Assembly: GCA_021730945.1 (NCBI GenBank)
Contig: JAKFYH010000002.1
Location: 62,001 to 126,000 of the forward strand
Direction: 5' to 3'
DNA: 64,000 nt
Source: Acidobacteriota bacterium
GTDB taxonomy: Bacteria; Acidobacteriota; Vicinamibacteria; Vicinamibacterales; UBA2999
In this document: one piece after another, positions 1 to 64,000 of the stretch
Layout of the letters: each line of letters starts with the position of its first letter
Position numbering within the stretch: position 1 is the stretch's first letter
Notes under the pieces: model-generated
What the model was told of the DNA's origin: nothing
Databases searched by the model: none
The model's input: only the letters and a program-made list of their open reading frames with translations
Translations under genes and position numbers: made by a program

Positions 1-526
1 CGACAACCACGCCATCCCGCAACACCTGGAAGTTCGGCCGCTCACTCTCCGGCGCCGAGAGCGAGCCGTTGTCGGCGAGGCCAATCCGCAGCATGCTGGC
101 CATGGCCGGGTTGACCGAGATCCGCCGGCACTCCGGGTCGCTGGCAATAGCGACGCCGATCGGGCTGACCCGCATGAGCGTGTCGAACTCGAGCGCCCGC
201 TTCTCCGCGTCGAGCCGGGTCAGCTCCAAGCGGTGCGCCAGCACCGTGATGCCGGCGGCGATGGCCAGATACAGCGACAACGGCACCAGTTCCTCGGCTC
301 CCTTGGGCACCGTGTAGTACGGGAATCGAAAGAAATACTCCGCCGACAGGCCGCCGAGGATGGTGGCCACCAGGCTGGCGCGCAGGTCGGTCCACATCGC
401 CGTCACCAGGATGGGCGGCACGAACAGGAGAAAGGCGACCGGGTTGGTGGGAGCGAAGCTCTGAATGACCAGCCCGACGCCGATGGTGACGGCCACCGAG
501 GCGAAGGCGATGGCGTACGAGGACAT
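1..526 (-). CDS. Sensor protein N-terminus (DUF4118-like membrane domain plus PAS), truncated by window edge
   Basis: About 175 codons are visible and no stop is reached at the left edge. The translation begins MSSYAIAFASVAVTI and has roughly three hydrophobic segments in the first 100 residues. The stretch around AFLLFVPPILVTAMWTDL and LSAEYFF resembles the KdpD-type DUF4118 sensor membrane domain. From about residue 110 (FDTLMRVSPIGVAIAS) a PAS-like fold begins. Such proteins usually continue into a histidine kinase or GGDEF domain, but that part lies outside the window. The ATG is separated by only 2 nt from the stop of the upstream ATP-grasp gene (TAGTGATG; a GTG one codon earlier would overlap it by 1 nt), so the two are probably co-transcribed. 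The output domain is unknown. Confidence 0.75.
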   Translation of the reverse strand, partial: MSSYAIAFASVAVTIGVGLVIQSFAPTNPVAFLLFVPPILVTAMWTDLRASLVATILGGLSAEYFFRFPYYTVPKGAEELVPLSLYLAIAAGITVLAHRLELTRLDAEKRALEFDTLMRVSPIGVAIASDPECRRISVNPAMASMLRIGLADNGSLSAPESERPNFQVLRDGVVV

Positions 527-528
527 CA

Positions 529-1749
529 CTACTCGCCGCTGGCAATGAGTCCGGCCGACGCCCCGACCCAGCGCAGGCCCTTGTTGTGATCCACGCCCAT
601 CATCTTGCCACGGCCCATGCGGATGAGCGGCAGCACCGGCTGGAAACCGTAGCCGCCTGCCCTGAGCGAAGTCGAAGGGGCGCGGACGTACATCACGCGA
701 ATCTCGGCCTGCGTCGGCCCGGCCGGCGTGGCGATGACCGGCGCGAACTGGATGCGCTCCTGCAGGATGTAGTTCGACCGCTCGGCCGCGGGAATGGCGG
801 CCACCTGGGCGTCGGTCGGCGCGAAGATGATGCCGCCGCCGGCGAACGAGAACAGCGGCTTCAGCAGGTAACGGTCCCGATCGGCGGGCAGTTCGTCGAG
901 CTGATGCAGGAATCGGGTCTCCGGTACCGACCGATGCCGCAGCCACGGAATCGAGAACTTGCTGATCTGGAAATACCAGGACGGGTGTCCCGCCCACTCG
1001 ACGTCGAGGTCGTCGCGATAGTCAAACGGCAGCGGCACGTTCTTGCGTTCGAGTTCGTCTGGAATGACGCGGTTGTAAATGCGTGCGATCGGCGTTCGCA
1101 CGCCGTCACGCCGATAGAACAGGCGCCGGCCGTCGCGTTCGATCTCGGTGGTGTCGACCGCGCGGATCCCCCACATCTGCTCGGTGACGGCAAAGTCGGG
1201 CCACGTCTTCTGCCGGCGCGGCTCGATCTCCATCAACACCACGTTCGCCGGATCGTGCCCGTTCAGCAGCGCGGCTCCTACCAGCGCGTGGTACTGCGTC
1301 CGGTCGAGACCGCCCAGGCACACGCCGAGTGACGGGTCGAGGTCAAACGCCTCGCCGTGGGCGTCGGCCAGCGCCATCTGAAAGCCGTAGAGCGAGGCAA
1401 ACGCCTGCAGCTCGACCAGTCGCGGCTCGATCGCGCCCGACGGGCCGCGCACCAGTCCGAAGTCCACCTGCAGGAATGTCGGATGCGATTCGGCGTTCGG
1501 GCCGGCGAAACGGCTGGGCACCGCGGCGCGTGCCGCCGCGCGGGCGTCGGGGTTGTCGAACAGTTGCGCCACCAGCTCAAGGCCGGTCGCCGACAACTCG
1601 TCCATCAACGACCGCGGGAAGAAGCAGGGGGTCTCGCTAATTGGGAAGCCGGTGGGCGCGCCGGTGCGTGCCTCGAGCCGGGTCACGAGGTCGCGATAGC
1701 GGGCCTCGCTCCAGGCGGCGTTGAAGGATTCGCGAAGTGCAGGGATCAA
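529..1749 (-). CDS. ATP-grasp-like carboxylate-amine ligase, specificity unknown
   Basis: The 406-residue soluble protein has no signal peptide. The C-terminal half has ATP-grasp features: YLLKPLFSFAGGGIIF (lysine plus glycine-rich loop), YILQERIQF and AEIRVMYV, in the order seen in glutathionylspermidine-synthase-like and other ATP-grasp enzymes. The reaction would be ATP-dependent amide or peptide bond formation in the cytoplasm; the substrates cannot be read from the sequence. It is the most downstream of a run of ligase-like genes on this strand (YbdK type, RimK type and PGM1 type), with 23 nt to its upstream neighbour. Residues PSTSLRAG near 360 are encoded by a short dispersed repeat inserted in frame. 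The family call is by motif only. Confidence 0.6.
   Translation of the reverse strand: MIPALRESFNAAWSEARYRDLVTRLEARTGAPTGFPISETPCFFPRSLMDELSATGLELVAQLFDNPDARAAARAAVPSRFAGPNAESHPTFLQVDFGLVRGPSGAIEPRLVELQAFASLYGFQMALADAHGEAFDLDPSLGVCLGGLDRTQYHALVGAALLNGHDPANVVLMEIEPRRQKTWPDFAVTEQMWGIRAVDTTEIERDGRRLFYRRDGVRTPIARIYNRVIPDELERKNVPLPFDYRDDLDVEWAGHPSWYFQISKFSIPWLRHRSVPETRFLHQLDELPADRDRYLLKPLFSFAGGGIIFAPTDAQVAAIPAAERSNYILQERIQFAPVIATPAGPTQAEIRVMYVRAPSTSLRAGGYGFQPVLPLIRMGRGKMMGVDHNKGLRWVGASAGLIASGE
659..680. repeat. Dispersed GAGCGAAGTCGAAGG-type short repeat inside a coding region
   Basis: The stretch CCCTGAGCGAAGTCGAAGGG lies inside the ATP-grasp gene and, on the coding strand, is read in frame as part of PSTSLRAG. 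I recognise this 20-mer as a short repeat found dispersed in many environmental bacterial genomes, often in or near genes. Only one copy was noticed in this window, so its repeat status rests on prior knowledge. Its ends (CCCT/AGGG) form a weak inverted repeat. Confidence 0.45.
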
Positions 1750-1772
1750 TCGATCAGGTATCCGTTGACGTG

Positions 1773-2876
1773 CTAGAGACCGGCCTGAGTCTCGGCCACC
1801 ATGTATTCGACCACTTTCTTCAGGTCGCCAGTCTCCTTGAACACCGCCAGCTGGCGTTCGGCGCCGTTGCCGCGCTCAAGAATCGTCTTGATGTAGTCGA
1901 TTTCACTACGGCTCCCCAACTCGTCGACGACATCGTCCACAAAGTCGAGGTACTCGAGCATCAAGTCCTTGGCCGGCACCTCGGTTTCGCGGCCGAAGTC
2001 GATCAGCTTGCCCCTCAGGCCGTAGCGGGCGGCGCGCCACTTGTTTTCCATGATCAGTGCGCGGCTGTACATCCGGAAGCCCTGGTTGCGCGAATGCAGC
2101 TTGTAGAGCTTGGCCATGGTCGCCTGGATCAAGGCGGCGAGCGCCAGCGACTCGTCGGCGCGCAGCGGGATGTCGCAAATGCGCACTTCGACAGTCGAGA
2201 AGAACGGGTGCGGCCGGACATCCCACCAGATCTTCTTGGCGTTGTCCATGCTGTTGGTCTTGACCAGCAGGTTGACGAAGCTTTCGTAGTCGGCCCAGCT
2301 GGTAAAGGTGTCGGGGATGTTGGTGCGCGGGAACTTGTCGAACACCTTGCAGCGGTAGGACTCGAGGCCGGTGTTCAAGCCGATCCAGAACGGCGAGTTG
2401 GCCGACAGCGCCAGCAGGTGCGGCAGGAAGTAGCGCACCTGGTTCATCAGGTGGATGGCCACTTCGCGGTCCTCGACGCCGATGTGCACGTGCAGGCCAA
2501 AGATCAGGTTCGAGCGCGCCACCAACTGCATGTCTTCGACGACGCGGTGGTAGCGCTCGTCGGGGTAAATGTCCTGGACGCGCCAGTCGGCAAACGGGTG
2601 GGTGCCGCCGGCACAGAGCAGCAGGCCGTTGTCGCGGGCCAGGGTCACCATGGCCCGGCGCAGGTTGATGATGTCGGCGCGCGCCTCCTGCATGTTGCGG
2701 CAGACGCCGGTGCCGACCTCGACCACCGACTGGTGCATTTCGGCCTTGATGCGCTCGTCCAATTGCCGCTTGCCCTTGGCGATGATCTCGGCGTTGATGT
2801 GCGATCGCAGGTCGAAACTGACCGGATCGATGGTCTGGTATTCCTCTTCGATGCCGATGCTGAAGGAGGGCTTCAT
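1773..2876 (-). CDS. YbdK-type carboxylate-amine ligase (glutamate-cysteine ligase family 2)
   Basis: This 367-residue protein has the family hallmarks. The N-terminus is SIGIEEEYQTIDPVSFDL. VEVGTGVCRN and GGTHPFADWRVQDIYP follow, then GLHVHIGVEDRE, LLALSANSPFWIGLNTGLES, RTNIPDTF and VEVRICDIPLRADE. GCS2 enzymes make an ATP-dependent amide bond from a carboxylate such as glutamate and an amine; bacterial YbdK proteins are weak gamma-glutamylcysteine ligases whose true substrate is mostly unknown. The start is the ATG before KPSFSIG; an upstream extension to 3137 would run through a repeat and the neighbouring gene. It sits between a RimK-like ligase and an ATP-grasp ligase on the same strand. 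The family is secure, the substrate is not. Confidence 0.88.
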   Translation of the reverse strand: MKPSFSIGIEEEYQTIDPVSFDLRSHINAEIIAKGKRQLDERIKAEMHQSVVEVGTGVCRNMQEARADIINLRRAMVTLARDNGLLLCAGGTHPFADWRVQDIYPDERYHRVVEDMQLVARSNLIFGLHVHIGVEDREVAIHLMNQVRYFLPHLLALSANSPFWIGLNTGLESYRCKVFDKFPRTNIPDTFTSWADYESFVNLLVKTNSMDNAKKIWWDVRPHPFFSTVEVRICDIPLRADESLALAALIQATMAKLYKLHSRNQGFRMYSRALIMENKWRAARYGLRGKLIDFGRETEVPAKDLMLEYLDFVDDVVDELGSRSEIDYIKTILERGNGAERQLAVFKETGDLKKVVEYMVAETQAGL

Positions 2877-2905
2877 GTGCTGCGGTGCTGCGGTGCTGGT
2901 GTGCT
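2877..2905. repeat. Octamer tandem repeat upstream of the YbdK gene
   Basis: About three and a half copies of an 8 nt unit (GGTGCTGC; AGCACCGC on the coding strand) abut the start codon of the ligase at 2876 and fill most of the gap to the next gene. They occupy the place where its ribosome-binding site should be. The unit belongs to the same CAGCACC-type family as the tract at 4616-4665. Confidence 0.6.
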
Positions 2906-2911
2906 CATGCG

Positions 2912-3844
2912 CTATCCCCGGAGAAACGCGTCCCAGCGATAGGTTGCCGGCGGCGCCGGCGAAGTGGCGCGCTTCACGGCCAGGTCGGCCACGGCGTTGA
3001 CGATCCAGTCGAAGTTGGCCTGGCCGACCGAGTGCAGGTCGGCGTCGGGCGCCGGGTTCATGAAGTCGATGGCGTACGGCACCCCGTCCTCGACCGCGAA
3101 TTCCACGGTGTTGAGGTCGTAACCGAGCGCCCGGCACAGCGTCCGGGCGTCACGCTCGACCCGCGCCAGTAGCTCCGCCGGGTAAGCGGGCGGATCCTTG
3201 ACGTAGCGCTCGTGAAACGGCCGCCGCGGATCGTAGGGCATGATGTGGACCTGTTCCTGCCCGACCACGTAGCAGCGGAAGTACTCCTGGAACTCCACAC
3301 CCCGCTGCAGCGTCATGCACAGGGTCTTGGTCTGGTCGTAGGCGGCGAAGAACTCCTCGCGGGTGTTCACCTTGTAGACGTCGCGCCAGCCGCCGCCGTC
3401 GAACGGCTTGAGGAAGGCGGGGAAGCCGACGTACTCGAAGATCGCGTCCCAGTCGAGCGGGTAGCGAAGGTTGCGCATGGAGCGCTCGGTGGTGCCGGTC
3501 GGATGTTCCTTGTGCGGCAGCAGGATGGTGGGCGGAATGGCCACCCCCAGCTTGGTGGCCAGCGCATAGTTGAAGAACTTGTCGTCGGCGCTCCACCAGA
3601 ACGGGTTGTTGATGATCTGCGCGCCGCAGAGCGCGGCGTTCTTCAGGTAGGCCCGATAGTAGGGAATGTCGTGCGAGATGCGGTCGACGATGACCTCGTA
3701 GCCACAGCCCTCGGCCATGCGAACGTCGGCTATCTCGACAAACTCGGCCGACACGTCCGCGATCTTGAGCGAGTTGATCCGTTCCACCAGCGCGGCCGGG
3801 AACGTGTTTTCCATGCCGAACAGCACGCCAATCTTTTTCATCAT
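2912..3844 (-). CDS. RimK-like ATP-grasp ligase
   Basis: A 310-residue cytoplasmic ATP-grasp protein. Visible parts are a pre-ATP-grasp domain (MKKIGVLFGMENTFPAALVE), NNPFWWSADDKFFNYALATK before the ATP-grasp fold, the ATP-binding segment AFLKPFDGGGWRDVYKV, and a C-terminal metal/ATP site (NTVEFAVEDGVPYAIDFMNP). The length and pattern match RimK/LysX-like amino-acid ligases. Two consecutive ATGs follow a TTG; the first ATG is chosen. It is followed after a 35 nt repeat-containing gap by the YbdK ligase and preceded by an esterase. It probably adds an amino acid or similar amine to a carboxylate; the substrate is unknown. Confidence 0.75.
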   Translation of the reverse strand: MMKKIGVLFGMENTFPAALVERINSLKIADVSAEFVEIADVRMAEGCGYEVIVDRISHDIPYYRAYLKNAALCGAQIINNPFWWSADDKFFNYALATKLGVAIPPTILLPHKEHPTGTTERSMRNLRYPLDWDAIFEYVGFPAFLKPFDGGGWRDVYKVNTREEFFAAYDQTKTLCMTLQRGVEFQEYFRCYVVGQEQVHIMPYDPRRPFHERYVKDPPAYPAELLARVERDARTLCRALGYDLNTVEFAVEDGVPYAIDFMNPAPDADLHSVGQANFDWIVNAVADLAVKRATSPAPPATYRWDAFLRG

Positions 3845-3850
3845 CAAGGC

Positions 3851-3896
3851 TCCCGACTCTCGACTCCCGACTCCCGACTCCCGACTCCCGGTTCCC
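3851..3896. repeat. Heptamer tandem repeat (CCCGACT)n
   Basis: About six copies of a 7 nt unit with small changes (CCCGACT, CTCGACT, CCCGGTT) fill the whole gap between the esterase stop at 3899 and the start of the ATP-grasp gene near 3844. The unit has the form CRACTYY, the same pattern as the CAACTTT tracts at 30486 and 50652. Confidence 0.75.
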
Positions 3897-3898
3897 GT

Positions 3899-4609
3899 CT
3901 ACGGAATATACGCCTGTGCCATCGGCAGCCAGTGCGGCCAGTCGTGCTTGGAGTTGTTCCAGACATGCAGGGCATGCGGAATGCCCTTGGCGTGCATCAG
4001 CGCCGAGAACTGCTCGCTGGGCGCGCGGCAGATGTCGTGGTCGCCGGTCACGATCACCCACTTGTTGCGGCGGAACTGGTCCAGGTAGTAGGCGTCAGAC
4101 AGGCCGGGCAGGAATGCCGGCGGATTGAGGAAGTAACAGTCCTCGTCGTGATAGCCATCGAGAAACTGCGTGATGTCGAACGCCCCGCCCATCGTGATGC
4201 ACGAGGTAAAGGTGTAGGGATGGCGCAACGACAACACCATGGCGTGATACGCGCCAAAACTGCAGCCGGTGACGCCGATGGCGTCCAACCGGGTCAGGTG
4301 GCGCACCAGCGGCACGACTTCATTGAGGACGTAGTCCTCGTAGTGCAAGTGGCGCTCGACGCGGTGCCGCGGGTGGATCTTCTTGCAGTACCAGCTTTCG
4401 CTGTCGATCGACGACAGGCAAAACAGGCGCAGCCGCCCATGCTCGAGCTTGTCGGCCAGCGCGTCGATCATGCCGCGATCTTCGTACTCGAAAAACGCCC
4501 CCATCGACGAGGGAAACACCAGGACCGGCGGGCCGTCGTGCCCGAAGATCAGTATCTCCATGTCGCGGTTGAGCGAACGAGAGAACCACTTGTGGTGTTC
4601 ACGGGTCAT
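3899..4609 (-). CDS. Esterase-D-type alpha/beta hydrolase
   Basis: A 236-residue protein of the putative esterase family (PF00756 type). The nucleophile elbow is GCSFGAYHA near residue 118. The probable acid lies in VIVTGDHDIC and the catalytic His in NNSKHDWPHW near the C-terminus. There is no signal peptide, so it is probably cytoplasmic. The start is the ATG of MTREHHKW; the longer reading frame upstream is translated repeat. It lies upstream of the RimK-like ligase on the same strand and faces away from a second, related esterase at 4690. Its substrate may be an ester or thioester linked to the ligase pathway (inference). Confidence 0.82.
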   Translation of the reverse strand: MTREHHKWFSRSLNRDMEILIFGHDGPPVLVFPSSMGAFFEYEDRGMIDALADKLEHGRLRLFCLSSIDSESWYCKKIHPRHRVERHLHYEDYVLNEVVPLVRHLTRLDAIGVTGCSFGAYHAMVLSLRHPYTFTSCITMGGAFDITQFLDGYHDEDCYFLNPPAFLPGLSDAYYLDQFRRNKWVIVTGDHDICRAPSEQFSALMHAKGIPHALHVWNNSKHDWPHWLPMAQAYIP

Positions 4610-4615
4610 AAATAT

Positions 4616-4665
4616 CAGCACCCCAGCACCCCAGCACCTGAGCACTTCAGCACCTGAGCACCTGA
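4616..4665. repeat. Octamer tandem repeat (CAGCACCN)n between divergent esterase genes
   Basis: Six copies of an 8 nt unit (CAGCACCC, CAGCACCT, GAGCACCT, GAGCACTT) occupy most of the intergenic space between the two divergently transcribed hydrolase genes, where both promoters must lie. It is related to the 2877-2905 tract. Confidence 0.75.
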
Positions 4666-4689
4666 AACATATACTGATCCTGCCGTCTG

Positions 4690-5508
4690 ATGCACCCTCC
4701 GAACGACACGCTCCATCGGCACGAGCAGTTCCAGTCGGCGTTTCTGCCCGACGACCGCGACGTTCTGGTCTGGACGCCGCCGGGGTACGACGATGAACCG
4801 GACCGCCACTACCCGGTGCTGTACCTGCACGACGGGCAGAACCTGTTCGACCCGGACACCGCCTATCAGAAGGGTCAGCACTGGCGCATCGGCGACACGG
4901 CCGCCGAGCTGATCGCCGCCGGCCGGCTCGAGCCCCTGATCGTCGTCGGCATCTACAACACTGGCGAGGAACGCATTCACGAGTACACCCCCACCAGGGA
5001 CTCGCGCTTGGGCGGTGGGCTGGCCGCCGACTACGGGCGGCTAATCATCGAGGAGTTGAAGCCCCTGATCGACCGCACCTACCGGACGCTGCCGGGCGCG
5101 GCCGACACCGGCCTGGGCGGGTCGTCGCTGGGCGGCCTGGTGACCCTGCACCTGGGCCTGACCCATCCCGGCGTGTTCAGCCGCCTGGCCGTGATGTCGC
5201 CATCGGTCTGGTGGGATCGGCGCGTCATCCTGAAGACGGTTCGCCAGACCCGGCCCCGTCCGGCGGTCCGCCTGTGGGTCGACATGGGCACGGCCGAAGG
5301 CCGCCGCGGCCTGGACGATGCACGGTTGTTGAAAGCGGCGCTGGTCGGCGCCGGCTACGTCGAGGGCATCGATCTGCACTACGCAGAATACGAAGGCGCC
5401 ACCCACAGCGAAGCCGCGTGGGCGGCCCGGATTGGGTCGGTTCTCGAATGGCTGTATCCCGCCAGGCCGTCCGGCCCGGCGCGGCTTGCGGGCCAGCTAC
5501 TTACCTAG
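4690..5508 (+). CDS. Esterase-D-type alpha/beta hydrolase
   Basis: A 272-residue member of the PF00756 esterase family. The N-terminal beta sandwich contains VLVWTPPGYDDEPDRHYPVL followed by YLHDGQNLFDP. The catalytic Ser is in GLGGSSLGGL near residue 148. VDMGTAEG and EGATHSEAAWAARI hold the probable acid and His. The protein is probably cytoplasmic because it starts directly with MHPPNDTLHRHEQF and has no signal peptide. It is the only plus-strand gene in an otherwise minus-strand ligase cluster and runs towards the PGM1-like ligase, with 12 nt between the two stops. Enterochelin-esterase-like and S-formylglutathione-hydrolase-like roles are both possible. Confidence 0.82.
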   Translation: MHPPNDTLHRHEQFQSAFLPDDRDVLVWTPPGYDDEPDRHYPVLYLHDGQNLFDPDTAYQKGQHWRIGDTAAELIAAGRLEPLIVVGIYNTGEERIHEYTPTRDSRLGGGLAADYGRLIIEELKPLIDRTYRTLPGAADTGLGGSSLGGLVTLHLGLTHPGVFSRLAVMSPSVWWDRRVILKTVRQTRPRPAVRLWVDMGTAEGRRGLDDARLLKAALVGAGYVEGIDLHYAEYEGATHSEAAWAARIGSVLEWLYPARPSGPARLAGQLLT

Positions 5509-5520
5509 GACGCGAACCCC

Positions 5521-7050
5521 TCAGCGGCCGTACGAGGTCTCGGTATCGAGTACCTGAAGCGTGCGCTCGAACAGCGCATCGGCCTCGCCGGCATCGTTGG
5601 CAATCGCCGTGACGCCGAGCTTGCCGAACTCCGAGACCGCGCCAATCAGGTGGAACAGTACGCCGCTCTCGGTGCGCTGGCTGTAATGAAGCCGGTTCTC
5701 GGTGACGATGTCGATCAGGTCCTCGGGGACGAGCGAGCGATAGCGTTCTGAGCGCAGGTTGTCGGTCGCCCGATAGAACTTGGGGCGGCCGCCGATCGAC
5801 ATGAATCGACCGGTCGCCAGATCGAGCTGCCCGCCGGTCAGGAAGCTCAGGGCCAGGAACGGATGCGTCGTGCCGAGCAGCCGAAGATTAATCTCCAGTG
5901 CCGTTAACTCCCACGGGTCGCCCGGGTGCCGGCGGAAGGCGAGGAAGTCGACACCGAACCGGGACACCACGCCTTTGCCGGCCAGCACCGCGCCAACCCG
6001 CTCCGCCATCGCCGACATCTGCAGGCGGTAGTCGTCGTGGGCCGGGAAGCGACAGCCAAGGTAGGTCTGCCCGTGCGGTCCACCCAGGATCTGGTCGTGC
6101 GTGGAGATGGGCAGCACCTCGCCGCGCGGGCTGGTCCGCAACTGCACCGACGGCGAGTGTTTTTCGGGCGCCTCGATGAACTCTTCGACCACCCCACCCA
6201 TGCGTTGCATCTCGCCCAGATAGGAGGAGGCGGTGTCGGCCTCTGTGGGCAGCGCCATGGCCGCCAGCGCCGCCGCGACGTCGCCATTGGCTGACGGCGG
6301 GTAGGTCACGACGGCGTTGCCTTCGCCAGAAAAACTTTCGTTCAGCTTGACCACGGCTCGCCGAATCCCCGGCCGGCTGCGCCGCAGTTCGACCAGGGCG
6401 CGGGTCAGGTCGGCTTCGTCGTGCAGGTCTTCGAATCCCGCGGGCAGCGGCACGCCCGCTTCCCGGAACACGTGCCGGCTTCCCGACTTGGTGCCGTAGT
6501 GCCGCAGGTCCGGGTCAAGCCCATTGAGCGGCACATCAAGCAGCACCGCCAGCTTGCGCTCAAGGGGGGTCGAGTTGAACACCGTCAGGTAGGCCCGCTT
6601 CCGGTCGGGAATCGCTCTGCGGATGCGCTCCACCAGGCGTGGCCGCTCAATGATCTTCTGTGTCAACGGCCGCGGCGAGGCGTCGTGACAGCAGAGCATG
6701 GTGAGCCGGGCGCGGGCGTGCGATGCCGGCACGCCGGCCAGCAGGTTGAGGTAATAGTCGAGGATGATCGGATGCACCGGTTGCGATGTGACATAGACCA
6801 CGTGCGCCCGCGGATTGCGCAGCCGGATCAACAGGAACAACAAGCGTTCTTCGTAGTACGCCGCGCCGGCCAGCTTGCCCAATTCGGTCTGGTCCAGCGT
6901 CAGCGACGGCACGACCACCGAGGTGCAGTGACTGTCGTCGTCGGTGGTCAGCGCATCCCAGACCTCGGTGAGGCGCGGCTTGAGGGCGCAAAACGCCTCG
7001 AGTTCCTGCTCAAGCGTGAGGTCGCCGGCAAAGGGCGGCTTGGGAATCAT
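5521..7050 (-). CDS. PGM1-like ATP-grasp peptide ligase
   Basis: A 509-residue protein. The N-terminal half contains VVVPSLTLDQTELGKLAGAA, YEERLLFLLIRLRNP, VVYVTSQPVHPIILDYYLNL and LLDVPLNGLDPDL, the pre-ATP-grasp pattern I associate with proteins related to the pheganomycin peptide ligase PGM1. The ATP-grasp domain follows: GTKSGSRHVFREAGVPLPAG, AVVKLNESFSGEGNAVV, GVVEEFIEA and VDFLAF with ALEINLRLLGTTHPF. PGM1 joins amino acids to peptides; here the substrate is unknown. It is 5 nt downstream of the GATase-like gene, so the pair is an operon and the products probably act together. Confidence 0.78.
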   Translation of the reverse strand: MIPKPPFAGDLTLEQELEAFCALKPRLTEVWDALTTDDDSHCTSVVVPSLTLDQTELGKLAGAAYYEERLLFLLIRLRNPRAHVVYVTSQPVHPIILDYYLNLLAGVPASHARARLTMLCCHDASPRPLTQKIIERPRLVERIRRAIPDRKRAYLTVFNSTPLERKLAVLLDVPLNGLDPDLRHYGTKSGSRHVFREAGVPLPAGFEDLHDEADLTRALVELRRSRPGIRRAVVKLNESFSGEGNAVVTYPPSANGDVAAALAAMALPTEADTASSYLGEMQRMGGVVEEFIEAPEKHSPSVQLRTSPRGEVLPISTHDQILGGPHGQTYLGCRFPAHDDYRLQMSAMAERVGAVLAGKGVVSRFGVDFLAFRRHPGDPWELTALEINLRLLGTTHPFLALSFLTGGQLDLATGRFMSIGGRPKFYRATDNLRSERYRSLVPEDLIDIVTENRLHYSQRTESGVLFHLIGAVSEFGKLGVTAIANDAGEADALFERTLQVLDTETSYGR

Positions 7051-7055
7051 GGGCG

Positions 7056-8195
7056 CTACCTGGTCATGGTGGCCGGATCGCGGTCGTAGACCAGCGGCAG
7101 GTCGCGCTCGTGGAAGCCGGGGTCCACGCCGTGGGCTTGCGAGCGCAGGCGGATCGCGCGGTAGAGGGCAAAGCGCAGCGGTCCCATCAGCGTGTAGCTC
7201 GACGTCAGGTGGAGCAAGTGATCGTTGGCGTCGGCATCAACCGGCTCGGTGAGCGCGGCCATTCGCTCGGCCACCCACTGCTCGTCGACACCGCCCCGCA
7301 AGCGCTTCTTCTCCAGCAGCACCAGCTGGCGCTGACGATTGACGATTTCAGGATGGTGGTTGACCCCGAGCATTCGCGGAATGCCCTCGCTCGAGTCGCC
7401 CGCGACCTCGACCATGGTGACGGCGTCACCCGGCGAGCCATCGCCTTGGCAATCAACCGCCAGCAGCTTCACATCGGACGGAACTGGGCTGTGGGCAATG
7501 AGATCGTAGAGCCGGTTGTCGAGCACCGGAAAGCGCGCGGCGAGACCCAGGGTGTGCGCAAACGGCTTGAACCAGGGATGATCTTTTCCTTCGGCGCTGA
7601 GCACGTTGTGCCGGACGCCAACGCTCTTGCCGCCCTTCTCAGGGCCGCGCAGCACCGCATCGGCGACACCGAGCCAACGGCACATCACACCGAAGGTGTG
7701 GCAGACGGCGAACAGCGAGGCGCGCCGATCCTCGCGAATGGCGTCAAACAGCCTGAACAGACGTGCTTCCCAAGCCGGGTCTTCGACAATCCCCTGCGAG
7801 CCGGCGCCCCCGTCGTTGACAGCGGGGTCGAGATGGCCGGGGCCGCCGGTGCCGAGATAGATCGTGTGACGGTCGCCGGGAGCTTCGGGCAGGGCCTGGC
7901 CGCGACGCACGTCGTACGAGGTGACGCGCACGTTGAGCCCGGCCCTGAGCAGGGGCTCGCGCAGGTCGCACACGGCGTTCTGCACCACGTGAACCAGCGC
8001 CTCGTGGCCCAGGTTGGGCCACCCGTGGTGCATGTCCAGCATGGCCACGTCAATCACGCGGGAATCGGCCGGCGGCAGGTCGCCGGCCTGTTCGACCCGC
8101 GCGAACTGAAAGCCGCCGACGTCGGCCTTGGTGGGGCACGCAGTCAGGCAGGCATTGGCGCCGTGGCGCGCAAGATAGGAACAGTCAAATGGCAT
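7056..8195 (-). CDS. Class I glutamine-amidotransferase-like protein
   Basis: A 379-residue protein with a GATase core. TIYLGTGGPGHLDP looks like the oxyanion region. SLFAVCHTFGVMCRWLG holds a nucleophile-type Cys, and LGVNHHPEIV has the His-x-Glu of a Cys-His-Glu triad. The N-terminus (MPFDCSYLARHGANAC, then FQFARVEQAG) and about 60 C-terminal residues are additions without a named domain. Class I GATases release ammonia from glutamine, but related proteins act as gamma-glutamyl hydrolases or peptidases. The latter fits the neighbouring gamma-glutamyl-type ligase genes (inference). It is the first gene of the minus-strand ligase run. Confidence 0.7.
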   Translation of the reverse strand: MPFDCSYLARHGANACLTACPTKADVGGFQFARVEQAGDLPPADSRVIDVAMLDMHHGWPNLGHEALVHVVQNAVCDLREPLLRAGLNVRVTSYDVRRGQALPEAPGDRHTIYLGTGGPGHLDPAVNDGGAGSQGIVEDPAWEARLFRLFDAIREDRRASLFAVCHTFGVMCRWLGVADAVLRGPEKGGKSVGVRHNVLSAEGKDHPWFKPFAHTLGLAARFPVLDNRLYDLIAHSPVPSDVKLLAVDCQGDGSPGDAVTMVEVAGDSSEGIPRMLGVNHHPEIVNRQRQLVLLEKKRLRGGVDEQWVAERMAALTEPVDADANDHLLHLTSSYTLMGPLRFALYRAIRLRSQAHGVDPGFHERDLPLVYDRDPATMTR

Positions 8196-8241
8196 AACGC
8201 CCCCAATGGGGCAGAGACATTATCCCGCAAACCACGGCGTC

Positions 8242-10251
8242 TTACTCCTCGACGCTGACCACGCTCATCACGTCTTCGACGGTCGCGAGGCCGCCGGTCA
8301 ACAGAAGGGCGGCATAACGCTTGAGGTCGATCATGCCTTGCTCGACCGCCGCGGCATGAATCTCCTCCGCCCGCGCGCCCGAGCCCACCATGGCCCGCAG
8401 CCGCGCGTTCATCCGCATTACTTCGTAGATGCCCACCCGGCCCTTGACACCCTTGCCGCCGCACATCGCACAGCCCACCGCGCGATAGAGCGTGGCGTTG
8501 TCCGGCAGGCCGAAATAGCGGACCGCGTTGGCGTCGGCCGCGACCGGCTCCTTGCACTGCTGACACAGCCGCCGCGTCAACCGCTGCGCGATCACGCCGA
8601 TCGTCGACGATGACACCAGGAACGGCTCGATGCCCATCTCGTGGAGGCGGGTGAAGGCCACCGCCGCGCTGTTGGTATGGAGGGTGGTGAACACCAGGTG
8701 GCCGGTGAGGGCGGCTTCGACGGCGGTGTGCGCCGTTTCCTTGTCTCGGGTTTCGCCGACCAGCAGCACGTCGGGATCCTGGCGCAGGAACGCCCGCAGC
8801 ACGCTGGCGAAGGTCAGGCCGATGTCGGGTGCGGCCTGGATCTGGGTGACGCCGGGCAGGTCGTATTCGATCGGGTCCTCGGCGGTCGAGATGTTGACGC
8901 CCGGGTCATTGATCTCGGCGAGCGCCGAATAGAGCGTGGTGGTCTTGCCCGACCCGGTCGGGCCGGTCACATAGATGATGCCGTACGGCTGCTGGATCAT
9001 TTCCCGGACGATCGCCAGCACCGGCGCGTGCGTGATCAGCGCGTCGAGTCCGAGCGCGGTGTTCGACTTGTCGAGCAGGCGCATGCACACCTTCTCGCCC
9101 CACTTGCCCGGCACGGTCGAGACGCGGAAATCGATCGGCTTCCCCTCCATCGTTACGCTGATGCGGCCGTCCTGCGGCAGGCGCTTCTCGGCGATGTCGA
9201 GCCGGCTGAGAATCTTGAACCGCGAGATGATGCCGAGCTGCACCTTCTTGGGCAGCTTCTGGACGACCTGCAGCACGCCGTCGATGCGAAACCGCACCGT
9301 GACGTCGCCTTCCATCGGCTCGACGTGGATGTCGCTGGCGCCCTGCTTGATGGCCAGGCCGAGAATCGAATTCACCAGCCGGACGATCGGCGCGTCTTCC
9401 GATGCGGTGGTCAGGTCCTGCTTGGTGTCGGCGGCCACCTCCTCGGTGTCGGCCGCCAGCTGCAGCTCCCGAATCAGGTCCGACTGCAGCAGGTCGACGG
9501 TGGCCTCGGGCACCGGTTTGCCGCCGGCCGCCGGACGAGCCGCCTTCACGTCACTCTTGGCCACCAGCTGGGCATAGGCGGTGGCCATGAAGCGCTTGAA
9601 GTCGTCCTCCGACACGATCGCCGGCTCGATCATTACCCCCTTGATGGCCCGCCGCACATCGTCAAACGCCATGAGGTCGTTGGGATTGGTCATGGCGAGC
9701 GTGAGCCGGTTGTTGACGAATGCGATTGGCACGACGCGGTGGGCGTTGACGAGCGCCTGCGGCAGCAGGGCGATCACGCGCGGGTCGATCTGCACTTTCG
9801 AGAGGTTCACGAAGTCGACGCCGGCGTGGCGATTGGCTTCCACGAGCCGGCCGGCCAGCACCCGCATGATCGCGGTGGCGAGCGCCGGATGCGCGATGAG
9901 GACGCGTTCAAAGTCCGCCTGTTCCAACACCGCGCAGGTGGTGGCCTCGAGTGCCAGCACCGAAGCGACCCGCGGCTGGCCGGTGAGCAGCGCCATCTCG
10001 CCAAACATCTGTCCAGGGCCGAGTTCGGCGAGCACGAAGTCGACGCCGGTCTCGGGATCGCGGCGGCGCACCGCCACCCGGCCGGACAAGACGAAGAACG
10101 CGGCACCATCGCTGCTGCCCTCGCGGACGATCAGCGATTGCGGGACGAAGTCGCGCCGCCCCATGCAACGTTCAAGCTCGGTGCGGTCACCGGCCGTGAG
10201 CGCGCTGAAGAGCGGGACCTGCTGGAGAAAGGGCGGGATCTCTGCACTCAT
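8242..10251 (-). CDS. GspE/PilB-type secretion ATPase with N-terminal cyclic-nucleotide-binding domain
   Basis: This 669-residue fusion has three parts. Residues about 1-135 form a cNMP-binding barrel (FVLSGRVAVRRRDPETGVD, GQMFGEMALLTGQPRVASV). Residues about 150-250 form an MshEN-like N-domain (LLPQALVNAHRVVPIAFVNN). The remainder is a complete GspE/PilB ATPase: Walker A GPTGSGKTTT, Asp box EDPIEYDLPGVTQ, Walker B DPDVLLVGETRD, and a tetracysteine metal site (CQQC and CAMC). The enzyme would power pilus or type II secretion assembly. No other pilus or secretion gene is in the window. The fused sensor suggests gating by a cyclic nucleotide, although cNMP-fold domains do not always bind one. 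Confidence 0.92.
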   Translation of the reverse strand: MSAEIPPFLQQVPLFSALTAGDRTELERCMGRRDFVPQSLIVREGSSDGAAFFVLSGRVAVRRRDPETGVDFVLAELGPGQMFGEMALLTGQPRVASVLALEATTCAVLEQADFERVLIAHPALATAIMRVLAGRLVEANRHAGVDFVNLSKVQIDPRVIALLPQALVNAHRVVPIAFVNNRLTLAMTNPNDLMAFDDVRRAIKGVMIEPAIVSEDDFKRFMATAYAQLVAKSDVKAARPAAGGKPVPEATVDLLQSDLIRELQLAADTEEVAADTKQDLTTASEDAPIVRLVNSILGLAIKQGASDIHVEPMEGDVTVRFRIDGVLQVVQKLPKKVQLGIISRFKILSRLDIAEKRLPQDGRISVTMEGKPIDFRVSTVPGKWGEKVCMRLLDKSNTALGLDALITHAPVLAIVREMIQQPYGIIYVTGPTGSGKTTTLYSALAEINDPGVNISTAEDPIEYDLPGVTQIQAAPDIGLTFASVLRAFLRQDPDVLLVGETRDKETAHTAVEAALTGHLVFTTLHTNSAAVAFTRLHEMGIEPFLVSSSTIGVIAQRLTRRLCQQCKEPVAADANAVRYFGLPDNATLYRAVGCAMCGGKGVKGRVGIYEVMRMNARLRAMVGSGARAEEIHAAAVEQGMIDLKRYAALLLTGGLATVEDVMSVVSVEE

Positions 10252-10331
10252 GGCGTCGCAGAGAGTTTACGCCCATGCCGATGCCTTGAACGGCTCGATC
10301 ACGCGGCCGAGAGCAGCGCTATCCTTGGAGG

Positions 10332-11573
10332 GTGAACATCGGGCTCGATGCGGTCGCCGGCCTGGCCGTCGCCATCCTCGGCGGCGCGGCAGTGGGAGTC
10401 GAGCGGCAACGCTCGGGACACGCGTCAGGTCCCGAGGCCCGGCTCGGTGGCGTGCGCACCTTCACACTGCTCGGCACCCTGGCCGGCGTTGCCGGCTTGC
10501 TCACCGACGCCGGCTACCCGCTGCCGGCCATCCTGCTGATGACCGGCGCCCTGGCGCTGGTGGTGGCCGGCTACGTTCGCGCCAGCACACACGACATCGA
10601 TGCGACCACCGAGGTGGCGGCGTTGGTGGTGCTCGCGGCCGGCGTGCTGAGCGGTCTCGGCGAAATTCGGCTGTCGGCCGGAGTGACGACGCTCACGGTA
10701 TTGCTGCTGGCTGAGAAACAGGGGCTGCATCGCTTCGTCGATCGCCTCGACGACACCATGCTGCTGGCGGCGGCGCGGGTGGCGGTGATGTCGGTGGTGA
10801 TTCTGCCGCTGCTGCCTGAAGGGCCCTTCGGTCCCGCGCCGGGATTTCGACCGCGCGGCCTGTGGCTGTTCGTACTGCTGTTTTCGGGCCTGAGCTTTGC
10901 CGGCTACCTCGCCCAGCGCCTCGCCGGCGCGGCCGGGTATCCGCTCACCGGCCTGCTCGGCGGCCTGGTGTCATCGACCAGCGTCACACTGACCTTCGCC
11001 CGCTTGAGTCGCGTCAAGGTGGCACAGGCGGCACCGCTCGCCACCGGCGCCATTGCCGCCAGTACCGTTCTGTTCCTCCGCGTGACGGCCGCCGTCGCCA
11101 TCCTGGACGCGTCCTTGCTGCCGGCGCTGATTGGCTACCTGGCGGTGCCGTTCGCGGCCGGCCTGCTCGCGCTGGTCGTGGTCGGCCGCTCGAGGCACGC
11201 GACGGTCGCCGCGCCCTCAGACCTCCAGAACCCGCTGCAGTTTCGCGCCGCCGTGGAGATGGCGGCGCTGTTTCAGGCGGTGTTATTCGCCGTCTACCAC
11301 CTGCGCGGGTGGCTCGGTGCGGGCGGTGTGCTGGCCGGCGGCTTCGTACTCGGCCTGACCGACGTCGACGCACTCACGCTTGCAATGACCCGCAGTGTTG
11401 CGACCGGCACGACTGTCGACCTGGCCTGCCGTGCCATCCTGACGGGCATCGTCGCGAACTCGTTGATGAAGTCCGGCATCGCCGCGGCGGTCGGCAGCCG
11501 CCAGTTTGCCTGGCGGACCGCCGTGCCCCTGGCCGCCATGGCCGCGGCCGGCGCTGCGATGCTCGTCATCTGA
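10332..11573 (+). CDS. MgtC/SapB plus DUF4010 integral membrane protein
   Basis: A 413-residue polytopic membrane protein with about a dozen hydrophobic segments. The N-terminal third is MgtC-like (LGGAAVGVERQRSG, RLGGVRTFTLLGTLAGVAG). The rest is DUF4010-like (YPLTGLLGGLVSSTSVTLTF, GGFVLGLTDVDALTLAM, GIVANSLMKSGIA). Function in this two-domain family is not established; MgtC itself concerns Mg2+ and ATP-synthase regulation. The start is GTG with GGAGG directly adjacent, so the true initiation may differ slightly. It is divergent from the GspE-like gene, with 80 nt between. Confidence 0.85.
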   Translation: MNIGLDAVAGLAVAILGGAAVGVERQRSGHASGPEARLGGVRTFTLLGTLAGVAGLLTDAGYPLPAILLMTGALALVVAGYVRASTHDIDATTEVAALVVLAAGVLSGLGEIRLSAGVTTLTVLLLAEKQGLHRFVDRLDDTMLLAAARVAVMSVVILPLLPEGPFGPAPGFRPRGLWLFVLLFSGLSFAGYLAQRLAGAAGYPLTGLLGGLVSSTSVTLTFARLSRVKVAQAAPLATGAIAASTVLFLRVTAAVAILDASLLPALIGYLAVPFAAGLLALVVVGRSRHATVAAPSDLQNPLQFRAAVEMAALFQAVLFAVYHLRGWLGAGGVLAGGFVLGLTDVDALTLAMTRSVATGTTVDLACRAILTGIVANSLMKSGIAAAVGSRQFAWRTAVPLAAMAAAGAAMLVI

Positions 11574-11654
11574 TCGACTCCATCCCCAACGGGTTACCGA
11601 CGCGTACTGCAACCTGACGACGAATTCCGCAGCCGGCCACGGCATGTGGCGATG

Positions 11655-11670
11655 TATGACGCCCGTCATA
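11655..11670. promoter_or_regulatory. Crp/Fnr-type operator A (TATGACGCCCGTCATA)
   Basis: A perfect 7+2+7 inverted repeat, centred 71 nt upstream of the start codon of the small cytochrome c gene. If placed at -41.5 it predicts a start site near 11704 and a 30 nt leader carrying a GAAGGAG ribosome-binding site. It matches three other sites in the window (13591, 37504, 37715) with the form YATGAC-N4-GTCATR. The Crp/Fnr gene at 14230 is the obvious candidate regulator (inference). Confidence 0.7.
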
Positions 11671-11733
11671 CCCGCGCCGCCGCCGCCGTGGCAGTGTGGC
11701 CTGTGCTGACCTCAGCAGAAGGAGAACCGCAAC

Positions 11734-12147
11734 ATGCTCAAGAGATGTGTTCTCGCTCTCGCAGTAATCGCCGTCTCCGCAGGTTCGGCCCTCGCCCAAC
11801 CGCGAATCGAAAAAGCTCCAATCCCACGGACCAACGCGTCGGAACCGAAGCAGATGTTTGACAGCTACTGCGCCGTGTGCCACGGCAAGGAGGCCAAGGG
11901 CAACGGCCCCGCCGCCACCGCCCTCGCCAAGGTTCCCGCCGACCTGACGCGGATCAGTGCACGCAACGGCGGCAAGTTCCCTGATGTCAGGGTCCGCCGC
12001 TACATCGAAGGCCTCGACGAAGTGGCGGCCCACGGCTCGCGAGACATGCCGATGTGGGGACGGTTGTTCAACGACCTCGACCGCGACACCGCCCAGATTC
12101 GCATTGCCGCGCTGGCCGAGTACCTGAAGGGACTACAGCAGCCGTAG
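11734..12147 (+). CDS. Periplasmic monohaem cytochrome c
   Basis: A 137-residue protein with a Sec signal peptide (MLKRCVLALAVIAVSAGSALA, cleavage after the ALA near residue 21). One haem motif, CAVCH, lies near residue 46, and the distal Met is probably in DMPMWGRL. It would shuttle electrons in the periplasm. The haem domain is a clear paralogue of the cytochrome domain in the Usp-cytochrome fusion at 62330 (shared patterns KxPADLT, RNGGxxP and DMPxWG). A GAAGGAG ribosome-binding site and operator A lie upstream, so it is probably induced by the Crp/Fnr system. A multicopper oxidase follows after a hairpin. Confidence 0.88.
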   Translation: MLKRCVLALAVIAVSAGSALAQPRIEKAPIPRTNASEPKQMFDSYCAVCHGKEAKGNGPAATALAKVPADLTRISARNGGKFPDVRVRRYIEGLDEVAAHGSRDMPMWGRLFNDLDRDTAQIRIAALAEYLKGLQQP

Positions 12148-12169
12148 TGCCCACGCATGACCTGAGCGA

Positions 12170-12191
12170 GGCGAGGCCGCCTGGCCTCGCC
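12170..12191 (+). terminator. Hairpin between cytochrome c and multicopper oxidase genes
   Basis: GGCGAGGCC and GGCCTCGCC form a perfect 9 bp GC-rich stem with the loop GCCT, 22 nt past the cytochrome stop and 20 nt before the oxidase start. There is no T-run, so it may act as an attenuator or as an mRNA-stabilising processing end rather than a classical terminator. Confidence 0.5.
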
Positions 12192-12211
12192 CGCCATGCT
12201 AGGGTCGCACC

Positions 12212-13582
12212 ATGACTCGTCGTCAACTTCTGGCACTCACCTGCGGGTGGGCGTCGGCCGGTGCCCTTGGGCGCGCCCAGCACCTCGCGCCGGCGGATCG
12301 CCAGTCTGCCCACCGGTTGCAGTCGCCGTCTGAACTGGCCGGGGCGGCGGATATCACGCTTCGCATCGGTTCACTGTCGCTCGAACTGAAGCCTGGCCGG
12401 GTGGTCAAGACCCTGGCCTATAACGGCCAGGTGCCGGGGCCGCTGCTTCGTGTGCGCCAGGGACGGCCCTTGGTGGTCGATGTCTGGAACGACACCAAAG
12501 ACCTGGACATCGTGCATTGGCACGGTCTCCACATTCCGTCTGATGTGGACGGTGTGTACGAGCAGGGCACACCGGGCGTCCTTCCCAACGGTGGCCGTCG
12601 CCGCTATCACTTCACGCCCGATCCCGGCGGCACTCGCTGGTACCACAGTCACGCCACCGCCGGCCGGGACTTGAAGAAGAGCACCTATACCGGCCAGTTC
12701 GGCATGATGGTGGTCGAGACCGGCGACGAGCCCGGCGCCTACGACCTGGAAGTCCCCATCCTGCTGCACGAGTGGGAGCCGCGCTTCACTACTTCGGGTC
12801 CCACCGACGTGACGTTTCGCTACCAGTCGATCAACGGCAAGATGCTCGGCGGCGGTGAGCCGGTGCGCGTCCGACACGGCCAGCGCGCGCTGTTTCGCAT
12901 CGTCAATGCCAGTGCCACGCTACATCACCGGCTGGCGCTGCCGGGCCATCGCTTTCAGGTGGTCGCGCTCGACGGCAACGCCGTGGCGACACCCGCCAGC
13001 GTGGCCGTGCTTGAGCTCTCGCCTGGCGAGCGGATCGACGCCGTGGTTGAGATGGCCAACCCTGGTGTGTGGATCTTCGGCGAGACCCGCACCGTGCAGC
13101 GCGAGGCGGGGCTCGGGATCGTGATTGAGTACGCCGGCCAGCCTGGGCCGCCGCGGTGGCTGCCGCCGCCGGTCGAGACCTGGAGCTATCTGCCGTTCGC
13201 CGGCAGCGGTCCCGTGGCGGAGCCCGACGGGCGGCTGACCCTGGCCTTTCGCGCCACCGGCGACGGGCACCACTGGACGATCAACGGACAGTCGCATCCG
13301 CGCATCGATCCGATTGTCGTGCGAGCGAACCGGCGATACCGCTGGCTGCTCGATAACCAGAGCGCCGACCCGCATCCGGTGCACCTGCATCGCCACACCT
13401 TCGAGCTGGTCAAGTACGCCGGACAGCGGGTGTCCGGCCTCTGGAAGGACGTGGTCGTGGTGCCGGCGTGGAGCCAGGTCGAGATCGACGTGCCGACCAC
13501 CCAGCCGGGTCTGTCGTTGTTCCATTGCCACCAGCAGTTCCACATGGACATGGGCTTCATGACGATGATGCGCTACGAGTGA
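12212..13582 (+). CDS. Multicopper oxidase (laccase-like), Tat-exported
   Basis: A 456-residue protein with a twin-arginine start (MTRRQLLALTCGWA). All four copper motifs of a multicopper oxidase are present: HWHGLHIP, WYHSHA, HPVHLHRHTFEL and HCHQQFHMDMGFM (the last holds the T1 Cys-His-Met and trinuclear His ligands). It is a three-domain oxidase that reduces O2 to water while oxidising Cu(I), phenols or similar substrates in the periplasm. It is not a two-copper-site nitrite reductase. It lies between a cytochrome c gene and the RIC-like gene. A second, quite different multicopper oxidase is at 44161. Confidence 0.88.
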   Translation: MTRRQLLALTCGWASAGALGRAQHLAPADRQSAHRLQSPSELAGAADITLRIGSLSLELKPGRVVKTLAYNGQVPGPLLRVRQGRPLVVDVWNDTKDLDIVHWHGLHIPSDVDGVYEQGTPGVLPNGGRRRYHFTPDPGGTRWYHSHATAGRDLKKSTYTGQFGMMVVETGDEPGAYDLEVPILLHEWEPRFTTSGPTDVTFRYQSINGKMLGGGEPVRVRHGQRALFRIVNASATLHHRLALPGHRFQVVALDGNAVATPASVAVLELSPGERIDAVVEMANPGVWIFGETRTVQREAGLGIVIEYAGQPGPPRWLPPPVETWSYLPFAGSGPVAEPDGRLTLAFRATGDGHHWTINGQSHPRIDPIVVRANRRYRWLLDNQSADPHPVHLHRHTFELVKYAGQRVSGLWKDVVVVPAWSQVEIDVPTTQPGLSLFHCHQQFHMDMGFMTMMRYE

Positions 13583-13590
13583 AGAGCCGG

Positions 13591-13606
13591 CATGACGGCC
13601 GTCATG
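13591..13606. promoter_or_regulatory. Crp/Fnr-type operator B (CATGACGGCCGTCATG)
   Basis: A perfect 16 bp palindrome in the 95 nt gap before the RIC-like gene. If centred at -41.5, the start site would fall near 13640, and a TAGCAT hexamer at 13627 sits at the -10 position. It would control both the RIC-like protein and the Crp/Fnr regulator that follows, giving autoregulation. Confidence 0.7.
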
Positions 13607-13677
13607 TGGCGGCACCGGCGCCGGCGGTAGCATCATTTCAGGCACGGACACTTGGGTGGTCCCGGGAGGTACACCGG

Positions 13678-14208
13678 ATGCGCGAAGGCAACCACGACGC
13701 CGAGCCGCCAGTCGACGAACTGTGCGACCGCATTGTTGCGCTTTACCACGACAACCTGCACCGCACGCTGCCGGTCCTTGTTGGCGAGCTGGCCCGCCTG
13801 GCCGAGCACGACTGCGCGGGCGAGATGCTGGCCGAGACTCGTGCCGTGGTCGCCGAGCTGGTGCCACAACTCGAGGGGCACCTGTCCAAGGAAGAGAACG
13901 TCCTGTTCCCGGCCCTGGCCGCGTTGGCGCAGGCCGACCGCGAAGGCCGCAGCCGTCCGCCGCTGCCGTTCCCGACCGTGCTGCACCCCATCCGGATGAT
14001 GGAGACCGAGCACGCCCGGATCGAGACCGCGATGGCGCGGCTGCGGGCGATCACCCAGGGATTCGCGCCGGCGGATGACGCCTCGGTGGCGTGGCGCCAT
14101 TGCCTGACGCAGCTCGCGCGGCTCGACGCCGACCTGCGCGAGCATCACCGCATCGAGGATGAGGAGCTGTTTCCGCGTGCGCTCGAACTTGAGCGACGGC
14201 TGCCGTAG
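13678..14208 (+). CDS. RIC/YtfE-type hemerythrin-like di-iron protein
   Basis: A 176-residue all-helical protein with the His/Glu ligand pattern of the YtfE/ScdA/DnrN family: LYHDNLHRTLPVL, HLSKEENVLFPAL, HPIRMMETEHARIE and REHHRIEDEELFPRAL. The N-terminal ScdA_N domain is absent. Family members repair iron-sulfur clusters damaged by nitric oxide or peroxide, or release iron for that purpose. The start is the ATG of MREGNHD, behind a GGGAGG ribosome-binding site; upstream in-frame sequence overlaps the oxidase gene. It is 21 nt from the Crp/Fnr gene, which makes this a typical nitrosative-stress pair. Confidence 0.85.
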   Translation: MREGNHDAEPPVDELCDRIVALYHDNLHRTLPVLVGELARLAEHDCAGEMLAETRAVVAELVPQLEGHLSKEENVLFPALAALAQADREGRSRPPLPFPTVLHPIRMMETEHARIETAMARLRAITQGFAPADDASVAWRHCLTQLARLDADLREHHRIEDEELFPRALELERRLP

Positions 14209-14229
14209 CAGACGTGTATCATCTCAGCC

Positions 14230-14922
14230 GTGTCTGGGCCTCCGGGTGACGACTTGCTGCGCCGGGTGACGCTGTTCCGGCGGCTCTCGCCCGCGGCGCG
14301 GGCCCGGGTAGGCGCCGTGGCGCACTTGCGCTCGCACGACCGCGGCGAATTAATCTTTGCCGAGGGTGATCCCGGCGACGTCTTCATCGCCATCGTGAGC
14401 GGCCGGGTCAAGGTGTTCAAGTCCACGCCGGCCGGCAAGGAGATCATTCTCGAGATCTTCGGGGCCGGCGATCCCCTGGGCGCTGTGGCGGTCTACGAGG
14501 GTGCGCCGTTTCCCGCCTCGGCGCTGGCCCTCGAACCCACCCAGTGCCTGCGGATCGATCAGGCGGCCTTCTTTCGCCTGCTCGAGGAGGATCCGGCACT
14601 GGTGCGGGGCCTGCTTTCGGGTCTGACCATTCGACTGGCTGAGCTGACGCGGCGACTCGCCGAGCTGACCGGCGCGCGAGTCGAGGCGCGGTTCGCGCGG
14701 TTGTTTCTGAAGCTGTGCGATCAGATTGGCCGGCCCGACCGTGGCGGTGCATTCGTCGCCATGCCGCTGTCGCGCCAGGAACTGGCCGACCTGACCGGCA
14801 CGACGATCGAGACCGCCATCCGCATCATGAGCCGCTGGCAGAAGGAGGACGTGTTGCACACGGAGAAGGACGGCTTCGTCGTACTCGATCGCGCCGCCCT
14901 CGACGAGGCGGCAGCGACCTAG
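14230..14922 (+). CDS. Crp/Fnr-family transcriptional regulator
   Basis: A 230-residue regulator with a cNMP-fold sensor domain (GELIFAEGDPGDVFIAIVSG, GDPLGAVAVYEGAPFPASAL) and a C-terminal winged helix. Its recognition helix is LTGTTIETAIRIMSRW, with Glu and Arg in the Fnr/Crp contact positions. The Cys cluster that binds the Fnr 4Fe-4S centre is missing at the N-terminus, so it is not a classical oxygen-sensing Fnr; a haem-type DNR/NnrR-like NO sensor is possible (inference). The start is GTG. It is cotranscribed with the RIC-like gene. Four YATGAC-N4-GTCATR operators nearby are its probable targets. Confidence 0.9.
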   Translation: MSGPPGDDLLRRVTLFRRLSPAARARVGAVAHLRSHDRGELIFAEGDPGDVFIAIVSGRVKVFKSTPAGKEIILEIFGAGDPLGAVAVYEGAPFPASALALEPTQCLRIDQAAFFRLLEEDPALVRGLLSGLTIRLAELTRRLAELTGARVEARFARLFLKLCDQIGRPDRGGAFVAMPLSRQELADLTGTTIETAIRIMSRWQKEDVLHTEKDGFVVLDRAALDEAAAT

Positions 14923-14937
14923 CGGATCGAGCCCGAT

Positions 14938-15216
14938 CTACCGCGGGCCAGCAGTGATTCCTGATTTCGCGATCAACGCCCGGACCCGCTTCGCGGCGCG
15001 CACCATCACCGCGCGGGGCGGCGGCTGTGTGCCCTCGGCGCGGCAAGCGGCAATTGCCGTTCGCATCCGGATCGACATCGTCCCGCAACACGTGCAGGCC
15101 GCGAGGTGCCGTTCGATGGCCCGCCGCCGGGCCGGCGCCAGGTCGCCGTCGAGATAGCGCGACAGTTCCAGCAGCAGCGCGCGGCATCGCGGCGACGACC
15201 CGGTCGCGGCACTCAT
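14938..15216 (-). CDS. Putative zinc-finger anti-sigma factor
   Basis: A 92-residue soluble protein with a zf-HC2-type motif: SRYLDGDLAPARRRAIERHL then AACTCCGTM, giving an upstream Cys and the H-x3-C-x2-C signature. No transmembrane segment follows, so it would be a cytoplasmic anti-sigma factor, perhaps redox-sensitive through its zinc. The start overlaps the stop of the ECF sigma gene by 4 nt (ATGA), the usual sigma/anti-sigma arrangement. Confidence 0.75.
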   Translation of the reverse strand: MSAATGSSPRCRALLLELSRYLDGDLAPARRRAIERHLAACTCCGTMSIRMRTAIAACRAEGTQPPPRAVMVRAAKRVRALIAKSGITAGPR

Positions 15217-15878
15217 GACTGGCTCCCCAGCGCCGCCTGCAACTGGACCCGGGCGCGGTAGAGACGCGTCTTCACGTTGTCTTCGGATACTCCCATTACC
15301 GTCGCGACCTCTTTCGTCGACAAGCCTTCCATCTCTCGCAGGAACACGATCGTCCGGTACGACGCGGGCAGCGCGCGCAGCGCTTCCCGCAAACGGCGGC
15401 GCAGGCCGCTGTTGGCGGCCAGCGCTTCCGGACCCTTGCCCGGATGCGCCGCGTCAATTGGCCGCGGTCCCTCCGGACCCGGCAGCACCTCGTCGAGCGA
15501 CTGCAGCCGCGCCGGCTCGCCCGCCCGCTTGCGTCGTCCGATCAGGCAGGCGTTGCGAACCGTGCGATAGAGCCACGACCGAAACGCTTCCGGTTCGCGC
15601 AGGCGGCCGACATAGCGATACGTCTTGAGCAGCGCCTCCTGCATGGCGTCCTCGGCGTCATTGCCGCGGCCGCACACCGCCGAACTGAACCGCCAGGCGA
15701 CGGCCTGGGCCCGCATCAGCAGCCGGTCCAGTGCCTCGGCATCACCCGCCGCCGCCAGACGGACCAGGTCGGCGTACTCGTCGGGCGGCCCGTTCCCGGC
15801 CCGCTCCTTTGCTACAGGATTCACCCCCTGAGATTTGGTGACACGGCGGCCACGGCTTTTCTTTGTCACCATTTTCAA
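15213..15878 (-). CDS. ECF RNA polymerase sigma factor
   Basis: A 221-residue sigma-70 family factor with region 2 (RRFSSAVCG-like segment, EDAMQEALLKTYRYVGRLRE, FRSWLYRTVRNACL) and region 4 (LRALPASYRTIVFLREMEGL, then STKEVATVMGVSEDNVKTRL). The length fits ECF factors. A basic, poorly conserved N-terminal stretch means the true start could be later than the one given. It is co-transcribed with the anti-sigma gene and divergent from the TolC-adaptor-RND operon (23 nt gap), so control of that pump is a reasonable guess. Confidence 0.88.
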   Translation of the reverse strand: MKMVTKKSRGRRVTKSQGVNPVAKERAGNGPPDEYADLVRLAAAGDAEALDRLLMRAQAVAWRFSSAVCGRGNDAEDAMQEALLKTYRYVGRLREPEAFRSWLYRTVRNACLIGRRKRAGEPARLQSLDEVLPGPEGPRPIDAAHPGKGPEALAANSGLRRRLREALRALPASYRTIVFLREMEGLSTKEVATVMGVSEDNVKTRLYRARVQLQAALGSQS

Positions 15879-15901
15879 ATCCCTGAATCCTGTGAAGAGA
15901 G

Positions 15902-17218
15902 ATGATACGCCGCCCGATATTGGTTCTCCTTGTCCTCCTGGGCGCCGCCGCGCCCGTGGCGGCCCAGGCCACGCTCACGCTGACCGAGGCCATCGCCCGC
16001 GCCCGCACGCAAAATCCCGACGCTGGGACTGCCGCGGCCCTCGAGCGCGAGGCGGCAGAGCGCGTGGTCCAGGCCCGAGCCGGGTACTGGCCGAAGGTTG
16101 ACGCCAGCGAGTCGTGGCAGCGCGGCAACCAGCCGGTCTTTGTGTTCGGCTCGCTGCTGGCGCAACGGCGGTTCACCGCGGCCGACTTCGCCCTCGACGC
16201 CCTCAACCGCCCCGATGCGGTCGCCAACTTCCGATCGGCGTTGACGGTTGAGCAGGCACTGTTTGACGGACCCACGCGCGCCCGGGTCGCCGCGGCCGGC
16301 CTCGATCGCGACCTGGCCACCAACCGGCGGGCGATGGTCAATCAAGACCTTGCCGCCGGCGTTACCGCCGCCTACGGGCAGGTCCTGGTGGCCGGCGCCG
16401 CCAACCGCGCCGCGCAGGCGGCCGCCGAGGCGGCCGCGGCCGACCGCGACCTGGCCGCACATCGTCGCGATGCCGGGCTGGTCACCGACGCCGACGTCCT
16501 GCAACTCGACGTGCATGTCGCGCGCACGGCGGAACAGCGCATTCGGGCGGCATCGCACGAGCAGATTGCCAGGGCCGAGCTCAATCAGTTGATGGGCGAG
16601 CCCCTGACGGCATCCTTTGATCTCGACCGGACCCCCGTGGTCGCGCCGCTGGCGGGTGCCGACCTCGCCGGACTCGAACGCGAAGCCATCGCCGGCCGGC
16701 CCGACGTGGCTGCCGCGGTCCTGCGGCAATCGCTTGCTGACACGGCGCATACCGCTGCACGAGCGGCCTTTCTGCCTCAGGTGGCCGTGCAGGGCGGTTG
16801 GGAGTGGAACGGCGGCGCTTGGAGCGGGCGCGCATCGAGCTGGGTGGTGGGTGCCACCGCCCGGGTCAACCTGTTCCAAGGCTTCGCCGACAAGGCCCGC
16901 GTGGCCGAGGCGCGCGAGCAGATGGCGCGACGCGCGCTGGAGCGCGAGAAGACCGAAACCGCCGCACGGCTCGACGTCCAGATCGCGGTGGCCCGCCTTG
17001 ATGCGGCCCGCGCCAGTGAGAGCGTCGGCCGGGCCGCCCTGGACCAGGCGCGCGAGAGCCGCCGCATCATCCGCGACCGCTACGAAGCCGGTCTGACCGA
17101 TGTTGCTTCGCTGATTCGATCGGCCGAGCTGCTGGCGCAGGCCGAAACGCAACAGACCGCCGCGCGAGTCGCGGTGCTGACCGAAACCGCGGCGCTCGAG
17201 AGGAGCTTAGGAAGGTGA
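15902..17218 (+). CDS. TolC-family outer membrane efflux protein
   Basis: A 438-residue protein with a Sec signal peptide (MIRRPILVLLVLLGAAAPVA AQ). It has the alternating helical repeats of TolC-like channels, including LTLTEAIARARTQNPD, RAGYWPKVDASESW, LTVEQALFDGPTRARVAA and YEAGLTDVASLIRSAELLAQ. It would form the outer membrane duct of the RND pump encoded by the next two genes. Its stop overlaps the region of the adaptor start. Confidence 0.88.
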   Translation: MIRRPILVLLVLLGAAAPVAAQATLTLTEAIARARTQNPDAGTAAALEREAAERVVQARAGYWPKVDASESWQRGNQPVFVFGSLLAQRRFTAADFALDALNRPDAVANFRSALTVEQALFDGPTRARVAAAGLDRDLATNRRAMVNQDLAAGVTAAYGQVLVAGAANRAAQAAAEAAAADRDLAAHRRDAGLVTDADVLQLDVHVARTAEQRIRAASHEQIARAELNQLMGEPLTASFDLDRTPVVAPLAGADLAGLEREAIAGRPDVAAAVLRQSLADTAHTAARAAFLPQVAVQGGWEWNGGAWSGRASSWVVGATARVNLFQGFADKARVAEAREQMARRALEREKTETAARLDVQIAVARLDAARASESVGRAALDQARESRRIIRDRYEAGLTDVASLIRSAELLAQAETQQTAARVAVLTETAALERSLGR

Positions 17219-17223
17219 CACAC

Positions 17224-18384
17224 ATGACGGCGAAGGCGTTCTCAGGACTGGCGGCGGCGGTCGCGGTGGCCATCGGCCTCGCGATGCCCGGTTGCGCAAG
17301 CAGCGCGCCACCCGCTGGCGATCCCGGCGCGGCCGTGCCGGTCACGGTCTCGCGCGTGGGTGTGACTGACGTGGCCGACACCTTCGATGCCGGTGGTGTC
17401 GTCGAAGCCAGGACCACTGCCACGCTGACCGCGCGGATCCTGGCGCCGGTGCGCGAGGTCCGCGTCGCGCCTGGCGAGCGGGTCGGCGCCGGCCAGGTGC
17501 TGGTGGTTCTCGATGGCCGCGACCTCGGCGCCCACGCCCGTGGCGCGCGCGCCGCGGCCGAGGCCGCCGAACAGGGTGCCACGGCGGCGGCGGCCGAGCA
17601 GCAGGCGGCCGAAGCCGCGCAGACCCTGGCCCGCGCCCGTTATGAGCGCGTCACAGGCCTGCATGCCAAGCGGTCGGCCACCGCGCACGAACTCGATACC
17701 GCGACCAGCGTGCTGCGCGCCGCCGAGGCCGGCGCCGCCGGCGCCGCCGCCCGTGCCAAGGCTGCGGTGTCAGCCGTCGCCGCCGCCACCGCGGCGAGCG
17801 AAGCGGCGGGCACCACCGAATCGTTCTCCCTCATCACGGCGCCGTTCGACGGGCTCGTGACCGAGAAACTGGTCGAACCCGGCAACATGGCCGTACCCGG
17901 CGGACCGCTGATGCGGCTTGACGACACGCGCGGCTTCCGGCTTGACGTCAGGGTGGATGAATCGCGCGCCGCCCAAGTCTCGCTCGGCGCCGTCGTGCCC
18001 GTCGCGCTCGATGCGGGCGCCACCGGCGCCACGGCCACGGTCGACGGGACCATCACCGAGATCAGCCGCGCGGTTGACGCCGACGCGCGCGCGTTCCTGG
18101 TCAAGATCGCGCTGCCGGTCACCGAGGGCATGCGCTCGGGCATGTTCGGGCGGGCGCGATTCAGCGCTCCGCCGCGCCGCGCCCTGACGCTGCCCTCCGC
18201 CGCCCTGGTCCGCCGCGGGCAGGTGACGTCGGTGCTGGTGGCCGAGGCCGGCGTGGCGCGGCTCAGGTTCGTGAACGTGAGCGGCACCGAAATACTTGCG
18301 GGCCTGGCTGATGGCGACATGGTGATCACCAACCCGCCGCCCTCGGTGACCGACGGCACCCGCGTGACGACGGGAGGGCGGTGA
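17224..18384 (+). CDS. RND efflux periplasmic adaptor (membrane fusion protein), lipoprotein
   Basis: A 386-residue adaptor with a lipoprotein signal ([13 protein letters not shown], Cys near residue 24). Lipoyl/barrel motifs include [40 protein letters not shown] and [20 protein letters not shown], around an Ala/Glu-rich coiled coil at about 90-170. The ATG is preferred to the GTG at 17215 because AGGAAGG sits about 10 nt before it. It overlaps the RND gene (GTGATG). Confidence 0.88.
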
Positions 18385-21300
18385 TGGCCGAATCCTACGG
18401 CGGCGCCGGCCGGCTGGCCGCCGCGTTCATCAACTCGAAATTGACGCCGCTCTTCATCGTTGCCTCGATGGCGCTCGGCGCGCTGGCGGTCGTGGCGCTG
18501 CCGCGGGAAGAAGAGCCGCAGATTGTCGTGCCGATGGTTGACGTGTTCGTCCAGATGCCGGGCGCGTCGCCGGCCGATGTCGAACAGCGTGTGACGCGGC
18601 CGCTCGAGCAACTTCTGTGGGAAGTGCCCGGCGTCGAATACGTCTATTCCACTTCATCGCCGGGCCAGTCGATGGTGGTGGTCCGGTTCCTGGTCGGCCA
18701 ACCCCAGGAAGCCGCGCTCGTCCGCCTCAACCAGAAGCTGGCGGCCAACGCCGATCGCATTCCGCCAGGCGTGATCGGGCCGATTGTCAAACCCCGCTCG
18801 ATCGATGACGTGCCGATTCTCGCGGTGACACTCTGGTCGGCGCGCTACGGCGACGACCAGTTGCGCGCCCTCGCCGCCCAACTGCGCGATGCGATTGCCG
18901 AGGTGAACGACGTCTCGGAAGTGGTGATCATCGGCGGACGGCCCCGCAATGTGCGGGTGGATGTCGACCCGGCCCGGCTCGCCGCCTACGGCCTCGATCC
19001 GCTCGCGGTGCAGCGCGCCATCGGCGCGACCAACACCCAGGAAACGGCGGCCGGTCCGGTGGCCGGCGGCCTGGCGACGGCGGTCGAGGCCGGCAGCCGC
19101 CTGCGCACAGCGGCCGACGTACGCGGTGTGGTGGTGAGCGCGGCCAGTGGTCGTGCCGTGCGCGTGAGCGACATCGCCACCGTCACCGACGGCGACGCCG
19201 AACCAGCGTCGTATGTCACCTTCCAGTCGCGCGAGTCGGGCGCTCACGCCGCGGTGACGATTGCCGTGGCCAAGCGCCAGGGCACCAACGCCATCGACGT
19301 CGCCCATCGCGTGACGGCGAAGCTCGACCTCCTGAAGGGCACGCTCGTGCCCTCGGATGTGCAGTTGACCATCACCCGTGACTACGGCGAGACCGCGGCG
19401 GAGAAGAGCAACGAGCTGCTGTGGCACATGCTGCTCGCGGTGATCTCGGTGTCGGCGCTGATTTGGCTGGTGCTCGGCCGCCGCGAGGCCCTGGTGGTAC
19501 TAATCGCGATTCCGGTCACGCTGGCGCTGACGCTGTTCATGTTCTACCTCTACGGATACACGCTGAACCGCATCACGCTGTTCGCCCTGATCTTCTCGAT
19601 CGGCATCTTGGTCGACGATGCAATCGTGGTCGTCGAGAACATCGTGCGCCATGCGCGCATGACCACCGGCGGCAACGGCGGCCTGGCCGCGATCGCGTTG
19701 CGCGCCGTCGACGAAGTGGGCAATCCCACCATCCTGGCCACGCTCGCCGTGGTGGCGGCCATCCTGCCGATGGCCTTTGTCGGCGGCCTGATGGGGCCGT
19801 ACATGAGGCCGATTCCGGTCGGCGCCTCGGCCGCGATGATCTTCTCGCTGATCGTCGCCTTCGTGGTGACGCCGTGGGCGTCGGTGCGGCTGCTCAAGCC
19901 CGAGGCGCATCACGACCACGGCGGCGAAGACCTGTTCACGCGCCTGTATCGCCGCGTCATGGGTCCGCTGATCGCGCGCGGCTCCATGCGGGCGCTGTTC
20001 CTCGGCGGCGTGCTGGCGCTGCTGCTGGCCGCCGTCGCGCTCGTGCCGCTCAAGGCGGTCACCGTCAAGATGCTGCCGTTCGACAACAAGAACGAGTTCC
20101 AGGTCATGGTCGACATGCCCGAAGGCACGGCGCTCGAAACCACCGCGCGCGTGACCTCGGCGCTGGCCGCGGCCACGCTCGAGGACGCGGCGGTGGTCAA
20201 CGTGCAGCAGTACGTCGGCACCTCGGCGCCCTACAATTTTAACGGCCTGGTCCGCCATTACTTCCTGCGGCGCGCGCCCCACCTGGCCGACCTGCAGGTG
20301 AACCTGGTGCCCAAGGGCGAGCGCGCCGAGCAGAGCCACGACGTGGCGCGGCGCCTCCGCGAGCGGCTGCTGCCGATCGCGCGCGGCTTCGGCGCCACGC
20401 TGCAGGTCGCCGAAGTGCCGCCGGGACCGCCCGTGCTCCAGACGCTGGTGGCCGAAATCTACGGACCCGACCCCAAGCGCCGCCAGGAGGTCGCCGCCGA
20501 GATCCTCGCGATTTTCGACCGCACGCCCGGCGTGGTCGATACCGACTGGTATGTCGAGGCGCCCCACGACAAGGTGACGCTGGTCGTGGACGAGGACAAG
20601 GCGGCCGCCGCCGGGCTGTCGCCGGCCGCGGTGGCGTCGGTGGTTCGCATGGCCGGATCGGGAGAGACCGCCGGCCTGCTCCACGATGCCCACGCCCGCG
20701 AAGACGTCCCGATCGTGATTCGCCTGCCGCGTTCCGGCCGCAGCCTCGAGGCGCTGCAGTCGCTGCGCCTGACCGGCAACCGCCAGGTCGCGGTGGGTGA
20801 ACTGACCCGGACCGTGCGCGGGCCGGAAGCGACGAGCCTGTACCACAAGAACCTGCAGGCCGTGACCTACGTCACCGGCGACCTCGCCGGCGAGAACGAA
20901 AGCCCGGTCTACGCCATCTTCGCCGTGAACGAGGCGATTGCCCGGCTGTCGCTGCCCGAAGGCTACGGGCTCGAGGTCTTCAACGCAACGCAGCCGTTCG
21001 ACACCTCGGCCTACGCCATGAAGTGGGACGGCGAATGGCACATCACCATCGAGGTGTTCCGCGACCTGGGGCTGGCGTTCGCGGCGGTGCTGCTGTTGAT
21101 CTACGTGCTGGTGGTCGGCTGGTTCCAGTCGTTCCGGACACCGCTCCTGATCATGGCCGCGATTCCGTTCTCGCTGGTCGGCATCCTGCCCGCGCACGCG
21201 GCGATGGGTGCGTTCTTTACCGCCACCTCGATGATCGGCTTCATCGCCGGCGCCGGCATCGTCGTGCGCAACTCGATCATCCTGGTCGACTTCATCGAAC

Positions 21301-21578
21301 TGCGGTTGCGCGACGGCCTGCCGCTGGAGCAGGCGGTGATCGATGCCGGCGCGGTGCGATTCCGGCCGATGGCGCTCACCGCCGCGGCGGTCGTGGTCGG
21401 CGCGGGCGTGATCTTGTTCGACCCGATCTTCCAGGGCCTCGCGATTTCGCTGATGGCCGGCGAGGTGGCGTCGCTCCTGTTGTCGCGGATGGCCGTGCCC
21501 GTGCTGTATTTCATGGCCAAGCGCCGCGAACTGGATCGCCCGGTGATGGTGGCAGCCCCGATGGAGGTGACTTCGTGA
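18384..21578 (+). CDS. RND-family efflux pump inner membrane transporter
   Basis: A 1064-residue transporter of full RND length, with two sets of transmembrane segments and two large periplasmic loops. In TM4 the motif [17 protein letters not shown] carries the two Asp residues of the proton relay. [34 protein letters not shown] and the second-half [19 protein letters not shown] are typical. It is closer to the AcrB-type (HAE) branch than to the metal (CusA) branch by these motifs, but the substrate is unknown. ATG at 18384 follows GGGAGGG. Confidence 0.92.
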
Positions 21579-22312
21579 GTCTCGCACCAGGCGTTCGATG
21601 GCAGTGTCCGCCGAAGACTATCGTGGTCGGCGTCGACTTTGGCGAGGCGTCGGCTCACGCGCTGGCGCTGGCGGGCGCCCTCGGCTCGGCCTTCGGGGCG
21701 AGCGTCCTCGCGCTGCACGCCGAGCGATTCGAGCCGCCGCGCTACTTCACACCCGAGCAGATCGAGCGCCTCGAGGGCGAGCGGCACGCCGCCCAGGCGG
21801 CCGTCAACGCCCAGGTGCACGAGTTTGCCGCCGGCGCCTCGATCTACCCGATTGGCTCGCGCGTCGTTGACCGGCCGCCGGTCGACGCGATTCTCGACGC
21901 GGCGGCGGCGGCAGACCTGATCGTGGTCGGTACCCATGGCCGGCGCGGGCCGGGACGCTGGTGGCTGGGGTCGGTGGCCGAGCGCGTCGTGCGCGCCGCG
22001 CCAGTGCCGGTGCTGGTCACGCGGGCATCGAGCGCGGTCACGCCCGGCCTGTTCGAGCGGGTCGCGCTGGTGGTTCAGGGTGGCGGCAGCGACGAGGCGG
22101 CGCGCGAGTACGCCGTCGCGCTCGCCGGCACGGCCGGGGGGCCGGTGATCGATGCCGGCCCGGCCGCGCACTGCGAGGCCGGCACCATGGAGCGTGCCTC
22201 GCTCGTGGTCATCGCCACCGGCACCGAGCGGCCGTCGTGGGGATTCACTGATTCGGTGGCGAGGGTGCTGGGCGCGTGCGAGCAGCCCGTGTTGTTTGTG
22301 CCGGCCCGCTAG
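21575..22312 (+). CDS. Universal stress protein (one Usp domain plus degenerate second half)
   Basis: A 245-residue protein that starts with GTG overlapping the RND stop (GTGA). The first half is a full UspA domain: [18 protein letters not shown], then the ATP-binding signature [20 protein letters not shown] followed by APVPVLVTR. The second half (residues about 150-245) ends [11 protein letters not shown] and looks like a reduced second domain. It is translationally coupled to the efflux pump and followed by a DUF2892 gene, so it probably belongs to the same operon. Confidence 0.82.
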
Positions 22313-22336
22313 GTCAACAGCGAAGGAGATCGAGAC

Positions 22337-22525
22337 ATGACGATTGAACGGTGGTTGCGGATGATTGGCGGCGGCTTCGTGGCCGCGAGCGTGCTGCTGG
22401 GGATCTACGTTCACCCGTACTTCCTGTGGTTCACGCTGTTTGCAGGACTGAACCTGTTCCAGTCGGCATTTACCGAGTGGTGCCCGATGATGGCGATCCT
22501 GCGCAAGGCCGGCGTGCCGTCATGA
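22337..22525 (+). CDS. DUF2892-type small inner membrane protein
   Basis: A 62-residue protein with two hydrophobic helices and the family pattern MTIERWLRMIGGGFV, FLWFTLFAGLNLFQSAFTEW, then CPMMAILRKAG. DUF2892 domains occur alone or fused to rhodanese (YgaP); the free Cys in the short second loop is conserved. It is preceded by GAAGGAG. Its stop overlaps the start of a 26-codon frame. Confidence 0.85.
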   Translation: MTIERWLRMIGGGFVAASVLLGIYVHPYFLWFTLFAGLNLFQSAFTEWCPMMAILRKAGVPS

Positions 22526-22602
22526 TGACAGCCCTCGGCCTCCTCGCGGGATGGCTCGCGCTCCAGCTGTGGGTACTGCCGCGCCTCGGCGTACCCACTT
22601 GA
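22522..22602 (+). CDS. Very small membrane protein overlapping DUF2892 gene
   Basis: A 26-residue frame (MMTALGLLAGWLALQLWVLP, ending RLGVPT) starts with ATGATGA overlapping the stop of the DUF2892 gene, as expected for translational coupling. It is one hydrophobic helix followed by an LPRLGVPT tail. I recall similar tiny proteins with an LPxLGVxT end beside DUF2892 or efflux genes, but cannot verify that here. It is too short for normal gene finders. Confidence 0.5.
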   Translation: MMTALGLLAGWLALQLWVLPRLGVPT

Positions 22603-22661
22603 GCGGTGCCTCACCCGCGGTCGCGGGCAGAGTCGCCGACTGAGTCAGACCAGGACACCGT

Positions 22662-23852
22662 ATGAAACGCCGGTTCACGATCCCTCGACAAGTATGGTTT
22701 GCCGCCTTCGGCATCGCCTTGCTGCTGGCGCTTGGCTGGGTCGCGACGCAGAGCGGACCGCTGGCGCCGATTCAGGTGACCGTGACGACGGTCGGCCGGG
22801 GCACCGTGTCGCCGGCCCTGTTTGGCATCGGCACGCTCGAGGCGCAACGCGCGTACCTGATCGGACCGACCACGGCCGGCCGCGTCAAGCGCGTGATGGT
22901 TGACGTCGGCGATCTCGTCGCCGCCGGCCAGTTGCTCGCCGAGATGGAGCCGGTCGACCTCGACGCGCGAGTGGCGGCGACAGTGGCGGCGGTCGATCGC
23001 GGCCGCAGCGCCGTGGCGGCCGCCGAGGCCCAGGCGCGCGATGCAAGCAGCCGGCAGGGGCTCGCCACCACCGAAGCCCATCGCATTGTCACCCTCGGTC
23101 AGGCCGGGGTCGTCAGCCAGAGCGCCGTGGATGCGGCGCAGCAGGCTTCGCAATCGGCCGACGCTCAGGTTGCTGCTGCCGCCGCGGCGTTGGCCGGGGC
23201 CCGGCGGGAGATCGCCAGGCTCGACGCCGAGCTTCGCGGGGCGCAACAGCAGCGGGTCAACGTCCGGCTCGTGGCGCCGGCAGCCGGGGTCGTGACATCC
23301 CGGAACGCCGAGCCGGGCTCCACCGTCATCGCCGGCCAGCCGGTACTCAAGCTGGAGGACCCCACCAGTATCTGGATCAGCGTGCGTCTCGATCAGGCCC
23401 GGTCCGCGGGCCTCGGCGTGGGGCTGGCCGCCGCCATCACGCGGCGATCCGATCCGCTGGCGACGCATGCCGGAAAAGTGGTGCGCGTCGAACCCACGAG
23501 CGACGCCGTGACCGAGGAGCGCATCGCGAAGGTGGCCTTCGACCGTTTGCCGGACGGGGTGGCGACCGGCGAGATGGCCGAGGTCACGCTGCGCCTCTCC
23601 CCGGTTGCTAACGCGGTGGTCGTCCCGAACGCCAGCCTTCGCCATCGCGGGGCCCAGACCGGGGTCTGGCACTACTCCGGCGGGCAGTTGCGGTTTGCAC
23701 CCGTGACCACCGGCGCGGAGAGTCTTGATGGCACGGTGCAGATCCTCGAGGGAATCGCCGCCGGTGACGAGGTGATTGTTTACAGCGAACGCGACCTCGC
23801 CGACGACAGCCGCGTCAAGGTGGTGACCGCTCTGCGCGGAGCGGGCTCATGA
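22662..23852 (+). CDS. HlyD-family periplasmic adaptor of an ABC exporter
   Basis: A 396-residue membrane fusion protein with one N-terminal transmembrane helix (FAAFGIALLLALGWVAT). It has biotinyl/lipoyl halves (GTLEAQRAYLIGPTTAGRVK, VDVGDLVAAGQLLAEMEPVD; LVAPAAGVVTSRNAEPGST), a coiled coil at about 100-190, and a final beta domain. The stop overlaps the start of the permease gene (ATGA), so it forms a MacAB/DevBCA-like exporter with the next two genes. The substrate is not evident. Confidence 0.85.
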   Translation: MKRRFTIPRQVWFAAFGIALLLALGWVATQSGPLAPIQVTVTTVGRGTVSPALFGIGTLEAQRAYLIGPTTAGRVKRVMVDVGDLVAAGQLLAEMEPVDLDARVAATVAAVDRGRSAVAAAEAQARDASSRQGLATTEAHRIVTLGQAGVVSQSAVDAAQQASQSADAQVAAAAAALAGARREIARLDAELRGAQQQRVNVRLVAPAAGVVTSRNAEPGSTVIAGQPVLKLEDPTSIWISVRLDQARSAGLGVGLAAAITRRSDPLATHAGKVVRVEPTSDAVTEERIAKVAFDRLPDGVATGEMAEVTLRLSPVANAVVVPNASLRHRGAQTGVWHYSGGQLRFAPVTTGAESLDGTVQILEGIAAGDEVIVYSERDLADDSRVKVVTALRGAGS

Positions 23853-25042
23853 TCAGCCTCGCCGGCCGCGACATCCTGCACTCGTGGAGCAAGTTCGCCC
23901 TCACCGGCCTGGGGCTCGGCCTGCTGATCGGCGTCACCTTCACCATGGCGGGCGTCTACCGCGGCATGGTGGACGACGCGAAGGTGCTGCTCAACAACAG
24001 CGGCGCCGACTTGTGGGTGGTGCAGAAGGATACGCTGGGCCCTTACGCCGAATCGTCCAGCCTGCACGATGATGTCTATCGCGGCATTCTCGGAATACCC
24101 GGCGTCGCCCGGGCCGCCAATGTCACTTATCTGACCATGCAGGTGCGGCGGGCGGGCGCCGATGTCCGCGCGATGGTCGTCGGGTTCGTTCCCGGCGAGC
24201 CTGGCGAACCGGCGTTCCTGATCGCGGGCCGGCGCGTGACGCGCAGCCACTATGAAGCGGTGGCCGACCTGACGGCCGGGTTCGCCCTCGGCGATCGGAT
24301 TCGCATTCGCCGCCACGACTACACCGTGGTCGGCCTGACCCGCCGCACGGTGTCGTCGGGCGGCGACCCGATGGTGTTCATCCCCCTCAAGGACGCGCAG
24401 GAAGCGCAGTTTCTCAAGGACAACGACGCGATCGTCAGCGAGCGAGCGCGCACCGCCGGCAACCCCGCGCTCAACCGGCCCGGGGTGCCGGGGCTGCTGG
24501 ACGCGATCGAGGCGTCGCAGACCAGCAACCGCAACGTCAACGCGGTGCTGGTGCGCGTGGCCGTCGGCCATGCGCCCGAGACCGTGGCGGAAGAGATCCG
24601 CCGTTGGAAGCACGTGCAGGCGTTCACCCGCGCGCAGATGGAAGACATCCTGATCGCCAAGCTGATCGCCAATGCGGCGAAGCAGATCGGCATGTTCCTG
24701 GCAATCCTGACGATCGTCAGCGCGGCGATCGTGGCGTTCATCATCTACACGATGACCCTCGGCAAGATCCGCGAGATTGCGGTCTTGAAGCTGATCGGCA
24801 CGCACAACCGCACGATTGCCACCATGATCCTGCAGCAGGCGCTGGGGCTCGGGCTGATTGGCTTCGCCGTCGGGAAGATCGCCGCCACCCTCTGGGGGCC
24901 GGCGTTTCCGCGATACGTCCTGCTCGAACCCTGGGACGCCGTGATCGGCTTTGGAATCGTCATGCTGGTCTGCGTGCTGGCGAGCACGCTGGCGATTCGC
25001 GCCGCGCTGGCCGTGGATCCCGCGGCGGCCATCGGTGGTTGA
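23849..25042 (+). CDS. FtsX/MacB-type ABC transporter permease (DevC-like)
   Basis: A 397-residue permease with one N-terminal helix (LTGLGLGLLIGVTFTMAGVY), a periplasmic domain of about 220 residues, and three C-terminal helices (MFLAILTIVSAAIVAFIIYT, LIGFAVGKIAATLWG, AVIGFGIVMLVCVLAS). The cytoplasmic coupling segment TLGKIREIAVLKLIGTHNRT is typical of the FtsX fold. It pairs with the ATPase that starts 1 nt after its stop. Confidence 0.88.
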   Translation: MISLAGRDILHSWSKFALTGLGLGLLIGVTFTMAGVYRGMVDDAKVLLNNSGADLWVVQKDTLGPYAESSSLHDDVYRGILGIPGVARAANVTYLTMQVRRAGADVRAMVVGFVPGEPGEPAFLIAGRRVTRSHYEAVADLTAGFALGDRIRIRRHDYTVVGLTRRTVSSGGDPMVFIPLKDAQEAQFLKDNDAIVSERARTAGNPALNRPGVPGLLDAIEASQTSNRNVNAVLVRVAVGHAPETVAEEIRRWKHVQAFTRAQMEDILIAKLIANAAKQIGMFLAILTIVSAAIVAFIIYTMTLGKIREIAVLKLIGTHNRTIATMILQQALGLGLIGFAVGKIAATLWGPAFPRYVLLEPWDAVIGFGIVMLVCVLASTLAIRAALAVDPAAAIGG

Positions 25043-25043
25043 G

Positions 25044-25760
25044 ATGGGACTGGGCGCCGGCATTCATCTCGAGGGCGTCAGCAAGCGCTACGGCGCCGGC
25101 GACACGGCGGTCGACGCGCTCAAGGACGTCAACATGTCGGTGGCGCCCGGCGAAGTGGTCGGGCTCATCGGTCCGAGCGGCTCCGGCAAGACCACGTTGC
25201 TCAAGTGCCTCGGCGCGGTCATCGAACCGACCCGCGGCCGCATGACCCTGGGCGGTGAGGTGATCTACGACAACGGCTGGCAGATCGACGACCGGCGGGT
25301 GCTGCGGCGGGATCGCATCGGCTTCATCTTCCAGGCGCCGTACTTGATCCCGTTCCTCGACGCGATCGACAACGTCGCGCTGTTGCCGATGCTGGCGGGG
25401 CGGCCGAACGCGGAAGCCCGCGCCCGGGCCAGGGAACTGCTCGAGGCGCTCGACGTGGCGCATCGCGCCCAGGCGTTTCCCTCCGAACTCTCCGGCGGCG
25501 AGCAGCAGCGGGTGTCGATTGCCCGGGCGCTGGCCAACCGCCCGCCGGTGATCCTCGCCGACGAGCCGACCGCGCCGCTCGACAGCGAACGGGGCCTGGC
25601 CGTGATGCGGATTCTGCATCAGCTGGCCGGCCAGTACCAGACCGCGATCATTGTCGTGACCCACGACGAGAAGATCATCCCCACCTTCAAACGCATCTAC
25701 GCCATCCGCGACGGGCGGACGGTCGAGGAAGCGGGCGAAGGCCGGGGTCTTTCAGCCTGA
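25044..25760 (+). CDS. ABC exporter ATP-binding protein (LolD/MacB/DevA type)
   Basis: A 238-residue ATPase with Walker A GPSGSGKTT, Q-loop FIFQAPYLIPFL, signature LSGGEQQRVSIARAL, Walker B VILADEPTAPLD and H-loop VVTHD. Start chosen at MGLGAGIH, where the reading frame leaves the permease. In the usual LolD-type sequence the residue after the Walker B Glu-Pro-Thr is Ala-Asn-Leu; here it is Ala-Pro-Leu, a minor change. It is the third gene of the adaptor-permease-ATPase operon. Confidence 0.9.
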   Translation: MGLGAGIHLEGVSKRYGAGDTAVDALKDVNMSVAPGEVVGLIGPSGSGKTTLLKCLGAVIEPTRGRMTLGGEVIYDNGWQIDDRRVLRRDRIGFIFQAPYLIPFLDAIDNVALLPMLAGRPNAEARARARELLEALDVAHRAQAFPSELSGGEQQRVSIARALANRPPVILADEPTAPLDSERGLAVMRILHQLAGQYQTAIIVVTHDEKIIPTFKRIYAIRDGRTVEEAGEGRGLSA

Positions 25761-25774
25761 GACTGACCCAAGGG

Positions 25775-26146
25775 GTGACGGTGCATACCAACCTTTCCGC
25801 TCGGACGGCAGCGGCCGCAGGCCTGCTCTTCGGCGTGCTCTCGGTCATGGCCGGAACGCGAGTACTGGCCGGCAACGACCCGGAGTACGTCGTCCTCACC
25901 TGGCTCGTCGAGTACAACATCGCGGCGGGAGTGGTCGGCGTCGTGGCGGGGGCAGGCCTGTGGCGGCCGCGGGCGTGGGCAGTCAGGCTCGCGCGGACGC
26001 TGGCCGTGTTTCACGGCATCGTGCTGGTCATCCTGCTCGTGCTCGCCGGCCTCGCCCGGCCGGTGGCCACCGACAGCGTGGTCGCGATGGTGCTGCGAAC
26101 GGTGGTCTGGTCGTCCATCGCGGTGGTCACCCGCGCGAAGGCGTGA
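25775..26146 (+). CDS. Small integral membrane protein, unknown function
   Basis: A 123-residue protein with four predicted hydrophobic segments (AAGLLFGVLSVMAGTRVLAG, AAGVVGVVAGAGLWRP, TLAVFHGIVLVILLVLAGLA, VVAMVLRTVVWSSIAVVT). It starts with GTG, 14 nt after the ABC ATPase, and is probably the last gene of that operon. No family was recognised. Confidence 0.65.
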   Translation: MTVHTNLSARTAAAAGLLFGVLSVMAGTRVLAGNDPEYVVLTWLVEYNIAAGVVGVVAGAGLWRPRAWAVRLARTLAVFHGIVLVILLVLAGLARPVATDSVVAMVLRTVVWSSIAVVTRAKA

Positions 26147-26171
26147 GGCCAGGGTCCGAACTCTCCAACGG

Positions 26172-26278
26172 TCACCGCACCAGGACGAAGTGGCTGTTGG
26201 TCGTGGCGTCGATGCGGTGGGCGACGTCGGCAGGAATGTGCACCACGCTGCCGGGCGACAGATTGCCGGCTGCAAAGA
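26172..26278 (-). pseudogene. C-terminal remnant of a cupin-like gene
   Basis: Directly after the nosY stop and in another frame, the minus strand reads KIFAAGNLSPGSVVHIPADV AHRIDATTNSHF, then VLVR and a stop. This is the last beta-hairpin of a small cupin (G-x5-P-x4-H pattern) and resembles the C-terminus of the cupin at 41751. No start or N-terminal cupin motif precedes it, since upstream bases belong to nosY. It is best explained as the end of a gene truncated by rearrangement. Confidence 0.5.
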
Positions 26279-26281
26279 TCT

Positions 26282-27121
26282 TCAGATGTCGGCGCGCGAC
26301 AGCGCGCGAACCGCCAGCACCAGTGGGGCGACCAGCCAGGCCAAGAGCGACAGCACCACCAGGCCCGCGGTGGTGGCCGGGCCGCCGGTGAAACGCAGCA
26401 GCGCGAGCGACGCCCCGCCAAACGCCGCGGTTCCTTCAATGGCCAGCAAGGCGCCCGTTCGGGCCGCGTCCACCGGGTTGACGAGCGTGGCGGCGATCAG
26501 CAGCCGCGACGCTGAGCCCGACCGCAGGAGCGAAGCGGCGCCGAGCGCGGCGATGTCGAAGACCACCACGGCGACGAACCAGACCACGAGCGCCGTCGCC
26601 AGAACGCGGGTGCGACGGCCGGCGTTACCGCTGGCCAGCAGCGCCGCAATCGCCAGGAATACGCCGGTGATGGCGACCGCGGTTCCAATCAACGCGCCGT
26701 AACGCCACCATCCATCGATCCCCGACTGGGACTGCATCACCAGCCCGGCGGCGCCGAAGCCGACCAGTTCGGCCGCCGACAGCGCCATCCATACTCCCAG
26801 CATGCGGCCCAGCAGGATGGCACCGCGCGACACCGGCTGCGAGTACAGCAACTCCGCGGCACCGCGTTCCGGTGTCAGCGCGAGCCCGCCAAACACCAGT
26901 GCCGCCAGTGGCACCAGGAGCAGCACTACCTGCACCAGCGACACCGCCGTGCGCGAGAAGTCCTGGAGGCCGTGGCCGCCCGACAGCACATAGCCGGCAC
27001 CGGCAATCGCGAGAGCCAGAGCAGCGAAGACCACCGCAAACAGTTGCAGCCAGCGCGAGCGGACCGCCAGCACCAGTTCGTGCCGGGCGCACAGCCAAAG
27101 CACCGGCCATATCGACGTCAT
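26282..27121 (-). CDS. nosY: NosY-type ABC-2 permease for nitrous oxide reductase maturation
   Basis: A 279-residue protein with about six transmembrane segments and the NosY pattern: WLQLFAVVFAALALAIAGAG, SLVQVVLLLVPLAALVFGGL, GAAELLYSQPVSRGAILLGR and LLASGNAGRRTRVLATALVV. With NosD and NosF it forms the ABC complex that supplies sulfur for the tetranuclear CuZ centre of N2O reductase. It overlaps nosL by 4 nt at its start. Operon order here is nosD-F-L-Y. Confidence 0.88.
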   Translation of the reverse strand: MTSIWPVLWLCARHELVLAVRSRWLQLFAVVFAALALAIAGAGYVLSGGHGLQDFSRTAVSLVQVVLLLVPLAALVFGGLALTPERGAAELLYSQPVSRGAILLGRMLGVWMALSAAELVGFGAAGLVMQSQSGIDGWWRYGALIGTAVAITGVFLAIAALLASGNAGRRTRVLATALVVWFVAVVVFDIAALGAASLLRSGSASRLLIAATLVNPVDAARTGALLAIEGTAAFGGASLALLRFTGGPATTAGLVVLSLLAWLVAPLVLAVRALSRADI

Positions 27122-27555
27122 GGCGTCACCGGCTGCGGGCGCGGGCCCAGAATGGCGTCGGCGGCGACCGCGCGGCCGCTGGCGGCTGCGGGGTCACCGT
27201 CACGGCCGGCCTGGTTCGCATGGGCCAGCAGTCCGGAGGCCATCGGCGTGGCCGTCGATGTCTCGGTGAAGATCGCGTGGCGCGCCTCGATCCACTCGCC
27301 GGAGCCGTGGTCGGCTACGAAGCTGACTGCGTCGCCGGGGATCGCGCCATCGAGAAGAAAGTCGCGCAAGCACGCCAGGTCGTCGAAGAACACTGGTTCG
27401 TCGCCCGGTCGTACGATTTGGGCGGCGGTCGCGCGCGACACGATCGTCATCCGGCAGTGGCCGCAGGCATCCTGGCCGAGCGCCGGCTCGATCGCCCGGG
27501 CCGGCCCCGCCGCGCACGACGTGACCAGCGCCAACGCGAGCAGGGTCAACCTCAT
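27118..27555 (-). CDS. nosL: NosL copper chaperone lipoprotein
   Basis: A 145-residue protein starting MRLTLLALALVTSCA, a lipoprotein signal with lipobox VTSC. The NosL copper-binding signature is CGHCRMTIVSRATAAQIV (Cys and Met ligands). FFDDLACLRDFLL and EARHAIFTETSTATPMASGL follow, also family-typical. It delivers Cu(I) to NosZ in the periplasm. The start overlaps the nosF stop (ATGA); the longer upstream frame is nosF shadow. Confidence 0.88.
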   Translation of the reverse strand: MRLTLLALALVTSCAAGPARAIEPALGQDACGHCRMTIVSRATAAQIVRPGDEPVFFDDLACLRDFLLDGAIPGDAVSFVADHGSGEWIEARHAIFTETSTATPMASGLLAHANQAGRDGDPAAASGRAVAADAILGPRPQPVTP

Positions 27556-28451
27556 GACGAGGCCTCGATCAGTTCGCGATAGAACGCCTCGAGCCGGCCT
27601 TCCTCGGTCGTCAATCCCAGGATCTCGGCGCCACCGCCGCGAATTGCTTCGAGGACCGCCGGGCGCAATGAGGCCGGCCCCGGGATCATCAGTTCGCTGC
27701 CTGACCAAAAGGCGCCGGCACAGCGTGTCCGGACGCGGTCGAGGATCTCAGCCGCCGGTGCGGCCATGCGCACGCGCATCACGCCGCGGTCAGCAAGTCG
27801 CGCGGCCAAATCGCTCCCGGTGAACTCCGCGACCAGCCGTCCAGCGACGATGACCGCCACGGCATCGGCCAGCCGTTCGATGTCGCCGAGTTGATGCGAG
27901 CTGAAGAACACCGTGCCGCCGGCCCGCCGCCGGGCTTCGACCAACTGGTAGAACGCGGCGAGCCCTTCGGGATCGAGCGCGGCGGTGGGCTCGTCCAACA
28001 GCAACACCTCGGTCGTGCCCAGCGTGGCCACGGCCAGTCCCAGCCGCTGGATCATGCCGCCGGAGTAGGTCCCGACCGCTCGCGCGCCGGCGCCGTTGAG
28101 CGAGGCGAACTTCAAGACCCGGTCGGCGGCGTCGGCCGGCGCCTGCCGCAGCCGGCGATAGAACTCCACGACTTCGCGGCCGGTCAGCGTATCCGGGAAC
28201 GAGACCCGCTGCGGCAGGAACGCGCACCGGCGCCGGCCTTGCGGATCGAGGGCGCTCAGTTGCTGTTCGCCGATCAGCACTTCGCCGGCATCCGGCCGAA
28301 TCAACCCCGCCGCCGCCTTGATCGAGGTGGTCTTCCCCGACCCGTTCGGCCCAAGCAGCGCCACCACCGATCCGGCCGGGACGCCCAGCGTGAGCGTGTC
28401 GACCGCGGTGCGGCCGGTGAATCGCTTGGTGAACCCGCGGTACTGGATCAT
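27552..28451 (-). CDS. nosF: NosF ABC ATPase
   Basis: A 299-residue ATPase with Walker A GPNGSGKTTS, Q-loop FLPQRVSFPDTL, signature TYSGGMIQRLGLAVA, Walker B VLLLDEPTAALD and the switch His in FFSSHQLGD. QRVSFPDTLTG and the C-terminal 90 residues match NosF-type proteins. It drives the NosDFY complex. The start codon overlaps the nosD stop (ATGA). Confidence 0.9.
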   Translation of the reverse strand: MIQYRGFTKRFTGRTAVDTLTLGVPAGSVVALLGPNGSGKTTSIKAAAGLIRPDAGEVLIGEQQLSALDPQGRRRCAFLPQRVSFPDTLTGREVVEFYRRLRQAPADAADRVLKFASLNGAGARAVGTYSGGMIQRLGLAVATLGTTEVLLLDEPTAALDPEGLAAFYQLVEARRRAGGTVFFSSHQLGDIERLADAVAVIVAGRLVAEFTGSDLAARLADRGVMRVRMAAPAAEILDRVRTRCAGAFWSGSELMIPGPASLRPAVLEAIRGGGAEILGLTTEEGRLEAFYRELIEASS

Positions 28452-29815
28452 GCCGCGCTCCGGGCCCACGAACGCCCGCCCGCCGCGAGCAGGCCGCCGC
28501 CAACAAGGAGCAGAAGCAGCGGCGGGCCAAGGCTCGCGGCGGAGCGGAATTCGGCGGTGCGCTCGGTCGGCACCGCGGTCAACGCAGGCGGCCGCGCCAG
28601 CGGCTGCGGGTCGACCACGGGGATCGGGTCGAGCACCGGAAAGGCGCGCTCGGCGGCGCCGAGCGCGGCCACCGCCAGGCTGTGAGAGAACAGGTCGGCG
28701 GCCGTGAGATTGCCGCGGACGTGATCGAAGATGCTGGTCAGGCGGTACGGCCGATCGGCGAGGCCGTCGCCGTCGAGGTCGGGCTCGCCGTGGTCCGACC
28801 AGTAGTTGCGGTCGAAGCGGGTGTCGGTGCGCTTGCCGACCAGTGACAGCGGCGAGAGGTTGCCGACGAAGGCGTTGCCGGCGAACACGTTGTCGCCGTT
28901 CGACTGGTAGATCACCAGCGCCACGTCCGACATCGCGATCACGTTGCCGCGGAACTGATTGCGATACGAGCCATCCAGGAAGACCCCACGGGCGTTGTCG
29001 CCAATCAGGTTGTCCTCGGCCATCACGTCGTCACAGTGTTTCAGCAGCAGGCCGACGGACGCGAACCCGCGGTTGTGGATGAACTGGTTGCGCCGGAACA
29101 CCAGCCGGCGCGAGTACATCAGTGCCGCCCCGGCGGCGCCGTCCTCGAAGACGTTGTCCTCAAACCGGTTGTCGTCGGAATACATGTAGTGCAGCCCGTA
29201 GCGCAGCTGGCCGGCGCGGTTGCCCTGCACCACCCCGTGTGACGACGACTGGATGTACATGCCGTCGCGGACGCCGGTGATGCGGTTGCGCTGCAGACTG
29301 AATCGGTGGCTGTTCCAGACGTGGATGCCGCTGCCGACCTCACCGGGATCACGATCGGGAATGCCGGTGATCTCGGAGTCCTCGACCGTGACATCGTCGG
29401 CGGCGTAGAGATAGACCCCAAACAGGGACTGGCGCACCTGGCACGCCCGGACGGTGACCCGCGGCGCCGAGATGTGGATGCCCGAGCTGTCGCGGCCGAG
29501 GTCGCCGCCGCTGCGGCCGTCGATGGCGAAGCCCTCAATCACGACGTCGGCGGCGCGAATCCGGACGACACTGCCGTGCCCCGAGCCGAGCAGCGTCGGG
29601 CGGCCGAGGCCGATGAGGGTGAGCGGGCGATCGATGAACACGTCACCGGCGTAGGTGCCGGCGGGCACTTCGATGCGGTCGCCTGGCGCAGCGCGGTCGA
29701 TCAGTAACTGGATTGGCGACGCTTGATCAGCGGGCGGCCGTCCCTCCAGCCCGCCGCTCGACGGCGCCGCCGGATCCTGGAGCAGCGCGGCCGCCAAGAG
29801 GAGCGCCGTCGGCAT
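28448..29815 (-). CDS. nosD: NosD periplasmic maturation factor (parallel beta-helix)
   Basis: A 455-residue protein with a short signal peptide (MPTALLLAAALLQ) and a right-handed parallel beta-helix of PbH1/CASH repeats: TYAGDVFIDRPLTLIGLG, HISAPRVTVRACQVRQS, GLHYMYSDDNRFEDNVFEDG, LLKHCDDVMAEDNLIGDNAR and FDRNYWSDHGEPDLDGDGLAD. One C-terminal hydrophobic segment (PLLLLLVGGGLLAAGG) may anchor it. NosD acts with NosFY and NosL in CuZ assembly. Confidence 0.92.
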   Translation of the reverse strand: MPTALLLAAALLQDPAAPSSGGLEGRPPADQASPIQLLIDRAAPGDRIEVPAGTYAGDVFIDRPLTLIGLGRPTLLGSGHGSVVRIRAADVVIEGFAIDGRSGGDLGRDSSGIHISAPRVTVRACQVRQSLFGVYLYAADDVTVEDSEITGIPDRDPGEVGSGIHVWNSHRFSLQRNRITGVRDGMYIQSSSHGVVQGNRAGQLRYGLHYMYSDDNRFEDNVFEDGAAGAALMYSRRLVFRRNQFIHNRGFASVGLLLKHCDDVMAEDNLIGDNARGVFLDGSYRNQFRGNVIAMSDVALVIYQSNGDNVFAGNAFVGNLSPLSLVGKRTDTRFDRNYWSDHGEPDLDGDGLADRPYRLTSIFDHVRGNLTAADLFSHSLAVAALGAAERAFPVLDPIPVVDPQPLARPPALTAVPTERTAEFRSAASLGPPLLLLLVGGGLLAAGGRSWARSAA

Positions 29816-29822
29816 CACGTCG

Positions 29823-30476
29823 CTACCCTCGATCCACGGCGACCGGGGCTTCCGGCCGTGGCCGGCTCCACCAGGTCCACCCGATCGCCGCCACCAGCAA
29901 CGCAATCACGGCGAACATGGCGTAGGAACCCGCGCGCGGATAGGAGTAAACCTCGAAGTTGGCGATCTGCTGGTAGCCGAACATCGGCGGCATGAAGGGC
30001 GGGACCTTGACCGCGGCGTCTGGCGCCAGGTCGTGGCCGTAGACGTACAGCTTGTAGCCGAACGACCACAGCGAGAATGCCCCGAAGTAGACGAACAACA
30101 TCGTCACGTCCACCAGCGCAACCACCGTGCCATGCACGGCCGCGCGCAGCACCAGCAGGCCGAGGGTGCCGATGACGAACGGCATCCACTGAAACTCGGA
30201 GAACGACTCGTTCACGAGCGCGTGCATGCCGATGTAGTGGTTGAGGACGTTGATCTCGGTGATGTCCTGTCCCTGGTTACCGCCCACCAGCGTGTACGAG
30301 TAGATGTCGAGCCGGAGTCCGCCCGGGTACTGCGGCGCGAACATGGTCAGGTTCCAGAGCGGGAAAAAATAGGTGGCCACCAGCAGTACCGCCGCGGCGA
30401 GAAGCATGAGGCGCGCCGCGAGGCCGATCGGTTCCTGCAGGAAACGATTCGTACGCCGGAGGGACGTCTGCATCAT
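29823..30476 (-). CDS. NosB-like integral membrane protein of clade II nos clusters
   Basis: A 217-residue protein with four to five hydrophobic segments (LMLLAAAVLLVATYFFPLWN, then after a soluble loop MPFVIGTLGLLVLRAAVHG, VTMLFVYFGAFSLWSFG, YAMFAVIALLVAAIGWTWWS). The loop QYPGGLRLDIYSYTLVGGNQ is distinctive. Proteins of this kind (NosB) sit between nosZ and nosD in Sec-type nos clusters such as Wolinella; their role in electron delivery or assembly is unsettled. ATG at 30476 follows GGGTGG; an ATG 12 nt earlier is possible. Confidence 0.75.
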   Translation of the reverse strand: MMQTSLRRTNRFLQEPIGLAARLMLLAAAVLLVATYFFPLWNLTMFAPQYPGGLRLDIYSYTLVGGNQGQDITEINVLNHYIGMHALVNESFSEFQWMPFVIGTLGLLVLRAAVHGTVVALVDVTMLFVYFGAFSLWSFGYKLYVYGHDLAPDAAVKVPPFMPPMFGYQQIANFEVYSYPRAGSYAMFAVIALLVAAIGWTWWSRPRPEAPVAVDRG

Positions 30477-30485
30477 GTGGCCACC

Positions 30486-30525
30486 CAACTTTCAACTTTC
30501 AACTTTCAACTTTCAACTTTCAACG
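30486..30525. repeat. Heptamer tandem repeat (CAACTTT)n between nosZ and nosB-like gene
   Basis: Five exact copies of CAACTTT followed by a decayed copy (CAACGCT) fill the 55 nt gap between nosZ and the next operon gene. The same heptamer is the core of the tract at 50652-50747. It lies within a transcribed operon, so it is read into mRNA as AAAGTTG repeats. Confidence 0.8.
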
Positions 30526-30531
30526 CTCGGG

Positions 30532-32385
30532 TCACTTGACAATCATGTACCCCTGCATTTCCTGGTGCAGGGCCGAGCAGAAGTTGGTGCAGTAGTAGGC
30601 GAAGACACCGCCCTTCTTCGCCGTGAACGTGACCGTCTTGGTTTCGCCGGGGTCGACGACCAGGTTGATGTTGTAGTCGAGCAGGCCCCAGCCGTGCAGT
30701 TCGTCGGTGGTCTGCTCGATATTGGTGATCGCCACGGTGACGATGTCGCCTTCCCGGATCTCGAACGAGGTGGGCGAGAACGACGACCGCACGGCGATCA
30801 TCTTGACGGTGACCCGGTTGCCATTGCGCGTGACGCCGGCGTCCTTGACGTCCCAGATCGCGAGCGGGTGCTTGTTTTCGTCCTTCGGATAGACCTCGAT
30901 CGGCTTGATCTTGTCGGCCTTGACGATCTGCGCGTAGTGCGGCTCGGGTTCAGTGAAGGCGTCGTAGAGCAGCTTCATCTTCTCTTCGCTGATGTCGACC
31001 AGCTGCGACGACTCGGGCTGCGACGGGCCGACGTTGAGGTGGCGGCCGTGCGACAGCTTGTTGAGGCCGACCAGGTAGTTGCCGTCAGGGCTCACGGTGT
31101 CGCCTTCGGCTCCGGCGAGGTGGCCGATGTTGTACGACATCGGCACCTTGTCAACAACTTCCCAGGTGCCGAGCTTCCACTTGGCGACCGCGCTGTCGAG
31201 GAACAACGAGGTATAGGCATAGCCGTCGGGCCCGAACTGCGTGTGCAGCGGGCCGAGGCCGACCGCAATCTCGGCGTCCTTGATCGACTCGTACTTGAGC
31301 ACCGGGATGCCGTCCTCGTCGCCGGCGAAGTCCTTGTTGCGGATCGCCGTCTGCACCTTCTCGAAGTTGAAGGCGGTGGTCACGCCCTGCAGCTTGCCCG
31401 AGCCAATGATCCACTTGCCGTCCGGCGAGACGTCCACGCCGTGGGGCGACTTGCCGCAGGGCATCAGGTAGACGAGGCCCGGCACCTTGGCGGGGTCGAG
31501 CACCCTGACGCCGCCGATCATCTCGCCCTTGCCTTCGGCGATCGCCTTCTCGGCGGCGCGCCAGTCGACGGCGGCAATGTAGTCGCGGTCGCGCTGCGAA
31601 GCGGTCACCTCGAGGCTGCCGGTGGCCCGCTCGGTGTTGTAGGAGGTGAAGAACATCCAGCCGTCCGAGACCAGCTTGCCGGCGTCGCCGATGTCGTAGT
31701 CGAAGGGCGGCATCAGGATCTGCCAGCCGAGCGACATCTCGCCGCTGACCGGGTCGATCTTGACCCCGGCGATGATGCCCTTGTACTCGGTGGCGTACTT
31801 GTCGATGCCGACTGCGCGCTGGGGCACCGGCCGCGAGAAGCGGGTCGCCATCATCGCGTACTCGGTGTTGGGCGTCACGAACGACGAGCTGTGATTGCCG
31901 TGCAGGTTCGGCACCGGGCCCAGGATCTGCTTGGTCTTGAAGTCGCGCAGGTCGATGCGCGCAATGCGGCCGTTCATCTCGTTGATGAACAGCCAGCGGC
32001 CGTCGTAGTCACCCTTGGTCTCCGACAACGCCGGGTGATGCGCGTCGCCCCACGTCAGGTCGCCCAGCATCTTCTTGCTGTCGTCGTCGAAGCCGTAGCC
32101 GGTCGCCGGATAGGGGGCGTAGACCGGGATGGTCGACAGGTGCCGCATCGACGGCAGGCCATAGACGTAGATGTTCCCGGAGTGGCCGCCCGAGGCGAAC
32201 ATGTAGTACTCGTCGAGGTCGCCAGGGGCCACGTAGGTCTTGATCGCGGCCTGGGCAAGGTCGGACTGCGTCCCGCCTGCTCCCGGCCGCGCCGTCGGCT
32301 GGCTGGGTGTGCACTGGGCTGTGACCAGCGTCACAAGGACAAGGGCGGAAAGTGCCGCCCACGGCGTTCGATTCGAGCCAACCAT
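30532..32385 (-). CDS. nosZ: Nitrous oxide reductase, clade II (Sec-type)
   Basis: A 617-residue enzyme with a Sec-type signal (WAALSALVLVTLVTA, no twin arginine). This places it in clade II. A beta-propeller carries the CuZ His ligands (LTWGDAHHPALSETKGDYDG, NLHGNHSSSF, CGKSPHGVDV, LGLGPLHTQF and GHLAGAEGD). The C-terminal cupredoxin domain carries the CuA site: DELHGWGLLDYN and CTNFCSALHQEMQGYM. It reduces N2O to N2 in the periplasm with cytochrome c electrons. No nitrite or nitric oxide reductase is in the window, so the strain could be a non-denitrifying N2O consumer (inference). Confidence 0.96.
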   Translation of the reverse strand: MVGSNRTPWAALSALVLVTLVTAQCTPSQPTARPGAGGTQSDLAQAAIKTYVAPGDLDEYYMFASGGHSGNIYVYGLPSMRHLSTIPVYAPYPATGYGFDDDSKKMLGDLTWGDAHHPALSETKGDYDGRWLFINEMNGRIARIDLRDFKTKQILGPVPNLHGNHSSSFVTPNTEYAMMATRFSRPVPQRAVGIDKYATEYKGIIAGVKIDPVSGEMSLGWQILMPPFDYDIGDAGKLVSDGWMFFTSYNTERATGSLEVTASQRDRDYIAAVDWRAAEKAIAEGKGEMIGGVRVLDPAKVPGLVYLMPCGKSPHGVDVSPDGKWIIGSGKLQGVTTAFNFEKVQTAIRNKDFAGDEDGIPVLKYESIKDAEIAVGLGPLHTQFGPDGYAYTSLFLDSAVAKWKLGTWEVVDKVPMSYNIGHLAGAEGDTVSPDGNYLVGLNKLSHGRHLNVGPSQPESSQLVDISEEKMKLLYDAFTEPEPHYAQIVKADKIKPIEVYPKDENKHPLAIWDVKDAGVTRNGNRVTVKMIAVRSSFSPTSFEIREGDIVTVAITNIEQTTDELHGWGLLDYNINLVVDPGETKTVTFTAKKGGVFAYYCTNFCSALHQEMQGYMIVK

Positions 32386-32407
32386 AATAGTGACCTCCTC
32401 CTACCTG

Positions 32408-33625
32408 TTATTTGCCGGTCGCCGGCGCCGCGCGCTGGCGTTGGTACTCCGCGAAGGCCTCGCGCAGTTTCGCGACGGCCTCTTGTTTCTGTTCTGGCGT
32501 GAGAATGATTTGCCGCGACAGCACGACGCTCATCGTGCCGGTCGGATTGGCGAGGAACGCGTCGATGGTGACGCCGAACCGGCTCTGCACGTCTTCGACG
32601 GCGTTGGACAGGTCCGGTCCAATCTGGGCCGGGCTCTTCACGCCGAGCGCCGAGATCGAGTGACAAACGAAGCAGCCGGTCTGCACGAACCAGCCGCCGG
32701 GGCCGGTCTTGAGCGCCGCCTCGGCGGCCAGTTCCTCGGCGCTGCGCGGGTCGACCCGCGGCGTGCCCGAGACATACCGGGCCGGCACGTCGGCCCGCCG
32801 CCACGACAGCATCAGCATCGCCAGCGATTGCGCCTGCTCGGTCGAGAAGTTGAAGTTGGGCATCACCGTGCCTTCCGAGAGCGCCCGCGGATCCTTGAAG
32901 TGCGCGACGTGCCAGGCAAACGCGGTGCGCTGGCCCGACAGCCGGCCGAACTCGTACTGTTCCGGCGGCTTCTCGCCGACGTCGGTCAGGTCGGGGCCAA
33001 TCGTGCCGCCAAAGCCGTTGATCACGTGGCAGGCCCGGCACCCTTTTTCGTTGACCAGGCTCTTGGCGAGATTGATGGCCGTCGCCCCCGGGGTCTGGCG
33101 GTCGTAGCGATGGCAGGTGTTGCAGTTCATCTGCATCAGCGCGTTCTTGTTGCCGGCCAGCGTGTACGACTCACCGAGCGACCGGCTGAGCAGCGGCTCT
33201 TCCCAGTGCGCCACTTCGCCGTGCGCGGCCGCCGTGTCGATCGCCCAGCCCTGGCCGCCGTGACACGAGGTGCAGCCGTAGTCTTCGACCGGATGTTGCT
33301 GCAGGGGCAGCTTGGGATGCGTGCGATACGGCTGTTCCGCGCTCTCGAATCCCGGATACGAAACCGCCTGATGACAAGTGACGCAGCGGTCGGCGCGTGA
33401 TAGCTCGGCCACCCAGATCTGCTGGACGCCGCTCGGCAGGATCGCGGCCTTGTCCTCACCGAACTGGCCGGCCACCATCTGCCGGAACTCCATCTGGTAG
33501 TAGCGCCAGTCGTGGGCGCGGTCACTCCACATGAACAGGACCGTGCCGAGGACCAGCACCACGCCGACGATGGCCATGACCAGCCGATCGATCCGGGGAT
33601 ACGGGGAGGAAGTGCGTTGTTCCAT
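32408..33625 (-). CDS. Membrane-anchored pentahaem cytochrome c of the nos/bc module
   Basis: A 405-residue protein starting MEQRTSSPYPRIDRLVM with one N-terminal anchor helix (AIVGVVLVLGTVLFMW). Five CxxCH haem motifs are visible: CVTCH, CTSCH, CNTCH, CRACH and CFVCH. The last two haem modules (GCRACHVINGFGGTIGPDLT, CFVCHSISALGVKSPAQIGP) look like mono-haem cytochrome c domains. It is 1 nt from cytochrome b and directly upstream of nosZ, so it is the likely electron carrier from the bc-type complex to NosZ. Confidence 0.88.
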   Translation of the reverse strand: MEQRTSSPYPRIDRLVMAIVGVVLVLGTVLFMWSDRAHDWRYYQMEFRQMVAGQFGEDKAAILPSGVQQIWVAELSRADRCVTCHQAVSYPGFESAEQPYRTHPKLPLQQHPVEDYGCTSCHGGQGWAIDTAAAHGEVAHWEEPLLSRSLGESYTLAGNKNALMQMNCNTCHRYDRQTPGATAINLAKSLVNEKGCRACHVINGFGGTIGPDLTDVGEKPPEQYEFGRLSGQRTAFAWHVAHFKDPRALSEGTVMPNFNFSTEQAQSLAMLMLSWRRADVPARYVSGTPRVDPRSAEELAAEAALKTGPGGWFVQTGCFVCHSISALGVKSPAQIGPDLSNAVEDVQSRFGVTIDAFLANPTGTMSVVLSRQIILTPEQKQEAVAKLREAFAEYQRQRAAPATGK

Positions 33626-33626
33626 C

Positions 33627-34970
33627 TCAGATCCTCCCCGGGATGGCGGGCCACGCTTCCCACGGCCAGTAGAAGTTCCAGTACGGCCCGCGCAGCGCCA
33701 TCCCGACAAAGGTCAAGGCGAGCACGAACAGGATGATCACAAGGAAGGTGATGTTCTGCGTCCGGCGTTCGCGCGGCATCCAGGCGCCGGCGGCCAGGTG
33801 CGAGGATTTGTCCAGCCACGGCCAGAACATCAGCACCCCGACCAGGATCCCGGGCAGGATCACGCCGCCGATGAAGGCGCCGTTGAGCGTGAACGAACCG
33901 ATCCGGATCGTGGTGTCGGTGACAATCTCCTGCAGCCACAGGAAGTACCACGGCGCCTTGGCGGGATTCGGCGTGATCAGCGCATTGGCGGGTTCCTCGA
34001 GCGGTGAGGCGATGAACACCGACATGATGCTGACCACGGCGATCGTCCCGAGCGTGGCGATGGCGGCGCGCCGCACCAGGTCGGGGACCGCATTCACCGT
34101 CGCGCCCTGTGCTTCGATCGAGCGCGCCGTCACGGTCGGGGCCGTGCCGCGGGCCACGCCCAGCAGCGTGTAGGTCTTCGACTTCACGGGCTTTGTGGCC
34201 TGCGGCGTCTCCAGCGCGCTTTCGGCGTCGGCCCGCGCCAGGCCGCCGTCCTTGCGGACCCGCCACATGTGATACGCGAACAGCACGCCCAGCAGGCCCG
34301 GCAGGAACACCACGTGCAGCACGTAGAAGCGGATCAGCGTGGCCTGGTCGATGTTGCGGCCGCCGATCATCAGCTCGCGGACGGCCGGTCCGACGGCCGG
34401 GATAGACGAGGCGATGTTGGTGCCGACCGTGACCGCCCAGAACGCCAGCTGGTCCCACGGCAGCAGATAGCCCGTGAACGACAGGAACAGCGTGACCAGG
34501 AACATCACCACGCCGATCAACCAGTTCACCTCGCGCTGCTGGCCGCGGCCGATGCCGTTCTTGTAGGCGCCGGTGAGGAACACCCGCACCAGGTGCAGCG
34601 ACACCACGATCACCATCAGGTGCGCCGAAATGCGATGCACCGCCCGGATCCACGAACCGAAGGTGATGACGTACTCAATGTCCTTGACCGACTGATACGC
34701 GCGTTCCACCGACGGCACATAGAGGAACAGCAGCGGCAGGCCCGAGAGGATGGTCAGGAAGAACAGAGCGCCGGAGATGGTGCCGAGCCAGAACGAGTAG
34801 TTCCAGGCCATCGAGGCCTTGCTGATCTTGGCCGGGAACCAGTGCAGCATGAAGTTCGACACCACCGCGTCGCCGGCTTCACGATCGGACTGGGGACGGA
34901 AGCTCCAGAACGGCTCGGCGTGGACGCCGGGTGCCTCGGGCTTGGTGCGGTTCAGGGAAGGCCAGCGCAT
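33627..34970 (-). CDS. Cytochrome b (b6-like with fused subunit IV region)
   Basis: A 447-residue polytopic protein. The N-terminal half has the four-helix haem b bundle with paired His residues (WIRAVHRISAHLMVIVVSLH, VLHVVFLPGLLGVLFAYHMW) and LSFTGYLLPWDQLAFWAVTV. The C-terminal part carries the Qo-site PxxW-type motif NPAKAPWYFLWLQE followed by three more helices. A linker of about 80 residues joins the halves. With the Rieske protein and the pentahaem cytochrome it forms a quinol-cytochrome c oxidoreductase dedicated to the nos operon. Confidence 0.92.
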   Translation of the reverse strand: MRWPSLNRTKPEAPGVHAEPFWSFRPQSDREAGDAVVSNFMLHWFPAKISKASMAWNYSFWLGTISGALFFLTILSGLPLLFLYVPSVERAYQSVKDIEYVITFGSWIRAVHRISAHLMVIVVSLHLVRVFLTGAYKNGIGRGQQREVNWLIGVVMFLVTLFLSFTGYLLPWDQLAFWAVTVGTNIASSIPAVGPAVRELMIGGRNIDQATLIRFYVLHVVFLPGLLGVLFAYHMWRVRKDGGLARADAESALETPQATKPVKSKTYTLLGVARGTAPTVTARSIEAQGATVNAVPDLVRRAAIATLGTIAVVSIMSVFIASPLEEPANALITPNPAKAPWYFLWLQEIVTDTTIRIGSFTLNGAFIGGVILPGILVGVLMFWPWLDKSSHLAAGAWMPRERRTQNITFLVIILFVLALTFVGMALRGPYWNFYWPWEAWPAIPGRI

Positions 34971-34974
34971 CACG

Positions 34975-35490
34975 TCACCCCACCGTCAATCGGAAGTCGC
35001 GGTCCACTTCGTCCGCCAGGTCAATGACCAGTTGCCCATCGTCGGGCGCGATCAGCAGGCGGAACCAGGCCAGCGGCTTGGGCGCCGGACCGGCTACATT
35101 GGTGCCGTCGCCCTTGTATTCCGAGCCGTGGCAGGGGCACAGGAAGCGATGGGTCAGCCGGAGGGATGCACCGCCGGCATCGGCGGTTTGCGGGGAAGCC
35201 AGCGCCTCGGCGCGGACGGTGCATCCAAGGTGGGTGCAGACGGCGGAGATGGCGTGAAACGTCTTGCCCTCGCGAAACACCAGAACCCGTTCGTCGGGCA
35301 GGAACTTGAGGCCATCGGGAAACTCCGCCGGCAGCCCGAGTTTGACGGTGGTCGGCGCATCGTAGGAGACGTTCGGCACCAGCGACCGCAACGACGCTCC
35401 GGCCTGGACCGTGATGGCCGCGACGCCCGCGCCGGCCCCGAGCTTGAGCAGGAAATCGCGCCGATCGGTCGGTGGCTTGGGTTCGCTCAT
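34975..35490 (-). CDS. Rieske 2Fe-2S protein
   Basis: A 171-residue protein with a Tat signal (RRDFLLKLGAGAGVAAI) and both Rieske cluster motifs, CTHLGC and CPCHGS. It carries electrons from quinol to the c-type cytochrome in the bc-type complex. The start (MSEPKPPTDRR) overlaps the stop of the upstream oxidoreductase gene by 4 nt; longer readings are shadows. Confidence 0.95.
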   Translation of the reverse strand: MSEPKPPTDRRDFLLKLGAGAGVAAITVQAGASLRSLVPNVSYDAPTTVKLGLPAEFPDGLKFLPDERVLVFREGKTFHAISAVCTHLGCTVRAEALASPQTADAGGASLRLTHRFLCPCHGSEYKGDGTNVAGPAPKPLAWFRLLIAPDDGQLVIDLADEVDRDFRLTVG

Positions 35491-37460
35491 GACGCCCTCC
35501 CGGCCGGCGCCGGGCCGGCGGCGTCGCCGTCTCCCGTTCCCGCCCATCGCTCAGTAATGGTGAACCGTTCCATCGTCATCGCCTCCGTCGGACAGCGAAT
35601 GGCGCACAGGCCGCAACGGATGCACCGGTCGTCGTCTTTGAGCAAGGCGGCGAGGGGGAATCCATTGGCCTGGGCGCGGGTTTGGGCCGCGGCCAGCACG
35701 TCCGCAGGCAGGTCGAGCGCCTCCAGTGGCGCAAACGACAGGCAGTACTCCGGGCAGATGTCGACGCACCGGTTGCACAGCACGCACTTCTCGGGGTCGT
35801 AGATGGTCTGGACGTGGCACACCAGACAGCGCGCCGCCTGAATTCGCGCGGCCTCGGCGTCGTAGCCGGTCTCGACCTCGGTGATGCCGGTGCGGCGGCC
35901 GACGTCCAGCGTCGGCGGCGCCTCGCGGTCGAAGTGCTCGAAGCCCGCTACCATCCGGTAACGCGACGTCATGAGCGCCTCAACCTCGAGGTGCGTCTCG
36001 ATGCGGGCATCCTGGCCTGCCAGAAATTCGTGGATCGACCGCGCCGCGCGCTTGCCGTTGGCGACCGCCTCGATCAGGTTGCGTGGGCCGAAGGCGACGT
36101 CGCCGCCGGCATAAATGCCAGGCGCCGAGGTGGCCAGCGTGTCGGGATCGATCCGGACCGTGCCGCCCGGCGTCAACACCACGCCATCGCCATCATTCAG
36201 GAACGACAAGTCGGCCTGCTGGCCGATGGCGAGGATGCAGGCGTCGGCCTCGACCTCGAGGATGTCGTCATCGACAAACTGCGGCGCGAAGCGGCCGTTG
36301 GCATCGAATACCGAGGTGACGCCGCGCAGGGCAATGGCCTCGAGGCGCGCGCCGCCGCGAAACTCCTTGGGTCCGCGCCGGGTGATGAAACGCACGCCTT
36401 CGCGCTTGGCCTCCTCGAACTCCTCGTGCCCCTGTGTCGTGCGCAGCACAGGCATTTCCGAGAAGTCCTCGAGCGAGACAACGGTCACTTCGGCGGCACC
36501 GCCGCGCAGGGCGGCGCGCGCCGAGTCGAGCGCCTCTTTGACCCGGGCATCGGTTTCCGCGCTGTCGGCGGGCGGGCCATCGTCGCGCCCGGCCCGCAGG
36601 GCGGTGCGGGCGGCGTCGAACGCGACAAAGCCGCCGCCAATCACCACGACGCGACGGCCCAGGTCGAGGCGGTAACCGCGATTGACGTTGAGCAGGTAGT
36701 CGACCGCCTTGATCACGCCGTCGAGCTGAACACCGGGGGCTTGCAGGTCTCGTCCGCGTGAGACGCCAACCGAGATGAACACCGCCTCGTATCCCTGGGC
36801 GCGAAGTTGCGCGAGGCCAAACTCGGCCGAGAGCGGCGTGTTCAGACGCAAGTCGACTCCAAGCGACACGATTCGGTCGATCTCGGCGCGCAGCAGCGTG
36901 CGGGGCAGGCGGTATTCCGGGATACCGAAGCGCATCATGCCGCCAGGTTCGGCCGCGGCCTCAAACACCGTCACGTCGTAGTGGAGCAGGGCCAGGTCGT
37001 GCGCGGCCGCCATGCCGGCCGGCCCGGCGCCAATCACCGCGACCCGGCGCTTCGGCCCCGCCGCGACCGCGGACGGCGCGGTGCGGTAGAACGGCAGCGG
37101 CAGGTGGCCCGTGTAGCGATTGCCCTCGTTCGTGTCGGTGGTGAGCAGTTGCGCCTGCGTATCGGGTCGAATGGATTCAACCCCGTACTGCTCGGTGACA
37201 TGGCGCTTGAGCGCGCGAATCGAGACCGGCGCGTCGATGGCGCCACGGCGGCAAGCGTCCTCGCAGGGAGCGGCGCAAACGCGTCCACACACCGAGGCGA
37301 AAGGGTTGGGCGCCCGCGCCACCAGAAAGGCCTCTTCGGGCCGGCCGTCGGCGATCAATTGCACGTAGCGGCCCGCGTCGGTGGCGACCGGGCAACCGGC
37401 CTGACACTTGACCTGGGCCTTCCAGTGCTCGAGGTCCGGTAGTTGTGTGCGAATTCCCAT
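35487..37460 (-). CDS. GltD-like FAD oxidoreductase fused to a two-cluster ferredoxin domain
   Basis: A 657-residue fusion. The N-terminal Fer4-type domain has Cys clusters CQAGCP and CGRVCAAPCEDACRRG. Next is an FAD/NAD(P) oxidoreductase (VAVIGAGPAGMAAAHDLALL, RVVVIGGGFVAFDAARTALR, GIYAGGDVAFGPRNLIEAV). The C-terminal segment has further Cys (CLVCH) and two 4Fe-4S sites (CVLCNRCVDICPEYC, CIRCGLCAIRCPTEAM). Such enzymes pass electrons between NAD(P)H and iron-sulfur partners. As first gene of the bc-nos operon it may feed reducing power to the quinol or cytochrome pool (inference). GAGGAG precedes the ATG. Confidence 0.88.
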   Translation of the reverse strand: MGIRTQLPDLEHWKAQVKCQAGCPVATDAGRYVQLIADGRPEEAFLVARAPNPFASVCGRVCAAPCEDACRRGAIDAPVSIRALKRHVTEQYGVESIRPDTQAQLLTTDTNEGNRYTGHLPLPFYRTAPSAVAAGPKRRVAVIGAGPAGMAAAHDLALLHYDVTVFEAAAEPGGMMRFGIPEYRLPRTLLRAEIDRIVSLGVDLRLNTPLSAEFGLAQLRAQGYEAVFISVGVSRGRDLQAPGVQLDGVIKAVDYLLNVNRGYRLDLGRRVVVIGGGFVAFDAARTALRAGRDDGPPADSAETDARVKEALDSARAALRGGAAEVTVVSLEDFSEMPVLRTTQGHEEFEEAKREGVRFITRRGPKEFRGGARLEAIALRGVTSVFDANGRFAPQFVDDDILEVEADACILAIGQQADLSFLNDGDGVVLTPGGTVRIDPDTLATSAPGIYAGGDVAFGPRNLIEAVANGKRAARSIHEFLAGQDARIETHLEVEALMTSRYRMVAGFEHFDREAPPTLDVGRRTGITEVETGYDAEAARIQAARCLVCHVQTIYDPEKCVLCNRCVDICPEYCLSFAPLEALDLPADVLAAAQTRAQANGFPLAALLKDDDRCIRCGLCAIRCPTEAMTMERFTITERWAGTGDGDAAGPAPAGRAS

Positions 37461-37503
37461 CCACTCCTCTTGCTGCAGCGTGCCCGAGTCCAGTGAATCG
37501 GCC

Positions 37504-37519
37504 TATGACCTGCGTCATA
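37504..37519. promoter_or_regulatory. Crp/Fnr-type operator C (TATGACCTGCGTCATA)
   Basis: A 6+4+6 inverted repeat centred 52 nt upstream of the first gene of the bc-nos operon. At -41.5 it would give a very short leader. Alternatively it lies at about +20 to +35 relative to the sigma-54-like start predicted at 37539, where a bound regulator could block or modulate that promoter. Confidence 0.7.
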
Positions 37520-37550
37520 TGCGCCGGTGTGACCACGGACTGACGCAAAG

Positions 37551-37565
37551 GCAAGAGGCGTTCCA
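37551..37565 (-). promoter_or_regulatory. Sigma-54-type promoter of the bc-nos operon
   Basis: Minus-strand TGGAACGCCTCTTGC fits the sigma-54 consensus TGGCACG-N4-TTGC with one mismatch and exact GG-N10-GC spacing. The predicted start is near 37539, giving a leader of about 80 nt to the GltD-like gene. The inverted repeat at 37604-37636 is centred 81 bp upstream, the usual distance for an NtrC-type activator site. Confidence 0.55.
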
Positions 37566-37603
37566 TGCCGCCTGAGAGGGAAGATCGCTCTCTGGCTCCG
37601 CAA

Positions 37604-37636
37604 TATTCCCCGCCAATGGCTCAACGGCGGGGAATA
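37604..37636. promoter_or_regulatory. Inverted repeat E (TATTCCCCGCC / GGCGGGGAATA)
   Basis: Two perfect 11 nt arms are separated by 11 nt in the 318 nt divergent region between the bc-nos operon and the NapH-like gene. The rest of this region holds operators C and D and the sigma-54-like element; no other gene is seen. The arms share GCGGGGAAT with the palindrome at 44076. It is a likely upstream activating sequence; an RNA hairpin is less likely because it lies upstream of both genes. Confidence 0.6.
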
Positions 37637-37714
37637 CTCCGCGCCGGCGAGGATCGCGTCGTCGTCGCCGAGGGGCCGAGGAGGTATGGCCAGCCCGCCG
37701 CCGCTGGCAGATCC

Positions 37715-37730
37715 CATGACCGCCGTCATA
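37715..37730. promoter_or_regulatory. Crp/Fnr-type operator D (CATGACCGCCGTCATA)
   Basis: A 16 bp site with arms CATGAC/GTCATA, centred 57 nt upstream of the NapH-like gene. If at -41.5, transcription starts near 37764, with a TATCGT hexamer at 37753 in the -10 position. It completes the pair of operators that flank the divergent region with site C. Confidence 0.65.
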
Positions 37731-37778
37731 CGGTGGGCGGCCGCCATCCCGCTATCGTGGAAGCGGGGTGGTGACCGA

Positions 37779-38795
37779 ATGGCTCGTGCCTACGAACGAC
37801 GGCCGGTCGAGCGAACGACGCTGGTGCGTCACGCGCTGCAGGCGGCGTTCCTCCTGCTGAACGTCTGGATTGGGGCGCAGTTCTATCTTTGGGTTCGCTA
37901 CTTCGAAACGGCCGGCGCGACGACGTACGTCTCGCGGCCGCCGGGCGTCGAGGGCTGGTTGCCGGTTGCAGCCCTGATGAACCTGAAGTACCTGCTGCTC
38001 ACGGCCACCGTTCCCGAGGTGCACCCGGCCGGCCTCTTCCTGCTGCTCGCCTTCCTGGCCATGTCGCTGGTGTTTCGCAAGGCCTTCTGCAGTTGGCTGT
38101 GCCCCATCGGCACGCTCTCCGAATGGCTGTGGCAGGGAGGCCGGGAGCTGTTCGGCAAGAACTTCGCGCTGCCGCGCTGGGCCGATCTGCCGTTGCGCAG
38201 CCTGAAGTACATCCTGCTGGGGCTGTTCGTCTACGCCGTGGTGAGTATGCCGGTCCCGGAACTGCGGGCATTTCTGTCGAGCCCTTACGGCCTGGTGGCC
38301 GACGTCAAGATGCTCGACTTCTTCCGCGACGCCGGGCGCCTCACCATCCAGGTGTGCCTGGTGCTGGTCGTCCTGTCAATCGTGACGAAGAATTTCTGGT
38401 GCCGCTACCTGTGCCCGTACGGCGCGCTCATGGGGCTGGTGTCAATGCTCAGCCCGACTCGCATCACCAGGGATCCGATCTCGTGCATCGACTGCGGCAA
38501 GTGCGCCACCGCCTGTCCCTTGTTGATCCCGGTCGATCGGTTGATGACCGTTCGCACGCCGGAATGCAATGGCTGCCTGACGTGCGTGTCGGTGTGCCCG
38601 GTCAAGGACGCGCTGGAAATGCGGACGCTCGTGACGCGCCGCCGCGTCACCGCGCCGCGGATTGCGGTGGGTGTTGCGGCCATCTTCCTGGTGGTGGTCG
38701 GCTACGCCAGGCTCTCGGACCACTGGCACGGGAACACGCCCGAGGCGGTGTTCTTCCAGTTGATCCCGAACGCCGCGGGCTTCTCGCACCCATGA
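37779..38795 (+). CDS. NapH/NosH-like membrane ferredoxin (quinol dehydrogenase type)
   Basis: A 338-residue protein with five to six transmembrane helices. It has the NapH/NosR cysteine loops FCSWLCPIGTLSEW and FWCRYLCPYGALMG, and two 4Fe-4S sites (CIDCGKCATACP, CNGCLTCVSVCPV). NapH-type proteins oxidise menaquinol and pass electrons to periplasmic reductases; in clade II nos clusters the homologue is NosH. It is divergent from the nos operon and has its own operator D. GGGGTGG precedes the ATG. Confidence 0.85.
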   Translation: MARAYERRPVERTTLVRHALQAAFLLLNVWIGAQFYLWVRYFETAGATTYVSRPPGVEGWLPVAALMNLKYLLLTATVPEVHPAGLFLLLAFLAMSLVFRKAFCSWLCPIGTLSEWLWQGGRELFGKNFALPRWADLPLRSLKYILLGLFVYAVVSMPVPELRAFLSSPYGLVADVKMLDFFRDAGRLTIQVCLVLVVLSIVTKNFWCRYLCPYGALMGLVSMLSPTRITRDPISCIDCGKCATACPLLIPVDRLMTVRTPECNGCLTCVSVCPVKDALEMRTLVTRRRVTAPRIAVGVAAIFLVVVGYARLSDHWHGNTPEAVFFQLIPNAAGFSHP

Positions 38796-38854
38796 CGCCC
38801 GGCGCCCGCACGCCAGACCCCAGCCGACCGCGCGATCGCTCACGGCAATCGACG

Positions 38855-39244
38855 CTAGAGAACGCGTCCCACATCGGTGCGGGCGAAGTCGCTACCCTTG
38901 AAGAGCAAAGGCTGGCCCGTCGTGCGCGCCAACGCGTACGAAAACAGATCGCCATAGTTCAGACCGGCGGCATGACGGCCGCGGCCGAATCGGCGCCAGC
39001 CACGACGCGCCTCGTCGACCTGGCTCTCGTCGACGGGAATCACCACCAGTTTTGATTTGCTGATCAGCAGGTCAAGGTCGCGGCTGCCGCCTTCGCCCTT
39101 GCGAGACTCGATCACCATCGATGCTTCCAACAGGGTCGCCGCCGACACCAGGCGGACATCGTCGTGATCGAACGCCGTCCGCAACGAATCAGCGTCGGGT
39201 TCGTTGAGTAGAATCGCGAGCAGCGCCGAACTGTCGACCACCAT
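38855..39244 (-). CDS. VapC-type PIN-domain toxin
   Basis: A 129-residue PIN-domain ribonuclease with the acidic active-site pattern: [31 protein letters not shown], and LNYGDLFSYALARTTGQPLL followed by FKGSDFARTDV. It overlaps the antitoxin gene by 1 nt (TGATG). VapC toxins cleave tRNA or rRNA. The pair faces the NapH-like gene tail to tail. Confidence 0.92.
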   Translation of the reverse strand: MVVDSSALLAILLNEPDADSLRTAFDHDDVRLVSAATLLEASMVIESRKGEGGSRDLDLLISKSKLVVIPVDESQVDEARRGWRRFGRGRHAAGLNYGDLFSYALARTTGQPLLFKGSDFARTDVGRVL

Positions 39245-39498
39245 CAGCGAGGCAGCCCGTTCTCGTCGTACCCGAGGATCTCATCGTCGGTGCGATCATC
39301 CAGGGTCGGCCGTGCGGCACACCGTTCTCCGATTTCGCGAAGCTCCTCGCTGAGTGGCCGGCGCCGCGGCCGGCCACGCAGCCGCGCCAGGCGCTCACGC
39401 AAGGCCACCACGATGGCGCCGGTCAGCGTTTCGCCGGTTCGTGCGGCGACCTCGCGGGCCAGCCGATCGGCTTCCGGGTCCTTCAAGCTGAGTGCCAT
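39244..39498 (-). CDS. VapB-type antitoxin
   Basis: An 84-residue protein starting [20 protein letters not shown], the pattern of the Rv0623-type VapB family with an N-terminal ribbon-helix-helix. The C-terminus ([11 protein letters not shown]) is the toxin-binding tail typical of the family. An inverted repeat with TGTATAT/ATATACA arms lies just upstream as the probable autoregulatory operator. Confidence 0.9.
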
Positions 39499-39504
39499 AG
39501 AATG

Positions 39505-39533
39505 TGTATATAAAGATATCACGGATATATACA
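39505..39533. promoter_or_regulatory. VapBC operator/promoter inverted repeat
   Basis: TGTATAT and ATATACA arms are separated by 15 nt (with GATATC in the spacer) directly upstream of the vapB start. The AT-rich patch stands out in GC-rich surroundings. Both location and form fit binding of a VapB ribbon-helix-helix dimer. Confidence 0.6.
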
Positions 39534-39553
39534 GGCGCGGGCGCCGACGCCGA

Positions 39554-40420
39554 TCAACCGCGCGACAGCGGTCGCGTCAGGCAGGTGGGGCCACCGCCGC
39601 CCTTGAGGCTGATCTCGGAGCCGTCGTAGGTGGTCACCTCGGCTCCGGCCGCTTCGAGCCTGGCCCGCGTCAGCGGATTGCCCTCGACCATCAGGCACCG
39701 ACGGGGCGCCAGTGCCAGCACATTGGCGCCCATGGAATCAAACTCCTCGTCGGGCACTTCGACCAGGGCGATGTCCCGTTGCAGCAGCCACTCACGAAAC
39801 GGCACCGGCATCAGCGGCGAGTAGACGACTGCCAGATCGCGATCGACGGGGCTGATAATCGACATCAGATGAAACACATCGGCGGGTCCGCGATAGTGAG
39901 GCAGCGGCACCACCACCACTTCGACTTCGGGCCCGAGCAGCTCGCTGAACTGGCGGATGCCCTCGTCGTTGGTGCGATAGCCGCGCGCCACGGCCACCGT
40001 GTGTTCGTCGAACCACGCCACGTCGCCGCCCTCAATCTGCCCGGGCGACTCGATGGTTCCCACCACCGGCAATCCGAGCGCCGTCAGCGCGTGGCCGTGC
40101 GCGGCCGGCTCCTGTCGCCGCGCCGGTTTACCCATGTGGCAGAGAATGACGCCGCGAGGTGTGACCAGCGAGGCATCGCGCACGTAGATGGCATCGAGCG
40201 TCAGGCCTGGGGCGTCGGTCAGCCGATCAATCCGCGCGCCCGACGCGGCCACGAGTGACTCCAGGACGGCAAACTGCTCGAGCGCGCGGCCGGGGTCGGG
40301 CGCGGCGGTGAAGTTCAGCGCCCGCCACTCACGCTCGATCGCCGCGCTCCTGCCGAACACCACGCGCGGATCGCCCAGCATCACGCGATCGAGACGGCCG
40401 TACTCGTTGAAGCTGCTCAT
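39554..40420 (-). CDS. DDAH/arginine-deiminase-like guanidino hydrolase
   Basis: A 288-residue protein of the amidinotransferase/DDAH fold. Motifs are [55 protein letters not shown] and [16 protein letters not shown]. The catalytic Cys is in [12 protein letters not shown] at the C-terminus. DDAH hydrolyses methylated arginines to citrulline. It overlaps the amino acid permease gene by 4 nt, which supports uptake and breakdown of an arginine-like compound. Confidence 0.88.
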
Positions 40421-41712
40421 GGGGCTATCCTCGCCGTCCCCTTGACCCAAATGTAGAGAGGCAATCCCGCGAGCAGCAGCAGGAAGCCGAACAACACGGT
40501 GTCGGCACCCGCACCGTAAATAGCGAATAGCGCAAAGACAAACGCGAGCGCGCTCACCAGCGCAGCCCAGCCGCTCGGCCGTGGCTGGCCTGGCATCAGC
40601 CAGACCGCCAGCGAGCAGAACACGTAGGGCACCAGCGTACTCAGGGTCGCGAGCAGGATGATGAAGGTGAAGAGCTCCACCAGGCCCCGGGAGTAGTTCA
40701 TCAGAATGACCGCCGTGCTGAGCACGCCGGCGACGACCATCCCGTGATTCGGGGTCCCGCGCGACGACAGCCGGCCAAAGACCCTGGGAAACAACCCATC
40801 GGTGGCGGCCGCCATCGGCACCTGTCCGGCAACGAGCACCCAACCGTTCAAGGCGCCAAAGCAGGAAATGGCCGCGCCCAGCGCAACGAAGCGCGCACCG
40901 GCCTCGCCCAGCAAATGCCGGGCGCCGTCGGCAAACGGCGCCGTTGATGCCGCCAATTGGTCGGGCGCGACGAGGCTCATCACGCCGACGGTCGAGACGA
41001 TGTAGACCACCGCGGCCAGGACCGTGCCGACGACCGTGGCGCGCGGGATCGTGCGTTCGGGGTCGCGCACGCTGCCGGCCGGAATCGTGGCGCACTCCAA
41101 TCCGAGAAACGCCCACAGCGTCAGGGTCACCGCGGACACCACCTGGCCGCCGATCGGCGCGTCGTTGGCGGGCAGGGCAAAGGCCGCGGGTTCAAAGAAG
41201 AACAGCCCGCCCAATCCGACGATGGCCAGCGGCAGAATCTTGAGGGCGGTTGTCAGAATCTGCACGCGGCCGGCCAGTGCCACTCCAATCACATTGACGC
41301 CAATCAGCATCCAGACGACGGTAATCGCCAGCGCCGCCGCGGCCCACGGCGTGCGCACCAATGCCGGCACAAAGGGATCGAGATATCCGACAAACGCCAC
41401 CGCCAGCGCGGCCAGCGTCGCCACTGTCGACAGCCAGTATCCCCACGCCACGAGAAAGCCCGGCACTTCACCGAAGGCGGCGCGGGTGTAGGCGTAAGGC
41501 CCGCCGGTTGCGGGCATCAGTCGCGAGAGGCGCGCGAACACCAACGCCAGCATCACCGCGCCGCCCGCCGAGATGGCCCAGCCCACCAGGCTCAGCCCGC
41601 GGTAGGCCGCCAGCGATGCCGGCAACAGGAACACGCCGGATCCGATCATGTTACCCATCACGAGCGACACGGCAGCCCAGAAACCAAGTACGCGCGGCGG
41701 CGTGGATGTCAT
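40417..41712 (-). CDS. APC-family amino acid permease/antiporter
   Basis: A 431-residue transporter with 12 hydrophobic segments and the APC signature in TM1 (VSLVMGNMIGSGVFLLPASL), plus MPATGGPYAYTRAAFGEVPG, FLGLECATIPAGSVRDPERT and RGTPNHGMVVAGVLST. The sequence is closest in look to AdiC/PotE-type basic amino acid/agmatine antiporters. Coupled to the DDAH-like gene, it probably moves arginine derivatives or citrulline. A GTGCTGAGCAC palindrome lies at its start (41713-41723). Confidence 0.88.
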   Translation of the reverse strand: MTSTPPRVLGFWAAVSLVMGNMIGSGVFLLPASLAAYRGLSLVGWAISAGGAVMLALVFARLSRLMPATGGPYAYTRAAFGEVPGFLVAWGYWLSTVATLAALAVAFVGYLDPFVPALVRTPWAAAALAITVVWMLIGVNVIGVALAGRVQILTTALKILPLAIVGLGGLFFFEPAAFALPANDAPIGGQVVSAVTLTLWAFLGLECATIPAGSVRDPERTIPRATVVGTVLAAVVYIVSTVGVMSLVAPDQLAASTAPFADGARHLLGEAGARFVALGAAISCFGALNGWVLVAGQVPMAAATDGLFPRVFGRLSSRGTPNHGMVVAGVLSTAVILMNYSRGLVELFTFIILLATLSTLVPYVFCSLAVWLMPGQPRPSGWAALVSALAFVFALFAIYGAGADTVLFGFLLLLAGLPLYIWVKGTARIAP

Positions 41713-41750
41713 GTGCTGAGCACCTTATCGCGAAACCGGCCGGCGGCCGG

Positions 41751-42092
41751 CTAGGCTTTGGGCTCCCGGAGCATGACGAGCAGCATGCGCGACGATGCGG
41801 TGGCGTCGACGGCGTGCGGCACGTGAGCCGGCAGCCGCACGATGGTGCCGGGGCCGGCGGCGACAACCTGGCCGCCGACGGTCAGCGACAGTAACCCCTC
41901 GAGCACGATCACCAGCGCGTCAAACGGCGCCGTGTGCTCACTGAGGCCCTCGCCCCGATCGAAGGCAAACAGCGTGACGTTGCCCCCACTGGTCTTGGCC
42001 AGCACGCGGCTGGCGATGCCGCCAGGGGTTGGTTTGATGAGATCCGCCAGCAGCAGCGCTTCAGCGACAGGAATGGAACCCGTGGACGTCAT
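41751..42092 (-). CDS. Small cupin-domain protein
   Basis: A 113-residue single-cupin protein. Motif 1 region: FDRGEGLSEHTAPFDALVIV with E and H ligand positions. Motif 2 region: GPGTIVRLPAHVPHAVDA. Proteins of this kind bind a metal and are often of unknown role near respiratory or denitrification genes. The start overlaps the upstream methyltransferase stop by 4 nt. A remnant of a related cupin lies after nosY. Confidence 0.82.
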   Translation of the reverse strand: MTSTGSIPVAEALLLADLIKPTPGGIASRVLAKTSGGNVTLFAFDRGEGLSEHTAPFDALVIVLEGLLSLTVGGQVVAAGPGTIVRLPAHVPHAVDATASSRMLLVMLREPKA

Positions 42093-42769
42093 GGTGGAGT
42101 ACCTCGTGAACGGCGAAACGCACCCTGGTAGATCACCGGAGTGCCGGAGGTGAGGATTCCGGCCGGCGAACGATTGAGTTCGCGCAGCGGCAGCGCCTCA
42201 TCGCGCACGAATCCGGCCACCGCCATTTCCTCGACCAGTTGCGCCTCAGTCAGAAAGCACTGTGGCGCGCCAGAGAACTGCGTGAACACGAACGCTTCAC
42301 CAGCAACGGGCTGGGCCGAGTCCGGCAGCGTGTGTCGCGAAAAGGTAAAGATGAAAAGTGCCGCCCCGGTGCGCCCGACGCGGGCGGCCTCGCGCACCGC
42401 CTTCCGGAACTCATCACCCGAGCGGGCGAGGTTCCAAATGCCATGGGCAACGATGAAGTCGATCGCCCGGTCCCGAATCGGCAGGGCATCCATGGACGCG
42501 AGCACCAACCGCAGCGGTGGCCCGCCGTCGCGCGCAGCTGCCGCGCGCAGCATGGCAGGCGAAGTATCACTGCCGGCGACTTGCCAGCCCATCTGCGCCA
42601 GCGGCACGGCATTGCGACCCGCGCCGCAGCCAATATCGAGAAGAGTTCCCGACCGGCGATTCCCCAGGCACGCGCGCGCGTAATCCATCAGGATGGGATT
42701 GGGCGGTGCGACGGCAAACCCGGCCACCGTGGAGGCCAGGCTCCACGGTGATCCGGAAAGGTCAGTCAT
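42089..42769 (-). CDS. SAM-dependent methyltransferase (class I)
   Basis: A 226-residue protein with motif I LLDIGCGAGRNAVPLAQMGW, motif II region VAGSDTSPAMLRAA, LVLASMDALPIRDRAIDFIV and AHGIWNLARSGDEFRKAVRE. It resembles TehB/Tam-type methyltransferases. The substrate is unknown. It is in the minus-strand run DUF411-methyltransferase-cupin-permease-DDAH. Confidence 0.85.
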   Translation of the reverse strand: MTDLSGSPWSLASTVAGFAVAPPNPILMDYARACLGNRRSGTLLDIGCGAGRNAVPLAQMGWQVAGSDTSPAMLRAAAARDGGPPLRLVLASMDALPIRDRAIDFIVAHGIWNLARSGDEFRKAVREAARVGRTGAALFIFTFSRHTLPDSAQPVAGEAFVFTQFSGAPQCFLTEAQLVEEMAVAGFVRDEALPLRELNRSPAGILTSGTPVIYQGAFRRSRGTPP

Positions 42770-42796
42770 GATCGCGCACTGCGACCGCGGCGTGGG

Positions 42797-43282
42797 TTAG
42801 TGCTTGGCGAACACGTACTTCTTGCCGTCCTTCGTGAACGCGATCACGTTGTACGGTTCCTTCATGCCGCCCTGCTCCATGCCGGGCGATCCCATCGGCA
42901 TGCCCGGCGCCGAGAGGCCCGCGATCGCCGGCTTCTCTTTGAGCAGGCGCTTGATGTCGTCGGCCGGGACGTGGCCCTCGATGACATAGCCGCCCACCTT
43001 CGCGGTGTGGCACGACGAGAGCTCGTCGGTGACCCCGGCCTGCATGCCGACGGCCCGCAGTTGCATGTCGCTCACGTTGTTGGCTTCCACCTGGAAGCCT
43101 TGCGCCTGGAGATGTTGCATCCAGGCGCTGCAGCACCCTCAAGTGGGGGACTTGTAGACCACCACCGAACTCGTGGTGGCCGTCTTCGCCGTCGTGGCCG
43201 GCTTCTGCTGCGCCAGCAAGACGAGGCTGAAGCCCGCCACTACCAGCCCCGCAGCCGCCGCCGCGATGTATTTGATTCGCAT
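42797..43282 (-). CDS. DUF411 metal-binding protein, candidate selenoprotein (in-frame TGA as Sec48)
   Basis: The frame opens with a signal or anchor segment (MRIKYIAAAAAGLVVAGFSL), then VVVYKSPT. At 43141-43139 it meets TGA and continues GCCSAWMQHLQAQGF to a stop at 42797 (161 residues if TGA is read through). In DUF411 proteins, which occur near copper-resistance genes, this position is the first Cys of a conserved CGCC motif (pattern YKSPTCGCC). The rest is fully conserved (SCHTAKVGGYVIEGHVPADD, PGMPMGSPGM). A perfect stem-loop follows the TGA at SECIS distance. Alternatives are a nonsense mutation or a sequencing error, leaving a fragment that starts at 43120. Confidence 0.75.
43102..43128 (-). 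promoter_or_regulatory. Putative bacterial SECIS stem-loop
   Basis: Ten nucleotides after the in-frame TGA, GCGCCTGGA pairs perfectly with TCCAGGCGC around the loop TGCAACATC, with a G at loop position 2, about 21 nt from the TGA. An alternative fold pairs GATG with CATC to leave a 3 nt loop and a 2 nt bulge. Bacterial SECIS elements lie just downstream of UGA, with an apical loop G 16-37 nt away, so the geometry fits. Confidence 0.65.
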
Positions 43283-43348
43283 CTTCAAATGCTACTCCAT
43301 TCACTTGAGAACCTGTCCCGTACCGCCAGTACACCGTCGCCCGTCGGC

Positions 43349-43430
43349 GTCATCTGCGTCATCTGTGTCATCTGTGGCCCTATGTCATCTGTGGCCCTGT
43401 GTCATCTGTGGCCCTGCGTCATCTGTGGCC
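43349..43430. repeat. Nonamer/18-mer tandem repeat (GTCATCTGT family)
   Basis: Three copies of a 9 nt unit (GTCATCTGC/GTCATCTGT) pass into three copies of an 18 nt unit (GTCATCTGTGGCCCTRTG) between the YIP1 stop and the DUF411 start. The same family, in reverse orientation, occurs at 55421-55452. No promoter or gene was seen within it. Confidence 0.8.
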
Positions 43431-44003
43431 TCAGTTGACGGGCCTCGCCATCAGCAATCCCGCCCCGGCAATAATTCCGAACGTCACCAGCCAGGCCACC
43501 ACGCACACGACGACGGCACGGCCAAGGCTGCGGTAGTCGAGCGCCTGCTTGACGGCCAACACGGTGGCCGCCACCATCCAGATCGACGCCAGCGCGAACG
43601 CGAACGGCGCGGCCGACCGCATGGCGCCGAACGCCAAAAACACACCTGGTGCGGCGGCAAAGCCCATCGTCCGCAGCAGTTCCGCCGGCCGGCTGCTCGT
43701 TTGCGGTTCCGGCACCAGCCGCGTGCCGATCGCCGTGATCAGCAGCGCCCAGACCATCCAGGCGCCCAATGTCGCCGCCATGCCAATCGCGAACGTGACC
43801 AACGTCATCGACGAGCTGCCGACCGCCGCGACCCCTCCGGCGATGCACGCCAGCAGCACGACGGCTGCAGCCTGGCCACCGGCACCTCGATCGGCTTCGA
43901 CGTCTTCGAACGTCACGGGGTCGAGGACGAGGACACCCATGACGCGCCTGATAAATCCCGTGAGCGATCCGCCGGCGCGCGACGTTGTTGCCACCATGTC
44001 CAT
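43431..44003 (-). CDS. YIP1-family membrane protein
   Basis: A 190-residue protein with five hydrophobic helices. The N-terminal signature SLTGFIRRVMGVLVLDPVTF followed by EDVEADRGAGGQ is typical of bacterial YIP1 proteins. Function is unknown. The predicted sigma-54-like start site (about 43999) would lie between the first ATG (44003) and the second (43997), so the second may be used. It is the first gene of the operon that includes the candidate selenoprotein. Confidence 0.8.
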   Translation of the reverse strand: MDMVATTSRAGGSLTGFIRRVMGVLVLDPVTFEDVEADRGAGGQAAAVVLLACIAGGVAAVGSSSMTLVTFAIGMAATLGAWMVWALLITAIGTRLVPEPQTSSRPAELLRTMGFAAAPGVFLAFGAMRSAAPFAFALASIWMVAATVLAVKQALDYRSLGRAVVVCVVAWLVTFGIIAGAGLLMARPVN

Positions 44004-44009
44004 GATTCA

Positions 44010-44025
44010 AGCACAGTCCGTGCCG
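44010..44025 (-). promoter_or_regulatory. Sigma-54-type promoter of the YIP1/DUF411 operon
   Basis: Minus-strand CGGCACGGACTGTGCT matches the -24 element GGCACG exactly and has GG-N10-GC spacing; the -12 element is GTGCT. The palindrome at 44076-44097 is centred about 88 bp upstream of the predicted start near 43999. The short or absent leader before the YIP1 ATG weakens the case. Confidence 0.45.
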
Positions 44026-44075
44026 CGACCGGACACCGACGCAGCGCTTGCGGATGAGCCGGTTCATCGCGGCAT

Positions 44076-44097
44076 ATTCCCCGCGATCGCGGGGAAT
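44076..44097. promoter_or_regulatory. Perfect palindrome F (ATTCCCCGCGA / TCGCGGGGAAT)
   Basis: A perfect 22 bp palindrome in the 157 nt divergent region between the YIP1 operon and a multicopper oxidase. Its arms share ATTCCCCGC with inverted repeat E in the nos regulatory region. It is centred 88 bp from the YIP1 sigma-54-like start and 74 bp before the oxidase start codon. It is a probable binding site for a dimeric activator. Confidence 0.65.
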
Positions 44098-44160
44098 TCC
44101 TCAGTGTGCCGCCCTGGATCAGGCGTTCAGAGCGGGACTACAATTTGCAGGGTTCTGGTC

Positions 44161-45606
44161 ATGCCAAGGCGTCTTCTGCTCATCCTGTGTCTGTTGGTCC
44201 CGATTACCGCCGCAGCGCAGTCGTTTGCGCCGGCCGGCTGGGACGCCGGCCTCCCGCTGGCCGAAGTGCCCGACCTCAATCCCGACCCGACGATCGTCGA
44301 GGTGAACCTCACGGCCAAGCTGGCCGACGTCGAAGTGTCGCCCGGCAAGCGCGTGCACGCGTGGACCTACAACGGCGCCATTCCCGGGCCGCTCATCAAG
44401 ACCCGTGTCGGCGACCGGCTGATCGTGCACTTCAAGAATGAATTGAAGGAACCCTCCACCGTGCATTGGCACGGGATCCGCCTGCCGATCGAGATGGACG
44501 GCGTGCCCGGGATCTCGCAACCGGAAGTTCAGCAGGGCGAGTCGTTCACCTACGACTTCATCGTCCGCGATGCCGGTCTCTACTGGTATCACCCGCACGT
44601 GATGTCGGCGGCCCAGGTGGGCTTTGGCCTGTACGGCGGGCTGCTGGTGGAAGACCCGAACGACGGCGTGGGGGTGGCCGACCAGGTCACGCTCGTGCTG
44701 AGCGACATCGGCTTCGACAACAAGGGCGTGCTCGAGCCCGCCGACAGCGGCGGCTCGGCGGGCATGGTGTTCGGGCGCGAGGGCGACTACGTGCTGGTGA
44801 ACGGACGCACCGATCCGGTGCTGCGCGCCCGTCCCGGCGCGCCGCAGCGCTGGCGCATCGCCAACATGGCCAAGAGCCGCTTCTTCTACCTCGACCTCGA
44901 AGGCCAGCCGTTCACGGTGATTGGCGCCGACGGCGGGTTGCAGGAGTACTCCGTCACGACCGACATCCTGCTGGTCACGCCCGGCGAGCGCGTCGATGTG
45001 ATCGTTGCGCCGAAGGGCAAGGCCGGCACGCCGCTGACGTTGCGCGCCATGCTTTACAACCGCGGTTACGGTAGCGTCCAGTACCGCGCCGTCGAAGACA
45101 TCATGACCGTGGAGTTCACCGACCAGCCGCCGATTACCGCGGCGCCGGTCAAGGTCAGCCGGCCGCTGCCCGTTCCCACCGCCGAGGGGGCGACACCGGT
45201 GGACGTGGTACTGACGTTGCCGCCGATGGAGAACAGCAAGTCGGAGTTCCGGGTCAACGGCGTGCCGTTCTGGAAGGCGAAACCATTCCTGGCCAAGCTG
45301 GGCGAGACGCAACTGTGGATCGTCAATAACGAGAGCGAATGGGACCATCCGTTTCACCTGCACGGGTTCTTCTTCCAGGTGATCGACGACAAGGGCCAGC
45401 CGGTGCGGCCCCTGGCGTGGAAGGACACGGTCAACGTGCCAATGAAGACGACGGTCCGGCTGCTGGTGACGTTTGACGAGCGGCCCGGCGAGTGGATGTT
45501 CCATTGCCACATCCTCGATCACGCCGATGGCGGACTGATGGGGACCGTGCTGGTGGGACCGGTCGCTCCGACCGGGCACGTGCATCCCAAGCCGCCGCCG
45601 CGCTAG
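44161..45606 (+). CDS. Periplasmic multicopper oxidase (three-domain)
   Basis: A 481-residue protein with a Sec signal peptide (MPRRLLLILCLLVPITAAAQ). The copper motifs are complete: HWHGIRLP, WYHPHV, HPFHLHGFFFQV and FHCHILDHADGGLMG. It resembles CueO/laccase-type oxidases that oxidise Cu(I) or organic substrates with O2. It is not a NirK nitrite reductase. Start chosen at the signal peptide; the long upstream reading frame is a shadow of the YIP1 gene. Palindrome F lies upstream. Confidence 0.9.
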   Translation: MPRRLLLILCLLVPITAAAQSFAPAGWDAGLPLAEVPDLNPDPTIVEVNLTAKLADVEVSPGKRVHAWTYNGAIPGPLIKTRVGDRLIVHFKNELKEPSTVHWHGIRLPIEMDGVPGISQPEVQQGESFTYDFIVRDAGLYWYHPHVMSAAQVGFGLYGGLLVEDPNDGVGVADQVTLVLSDIGFDNKGVLEPADSGGSAGMVFGREGDYVLVNGRTDPVLRARPGAPQRWRIANMAKSRFFYLDLEGQPFTVIGADGGLQEYSVTTDILLVTPGERVDVIVAPKGKAGTPLTLRAMLYNRGYGSVQYRAVEDIMTVEFTDQPPITAAPVKVSRPLPVPTAEGATPVDVVLTLPPMENSKSEFRVNGVPFWKAKPFLAKLGETQLWIVNNESEWDHPFHLHGFFFQVIDDKGQPVRPLAWKDTVNVPMKTTVRLLVTFDERPGEWMFHCHILDHADGGLMGTVLVGPVAPTGHVHPKPPPR

Positions 45607-46190
45607 CGACACCGGAAGGCGTCGTCGATCCGGTCGAGGATGATGTTGGCGCGGGTGTCGTGCAGGATCAGGTCGCGGTCCAGGAACCGGTACATGACAT
45701 CGTCCGGCAGGCGGGGAAGCGCTGCCAGCACGCTGGGCGGCACCGTCGAGACCGGCCGGTTCTTCGGATAGGTGCCGTTCACGTCATAGAAGAACTCGCC
45801 GGGATTGTCGTCGCCGATCGCCTCGCAGATGCCGGCGGTGAGCGCGCCGGCCAGCGCCCGCTTGAACGCGTCGCGAATCGGCCGCGTGAAGATGTCGCCG
45901 CGCTTCGCCCCGGCCCGGGCCCGCCGGATGCGGCTGGCCAGCCCGGTCTCGGCCCTCAGGATCTCAACCGGATCATCGGTCACCACCAGCGCCGGCAGGC
46001 CCTCGGCCAGGGTCCGGCGCAGCTCGGCGTATTCGGTCATTCGCGCGCCGAAGTCCACCAGCACGCTGCCCCAGATCTCGACTTTGAAGTCGGGCACCTG
46101 GCCAGTCGTAGCCGACTGGGCGGCCGGTGGCGGCGCGCCCAAGGCCAGCGCGAGTAGCGCCCCGCACACCACGCTGCAACGCTGCTTCAC
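45603..46190 (-). CDS. Secreted protein of unknown function
   Basis: A 195-residue protein starting with GTG (MKQRCSVVCGALLALALGAP) and carrying a signal peptide. The mature part contains VEIWGSVLVDFGARMTEYAE, LRRTLAEGLPALVVTDDPVE, ILRAETGLASRIRRARAGAK and DVMYRFLDRDLILHDTRANI. I recognise no named domain. The stop codons of this gene and the multicopper oxidase overlap (convergent). Confidence 0.65.
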   Translation of the reverse strand: MKQRCSVVCGALLALALGAPPPAAQSATTGQVPDFKVEIWGSVLVDFGARMTEYAELRRTLAEGLPALVVTDDPVEILRAETGLASRIRRARAGAKRGDIFTRPIRDAFKRALAGALTAGICEAIGDDNPGEFFYDVNGTYPKNRPVSTVPPSVLAALPRLPDDVMYRFLDRDLILHDTRANIILDRIDDAFRCR

Positions 46191-46197
46191 GTGGCCA

Positions 46198-47298
46198 TTA
46201 TCGCTCGTTGACGGCGGCGTCCAGGAGATGGAACTCGCCGTAAACAAACTCGCCCTCCGGCAGGTGCCATCGCCCCTCGCCCAACGCCGTCAGCGTCAGC
46301 GGCCCGAACGCCCGGTAGCTGCGCACCGGCGTTGAAAACCGGAGCCGGGTGAACGTCTTGCCGTCGGCAGACGATCGAGAACGATCCTCCGAGACAAAGT
46401 TGGTGAGCCGTCCGTCCTCCCCGAACACCAGGGTGGCGGTGATGGCCTGGTCGCGGTTGCGGAAACCGGCGCGCACTGAATGCGCATCGAGTTGCTCCCA
46501 CGTGATTGCCGGATCGATCAACGTGGGCGGCATCAACAGGCACATATCGTTGAACATGGTCACGGCTTCCGAGCGATCCATGACCTCGCCGCGGGCGTCG
46601 GCGATTGGGATGGCGCCGAACAGTTTCACCTGCATGGTGGCGTGGCCGTCGATCGATCGATGGAGCACTTCGACCGGCAGCCCGAACATCCGCGCGTGCA
46701 TGAGGAACAGGCGGGTCGGCTGGTCGGTGAAGCTGCGCTGCTCGGCTACGAAAGGCATCCACCGCGAGTCGGGCGCGCCGCGGATGCGGCCGCTGAAGCG
46801 GAGACGGTAGTTCTGCACCCGTGGCTGACCGACGACCCCGGTCAATCGCAGGTAGCGCGCGACCGGCGCCGGCAGCGGCGCGAGGTCGGCATCGGTGATC
46901 AGCCGCGCCTCGCCGAGTCGAGCCACGGCGCTGGCGACGTCGCGATCGAATTGCGCCTGGAAGCTGCGCGGACCGGCGGTGAACCAGCCGGTGGCCACCA
47001 CGAGCAGGAGCAGCACGTTGGCCAGCGTGCCGGCCCAGGCGTCCCGCCACGACAGCGTAATGACGGCCTGTGAGGCGGCCAGCGCGAGGGCCCCGACGAT
47101 CCAGGTCTGGCGCCACCCGGCCGCCAGCGCCGCGGCAACGGCGATGACCAGCGTCGCGGCCAGCAGCCACAACCCGCCGACTCCCCTTGAGATTAACTGC
47201 GTCAGTTGCGGCAACGCGGCGTAGCCGAACGCCTTGGCGAAGCCCATCAGGTGGATGACGCCGTGAACGGTGAGGACCGCGACAACCAGCCAGCGCAT
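46198..47298 (-). CDS. DUF6544-like membrane protein
   Basis: A 366-residue protein with four N-terminal transmembrane helices (MRWLVVAVLTVHGVIHLMGF, LLAATLVIAVAAALAAG, IVGALALAASQAVITLSW, LANVLLLLVVATGWFTAG). A soluble domain of about 230 residues follows: PVARYLRLTGVVGQPRVQNY, WMPFVAEQRSF, TMQVKLFGAIPIADA and EGEFVYGEFHLL. Function unknown. It is followed after 7 nt by the secreted protein gene. Confidence 0.65.
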   Translation of the reverse strand: MRWLVVAVLTVHGVIHLMGFAKAFGYAALPQLTQLISRGVGGLWLLAATLVIAVAAALAAGWRQTWIVGALALAASQAVITLSWRDAWAGTLANVLLLLVVATGWFTAGPRSFQAQFDRDVASAVARLGEARLITDADLAPLPAPVARYLRLTGVVGQPRVQNYRLRFSGRIRGAPDSRWMPFVAEQRSFTDQPTRLFLMHARMFGLPVEVLHRSIDGHATMQVKLFGAIPIADARGEVMDRSEAVTMFNDMCLLMPPTLIDPAITWEQLDAHSVRAGFRNRDQAITATLVFGEDGRLTNFVSEDRSRSSADGKTFTRLRFSTPVRSYRAFGPLTLTALGEGRWHLPEGEFVYGEFHLLDAAVNER

Positions 47299-47365
47299 AG
47301 CCGATCCCTCGTGAGGTCGTGAGGCACGACCGGGGCGTGCCCGCGCGAGAGGAGGTCTGGACGAG

Positions 47366-47396
47366 GGGACCGCGACCCGCCACGGGTCACGGTCCC
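47366..47396 (-). terminator. Strong hairpin downstream of the MtrB-like operon
   Basis: A 13-position stem (GGGACCG-C-GACCC with GGGTC-A-CGGTCCC, one mismatch) around a 5 nt loop lies 9 nt after the stop of the MtrB-like gene. It has no U-run. It is a likely transcription end or mRNA 3' processing structure for the cytochrome conduit operon. Confidence 0.55.
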
Positions 47397-47404
47397 GGTG
47401 AAGC

Positions 47405-49597
47405 CTAGAACAGGTAGGTCAAGCGGACGAACCCGGCATGTGCCGTGTACGGGCGATACAGGTAGCCAAGCAGCAACGCGTTGGTGGCGACCACCGGCTG
47501 TCCCTCCTGCACTACCGGCAGCGCCAGGCCGCTAAGCGTGGTTGGGCCGAGCGCGAAGTCCTGCACCTTGTAGTCGTCGTACCAGTAGGCGACACCGAAG
47601 CGCAGGTTGCGCGCCAGCTCGTAGGTGACATCGATCTCGCCTCGCAACAGTTCGTTCTTCACGGCCGGCAGTTGTTCCGGCGCCGGAAGCGGTGAGCCGG
47701 TGACCAGGCCATAGAGATAGGTGTCGTTCGATCGGTTCCAGTCGGCCGAGATCCGGATCATCGTTCGCTCGATGGCGCGGTCGATATCGAATGCGGCTTC
47801 AAGGAAATTGACCTTGCCGGTGTAGTCGGTGGTCCAGTTTCGCAGCAGGTTGGCCTGGTCGGTGGCGTTGTTGGCGCTGCGGGACTGCTGCCGCGACTGG
47901 TAGCGTTCCCAGCCGTAGCTGGCGCTCAGCGTATAGCGGTCGTCGGGCACCACGGTGAATCCCGCCGAGTACTGGTCGGAGTCGTACGACTGCAGGCCGG
48001 CGCCGCTGTGGGGATACTCGTCACGGCCGATGCCGGCCGAGGCGGTGAGTCCGAACATGCCGCCGGGCATCACATTGGCAATCAGCGTGACCCGCTGGCG
48101 ATCGCGGTCGGCCACGTCGTAGTGACGCAGATCGGCGAGTTCGCCGACTTCCGCCAGCGCATCGGCCTCGAAGTGCTCGCCTTCGCGCTTGCGGTTCTCG
48201 TAGACGCCGCGCAGCATCACGTACTGGTTCCCGGTCGTGTCGAGCGAGACGCGGAACACGTTCTCGGCGGTCTTTTCCCAGAGCCGGTGCGTGTAGTCGG
48301 TCACGAGGTGACTGAAGCCCACCCTCAAGGAGGTTGACGGCACCACCTGGAGCGCCGCGTCGGCGTCGAAGGTGGCGCGCTTGACCGAGTGATACTCCGA
48401 GGGTCCGGCGCTGGCGCCGAACGAGCCGTCGTAGGCAACCGACCCTCCCGCCCGCTCGAAGACCGGCGTCTGCACGTCCACGTCGGCATAGCGATACTTT
48501 GCATTGAACGACAGCAGCCGCGCCGGCCGGGACGCCAGCGTGAACTGGGCGATCGTCATCTGGTTCTTGGCTTCGGCGGTGGCCCGCGCCAGCGCAATCG
48601 GCGCGATCGCGGTGTTGATGGTGAAGGGCAGCAGCGGCTCGTTGCTGCGACCCTCGCCCAAGGCCAGGTAGCCGGTGAGACGGGTCCGTCCCGCCAGGCT
48701 GACCGCCCCGGTGCCGTGGAGGTAGGTCAGCGTGTTGGCCGGCCACAGTGACATGCGGCCCTGCGACGGCGTGCCGGCGATGTCGGGACCGTAGCGCAGG
48801 GGGTTGTCCCACGTGACGCTCTCGATGTTGTTGTCAAACGCCGACCCATCCCAGCCGATGCGCACCATGCCGGCGCTGTTGGCCCACTCGAGCGAGGTCT
48901 GGACGTCGGTGGTACGGGTATCGACCGGCACCGGCAGCTCGACGGCGTTGCTGAAGCCGAACGTGGCGCCGAACGGGATGGCGCCTTCGCGTGTGGTGTT
49001 CCGGAACTTGATGCCGATATCGGTGTGGCGATTGAGGTTGAACACCACGTCAGCCGTGCCGGTCTTGCGCAGCGTTTGCAGGTCGAACCGCACCGCCTGG
49101 TCTTCGAACGCCCGCAGGTTCTTCAGGCCGGCCTGGATTTCCTGCTGGAGGGAATCCTCGAGCCGGAACACGCCGGGCGCACTCTCGGTGTAGAGCGTGC
49201 GCGTGTCGGCGCTGATGAACAGCGGAATCTGGTCCCACATGAAGGACGCCGTCAGCCGGCCGACCCGCTGCACATCCAGTTGGTACCGCTGATCGCGATA
49301 GCCGATATTGAAGGCCTGCGCCTCGAAGTTCCAGTCGGCGGTCCGACGGCCGAGCAGGCCGTTGGTGCCGTAGACGCCGGGCCGCAAATCGCGGTAGCGC
49401 TGAAAGCGTGCTTCATCGCCATCGATGCTCGTGACTCGGCCGCCGAGGTCGATCGCGCCGTAGAGCTTGCCGCTCATCTCGCTCCTGGCCACGTCCGCCG
49501 GACTGGTCGGCGCCGGCAGTGAGGGCGGATCCTGCGCCTGCGCCAGGCCGCCCAAGGCGAGGGTCAGGGCCGCTGCCAAACACAATGTGCTTTTCAT
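47405..49597 (-). CDS. MtrB/PioB-family decahaem-associated outer membrane beta-barrel
   Basis: A 730-residue protein with a signal peptide (MKSTLCLAAALTLALGGLAQ) and many amphipathic beta-strands ending in a C-terminal aromatic (RLTYLF), as in outer membrane barrels. Length and strand pattern match MtrB/PioB proteins, which form a pore around a multihaem cytochrome for electron transfer across the outer membrane. No N-terminal CxxC was seen. It directly follows the decahaem cytochrome gene (12 nt). Confidence 0.85.
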   Translation of the reverse strand: MKSTLCLAAALTLALGGLAQAQDPPSLPAPTSPADVARSEMSGKLYGAIDLGGRVTSIDGDEARFQRYRDLRPGVYGTNGLLGRRTADWNFEAQAFNIGYRDQRYQLDVQRVGRLTASFMWDQIPLFISADTRTLYTESAPGVFRLEDSLQQEIQAGLKNLRAFEDQAVRFDLQTLRKTGTADVVFNLNRHTDIGIKFRNTTREGAIPFGATFGFSNAVELPVPVDTRTTDVQTSLEWANSAGMVRIGWDGSAFDNNIESVTWDNPLRYGPDIAGTPSQGRMSLWPANTLTYLHGTGAVSLAGRTRLTGYLALGEGRSNEPLLPFTINTAIAPIALARATAEAKNQMTIAQFTLASRPARLLSFNAKYRYADVDVQTPVFERAGGSVAYDGSFGASAGPSEYHSVKRATFDADAALQVVPSTSLRVGFSHLVTDYTHRLWEKTAENVFRVSLDTTGNQYVMLRGVYENRKREGEHFEADALAEVGELADLRHYDVADRDRQRVTLIANVMPGGMFGLTASAGIGRDEYPHSGAGLQSYDSDQYSAGFTVVPDDRYTLSASYGWERYQSRQQSRSANNATDQANLLRNWTTDYTGKVNFLEAAFDIDRAIERTMIRISADWNRSNDTYLYGLVTGSPLPAPEQLPAVKNELLRGEIDVTYELARNLRFGVAYWYDDYKVQDFALGPTTLSGLALPVVQEGQPVVATNALLLGYLYRPYTAHAGFVRLTYLF

Positions 49598-49609
49598 GAT
49601 CGGCCCCCG

Positions 49610-50632
49610 TTACTGTCGCAAGAAGGTCGCACCAGCCGGATGGTTCGACCCGTGAATGGCTGAATGGCAGGACACGCAGCTGCGGCTGTAGAGCCGGTTG
49701 CTGGTGCCGAGTACCTTGTTGTCGTAAATGGTCGACGGATGCCGCGTGTGGTTGTGGCATCGCTGGCACAGGAACGGCAGTTTCGCCACCAGCATGCGAT
49801 CGTTATTCGAACCATGCGGGTCGTGACAGGTGGCGCAACTGTCGCCGCTGACGCCGGCGTGCTCGAACAGGAACGGCCCACGCTTCTCAGTGTGGCAGGT
49901 GGCGCACGATTCGTTGATCGAGTTACCGGCCTTGAGCAGCCGCACGTTGGTCGAGCCGTGCGGGTTATGGCACGACGAACACTCCATCTTGCCTTCGCGC
50001 ACCGGCATGTGGCCGGAGCGATCGAGCTTGGCGACCTTGTCGCGGTGGCACGACATGCACTGCTGCTGCTGATTCACCGTCTTCAGTTGCGCCTTCGCCG
50101 ACTTCGGCTGGTGCACGCTGTGGCAGCTCACGCACGAGACGTTGCGCGCTTCGTGCTGGCTGCCCTTCCAGAGCGCGTGCGGGCCGCGGTTGTGGCAGGT
50201 CGCACAGGTCTCGGTCACCGCCTTGGCCGACAACTTGTTGAACTGCACCGGCTTGACTTTTTCCGGATCGCTGGCGTGGGCCTCACCCGGCCCGTGGCAG
50301 CTTTCGCATCCCTGGGCCGCGGCGGGTGTTCGCGGGTCCTTGGCCAACCCGTGCTTCGACGCCTTGAGCGACGCGTCGTAGCCCGTGTGGCAGGTCGCAC
50401 ATGCCTCTTCGCCGACATAGCCGGCCGCCGGCGTCGCCGGCGCCGTCTGGGCCGCCTGCGCCGCGGGCTCCGGCGTCGCCGGGTCGGCGGGGATGGCTGG
50501 AACGTTGTCGATCGCGGCAGGCGGAATCGGTGATGCCGCCACTGGCGCGGTGCGCGCCACGGTCGCCACCAACACACCCGCGAACAACAGCGCGGCCGCG
50601 ATGTTCATGAACGTTATTGGACGTAATCTCAC
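49610..50632 (-). CDS. DmsE/MtrA-type decahaem cytochrome c
   Basis: A 340-residue periplasmic cytochrome with signal peptide and ten CxxCH motifs: CATCH, CESCH, CATCH, CVSCH, CMSCH, CSSCH, CATCH, CATCH, CQRCH and CVSCH. An Ala/Pro-rich linker at about 30-65 precedes the haem part. The sequence and haem count fit the DmsE family, which inserts into an MtrB-type barrel. It starts with GTG behind a GAGAGGG ribosome-binding site. A long tandem repeat lies upstream. Confidence 0.92.
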   Translation of the reverse strand: MRLRPITFMNIAAALLFAGVLVATVARTAPVAASPIPPAAIDNVPAIPADPATPEPAAQAAQTAPATPAAGYVGEEACATCHTGYDASLKASKHGLAKDPRTPAAAQGCESCHGPGEAHASDPEKVKPVQFNKLSAKAVTETCATCHNRGPHALWKGSQHEARNVSCVSCHSVHQPKSAKAQLKTVNQQQQCMSCHRDKVAKLDRSGHMPVREGKMECSSCHNPHGSTNVRLLKAGNSINESCATCHTEKRGPFLFEHAGVSGDSCATCHDPHGSNNDRMLVAKLPFLCQRCHNHTRHPSTIYDNKVLGTSNRLYSRSCVSCHSAIHGSNHPAGATFLRQ

Positions 50633-50651
50633 GTCACCCTCTCTTCTGTCG

Positions 50652-50747
50652 AACTAGCAACTGCAACAGCAACTGTCAACTGAACTATCAACTGCAACTG
50701 TCCACTGCACTTCCAACTGAAACTTTCAACTTTCAAGTTTCAACTTT
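50652..50747. repeat. Degenerate hexamer/heptamer tandem repeat (CAACTGT/CAACTTT)n
   Basis: Roughly fourteen imperfect units (CAACTGC, CAACTGT, CAACTAT, CAACTTT) fill most of the 131 nt gap between the NapC-type gene and the decahaem cytochrome gene. The 3' part carries exact CAACTTT units like those between nosZ and the NosB-like gene. It is transcribed within the operon. Confidence 0.8.
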
Positions 50748-50763
50748 TCACGGCCCGTTTCAG

Positions 50764-52116
50764 CTACGGCATCTCGTGGCACGTCTGGCAGTCCTGGGCG
50801 ATGGTCCGGCCATCAGGCGCCTTGTGGTTGTCATCGTGACAACGGAAACAACCCTGCGATGCGACATGGCCGATGTTGTTCGGATACGTGCCCCAGCCGA
50901 CTTTCATTGCCGGGAAGATGTTCTGCGAATAGAGACCCTGCACGCCGGCGATCGTGCGCGCCAGGGTGGCCGGCTCGCCGGGCCGGTCGCGATACGCCTC
51001 GCGCAGCGCCGCTTCGATTCCCCGCATGGCGGCGTCGGTAGAGCCATACGGCGTCTTCAGAGCAGCCACCGCCTCACGCCGGGCGAAGGGCAGGTCGCGC
51101 GGAATGTGTCCCTGTGCGATTGCGGTGTCAACGGCGCGCTCAGCCGAGGGTTCAAAGGTGTGTGCCGGCCGGTTGTGGCAGTCGAGACAATCCATCGCGC
51201 GCCGCTCGCCGGCGGCCAGTTGCGCGGCGGTCGTGCCCTCGACCACGTACTCTCGCACCGTGCCGGAACGATCGGTGAACTTGACCCACGGGATGGTCTG
51301 GCGCTGCGGGTCGGTGGCGATGAACTCGATCCGGTTGTCGACGCTCATGTGCCAGTGAATGCCGCTGCCGGTCCCGGCGTCCGCCCGCCCGCCGCCCACG
51401 TGCAGCTGCAAGGTGGTCACGGTCTCCGAACTGGTTTCGTCATCGGCGTACTCGCGGATCTGCTTCAGCTTGTCGCCATGGTTCTTCTCGGGCCAGTGAC
51501 AGGTGGCGCAGGTCTCGCGGGCTGCACGCATGTTGTGCACCGGCGCCGGCACCGGGGTCGGCACGTTGTTGGTGAACACTTGCCAGAGCTGCCGGGTGCC
51601 CGCGATCTTCGACTGCACCAGCGCTTCGGCCCCGGGGCCGACGTGGCACGACACACACGAGACCCGCGCATGCGCCGACACCTTGTAGGCGGCATACTCC
51701 GGTTCCATGGTTGTGTGACAGGTCGTGCCGCAGAACTCCGCCGACTCCATGTGGTGCACCGCGCCATAGGCGGCGAGCGAGAAGATCAACACGTTGACTA
51801 TCGTCAGCACGCCGACCGCCACGATCACCGTCCGTGTGCGCGGCAGGCGCAGGTCGATCACCGGCCAGTCAGCCGAGCCGTGCCCGGCCGCCACTCGCCG
51901 GCGCTGCCGCCACGCGCCGATCGGAATCAGCAGCAGGCCCACCAGGAACACCGCCGGTACGGCCACAAACAGCAGCAGACCCAGGTAGGGGTTCCGCAGC
52001 TGACCGCCCATCTCGAGCGCCAACAGCACCAGAAAGACAACCGACGCCGCCGTGGCGATGGCCACGCCGACGAGGCTGATCGGGTTGCGGGCGGCTGAGG
52101 GCAGGTCGAAGCGCAT
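50764..52116 (-). CDS. NapC/NirT-type membrane multihaem cytochrome c
   Basis: A 450-residue protein with two N-terminal helices and a third at about 95-118 (TVIVAVGVLTIVNVLIFSLA), then the haem domain. One CX3CH motif (FCGTTCH) and five CX2CH motifs (CVSCH, CATCH, CLDCH, CFRCH, CQTCH) predict six haems. The order resembles NapC/NirT quinol dehydrogenases extended at the C-terminus. It would pass electrons from menaquinol to the decahaem cytochrome and porin encoded downstream. Confidence 0.87.
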   Translation of the reverse strand: MRFDLPSAARNPISLVGVAIATAASVVFLVLLALEMGGQLRNPYLGLLLFVAVPAVFLVGLLLIPIGAWRQRRRVAAGHGSADWPVIDLRLPRTRTVIVAVGVLTIVNVLIFSLAAYGAVHHMESAEFCGTTCHTTMEPEYAAYKVSAHARVSCVSCHVGPGAEALVQSKIAGTRQLWQVFTNNVPTPVPAPVHNMRAARETCATCHWPEKNHGDKLKQIREYADDETSSETVTTLQLHVGGGRADAGTGSGIHWHMSVDNRIEFIATDPQRQTIPWVKFTDRSGTVREYVVEGTTAAQLAAGERRAMDCLDCHNRPAHTFEPSAERAVDTAIAQGHIPRDLPFARREAVAALKTPYGSTDAAMRGIEAALREAYRDRPGEPATLARTIAGVQGLYSQNIFPAMKVGWGTYPNNIGHVASQGCFRCHDDNHKAPDGRTIAQDCQTCHEMP

Positions 52117-52126
52117 GATGGCCCGG

Positions 52127-52477
52127 CTATTTCTTCTTGGACACGAGCAACGCCACCAGGGCGTCGAGGTCGGCCTTGGGCAGGTTCGGGTAAGCCCGCA
52201 TGAGCGGCTTACGGGTCGCCTTGGTCTTCGCCGTCATCTCGGCCGGATTGACAATCCACTGTCGAATCTCGTCGGCCGTCAGTTTAGTGCCGACGCCGTC
52301 GAGCGGACCCTTCGCCATCCCCTTGCCGTCCAGCGAGTGACACATCGAGCACTTTTGTGCCGCGTACACCGCCGCTCCGTCCGGGGCGCCCTGCGCCGCT
52401 GCCACGGTGGTCAACATCGGCCACGCCAGAATCACCGTCGCCATTGCCATCCATCTCACGTTACGATTCGCATTCAT
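52127..52477 (-). CDS. Small periplasmic monohaem cytochrome c
   Basis: A 116-residue cytochrome with a signal peptide (MAMATVILAWPMLTTVAAAQ), one CSMCH motif, and a distal Met probably in KPLMRAYPNL. It is the first gene of the conduit operon and lies 10 nt before the NapC-type gene. Start: ATG at 52477, although a GTG one codon earlier is possible. A GAGGGA site precedes both. Confidence 0.88.
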   Translation of the reverse strand: MNANRNVRWMAMATVILAWPMLTTVAAAQGAPDGAAVYAAQKCSMCHSLDGKGMAKGPLDGVGTKLTADEIRQWIVNPAEMTAKTKATRKPLMRAYPNLPKADLDALVALLVSKKK

Positions 52478-52520
52478 CACTTCGGTCCCTCACTAAATGG
52501 CAGTTCCAAATCCGTCACAC

Positions 52521-52536
52521 TGCAAAACCGTGGCCG
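52521..52536 (-). promoter_or_regulatory. Sigma-54-like promoter of the cytochrome conduit operon
   Basis: Minus-strand CGGCCACGGTTTTGCA has the GG-N10-GC spacing and a very good -12 element (TTTTGCA); the -24 element (CGGCCAC) is weaker. Predicted start near 52510, about 33 nt before the start codon. Inverted repeat G is centred 86 bp upstream. Confidence 0.45.
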
Positions 52537-52579
52537 AACAGTCGTGCATGGGCGATGACCCCGAAAGTGGCGCCAAAGC

Positions 52580-52612
52580 GGGAAATCTTTCGCGCAAACC
52601 GAAAGATTCCCC
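52580..52612. promoter_or_regulatory. Inverted repeat G (GGGAAATCTTTCG / CGAAAGATTCCCC)
   Basis: Two 12-13 nt arms with a single bulged A are separated by 7 nt in the divergent gap between the conduit operon and the P-type ATPase gene. The arms contain GGGAAA/ATTCCCC like repeats E and F. GGGAAATCTTTCGCGC also resembles GGGAAATTTCGCGC near 62190 (minus strand). Confidence 0.6.
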
Positions 52613-52639
52613 AGTGCGCCGACCCGTCCTGACGAGAGC

Positions 52640-54496
52640 ATGAACCTGAGTCCTAACGCCCTGCTGCGCGACACCACCGGCCTGGCCCTGTTCTGCCTGG
52701 CCGCTATCGCCGTCCACCTGGCCATGAAGTTCGGTTTCCACGCCAGCACTGCGAGCGCCAACCTGCCATTGCTCGCTGCGATCCTGCTGGGCGGCGCACC
52801 GCTCGTCTACGACCTTGCCCGCAAGGCGCTTCGCCGCGAGTTTGGTTCCGATCTGCTCGGCGGCATCTCGATCGTCACCTCGCTCTGGTTGGGCGAGTAC
52901 CTCGCCGGGTCGATCATCGTGCTCATGCTGTCGGGCGGGGCGGCGCTCGAAAGCTACGCCCTGCGCAGTGCCTCGTCCGTGCTCGACGCGCTGGCTCGCC
53001 GCGTCCCCCTCGTTGCCCACCGTCGTGTGGCGGCCACCACCGAGGACATCGTGCTGGCCGAGGTGGAGGTTGGCGACATCCTGGTCATCCATCCACACGA
53101 GATCTGTCCGGTCGACGGCGAGGTCCTCGAAGGTCACGGCGTGATGGACGAGTCGTACCTCACCGGTGAACCGTTCGAGATCACGAAGACCCGCGGTTCG
53201 CAGGTGATCTCCGGCGCGATCAACGGTGAAGCGGTGCTGGTGATCCGCACGACCCGTCGTGCCGCCGACTCGCGCTATGCCCGCATCATGGACGTGATGC
53301 GCGACTCCGAGGCGACGCGGCCGCGCCTGCGCCGCCTGGGCGACCGCCTCGGCGCCGTCTACACGCCGGTGGCGCTGGCCGTGGCGCTGGCCGCCTGGGC
53401 GGCCTCGGGTGACGCGACCCGCTTTCTCGCCGTGCTCGTGATTGCCACGCCGTGTCCCCTGCTGATCGCCATTCCGGTCGCCATCGTCGGGTCGATCTCT
53501 CTCTGTGCGCGCCGCGCCATCATCGTGAAGAGTCCGGCGGTGCTCGAGCAGATTGCCACCTGCCGCACGGCGATCTTCGACAAGACCGGGACCCTGACCT
53601 TCGGCGAGCCTGCGCTGACCGAGATGGTCGTGGCCGATGGATTCAACCGCGCCGATGTCCTCTCTGCCGCCGCCAGCCTGGAACGCTATTCGAAGCATCC
53701 GCTCGCCCGCGCCGTGCTGGCGACCGCCGCCGCCGAACACGTGACCCTGGCCGAGGCGTCGATGGTGACCGAACCGCCCGGTGAAGGTCTGCGCGGCACC
53801 GTGCAGGGCCGGCAGATCGCGGTCACCAGCCGCAAGAAGGTGCTGGCGATCGATCGATTGGCCACCGGGTTTCCACCGGTCACCGGCGGCCTTGAGTGCG
53901 TGGTCGCGATCGATCAGCGGTATGCCGCCACGCTGCAGTTTCGCGATCAACCTCGTCCCGACAGTCGATCGTTCGTGCAACACCTGGGTCCGAAGCACCA
54001 GTTTCGCCGGACCATGATCGTGTCGGGCGACCGGGAGTCCGAGGTTCGCTATCTCGCCGACAAGGTCGGCGTGACCGAAGTGCACGCCGGCCAGAGCCCC
54101 GAACAGAAGCTGGCGCTGGTTCGCGCCGAAACCGCGCTGGCCCCAACGCTCTACGTCGGCGACGGCATCAATGACGCGCCGGCGATGATGGCGGCCACGG
54201 TCGGGATGGCGATCGGCGAACACAGCGACGTCACCGCCGAGGCGGCCGGGGTGATCGCGCTGGAGAACACGCTCAAGAAGGTGGATGAGTTCATTCATAT
54301 CGCGCGGCGCATGCGGCGCATTGCGCTGCAGAGCGCCGTCGGCGGCATGGCGCTCAGCCTGGCCGGCATGGGCTTCGCCGCCGCGGGCTATCTCACGCCC
54401 GTCAACGGCGCCCTGTTGCAGGAAGCGATCGACATCGTCGCGGTGCTCAACGCGCTGCGGGCGGCGTTTCCTCCCGCGACGATGCACGATTTCTGA
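52640..54496 (+). CDS. P1B-type heavy-metal P-type ATPase with CPL motif
   Basis: A 618-residue P-type ATPase without an N-terminal metal-binding domain. Landmarks are the actuator motif YLTGEP, the membrane metal site [16 protein letters not shown], the phosphorylation site [10 protein letters not shown], the P1B-specific [10 protein letters not shown], and GDGINDAP. The intramembrane motif is CPL rather than CPC, CPH or SPC, so metal specificity cannot be assigned to a standard subgroup. It is divergent from the cytochrome conduit operon. Confidence 0.9.
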
Positions 54497-54513
54497 GGTG
54501 CGGTTGCGGCCAG

Positions 54514-55065
54514 CTAGCGCTGCGCCGCGCCGCCGCGTGGCAGTAACAGCATCATCTTCGTGACGCTTTCGTCCACCTGCTTCCGCAGGCGGTCCTGGTT
54601 GTCGATGATGCCGGTCATGGTGTCTTGCGCCCAGCCGCGCCACACCACCTTCTTGGTCTTGGCGTCGACCACGTCGATCACCAGCGTGCCCTGCTCGTAG
54701 TCGACCACCTGCGGCTCGCAGTCGCCGTAGCAATAGCCGTACTGCTGGTCGGCGCGGTAGACGTCGAGGCGCTGATTGACGCTCGCGTGGTAGTGAATCA
54801 GCAGGTCGGCACCGGCGGCGGTCGTGAGGTTGAAGCCCTTTTCGGCCATCTTCTTCTCGATCGCACCCTGCAGGTAGTCGTTAAAGAACGGATTGTTGTC
54901 GAGCCGCGGATCGCCCACCGGCAGGTTGTCGGGCGGACCCCACTCGTAAGTCGCATACTGCGTGAAGTTGACGCCGCGCTCAATGTGCGAGCTGACGTTC
55001 ATGGTCGCGCACCCGGCGGCCGCGACCGCGGTCAGTGCAACGATGAGTCCTGTGATTCTGCGCAT
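54514..55065 (-). CDS. DUF4136 lipoprotein
   Basis: A 183-residue protein with a lipoprotein signal (LIVALTAVAAAGC, Cys19) and the DUF4136 pattern: FTQYATYEWGPPDNLPVGDP, AIEKKMAEKGFNLTTAAGAD, LIHYHASVNQRLDV and GTLVIDVVDAKTKKVVWRGW. Function unknown; these are small envelope lipoproteins. It converges on the P-type ATPase gene. Confidence 0.88.
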   Translation of the reverse strand: MRRITGLIVALTAVAAAGCATMNVSSHIERGVNFTQYATYEWGPPDNLPVGDPRLDNNPFFNDYLQGAIEKKMAEKGFNLTTAAGADLLIHYHASVNQRLDVYRADQQYGYCYGDCEPQVVDYEQGTLVIDVVDAKTKKVVWRGWAQDTMTGIIDNQDRLRKQVDESVTKMMLLLPRGGAAQR

Positions 55066-55083
55066 AACTATTCTCCGGTGCGG

Positions 55084-55332
55084 TCAGTACCCGCTGTGTG
55101 TGCGAGCGTAACGGCCGGTGTCGTCACGCTGCAGGAATCCTTCTTGAACCAGGTCGTCGAGCGCGTGCTCACAGGTGGCGCGATCGAGCGACCAGAGGCG
55201 CATGGCCTGCTCCGGCTTAAGTCGCAGACCGGGCATCTCCCGGTACTCACCACGGATGCGAAGCTCCAGCGCGCTCATTGGCGACCGATGGAACACATAG
55301 ACCGTGCAGGGTTCACCAGATTGTGCCGCCAT
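55084..55332 (-). CDS. Small winged-helix-like protein, unknown function
   Basis: An 82-residue protein. The C-terminal half (LRLKPEQAMRLWSLDRATCE, then HALDDLVQEGFLQRDDTGRY) reads as a small helix-turn-helix with a wing, similar to domains that pick promoters or sense stress. The N-terminus (TVYVFHRSPMSALELRIRGE) has no known match. It lies upstream of the DUF4136 gene, 18 nt away, so it may be in the same operon. Confidence 0.55.
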   Translation of the reverse strand: MAAQSGEPCTVYVFHRSPMSALELRIRGEYREMPGLRLKPEQAMRLWSLDRATCEHALDDLVQEGFLQRDDTGRYARTHSGY

Positions 55333-55420
55333 CACGCCTCCTTCACGCATCGCGCTTCGCCCTCTTCCGTACCAGAGATAAAGCATCGATCATGCCAACA
55401 CAGATGGGCGAATTCCCAGG

Positions 55421-55452
55421 GCCGCAGATGACACAGATAACGCAGATGACGC
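55421..55452. repeat. Short GTCATCTGT-family tandem repeat (reverse orientation)
   Basis: Three to four 9 nt units (CAGATGACA, CAGATAACG, CAGATGACG) lie in the 262 nt gap between two divergent genes. They are the reverse complement of the unit at 43349. Nothing else was recognised in this gap. Confidence 0.65.
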
Positions 55453-55594
55453 CAAACGTTGGGAATTTCACCCAGACTGCGGAGATTCTCTCGGTCATCT
55501 CGGGCCAGACCGGCGCGCTTGCGGCCGCCCGCGGCAGGGGCTTTGCAATGCCCCGTACCAGTTGCCGAGCTGCGCAAGCTCGACTGGAGGCGTG

Positions 55595-56116
55595 ATGGAC
55601 CGGGGACGGCAGCAACAGCGCCGGCAGGCGCGCGACAGCAGACAACGGGCCCAGCGCAGCTCGGCCGTGCGCGCCGGTCACCGGCGATTTCGCACCGGGC
55701 TGTGGTCGTACTTTTGGCGCGGCGACATCCCGACCCTGCTCACGGCGCCGATCATTTACTCGGTCGCGATACCCTTCCTACTGCTCGATGGCTGGGTCAG
55801 AGCCTACCAGGCCATCTGCTTTCGGGCGTGGGGCATCGCGCCGGTTCGCCGCCGGGCGTATTTCGCCATCGACCGCCATAAGCTCGCCTACCTGAACGGC
55901 GTGGAGCGGCTCAACTGCCTGTTTTGCAGCTACGCCAACGGCCTGATCGGCTACGTCCGGGAGGTGGCCGCCCGGACCGAACAATACTGGTGCCCGATCC
56001 ACCACGCGCGCCGCATCCGCCAGCCTCACGACCGATACCCGGCGTTTGCCCCGTACGGCGATCCTGCGGCGTATCGCCGCCTGCTGCCCACGCTGCGTGC
56101 AGCCTTGAAGAAGTAG
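55595..56116 (+). CDS. Conserved hypothetical protein with one or two membrane segments and Cys pair
   Basis: A 173-residue protein with a basic N-terminus, a hydrophobic stretch (LTAPIIYSVAIPFLLLDGWV), then CFRAWGIAPVRRRAYFAIDR, HKLAYLNGVERLNCLFCSYA, NGLIGYVREVAARTEQYWCP and IHHARR. The CxxC plus downstream C and HH suggest metal binding. I recognise this as a recurrent uncharacterised family but know no function. It is 17 nt upstream of the kinase gene, so it is probably cotranscribed. An upstream in-frame extension is unlikely because the ATG follows GGAGG. Confidence 0.75.
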   Translation: MDRGRQQQRRQARDSRQRAQRSSAVRAGHRRFRTGLWSYFWRGDIPTLLTAPIIYSVAIPFLLLDGWVRAYQAICFRAWGIAPVRRRAYFAIDRHKLAYLNGVERLNCLFCSYANGLIGYVREVAARTEQYWCPIHHARRIRQPHDRYPAFAPYGDPAAYRRLLPTLRAALKK

Positions 56117-56133
56117 CGAACTACACTGTTGGG

Positions 56134-57216
56134 ATGAGCGAGAGCGTCCCGCCGGTTCCCGATCCCGGCCAGGTGGCCGAGGCCCGCTGGCGGGCCGTGA
56201 TCGATGCCGCCGTCGACGGCATCATCGTCATCGATTCGCGCGGCCACATCGAAGTCTTCAACGCCGCCGCCCAGCGCATGTTCGGCTACACCGAACCCGA
56301 GATGATCGGGAAGAACGTCAAGCTGCTGATGCCTGAACCGGACCACTCGCAGCACGACGGCTATATCCGTCATCATGTGGCGACCGGCGAACGCAAGATC
56401 ATTGGTATCGGCCGGGCCGTGACCGGCAAGCGCCGCAACGGCGACACCTTTCCGCTGCACTTGTCGGTCGGCGAGATGGAGATTGCCGGCGAGCCGCACT
56501 TCACGGGCATCCTGCACGACCTGTCGAGCCGGGCCGACCTTGAAGACCGCCTGCGCGAGGCCACCGCCATGGCTCGGCTCGGCGAGATGGCAGCGGTGAT
56601 CGCGCACGAGGTGAAGAACCCGCTCGCCGCCGTGCGCGGCGCCATCCAGGTGATTGGCTCCCGGATGAAAGGCGACACCGGCGACGCCGCCATCGTCCGG
56701 GAGATCATCGCGCGGATCGACGGGCTGAACACGCTGATCCAGGATCTGCTGGTGTTCGCGCGTCCACCCAAGCCCAAGCCGTCTCCCACCGACCTGCGCG
56801 CGCTGGTGACTTCAGTCGTCACGCTGCTCAAGTCGGATCCGGCCTTCGGTCAGCTCGAGGTCGACATCCTGGGCGAGGCGCCCACCCTGCCTTCGGATCC
56901 GGCGCTGATGACGATCGTGTTTCAGAACCTGCTGATCAACTCCGCGCAGGCGATGCACGGCAAGGGCCGGATTGTCGTGGCGTTCGACGAGTCACGAGGC
57001 TGGCACCGGGTGGCGGTCATCGACCACGGCCCAGGCATTCATCCCGACATTCGCGCGGCGCTGTTTCGACCGTTCAAGACCACCAAGGCGCGCGGCACCG
57101 GCCTTGGCATGGCCACCGCCAAGCGCCTGGTTGAACTGCATGACGGCCGGATCACCGTGGACTGCCCCGCAGGCGGCGGCACCACGGTTACCGTGGCGCT
57201 GCCTTCTCCAGCTTGA
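56134..57216 (+). CDS. FixL/NtrB-like PAS sensor histidine kinase (soluble)
   Basis: A 360-residue cytoplasmic kinase. The PAS domain at about 15-135 is strikingly FixL-like (AAQRMFGYTEPEMIGKNVKL, LMPEPDHSQHDGYI, IIGIGRAVTGKRRNGDTFPL). At the position of the FixL haem-ligand His (before IIGIGR) there is Lys (GERKIIGIGR), so haem binding is doubtful. HisKA holds the phospho-acceptor in AVIAHEVKNPLAAV, and the ATPase has FQNLLINSAQAM, DHGPGIHPD and TGLGMATAKRLVELH. It is NtrB-like. It converges on the NtrC-type gene with a 29 nt overlap and probably phosphorylates it. Confidence 0.9.
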   Translation: MSESVPPVPDPGQVAEARWRAVIDAAVDGIIVIDSRGHIEVFNAAAQRMFGYTEPEMIGKNVKLLMPEPDHSQHDGYIRHHVATGERKIIGIGRAVTGKRRNGDTFPLHLSVGEMEIAGEPHFTGILHDLSSRADLEDRLREATAMARLGEMAAVIAHEVKNPLAAVRGAIQVIGSRMKGDTGDAAIVREIIARIDGLNTLIQDLLVFARPPKPKPSPTDLRALVTSVVTLLKSDPAFGQLEVDILGEAPTLPSDPALMTIVFQNLLINSAQAMHGKGRIVVAFDESRGWHRVAVIDHGPGIHPDIRAALFRPFKTTKARGTGLGMATAKRLVELHDGRITVDCPAGGGTTVTVALPSPA

Positions 57217-58558
57217 ACTTCTCGATGCGATAGCGGATTTGGTCGCGGTTGAGGCCGAGCAGGGTCGCCGCCTTGGTCTGGTTCCAGCCGCTGCGCTCGA
57301 GCGCCTGCAGCACCAGGGCGCGCTCCAGTTCCTCGAGGTTGATGCCCCCGGCCGGCAGGCCCAGGCCGGTCGACAGCTCGGCGTCGGATGCGGTGAGCAT
57401 CGAGAAGTGACTCTCGCTCAACTGATCGTCGTCGGTCAGCAGCATTGCCCGTTCGACGGCGTTGCGTAGTTCGCGGACGTTGCCGGGCCAGGCGTAGCCC
57501 TGCAGCGCCTTGAGCGCGCCGGCTGACAGTCCCTGGATTTTCTTGCGGAACTCGAGGTTGAAGATGTCGATGTAGTGGCGCAGCAGCCGCGGCACATCAT
57601 CCCGCCGATCGCGCAGTGGCGGCAGCGGCACCGCCATCACGTTGAGGCGATAGAAGAGGTCCTCGCGGAAACGGCCTTTCTTGACCTCGTCCTGCAGCGA
57701 CCGGTTGGTCGCGGCAATCACCCGGACGTCGACCTTGATGTCGGCGGCGCCGCCGACCCGCTTGAAGGATTTCTCTTCGAGAAACCGCAGCAGCTTGGCT
57801 TGCAGCAACGGCACCATCTCGCCGATCTCGTCGAGGAACACCGTGCCGCCATCGGCCGACTCGAGCAGGCCGCGCTTCATGCGGTCGGCGCCGGTGAACG
57901 CCCCGCGCTCGTGGCCGAACAGCTCGCTTTCGAGCAGCGTCTCCGGCAGGGCCGAGCAGGTGATGTTCATGAACGGCTTGGCCGCCCGGCTGCTGCTGTA
58001 GTGGATCACCTTGGCGGCCAGGTCCTTGCCGGTGCCGCTTTCGCCGGTCAGCAGGACCGTGGTCGCCGGGCTGACGCCAATCTTCTGCAGCATCGCGCGC
58101 ACCGCCACGATCGGGGCGCTCTCGCCGACGATGCTCTCGGGACCGTAGGGCTGGGCCTGGCGCGCCCGCAGTGTGCGAACCTCGCGGCGCAAGTGCGTGG
58201 TTTCGAGCGCCTTCTCGACCAGCAGCACGACCTCATCGAGGTCAAACGGCTTGTTCGCGTAGTGGAAGGCGCCGTTCTTCATGGCCTCGACCGCGGTCTG
58301 CACGCCGGTCTGGCCGGTCAGCATGATCACCAGCGTGTCGGGATCCGACTCCTTGATTTGCTTGAGCACCGAGAGGCCGCTGGCATCGGGCAGGCCGATG
58401 TCGAGCAAGACCAGGTCGACGCCTTCGCGCTGCAGGGACAGCGCGTCAGCGGCGGTGCCCGCCTCAAGGATCCGATAGCCCTCGTCCTTCAACCTGCTGG
58501 TGAGCGACCATCGGATTAGTTGTTCGTCGTCGACGATCAGAATCGTGGCGTTCGGCAT
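57188..58558 (-). CDS. NtrC-type sigma-54-dependent response regulator
   Basis: A 456-residue regulator. The receiver (DDEQLIRWSL, phospho-Asp in VDLVLLDIGLPDASG) is followed by an AAA+ sigma-54 interaction domain with Walker A GESGTGKD, the GAFTGA loop (HERGAFTGADR), Walker B GTVFLDEIGEM and an arginine finger region. A Fis-type helix-turn-helix (NQTKAATLLGLNRDQIRYRI) follows. It activates sigma-54 promoters. Sigma-54-like elements with shared inverted repeats in this window are likely targets (inference). Its start overlaps the stop of a receiver gene (TGATG). Confidence 0.94.
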   Translation of the reverse strand: MPNATILIVDDEQLIRWSLTSRLKDEGYRILEAGTAADALSLQREGVDLVLLDIGLPDASGLSVLKQIKESDPDTLVIMLTGQTGVQTAVEAMKNGAFHYANKPFDLDEVVLLVEKALETTHLRREVRTLRARQAQPYGPESIVGESAPIVAVRAMLQKIGVSPATTVLLTGESGTGKDLAAKVIHYSSSRAAKPFMNITCSALPETLLESELFGHERGAFTGADRMKRGLLESADGGTVFLDEIGEMVPLLQAKLLRFLEEKSFKRVGGAADIKVDVRVIAATNRSLQDEVKKGRFREDLFYRLNVMAVPLPPLRDRRDDVPRLLRHYIDIFNLEFRKKIQGLSAGALKALQGYAWPGNVRELRNAVERAMLLTDDDQLSESHFSMLTASDAELSTGLGLPAGGINLEELERALVLQALERSGWNQTKAATLLGLNRDQIRYRIEKFKLEKAAPR

Positions 58559-58971
58559 CAGGCGATCCCGGTGGCCGAGAACAGGCGGCCCAGTTCTTCG
58601 AGGGCAAACGGCTTGTCGAGCACGGCCTGTGCGCCGAGGTCGAGGGCCTCGGCCTTGATTTCGGCGGTGCCAAACGCGGTCATCAAGACCACGAATGCCA
58701 AGGGCAACTGCTGGCGGATCTGGCGCAGCAGCGACAAGTCACTGACGTCCGGCAGCCGCAAATCGAGGACCACGATATCGAAAGCTTGTGGGGTTCGCGA
58801 CACAAGGTCCAACGCGCCGGCGCCGTCGGCCGCCTGGTCGACGGCCATGTGGAGCGCGGCCAGCGTTTCGGCCACCGACCAACGGATCAGCGGCTCGTCG
58901 TCCACCACGAGTGCGCGAAGGGGAGCGGCGCGGGCCGGGCGCTCCTGGGCCGTAGGCGGACTGTTGATCAT
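58558..58971 (-). CDS. Stand-alone response-regulator receiver
   Basis: A 137-residue single-domain receiver. Acidic pocket DDEPLIRWSVAETL, phospho-Asp in FDIVVLDLRLPDVSDL, switch Thr in LMTAFGT and Lys in LDKPFALEEL. The DDEPLIRWS block is shared with the NtrC receiver (DDEQLIRWS) and with the next receiver, so the three look like products of duplication. It has no output domain and may act in a phosphorelay or as a phosphate sink. It is translationally coupled to the NtrC gene. Confidence 0.88.
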   Translation of the reverse strand: MINSPPTAQERPARAAPLRALVVDDEPLIRWSVAETLAALHMAVDQAADGAGALDLVSRTPQAFDIVVLDLRLPDVSDLSLLRQIRQQLPLAFVVLMTAFGTAEIKAEALDLGAQAVLDKPFALEELGRLFSATGIA

Positions 58972-58989
58972 CTCAGGCAGGAAATCAGG

Positions 58990-59478
58990 TCAGCGCCCAG
59001 TATGTCCCAGCGAGTCATTGACGACAAGACGGCTCAGCTCCCCGAGCTCGAACGGCTTTGTGAGGACACCGCGAACGCCGAGCTTGCGCGCCTCGGCCAT
59101 GATCTCCGGCGTCCCGAAGGCGGTCATCAACACGACCGGTGTCTCCGGCACCAACTGGCGGATGGTGGCCAGCAGGGAGAGGTCGTTCATGTCGGGTAAT
59201 CGCAGATCGAGCACGATCACGTCGAAGGGCAAAGCGGCCGAGGTGAGGGCTTGCAGCGCCGACGCCGCACAATCGGCCTGCTCGACGTCCAGGCCAAGCT
59301 CGGCAAGGGTTTCGGTCACCGACCACCGGATGAGCGGTTCGTCGTCGACGACCAGCACGTGGAGTGGGACTTTTTTCACGGCGGGCCTCGAAATCTCTCG
59401 CGCCAAGGCGACCGGCCATTCGAACATTGGTGGCGAAAGCTGCTCGATCGCCGCCGCGAACGTGGACATGCCACCCAT
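58990..59478 (-). CDS. Stand-alone response-regulator receiver
   Basis: A 162-residue receiver with a 40-residue N-terminal extension (MGGMSTFAAAIEQLSPP). Pocket DDEPLIRWSVTETL, phospho-Asp in FDVIVLDLRLPDMNDL, switch Thr in LMTAFGT and Lys in VLTKPFELGELS. It is the first gene of the receiver-receiver-NtrC run and divergent from the Usp gene. High similarity to its neighbour suggests a recent tandem duplication. Confidence 0.88.
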   Translation of the reverse strand: MGGMSTFAAAIEQLSPPMFEWPVALAREISRPAVKKVPLHVLVVDDEPLIRWSVTETLAELGLDVEQADCAASALQALTSAALPFDVIVLDLRLPDMNDLSLLATIRQLVPETPVVLMTAFGTPEIMAEARKLGVRGVLTKPFELGELSRLVVNDSLGHTGR

Positions 59479-59516
59479 CTATCAAAAATCGCGCCAGTCG
59501 CCTGACTTGCGGGACG

Positions 59517-59532
59517 TGGCATGCATCATGCT
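59517..59532 (+). promoter_or_regulatory. Sigma-54-type promoter of the Usp gene
   Basis: TGGCATGCATCATGCT differs from the consensus TGGCACG-N4-TTGCW at one base in each element and keeps GG-N10-GC. Predicted start near 59543, giving a leader of about 37 nt to the Usp ATG. No GGGGAAT-type repeat was found upstream. Confidence 0.5.
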
Positions 59533-59580
59533 CCCTGATCCGGTGCCGGTCCGACCGCCGGCCATTCAGTGAGGTCTCCG

Positions 59581-60075
59581 ATGGTTGTCTTGAAGAACAT
59601 CCTCGTGGCCACCGACTTCGGTGAACCGTCCGCGGTGGCAATGGCCTATGGCCGCGACCTGGCCCGTTCCTACGGCGCCACGCTTCATGTCCTGCACGTG
59701 GTGGAAGACATGATGATGCGCTACAGCCCCGAAGTGAGCTTTGCCATTCCGGACCTGCAGCGCGACCTGGAGAAGGCTGCACGGCGTGACCTCGACGCCA
59801 CCATCACCGACGACGACCGCAAGACGTTGAAGGTGGTGGCGGAGGTGCAGACCGGCCTGACCGTGCCCGGCGGCATCACCGAGTATGCCAAGGCCCACGC
59901 GATCGACCTGATCATCGTCGGCACGCACGGACGTGGCGCGGTGAAGCAGTTGCTGCTCGGCAGCGCGGCGGAGAAGGTGGTTCGCATCGCGCCGTGCCCG
60001 GTGCTGGCGGTGCGGACCAAGGAGCGGGACTTCATCGCCCCCGATGCCCTCGCCACGACGTCGGCGAAGCCCTAA
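59581..60075 (+). CDS. Universal stress protein (UspA family)
   Basis: A 164-residue single Usp domain: NILVATDFGEPSAVAMAYGR at the N-terminus and the ATP-binding signature IIVGTHGRGAVKQLLLGSAA, then APCPVLAVRT. ATG at 59581 is preferred over the codon at 59569 because GAGGT precedes it and the family starts there. It converges on the acyl-CoA synthetase with a 4 nt overlap. In other bacteria, Usp proteins of this kind are induced by low oxygen, consistent with the context. Confidence 0.9.
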   Translation: MVVLKNILVATDFGEPSAVAMAYGRDLARSYGATLHVLHVVEDMMMRYSPEVSFAIPDLQRDLEKAARRDLDATITDDDRKTLKVVAEVQTGLTVPGGITEYAKAHAIDLIIVGTHGRGAVKQLLLGSAAEKVVRIAPCPVLAVRTKERDFIAPDALATTSAKP

Positions 60076-62144
60076 GACACGCGCACGCGCACATCAACGG
60101 CCGAGACCCCGCCGGGCAACACCTTGACGGGGTTCAGGTCCAGTTCCTGGATACCGGGACACAGGCCGACCAGCGCCGAGACACGCAGGATGGCGTCACG
60201 AAATGCCGTCTCGTCGGCGGGTTCGGCGCCGCGGAAGCCGCGCAGTAAGCGCACGCCCTTCAGCGAGTCCACCATCTCGGCCGCGTCCTGGTCGGTGACC
60301 GGGTGCAGGCGGCAAGCGGCGTCGGCCAGCAGATCGACCAGCACGCCGCCGCTGCCGCACACCACTACGTGGCCGAAGGTCGGATCGTTGATGGCGCCGA
60401 TCATCATTTCGGCGCCGGCGCTGACCATCGATTGCACCAGTAGCCCGTCAATGCGATCGCCCAGTGCCTGGGTCAGTTCCGTGGCTGCGGCGCGCACGGC
60501 CGCCGCGCTGTCGAGGCCCAGGCGCACCGCTCGGTGCTCGGTCTTGTGGAGCAGCGACTCGCCGACCGCCTTGAGGGCCACCGGCAGCCCCAGCCGCACC
60601 GCAGATGCCACCGCGTCATCGACCGTGAGTGCCAGGTCGGAGCGCGGCGTGGCGATGCCGACCGCCGACACGAGTGCGTTGGCTTCGACGGCCGTGAGCC
60701 AGCCGCCGCCGCGTTGCTTGACGGTGTCGACCACGGCCCGCGCGAGGCCGGCCTGGATGTCGCCGAACACCGGCACCTCGCCGAGTGGACGGCGGCGCCA
60801 TTCACCGTACTGCGCGACCCGCGAGAGCGCGATGGCTGCCGGCTCCGGGAAGGCGTAGCAGGGCACGGCCGCCAGCGAGGCGGGTGCCGCGTGGCTGCGC
60901 ATGAATACGCCGGCCACCGGCTTCGATGGTCCTTCCGCGGCTGCAGCGGCAATGGCCGTCGCCACTTCGTCCGCGCTGGTCACCAGTGGCGGGATGAAGA
61001 TTGCGATCACGCTGTCGACGTTGGGATCGGCCAGCAGCAGCCGCAGGGCCTGCCGGTAGTGTTCCGGCGGCGCCGATGCCAGCATGTCGACCGGGTTGTT
61101 CACCGCTGCGGCCCGCGGCAGCAATGCCCGCAGTCCCGCCTTGGTTTCCGGACACAAGTCAGCCGCAACCAGGCCATGAGCCAGGCAGGCGTCGGCCGCG
61201 AGAATGCCGGGTCCACCGGCGTTGGTCAGAATCGCCACCCGTCGTCCCGGCGGCAGCGGCTGGCGCGAGAGCAGCGTGGCGACGTCGAACAGCTCGGTCA
61301 CGGTGCCAGTGCGAATCACGCCGGCCTGGTGAAACAGCGCGTCCACGAAGTCGTCGGACGCCGCCAGTGCGCCGGTATGCGACGCGGCCGCCCGGGCGCC
61401 GACAGACGACCGCCCGGACTTCAGTGCCACGATCGGCTTGGTGCGGCTGATGCGGCGGGCGATGCGGCTGAACTTCGACGGATTGCCGAAGCTCTCGAGA
61501 TACAACAGGATGACCGCCGTGCGCGGGTCCGACTCCCAGTACCGCAACAGGTCGTTGCCCGAGACGTCGGCCTTGTTGCCGACCGAGACAAAGCTCGAGA
61601 TGCCGATGTTCAGTTGCCGCGCGTAGTCCAGAATCGCCAGTCCAAGGGCCCCGCTCTGGGTCGACATGGCCACGGCGCCGGCCGGCGGATACACCGGCGA
61701 AAACGTCGCGTTCAGCGAGAACCGCGGATCAGTGTTGAGCAGGCCCATGCAGTTGGGGCCGATGAGGCGGCTGCCTGCCGCCCGCACCTTGCGCACCATC
61801 TCGCGTTCGATGGCCCTTCCATCCTCATCGCATTCGCCAAATCCGGCGCTGATGATGCAGATCGCAGGCACATGTTTGGCCAGGCACTCGTCCACGGCGG
61901 CCGGCACGTGCGCCGCCGGCACCACGATCACGGCCAAATCCACGGCGAATGGAATCGTCGCCATGCTCGGATAGGCGGTCAGACCCTGAATCACGTCGGC
62001 CGACGGGTGGACCGGCACCAGCCTTCCGGTGAAGCCAGTGGCCACCAGGTTGTGCAGGATCTCCGATCCAATCTTGTTGCGTTCGCGGCTGGCGCCGACC
62101 ACGGCAACGCAGGCGGGTTCAAAAAAAGCAGTCAGCTCGCCCAA
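60072..62144 (-). CDS. ADP-forming acyl-CoA synthetase (acetate-CoA ligase type)
   Basis: A 690-residue fused NDP-forming enzyme. The CoA-binding domain begins FEPACVAVVGASRERNKIGS. The succinyl-CoA ligase-like domain contains STQSGALGLAILDYARQLNI and the phospho-His region AAASHTGALAASDDF. A C-terminal ATP-grasp domain has PVALKAVGESLLHKTEH and DPTFGHVVVCGSGGVLVDLL. It interconverts acyl-CoA plus ADP and acid plus ATP, a route to ATP from acetyl-CoA in fermentation. A TTG start at 62144 is chosen: it has GAGTGAGG upstream and lies downstream of a sigma-54-like promoter; the ATG at 62264 would include that promoter. Confidence 0.87.
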   Translation of the reverse strand: MGELTAFFEPACVAVVGASRERNKIGSEILHNLVATGFTGRLVPVHPSADVIQGLTAYPSMATIPFAVDLAVIVVPAAHVPAAVDECLAKHVPAICIISAGFGECDEDGRAIEREMVRKVRAAGSRLIGPNCMGLLNTDPRFSLNATFSPVYPPAGAVAMSTQSGALGLAILDYARQLNIGISSFVSVGNKADVSGNDLLRYWESDPRTAVILLYLESFGNPSKFSRIARRISRTKPIVALKSGRSSVGARAAASHTGALAASDDFVDALFHQAGVIRTGTVTELFDVATLLSRQPLPPGRRVAILTNAGGPGILAADACLAHGLVAADLCPETKAGLRALLPRAAAVNNPVDMLASAPPEHYRQALRLLLADPNVDSVIAIFIPPLVTSADEVATAIAAAAAEGPSKPVAGVFMRSHAAPASLAAVPCYAFPEPAAIALSRVAQYGEWRRRPLGEVPVFGDIQAGLARAVVDTVKQRGGGWLTAVEANALVSAVGIATPRSDLALTVDDAVASAVRLGLPVALKAVGESLLHKTEHRAVRLGLDSAAAVRAAATELTQALGDRIDGLLVQSMVSAGAEMMIGAINDPTFGHVVVCGSGGVLVDLLADAACRLHPVTDQDAAEMVDSLKGVRLLRGFRGAEPADETAFRDAILRVSALVGLCPGIQELDLNPVKVLPGGVSAVDVRVRVS

Positions 62145-62170
62145 TACACATGCCTCACTCCGATCCGGGA

Positions 62171-62186
62171 TGCACAACTTGGGCCA
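62171..62186 (-). promoter_or_regulatory. Sigma-54-like promoter of the acyl-CoA synthetase gene
   Basis: Minus-strand TGGCCCAAGTTGTGCA has GG-N10-GC spacing, TGGC at -24 and GTGCA at -12. The predicted start near 62160 leaves a 16 nt leader with GAGTGAGG before the TTG start. Confidence 0.45.
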
Positions 62187-62246
62187 GAGCGCGAAATTTC
62201 CCGGCGCGGTGAATATGTCGCGGTCCCAACCTGCGCAGCGGCTCAA

Positions 62247-62259
62247 ATCCCCGGGGGAT
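62247..62259. promoter_or_regulatory. Inverted repeat H (ATCCCC-G-GGGGAT)
   Basis: A 13 bp inverted repeat lies between two divergent sigma-54-like promoters, about 93 bp from the minus-strand start and 49 bp from the plus-strand start. It carries ATCCCC/GGGGAT, a shorter relative of the GGGGAAT repeats. A further GGGAAATTTCGCG element lies at about 62191-62203 on the minus strand. Confidence 0.4.
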
Positions 62260-62275
62260 CGCACTCCGGCGAAGC

Positions 62276-62290
62276 TGGCACGGAGGTTGC
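62276..62290 (+). promoter_or_regulatory. Sigma-54 promoter of the Usp-cytochrome c gene
   Basis: TGGCACGGAGGTTGC matches TGGCACG-N4-TTGC at every consensus base, the best -24/-12 promoter in the window. Predicted start near 62302, leaving 28 nt with an AAAAGGA ribosome-binding site before the ATG. Confidence 0.8.
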
Positions 62291-62329
62291 CCTGATCATC
62301 ACGAGCGGTGATCCAGAAAAGGACCAGCC

Positions 62330-63253
62330 ATGACGCCCGACTTCAAGAGCATTCTCGTCCCCGTCGATTTCAGTTCGAACTCCGCGCGTGCGCTCGAGTA
62401 CGCGCATACCCTCGCGATCCGCTTCGACGCATCGCTGCATCTGATTCACGTGTGCGAGGTGCCGTCCGCCGCGACCGGGTCAATGGATGCCTTCGCGATC
62501 GCTTATACCGACTGGAGCCAGCGCCTTGGCGCCGAGGCCGAAGGCGAACTCCTGAAACTGGTGCCGAAGCTGCCCGATGTCACGGTGACGACGGAAGTGC
62601 TGTTCGGCAATCCGCCGCGGGCCATCGTGGCGGCGGCGGCCAGCCGCAACAGTGACCTGATCGTGATGGGTACGCATGGCCATGGCGCCTTGATGCACGC
62701 GCTGCTCGGCAACGTGGCCGAGCGGGTCGTGCGGACGGCGCCGTGTCCGGTACTGACCATCCGCGAACCGCGCGAGGCCGAGCCGGTCGCCGGGCGCGCG
62801 GTCACCAATGCTGGTGTCCTCGTGGCCGGGATGTTGACCGCGACCATGTTGTCGTTTGCGGCGGTGGTCACGGCCGCCGCGCAGGAGCCCGCGGCGCCAC
62901 CGCCGGCTGAGATGCGCCAGCAGGTGACCGGCGGTGAGGTGTACCGAACCTACTGCGCGACCTGCCATGGGCCAGCCGGGCGCGGCGATGGCCCCTTGGC
63001 CAGTTCAATGCGGCGCAAGCCAGCCGACCTGACCGAGATCGCCAAGCGCAATGGCGGTGAGTACCCGTCGGAGATCGTGTTCCGCACCATTGACGGCAAG
63101 ACGCCGGTGCGCGGTCACGGCGGACCGGATATGCCCGTGTGGGGCGACGCCTTCGCGCGTTCACGCGATGGCGGCGACCCGGCCACGGTCAAGGCGCGCA
63201 TCGACTCGCTCGTGGATTACATCCGCACCCTCCAAGTCAAAGCCGTTCACTGA
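62330..63253 (+). CDS. Usp domain-transmembrane-cytochrome c fusion protein
   Basis: A 307-residue fusion. Residues 1-150 form a UspA domain (SILVPVDFSSNSARALEYAH, VMGTHGHGALMHALLGNVAE, APCPVLTIRE). A hydrophobic segment follows at about 160-185 (GVLVAGMLTATMLSFAAVVT), then a cytochrome c domain with CATCH and a probable distal Met in DMPVWGDAF. This predicts a cytoplasmic nucleotide-binding domain tied to a periplasmic haem domain. The cytochrome part is a paralogue of the protein at 11734. No stop separates the parts. Two once-separate genes, with the helix a former signal peptide, could explain it. Confidence 0.87.
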   Translation: MTPDFKSILVPVDFSSNSARALEYAHTLAIRFDASLHLIHVCEVPSAATGSMDAFAIAYTDWSQRLGAEAEGELLKLVPKLPDVTVTTEVLFGNPPRAIVAAAASRNSDLIVMGTHGHGALMHALLGNVAERVVRTAPCPVLTIREPREAEPVAGRAVTNAGVLVAGMLTATMLSFAAVVTAAAQEPAAPPPAEMRQQVTGGEVYRTYCATCHGPAGRGDGPLASSMRRKPADLTEIAKRNGGEYPSEIVFRTIDGKTPVRGHGGPDMPVWGDAFARSRDGGDPATVKARIDSLVDYIRTLQVKAVH

Positions 63254-63951
63254 CCGCCGGCGGCCGCCTTCTCGGCGGCCCGCCGCAGCGGGCGCAGGAT
63301 GGCCAGGCGAATCAGTTCCACGCCGGGCGCCACGAACGACCAGTAACGGCGAAAGTGCTTGCGCGTTTCCGGATCGGTCGTGGCGACCCGCGTCTCGGTG
63401 TGAAATACCGACGTGCGCTCGTCAAGCGGCACCGCTCGCAGCGTCCACGCGATCTTCACGTAGCCTGGTTCGCGAAAGGCGGTGAACTCCCGGGCCGGTA
63501 TCGACCGGAAGACCGGTGCCGCTTCCCACGGCTGCGTCACGGCGCCGAGCACAATCTCCCGGCCGGCCTGTTCGGCCAGTATTACCCACCCGATCGACTG
63601 CATCTGTGCCAGCAGCGCGGCGGGGTGACGCCGATCGTCCGGCTTGCCACCAAGCGCCCACTCGCGCGCCTTGATCACCACGCGGACCAGCGGCTGGTTG
63701 AGCAGCTCCATCGAGCGCGCGGTGTGGAGTACGACCTCCGCCGGCGCGTCGACCCTGATGCGGTGATGTTCAACCACCTCGGGCGCCGGGATGAACCGAT
63801 CGAGTAGCGCGCTACGGTCATCGTCAATTGCCGCGTTCCGGCCATAGCGCAGGCGATGGTAGGCCACCAGCCCGGCATAGCCGAGGGCGGCCACGCTCGC
63901 GCCAAGCGCAAGTCCGCCACCGGTCTTGGTGAGTGTCGATCGCGACTGCAT
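63247..63951 (-). CDS. SRPBCC-like membrane-anchored protein, unknown function
   Basis: A 234-residue protein with an N-terminal hydrophobic helix (GGLALGASVAALGYAGLVAY) and a START/polyketide-cyclase-like fold: HHRIRVDAPAEVVLHTARSM, GWVILAEQAGREIVLGAVTQ, PWEAAPVFRSIPAREFTAFR, EPGYVKIAWTLRAVPLDERT and TETRVATTDPETRKHFRRYW. No ligand or function is evident. Start ATG at 63951; the longer reading to 63993 is possible. It converges with the Usp-cytochrome gene (7 nt overlap). Confidence 0.75.
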   Translation of the reverse strand: MQSRSTLTKTGGGLALGASVAALGYAGLVAYHRLRYGRNAAIDDDRSALLDRFIPAPEVVEHHRIRVDAPAEVVLHTARSMELLNQPLVRVVIKAREWALGGKPDDRRHPAALLAQMQSIGWVILAEQAGREIVLGAVTQPWEAAPVFRSIPAREFTAFREPGYVKIAWTLRAVPLDERTSVFHTETRVATTDPETRKHFRRYWSFVAPGVELIRLAILRPLRRAAEKAAAGGQ

Positions 63952-64000
63952 ATGGGTATCCTTCTTTCGATCGGCCCGCCAGACCGGGGGCAATACACAC

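Follow-up and report, generated by a model that had tools for sequence, protein, structure and literature searches.

Many Acidobacteriota appear to encode selenocysteine at the first copper-binding position of the DUF411 protein CopG

The window studied here, a stretch of 64,000 nucleotides from an Acidobacteriota genome, carries a DUF411 gene in which codon 48 is TGA, at the place where the family has the first cysteine of YKSPTCGCC. The locus thus raises the question of whether this TGA ends a dead or shortened gene or is translated and, if selenocysteine (Sec) is inserted, what the Sec would do in a family linked to copper. A first-pass annotation made from the letters alone had proposed a new selenoprotein, with Sec in place of the first Cys of CGCC. 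Its description of the gene was borne out: the TGA lies in frame at 43139-43141 on the minus strand, the translation ahead of it has a hydrophobic, signal-like N-terminus as judged by eye, and 113 conserved codons follow before the TAA (Table 1). The Pfam DUF411 profile gave 97.5 bits for this gene (cut-off 27), and the closest solved structure was the DUF411 protein 6WIS/6WJE (E 1.5e-29). An AlphaFold model of the protein computed without an alignment was poor (pLDDT 49). The single DUF411 copy found in the window's genome is the TGA form, so that the Sec form is no backup to another copy.

Table 1. Features at the DUF411 locus, in window coordinates
Feature	Position	Strand	Remark
DUF411 / CopG-type gene	42797..43282	minus	161 codons plus TAA; TGA at codon 48, very probably read as selenocysteine
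In-frame TGA (putative Sec-48), first position of CxCC	43139..43141	minus	aligned homologues have TGA or Cys codons
Hydrophobic, signal-like N-terminus plus linker, residues 1-36	43175..43282	minus	translation judged by eye
Hairpin 1, 9 bp and 9-nt loop, candidate SECIS stem	43102..43128	minus	folding; 10 nt after TGA
Hairpin 2, 7-bp stem and AGGU loop, completing the RNA element	43082..43099	minus	folding; 99% of cells paired
Small membrane-like ORF, no Pfam match	43431..44003	minus	between multicopper oxidase and DUF411; conserved in genus
Multicopper oxidase gene, CueO/CopA-like	44149..45606	plus	neighbour of DUF411

TGA and Cys forms of DUF411 in other genomes

A search for other DUF411 homologues with TGA at this column yielded, after identical copies were dropped, 48 distinct TGA genes and 113 distinct Cys genes (86 TGC, 27 TGT). 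In these 161 genes, the column of the first CxCC cysteine holds nothing but TGA or TGC/TGT, and the aligned region of the 48 TGA genes contains no TAA, no TAG and no second TGA. Within the same class, DUF411 was present in 91 of 193 genomes, and in 42 of these the aligned region is interrupted by a single stop, always TGA. Seven other genomes of the window's genus have a DUF411 match; six carry the TGA form, whereas G111 has Cys. Five TGA genomes of other classes came from 396 sampled genomes of the phylum. Altogether, 47 of the 48 TGA genes come from Acidobacteriota, although the taxon names in this set are partly unreliable (metagenome bins): L017, titled Acidimicrobiia, has the same gene as found in the window's genus. 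The remaining gene, contributed by a scan of species genomes, belongs to a deltaproteobacterial MAG (L082) whose genome has tRNA-Sec; among 395 genomes of its phylum, no close TGA homologue besides that gene was found. One TGA gene (L137 in G039, near position 6098) has the altered motif GPG-U-PCC instead of SPT-U-GCC. Judging from this comparison of genes, many Acidobacteriota appear to encode Sec at the first copper-binding position of CopG (DUF411).

The codons after the TGA are under purifying selection. With the RNA element described below excluded, dN/dS between the window's gene and 12 TGA relatives was 0.08-0.37, and C50, C51, C91, H92, H104, M128 and M135 are invariant in 48/48 TGA genes, in keeping with the family conservation that had been noted for this part of the gene.

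The RNA element after the TGA

The stem that the first-pass annotation had offered as a bacterial SECIS is present in every detail: hairpin 1 (UGCAACAUC) has nine perfect pairs, a 9-nt loop and G at loop position 2, ten nucleotides after the TGA. As an argument for Sec it carried less than had been claimed. The hairpin is real, but alone it was unremarkable in dinucleotide shuffles (z -1.69; 13 of 200 shuffles were equally good), and the loop G is not conserved, as near relatives have UU, UC or other bases at loop position 2. Just downstream lies hairpin 2, which the first-pass annotation had not mentioned; it has the sequence GGCUUCC-AGGU-GGAAGCC, and for both hairpins together the shuffle gave z -3.0, with 1 of 200 as good.

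Codon conservation was measured in group A, which comprises 16 TGA genes from two related families. In this group, counting positions with a shared amino acid, codon identity reaches 94-95% over codons 10-19 after the TGA, and the frozen stretch extends beyond hairpin 1 into hairpin 2 (codons 15-19; codon identity 0.94). Later in the gene, codon identity in group A is mostly 38-61%, with two blocks at 72-84%; in Cys genes, codons 10-19 are 43-58% identical. Folding energy was compared with that of synonymous recodings. Hairpin 1 gave z -2.8 in the window's gene and averaged z -2.45 across group A, with p<0.05 in 81% of genes; the corresponding values for Acidobacteriota Cys genes were 0.08 and 3%. 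Hairpins 1 and 2 together form one RNA element with nearly frozen codons. Base-pair covariation showed few compensatory changes in this element, because its sequence hardly varies. In one TGA gene (L111 in G117), hairpin 1 is rebuilt and hairpin 2 is perfectly kept, which suggests that hairpin 2 may be the more important one for decoding.

Like the E. coli fdhF-type SECIS, the element places a stem-loop directly after the UGA; unlike it, group A has two tandem hairpins. Hairpin 1 lies at the textbook distance from the UGA, but its loop G is not conserved. Hairpin 2 does have G at loop position 2, with its loop 46 nt from the UGA, past the usual 16-37. A second group of TGA genes (family f14) has a short stem capped by GGUC or GUU 17-21 nt from the UGA and a weak energy signal (mean z -0.85). 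The GGUC loop of some f14 genes and the AGGU loop of hairpin 2 may resemble the fdhF SECIS.

A bSECIS prediction, which had been suggested as a check, gave a mixed outcome. The generic model (loop of 3-9 nt, 4-16 bp, G in the first two loop positions, 16-37 nt from the UGA and energy at most -7.5; PMC13188914) fits the window's gene and 39 of the 48 TGA genes, but also 69 of the 113 Cys genes (61%). It was thus rejected as a means of telling TGA from Cys genes, since a model that fits Cys homologues so often is weak evidence on its own. The discriminating RNA evidence is the freezing of codons together with the folding energy against synonymous randomisation.

Sec machinery, its co-occurrence with the TGA form, and other readings of the codon

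All four genes of the Sec pathway that had been named for a search, selA, selB, selC and selD, were found in the window's genome (4.7 Mb, 100% complete): SelB at 333 bits, above the curated cut-off, tRNA-Sec with anticodon UCA at 61.9 bits, SelA at 522 bits and SelD at 352 bits. The SelD gene itself has one in-frame TGA (MVSCAG-TGA-ASKLAAG), so that at least one further gene of this genome needs Sec decoding. A strong hairpin follows the UGA of this Sec-form SelD (L128, G000:C34:15882-16808). Several genes in the window end on TGA as an ordinary stop, and tRNA-Trp has the anticodon CCA, which indicates that there is no general change of the code and rules out a genome-wide reassignment of UGA. 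No selenoprotein was seen among the other TGA-split ORFs of the window that were examined. Two adjoining response-regulator ORFs in one frame (58558-59478, TGA at 58990) look like ordinary tandem genes.

Presence of the pathway was then compared between the two forms in genomes of the class. At a completeness of at least 93%, tRNA-Sec or SelA was found in 24/24 genomes with the TGA form; 8/31 genomes with the Cys form had neither, and these eight are all of the DUF411 genomes at this completeness without both. The one-sided p for this difference is 0.006, not corrected for relatedness and with a cut-off chosen after the data were seen, just above the completeness of G147; with all genomes, p is 0.08. 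In two TGA genomes, G147 (92% complete) and G162 (85%), neither tRNA-Sec nor SelA was found. Many Cys-form genomes also decode Sec, so that Sec is possible, not obligatory, for the DUF411 protein. A tree built with the trait column masked contains at least nine changes of Cys/Sec state, at least four of them forced by well-supported branches, in a direction that the tree does not resolve. This indicates that the Cys/Sec switch in DUF411 occurred several times.

Three readings of the TGA compete with Sec insertion. That it is a chance nonsense mutation or an assembly error in a Cys gene that is now dead could draw on the fact that gene finders end the ORF at the TGA and that the organism is known from draft contigs. 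However, chance is implausible, as had been argued beforehand, where 48 distinct genes share TGA at one column with no other stops, and the same 48 genes come from different assemblies, which makes a base error untenable. Decay or random stops in close relatives, which would have spoken for a dead gene, were not seen, the genus sharing the TGA in 6/7 genomes, and strong purifying selection acts downstream, so that the comparison already refutes this reading and we give it virtually no weight. It is scarcely more credible that the TGA is a true stop and that translation restarts at an ATG in hairpin 1 (43118-43120), which would leave a 107-residue product lacking CxCC. The longest listed ORF for the conserved part does run from this ATG, but ten of 16 close TGA genes have ATT, ATA, ATC or GTG there, and a restart would leave unexplained why the CGCC codons 49-51, upstream of it, are invariant. 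Equally improbable is a UGA read as Trp or Cys or by general readthrough, with the hairpins stimulating readthrough and SelB taking no part. The hairpin loops depart from the textbook SECIS loop, and readthrough elements, too, lie downstream of the stop; against this, the column holds Cys codons or TGA only, tRNA-Trp reads CCA, the full Sec pathway is present in the genomes, and among genomes at least 93% complete DUF411 is always the Cys form where the pathway was found lacking. We are thus highly confident, from these comparisons, that Sec would be inserted at codon 48 of the DUF411 gene.

Copper role of the Sec form and its place among selenoproteins

Two reports (PMC7558416, PMC8456105), both citing Hausrath et al. 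2020, describe CopG as a periplasmic protein whose CxCC and two Met residues coordinate a tetranuclear Cu cluster. It is said to contribute to copper resistance under anaerobic conditions, with a proposed role in converting Cu(I) and Cu(II) into each other and handing copper on; its genes often lie near multicopper oxidase and copper export genes. The window's gene shares with CopG/CutG (DUF411, PF04214; 6WIS, 6WJE) the CxCC, SCHT and M-P-x-G-S-P-G-M motifs, the signal-like N-terminus and a multicopper oxidase neighbour as in cutFOG (PMC8456105), and it differs in that the first CxCC Cys is encoded by UGA, with an RNA element after it.

The order multicopper oxidase, small membrane-like ORF, DUF411 recurs in four more genomes of the genus, and in the Cys-type relative L018 a multicopper oxidase lies divergent from DUF411, 67 bases away. 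For five TGA copies from beyond the genus (L149, L234, L229, L082, L191), no copper genes were seen alongside, so that the copper role rests on homology. An imperfect 17-base tandem repeat (CTGTGTCATCTGTGGCC, about four copies, 43348-43430) lies between DUF411 and the small membrane-like ORF, and a heavy-metal P-type ATPase, nearest to the cadmium/zinc type, is encoded about 9 kb from DUF411 (52559-54496).

Given the shared signature, the Sec form of DUF411 probably has a copper role like that of CopG. The main competitor is that Sec is inserted but that the protein works as a glutaredoxin-like thiol/selenol redox enzyme (UxCC) rather than mainly as a copper-cluster protein. Near the motif the protein weakly resembles glutaredoxin and the selenoprotein family Uxx-star, and known selenoproteins are mostly considered redox proteins (PMC13188914). 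However, the Sec forms keep all CopG signature Cys, His and Met, and a multicopper oxidase adjoins the gene in the window's genus; we consider a redox enzyme unlikely, if distinctly less so than the other readings of the TGA. With the thioredoxin-like-fold selenoproteins (Uxx-star, glutaredoxin, DsbG-like, Trx), DUF411 shares the in-frame UGA at the motif's N-terminal end, a SelB-type host and the existence of Cys homologues, and it differs from them in its UxCC motif and its extra Cys/His/Met ligands. Membership of the Uxx-star family was rejected, the NCBIfam model Uxx_star (NF041212) giving 20 bits against a cut-off of 66.

For a copper role like that of CopG, the following course can be proposed. 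SelA, SelD and tRNA-Sec would produce Sec-tRNA, and SelB, by homology, would act on the RNA element just after the UGA and bring Sec to codon 48. The presumably exported thioredoxin-fold protein would retain Cys50, Cys51 and Cys91 and the two Met ligands, with a selenolate replacing the first thiolate of CxCC. The likeliest task of Sec-CopG would be to hold a small periplasmic Cu(I) cluster, alternate between Cu(I) and Cu(II) and, with the multicopper oxidase encoded beside it, hand copper over. With a selenolate, the site may hold Cu(I) more tightly, be oxidised and reduced faster, or both. The fullest version of this proposal, in which Se directly ligates a polynuclear periplasmic Cu cluster, the switch was gained or lost several times in Acidobacteriota, and the window's group uses a non-standard, tandem two-hairpin SECIS, is put forward tentatively, as somewhat short of an even chance.

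That DUF411 is absent from lists of prokaryotic selenoproteins, as the first-pass annotation had suggested for the classic ones, holds for the sources consulted. DUF411, CopG and PF04214 do not occur among the 119 prokaryotic selenoprotein families and subfamilies catalogued in May 2026 (PMC13188914); DUF411 is not mentioned in the 2022 selenoprotein list or in the deep-Sep paper, and no DUF411 selenoprotein model of NCBIfam (June 2026) matched above its cut-off. The open-access journal literature searched gave no paper that has DUF411 together with a selenoprotein, and a search joining CopG, selenocysteine and copper returned unrelated titles only. Sec does occur in copper-handling proteins of different families, namely the SO_0444 Cu/Zn efflux transporter (UxC) and a CopZ-family 2Fe-2S protein (PMC13188914). 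Sec-CopG would thus be a selenoprotein family missing from current catalogues, with a prior mention elsewhere being possible.

If this is correct, the prokaryotic selenoproteome would gain one more family, and Sec would take the place of a copper ligand in a protein for which the Cu-cluster structure of the Cys form is already solved. By comparing matched Sec/Cys pairs, one could then measure directly how selenium alters Cu(I) binding and redox. Gene finders that take TGA as a stop truncate every Sec-type DUF411 gene, and because the gene is cut short, its copper function has likely been overlooked in many Acidobacteriota genomes. Repeated Sec/Cys switches within one phylum would moreover amount to a natural experiment on the retention or loss of selenocysteine.

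Follow-up and report, generated by a model that had tools for sequence, protein, structure and literature searches.

A genus-restricted fusion of a universal stress protein to a cytochrome c in Acidobacteriota, probably transcribed from a sigma-54 promoter

Introduction

Universal stress proteins (Usp) are widespread and often induced by hypoxia, and the targets of their action are mostly unknown. In a 64,000-nucleotide stretch of DNA from an Acidobacteriota bacterium (the window), one predicted gene appears to run from a Usp domain through a hydrophobic segment into a c-type haem domain. Is this truly one gene, how did it arise and how is it controlled, and does its product act as a single membrane-spanning protein or as two proteins cut from one precursor?

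Results

A single, conserved open frame

The gene and its landmarks lie as follows:
62330..63253, plus strand: usp-cytochrome c fusion gene, 307 aa plus stop, with orthologues in relatives
62342..62764, plus strand: Usp domain, aa 5-145 (PF00582, 4e-36; fold matches TeaD, UspA and MJ0577)
62669..62713, plus strand: ATP-loop motif G114-x2-G117-x9-G127-N128, read from the sequence (canonical G-2X-G-9X-G-S/T, here N)
62798..62881, plus strand: predicted hydrophobic internal signal sequence or membrane segment, about aa 157-184 (sequence, and hydropathy against stand-alone homologues)
62873..62884, plus strand: putative signal peptidase I site AAA↓Q after A184 (arrow, predicted cut); A and Q invariant in 6/6 fusions
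62927..63232, plus strand: cytochrome c domain, aa 200-301 (PF00034 and PF13442)
62954..62968, plus strand: CATCH haem-attachment motif, aa 209-213, read from the sequence; C209, C212 and H213 invariant in the alignment of six fusions
63131-63133, plus strand: candidate distal Met268, invariant in the same alignment

Translation of 62330-63253 yields 307 residues with a single stop, at the end, and the purine-rich GAAAAGGACC precedes the ATG. The PF00582 match (125 bits against a cut-off of 24) covers positions 2-141 of the 141-position profile and thus represents a full-length Usp. Its ATP loop reads G-x2-G-x9-G-N in all five full-length fusions, departing at the last position from the G-2X-G-9X-G-(S/T) of the ATP-binding Usp subtype (motif as quoted in PMC11841059). 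Residues 201-301 match the Cytochrom_C model (PF00034) at 25.3 bits against a cut-off of 21.3, with the CBB3 model slightly below its own cut-off, and CATCH at residues 209-213 supplies the CxxCH expected of a class I-type cytochrome c. DMPVWG at residues 267-272 holds Met268, a candidate axial ligand, and the methionine of this DMP(V/A)WG motif is invariant across the six fusions. Judged by these motifs, the fused cytochrome is monohaem and class I-type.

Structure prediction (mean pLDDT 80) gave two confident globular domains, the Usp with a Rossmann-like fold and the C-terminal one helical, and low confidence for the linker between them; this model was built from a deeper alignment with mis-registered single-domain Usp rows and is uninformative about the linker and the inter-domain geometry. 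A prediction from the six fusions alone reached a mean pLDDT of 43. In a Foldseek search, the predicted model matched TeaD, UspA and MJ0577.

Full-length fusions in one open frame were also found in four other members of the window's GTDB genus (G001, G005, G006 and G007, at 66, 67, 62 and 76% identity), and linker lengths vary among the fusions by whole codons. A second copy in G006, G006b, has diverged and encodes 249 aa; some 57 Usp residues are missing from it, the ATP loop among them, and signal and cytochrome stay in frame. This copy (L124:16476-17225, on G006 contig 143) has its own sigma-54 motif, and a divergent receiver gene adjoins it.

The original prediction of a Usp domain, a hydrophobic segment and a c-type haem domain in one uninterrupted frame is therefore borne out by translation, by Pfam and by four full-length orthologues. 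Two ways in which it might have failed were a stop or frameshift hidden near 62790-62830 and a pair of genes with an internal start. Four independently assembled species keep the same open frame, G007 has no ATG, GTG or TTG from the Usp end past the putative cleavage site, and no linker start codon is conserved among the six fusion genes; a hidden stop and a two-gene arrangement are thus excluded as general explanations. Two products made by internal translation initiation, from two genes in one frame, might be suggested by two ATG codons that lie in frame in G000 (aa 168 and 173), but none of the candidate starts has an evident ribosome-binding site, and the start-free linker of G007 makes this highly improbable. 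An assembly or sequencing artefact has a nearly negligible probability: carriers other than the window's genome and G007 are all metagenome assemblies, but five independently assembled genomes have the same frame, at 62-76% identity and with conserved synteny. The fusion gene is real and conserved.

Distribution and origin of the fusion

The fusion was not found outside this genus in overlapping sets of 43 genomes from the family, 162 from the order and 396 from the phylum, nor among the best 80 loci from a scan of a GTDB collection covering 84,980 species, which was aimed at close relatives and may miss unrelated fusions. A DNA-pattern search of the order for unrelated Usp-CxxCH fusions returned one match outside the genus (G013), whose printed sequence is not Usp-like. 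In the phylum, a loosened pattern that also accepts CxxCH, and so admits chance matches, gave many matches, mostly multihaem or chance, and among those with loci Usp occurred only in the known fusions. Plasmid and phage collections held no record covering 80% of the query. The original prediction knew of no characterised protein with this architecture, and literature searches, of incomplete coverage, likewise gave no Usp-cytochrome fusion; the domain architecture appears to be new.

The cytochrome has several relatives. That at 11734-12147, earlier named as its free-standing paralogue, is indeed a real paralogue (PF13442, 1.1e-7; 38% identity to the fused cytochrome), but it is neither the nearest relative nor a likely donor: a copy on contig 15 of the same genome is closer (47%), stand-alone cytochromes of the sister genus reach 56-58%, and in the tree the 11734 cytochrome is a distant paralogue in a different group. 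All fused cytochromes fall into a single group (bootstrap 71 / SH-aLRT 99), which points to one origin and within which G006a and G006b form a later duplicate pair (100/95). G076, which belongs to a different family within the order, has an unfused pair 4 bases apart: a usp gene with two domains and, across the junction TAA-TCC-ATG, a cytochrome that bears a signal and falls in the same broad family, although other cytochromes are closer in the tree. Because this is the arrangement from which stop loss would give the fusion, origin by stop loss is suggested. Most likely, the fusion arose once, when a usp gene lost the stop codon that separated it from a cytochrome c gene downstream. The proposal that a usp gene and a cytochrome gene had merged, with the signal peptide becoming the linker, gains from the G076 pair and from the likeness of the linker to the signal peptides of stand-alone homologues. 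Elsewhere, open frames of ~270 aa in L030, L033 and L034 (G023, G025 and G017) encode a pair of cytochrome c domains, of which the second is a relative of the fused one.

The linker as a putative signal peptide

Among the fusions, the linker (aa 146-192) has only L174, A184 and Q185 as invariant residues and evolves fast, with pairwise identities of 0.21-0.47. Many stand-alone relatives have signal peptides that end alike (GRAEA↓Q, TVTA↓Q, ALA↓Q). A profile of 20 such signal peptides, aligned at A↓Q by construction, ranked A↓Q top in 6/6 linkers; its score was clearly above that of shuffled linkers in 4/6, and was not in G001 (p 0.24) and G006a (p 0.63). With a 19-residue mean of 1.8-2.3, the linkers are also hydrophobic enough to serve as stable membrane anchors, and slightly more so than stand-alone signal peptides. 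By NG86, dN is well below dS in both the Usp and the cytochrome, and the linker has the higher dN; dS often approaches saturation, which leaves these values rough, and YN00 estimates mostly failed numerically. Both domains are thus under purifying selection. Since the linker resembles a cleavable signal peptide and its A↓Q is invariant in 6/6 fusions, the product looks like a polyprotein, a reading that we favour over a permanent transmembrane coupler. The genome encodes cytochrome c assembly genes. Known Usp structures dimerise, and dimerisation could hinder export of a C-terminal domain.

A sigma-54 promoter motif

Upstream of the gene lies the following element:
62276..62290, plus strand: sigma-54 -24/-12 promoter motif TGGCACGGAGGTTGC, 39 nt before the ATG

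The sole clearly conserved stretch upstream of the six fusion genes is TGGCAYG-N4-TTGC, a sigma-54 -24/-12 signature. In the form TGGCAY-N5-TTGC it precedes 6/6 fusion genes by 29-40 nt; across the roughly 95 kb of the five fusion loci it has seven matches, these six and one other. Genome-wide (4.7 Mb), a near-identical pattern is no commoner than its reversed control (8 against 8), so that only the position of the motif carries weight; with so few occurrences in 4.7 Mb, its presence at this position in every fusion is not chance. The genome encodes one sigma-54 factor (RpoN, 1.3e-65), and the motif suggests that the fusion gene is probably transcribed from a sigma-54 promoter.

A conserved regulatory neighbourhood

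The genes preceding the fusion are:
56134..57216, plus strand: PAS histidine kinase with FixL-like haem PAS (start 56134 inferred; phmmer to the FixL PAS 1dp6, 2.2e-40; NCBIfam FixL, 3.1e-68)
57188..58558, minus strand: NtrC/AtoC-type sigma-54 response regulator containing GAFTGA, with orthologues found
58558..58971, minus strand: receiver-domain response regulator
58990..59478, minus strand: receiver-domain response regulator
59569..60075, plus strand: stand-alone Usp of the conserved block (PF00582, 2.8e-31; synteny)
60072..62264, minus strand: ADP-forming acyl-CoA synthetase-like protein (ATP-grasp_5, Succ_CoA_lig, CoA_binding; synteny), 5' end probably overcalled

By approximate gene calls, the block of kinase, NtrC regulator, receiver(s), Usp and fusion is kept in 5/5 genomes and the acyl-CoA synthetase in 4/5. 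The NtrC-type regulator has a wider spread than the fusion (26/43 family genomes). Within the genus, all five members with the regulator have the fusion and none of the four without it does, two of these four being less than 90% complete.

The NCBIfam FixL match of the kinase is below the curated cut-off. Its PAS domain aligns best with that of Bradyrhizobium japonicum FixL, and both a His (SQHDGY) and an Arg (IIGIGR) are conserved relative to 1dp6; the equivalent of FixL Arg206 is His. We take the SQHDGY His to be the proximal, haem-ligating residue and the IIGIGR Arg to be the distal Arg of FixL-type PAS domains. That a strikingly FixL-like haem-PAS kinase in an Acidobacteriota genome adjoins an NtrC-type, not a FixJ-type, regulator is an observation in its own right.

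In Myxococcus xanthus, an NtrC-like regulator and a haem-dependent sensor control a Usp together with a cbb3 oxidase cluster (PMC11841059). From this parallel, together with the sigma-54 motif, the shared kinase/NtrC/Usp block and the FixL-like PAS, we infer that the fusion gene likely belongs to an oxygen-responsive regulon.

A likely outer-membrane electron conduit (window 47405-52480, minus strand) lies near the fusion module:
47405-49597, minus strand: MtrB/PioB-like outer membrane protein
49610-50632, minus strand: DmsE-family decahaem cytochrome (above cut-off)
50764-52116, minus strand: NrfH/TorC-like pentahaem protein
52127-52480, minus strand: small cytochrome c

Discussion

How might such a protein work? 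The best explanation of the whole, to which we give about an even chance, is a genus-restricted stop-loss fusion that is regulated by sigma-54 and low oxygen, and is exported and cleaved as a polyprotein. We postulate that, at low oxygen, the adjacent FixL-like kinase and NtrC-type regulator would switch on the sigma-54 promoter, and that one polypeptide would be made, with its Usp domain folding in the cytoplasm. Its internal signal would then engage the export machinery, the cytochrome domain would receive its haem in the periplasm, and signal peptidase I would cut at the conserved A↓Q site. The cut would yield two products at a ratio of 1:1, a Usp that keeps a membrane tail at its C-terminus and a soluble electron carrier in the periplasm.

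A possible, distinctly less probable reading is that the protein stays uncut and bitopic, a signal anchor tethering the cytochrome in the manner of cytochrome c-y while the cytoplasmic Usp couples nucleotide state to periplasmic electron transfer. The single frame would suit this, as would a linker whose hydrophobicity falls in the range of membrane helices and is a little higher than in stand-alone signal peptides, purifying selection on both domains, and the fact that each of the five genus members with the regulator module has kept the fusion. It sits poorly, however, with an invariant A↓Q site of the same kind as in stand-alone relatives, with an ATP motif that ends G-N, and with G006b, in which the cytochrome stays in frame despite deletion of the ATP-binding half of the Usp. 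The same three observations weaken the original proposal that periplasmic redox state is coupled to a cytoplasmic nucleotide sensor. In its most specific form, a low-oxygen-induced transmembrane redox-energy coupler in which nucleotide binding or dimerisation of the Usp gates electron transfer by, or docking of, its own cytochrome, or the reverse, the idea is improbable. G006b, which has lost about 57 Usp residues with the ATP motif yet kept promoter, signal and cytochrome, could suggest a largely neutral fusion, with the cytochrome as functional product and the Usp as a passenger leader retained after stop loss. This too is improbable, because five species keep the Usp at full length, its dN lies well below dS, and the full-length fusions share the distinctive G-N motif.

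The polyprotein reading is not without precedent. FbcH of B. japonicum, a cytochrome b/c1 polyprotein, is encoded by one gene with an internal signal before its cytochrome c domain and is cut by signal peptidase; its N-terminal partner, unlike the Usp, is an integral membrane cytochrome, and its cleavage has been shown, whereas that of the fusion is predicted. Cytochrome c-y and CycM are class I cytochromes held by an N-terminal hydrophobic segment; they have no Usp domain, and a conserved AxA↓Q site is not expected there. Stand-alone monohaem class I-type cytochromes of the sister genus, with Sec-like signals, have the same domain, CxxCH, DMPVWG and A↓Q site, but in the fusion about 155 residues of Usp and linker precede the signal, which is internal instead of N-terminal. 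The N-terminal half resembles the Usp family (PF00582; MJ0577, TeaD, MXAN_3966) in its complete domain, its G-2X-G-9X-G loop and its fold, which matches TeaD, UspA and MJ0577; it differs in carrying a C-terminal export signal and a cytochrome c, and in having N, not S/T, at the third motif position.

Because a Usp is here tied to a respiratory-type cytochrome behind an apparently oxygen-responsive promoter, a link between Usp and respiration becomes directly testable. If cleaved, the product would be a rare bacterial polyprotein delivering its parts to two compartments; if uncleaved, it would be a new kind of transmembrane redox-energy coupler.

As for regulation, the closest parallel is the NmpRSTU oxygen regulon of M. 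xanthus, which combines an NtrC-like regulator, a haem-dependent sensor, a Usp and respiratory genes (PMC11841059), to which the FixL-like PAS kinase, NtrC regulator, Usp and cytochrome of the window would correspond. The Nmp sensor, NmpU, is a protoglobin kinase (PMC11841059), whereas PAS and histidine-kinase regions account for the kinase adjacent to the fusion, and no fusion is described for Nmp. CBS proteins have been linked with the Nmp system (PMC11841059), and short proteins that appear CBS-domain-like by eye, and are reminiscent of these, lie near the fusion module in G007 (L125:16456-16896) and G005 (L128:13350-13802).
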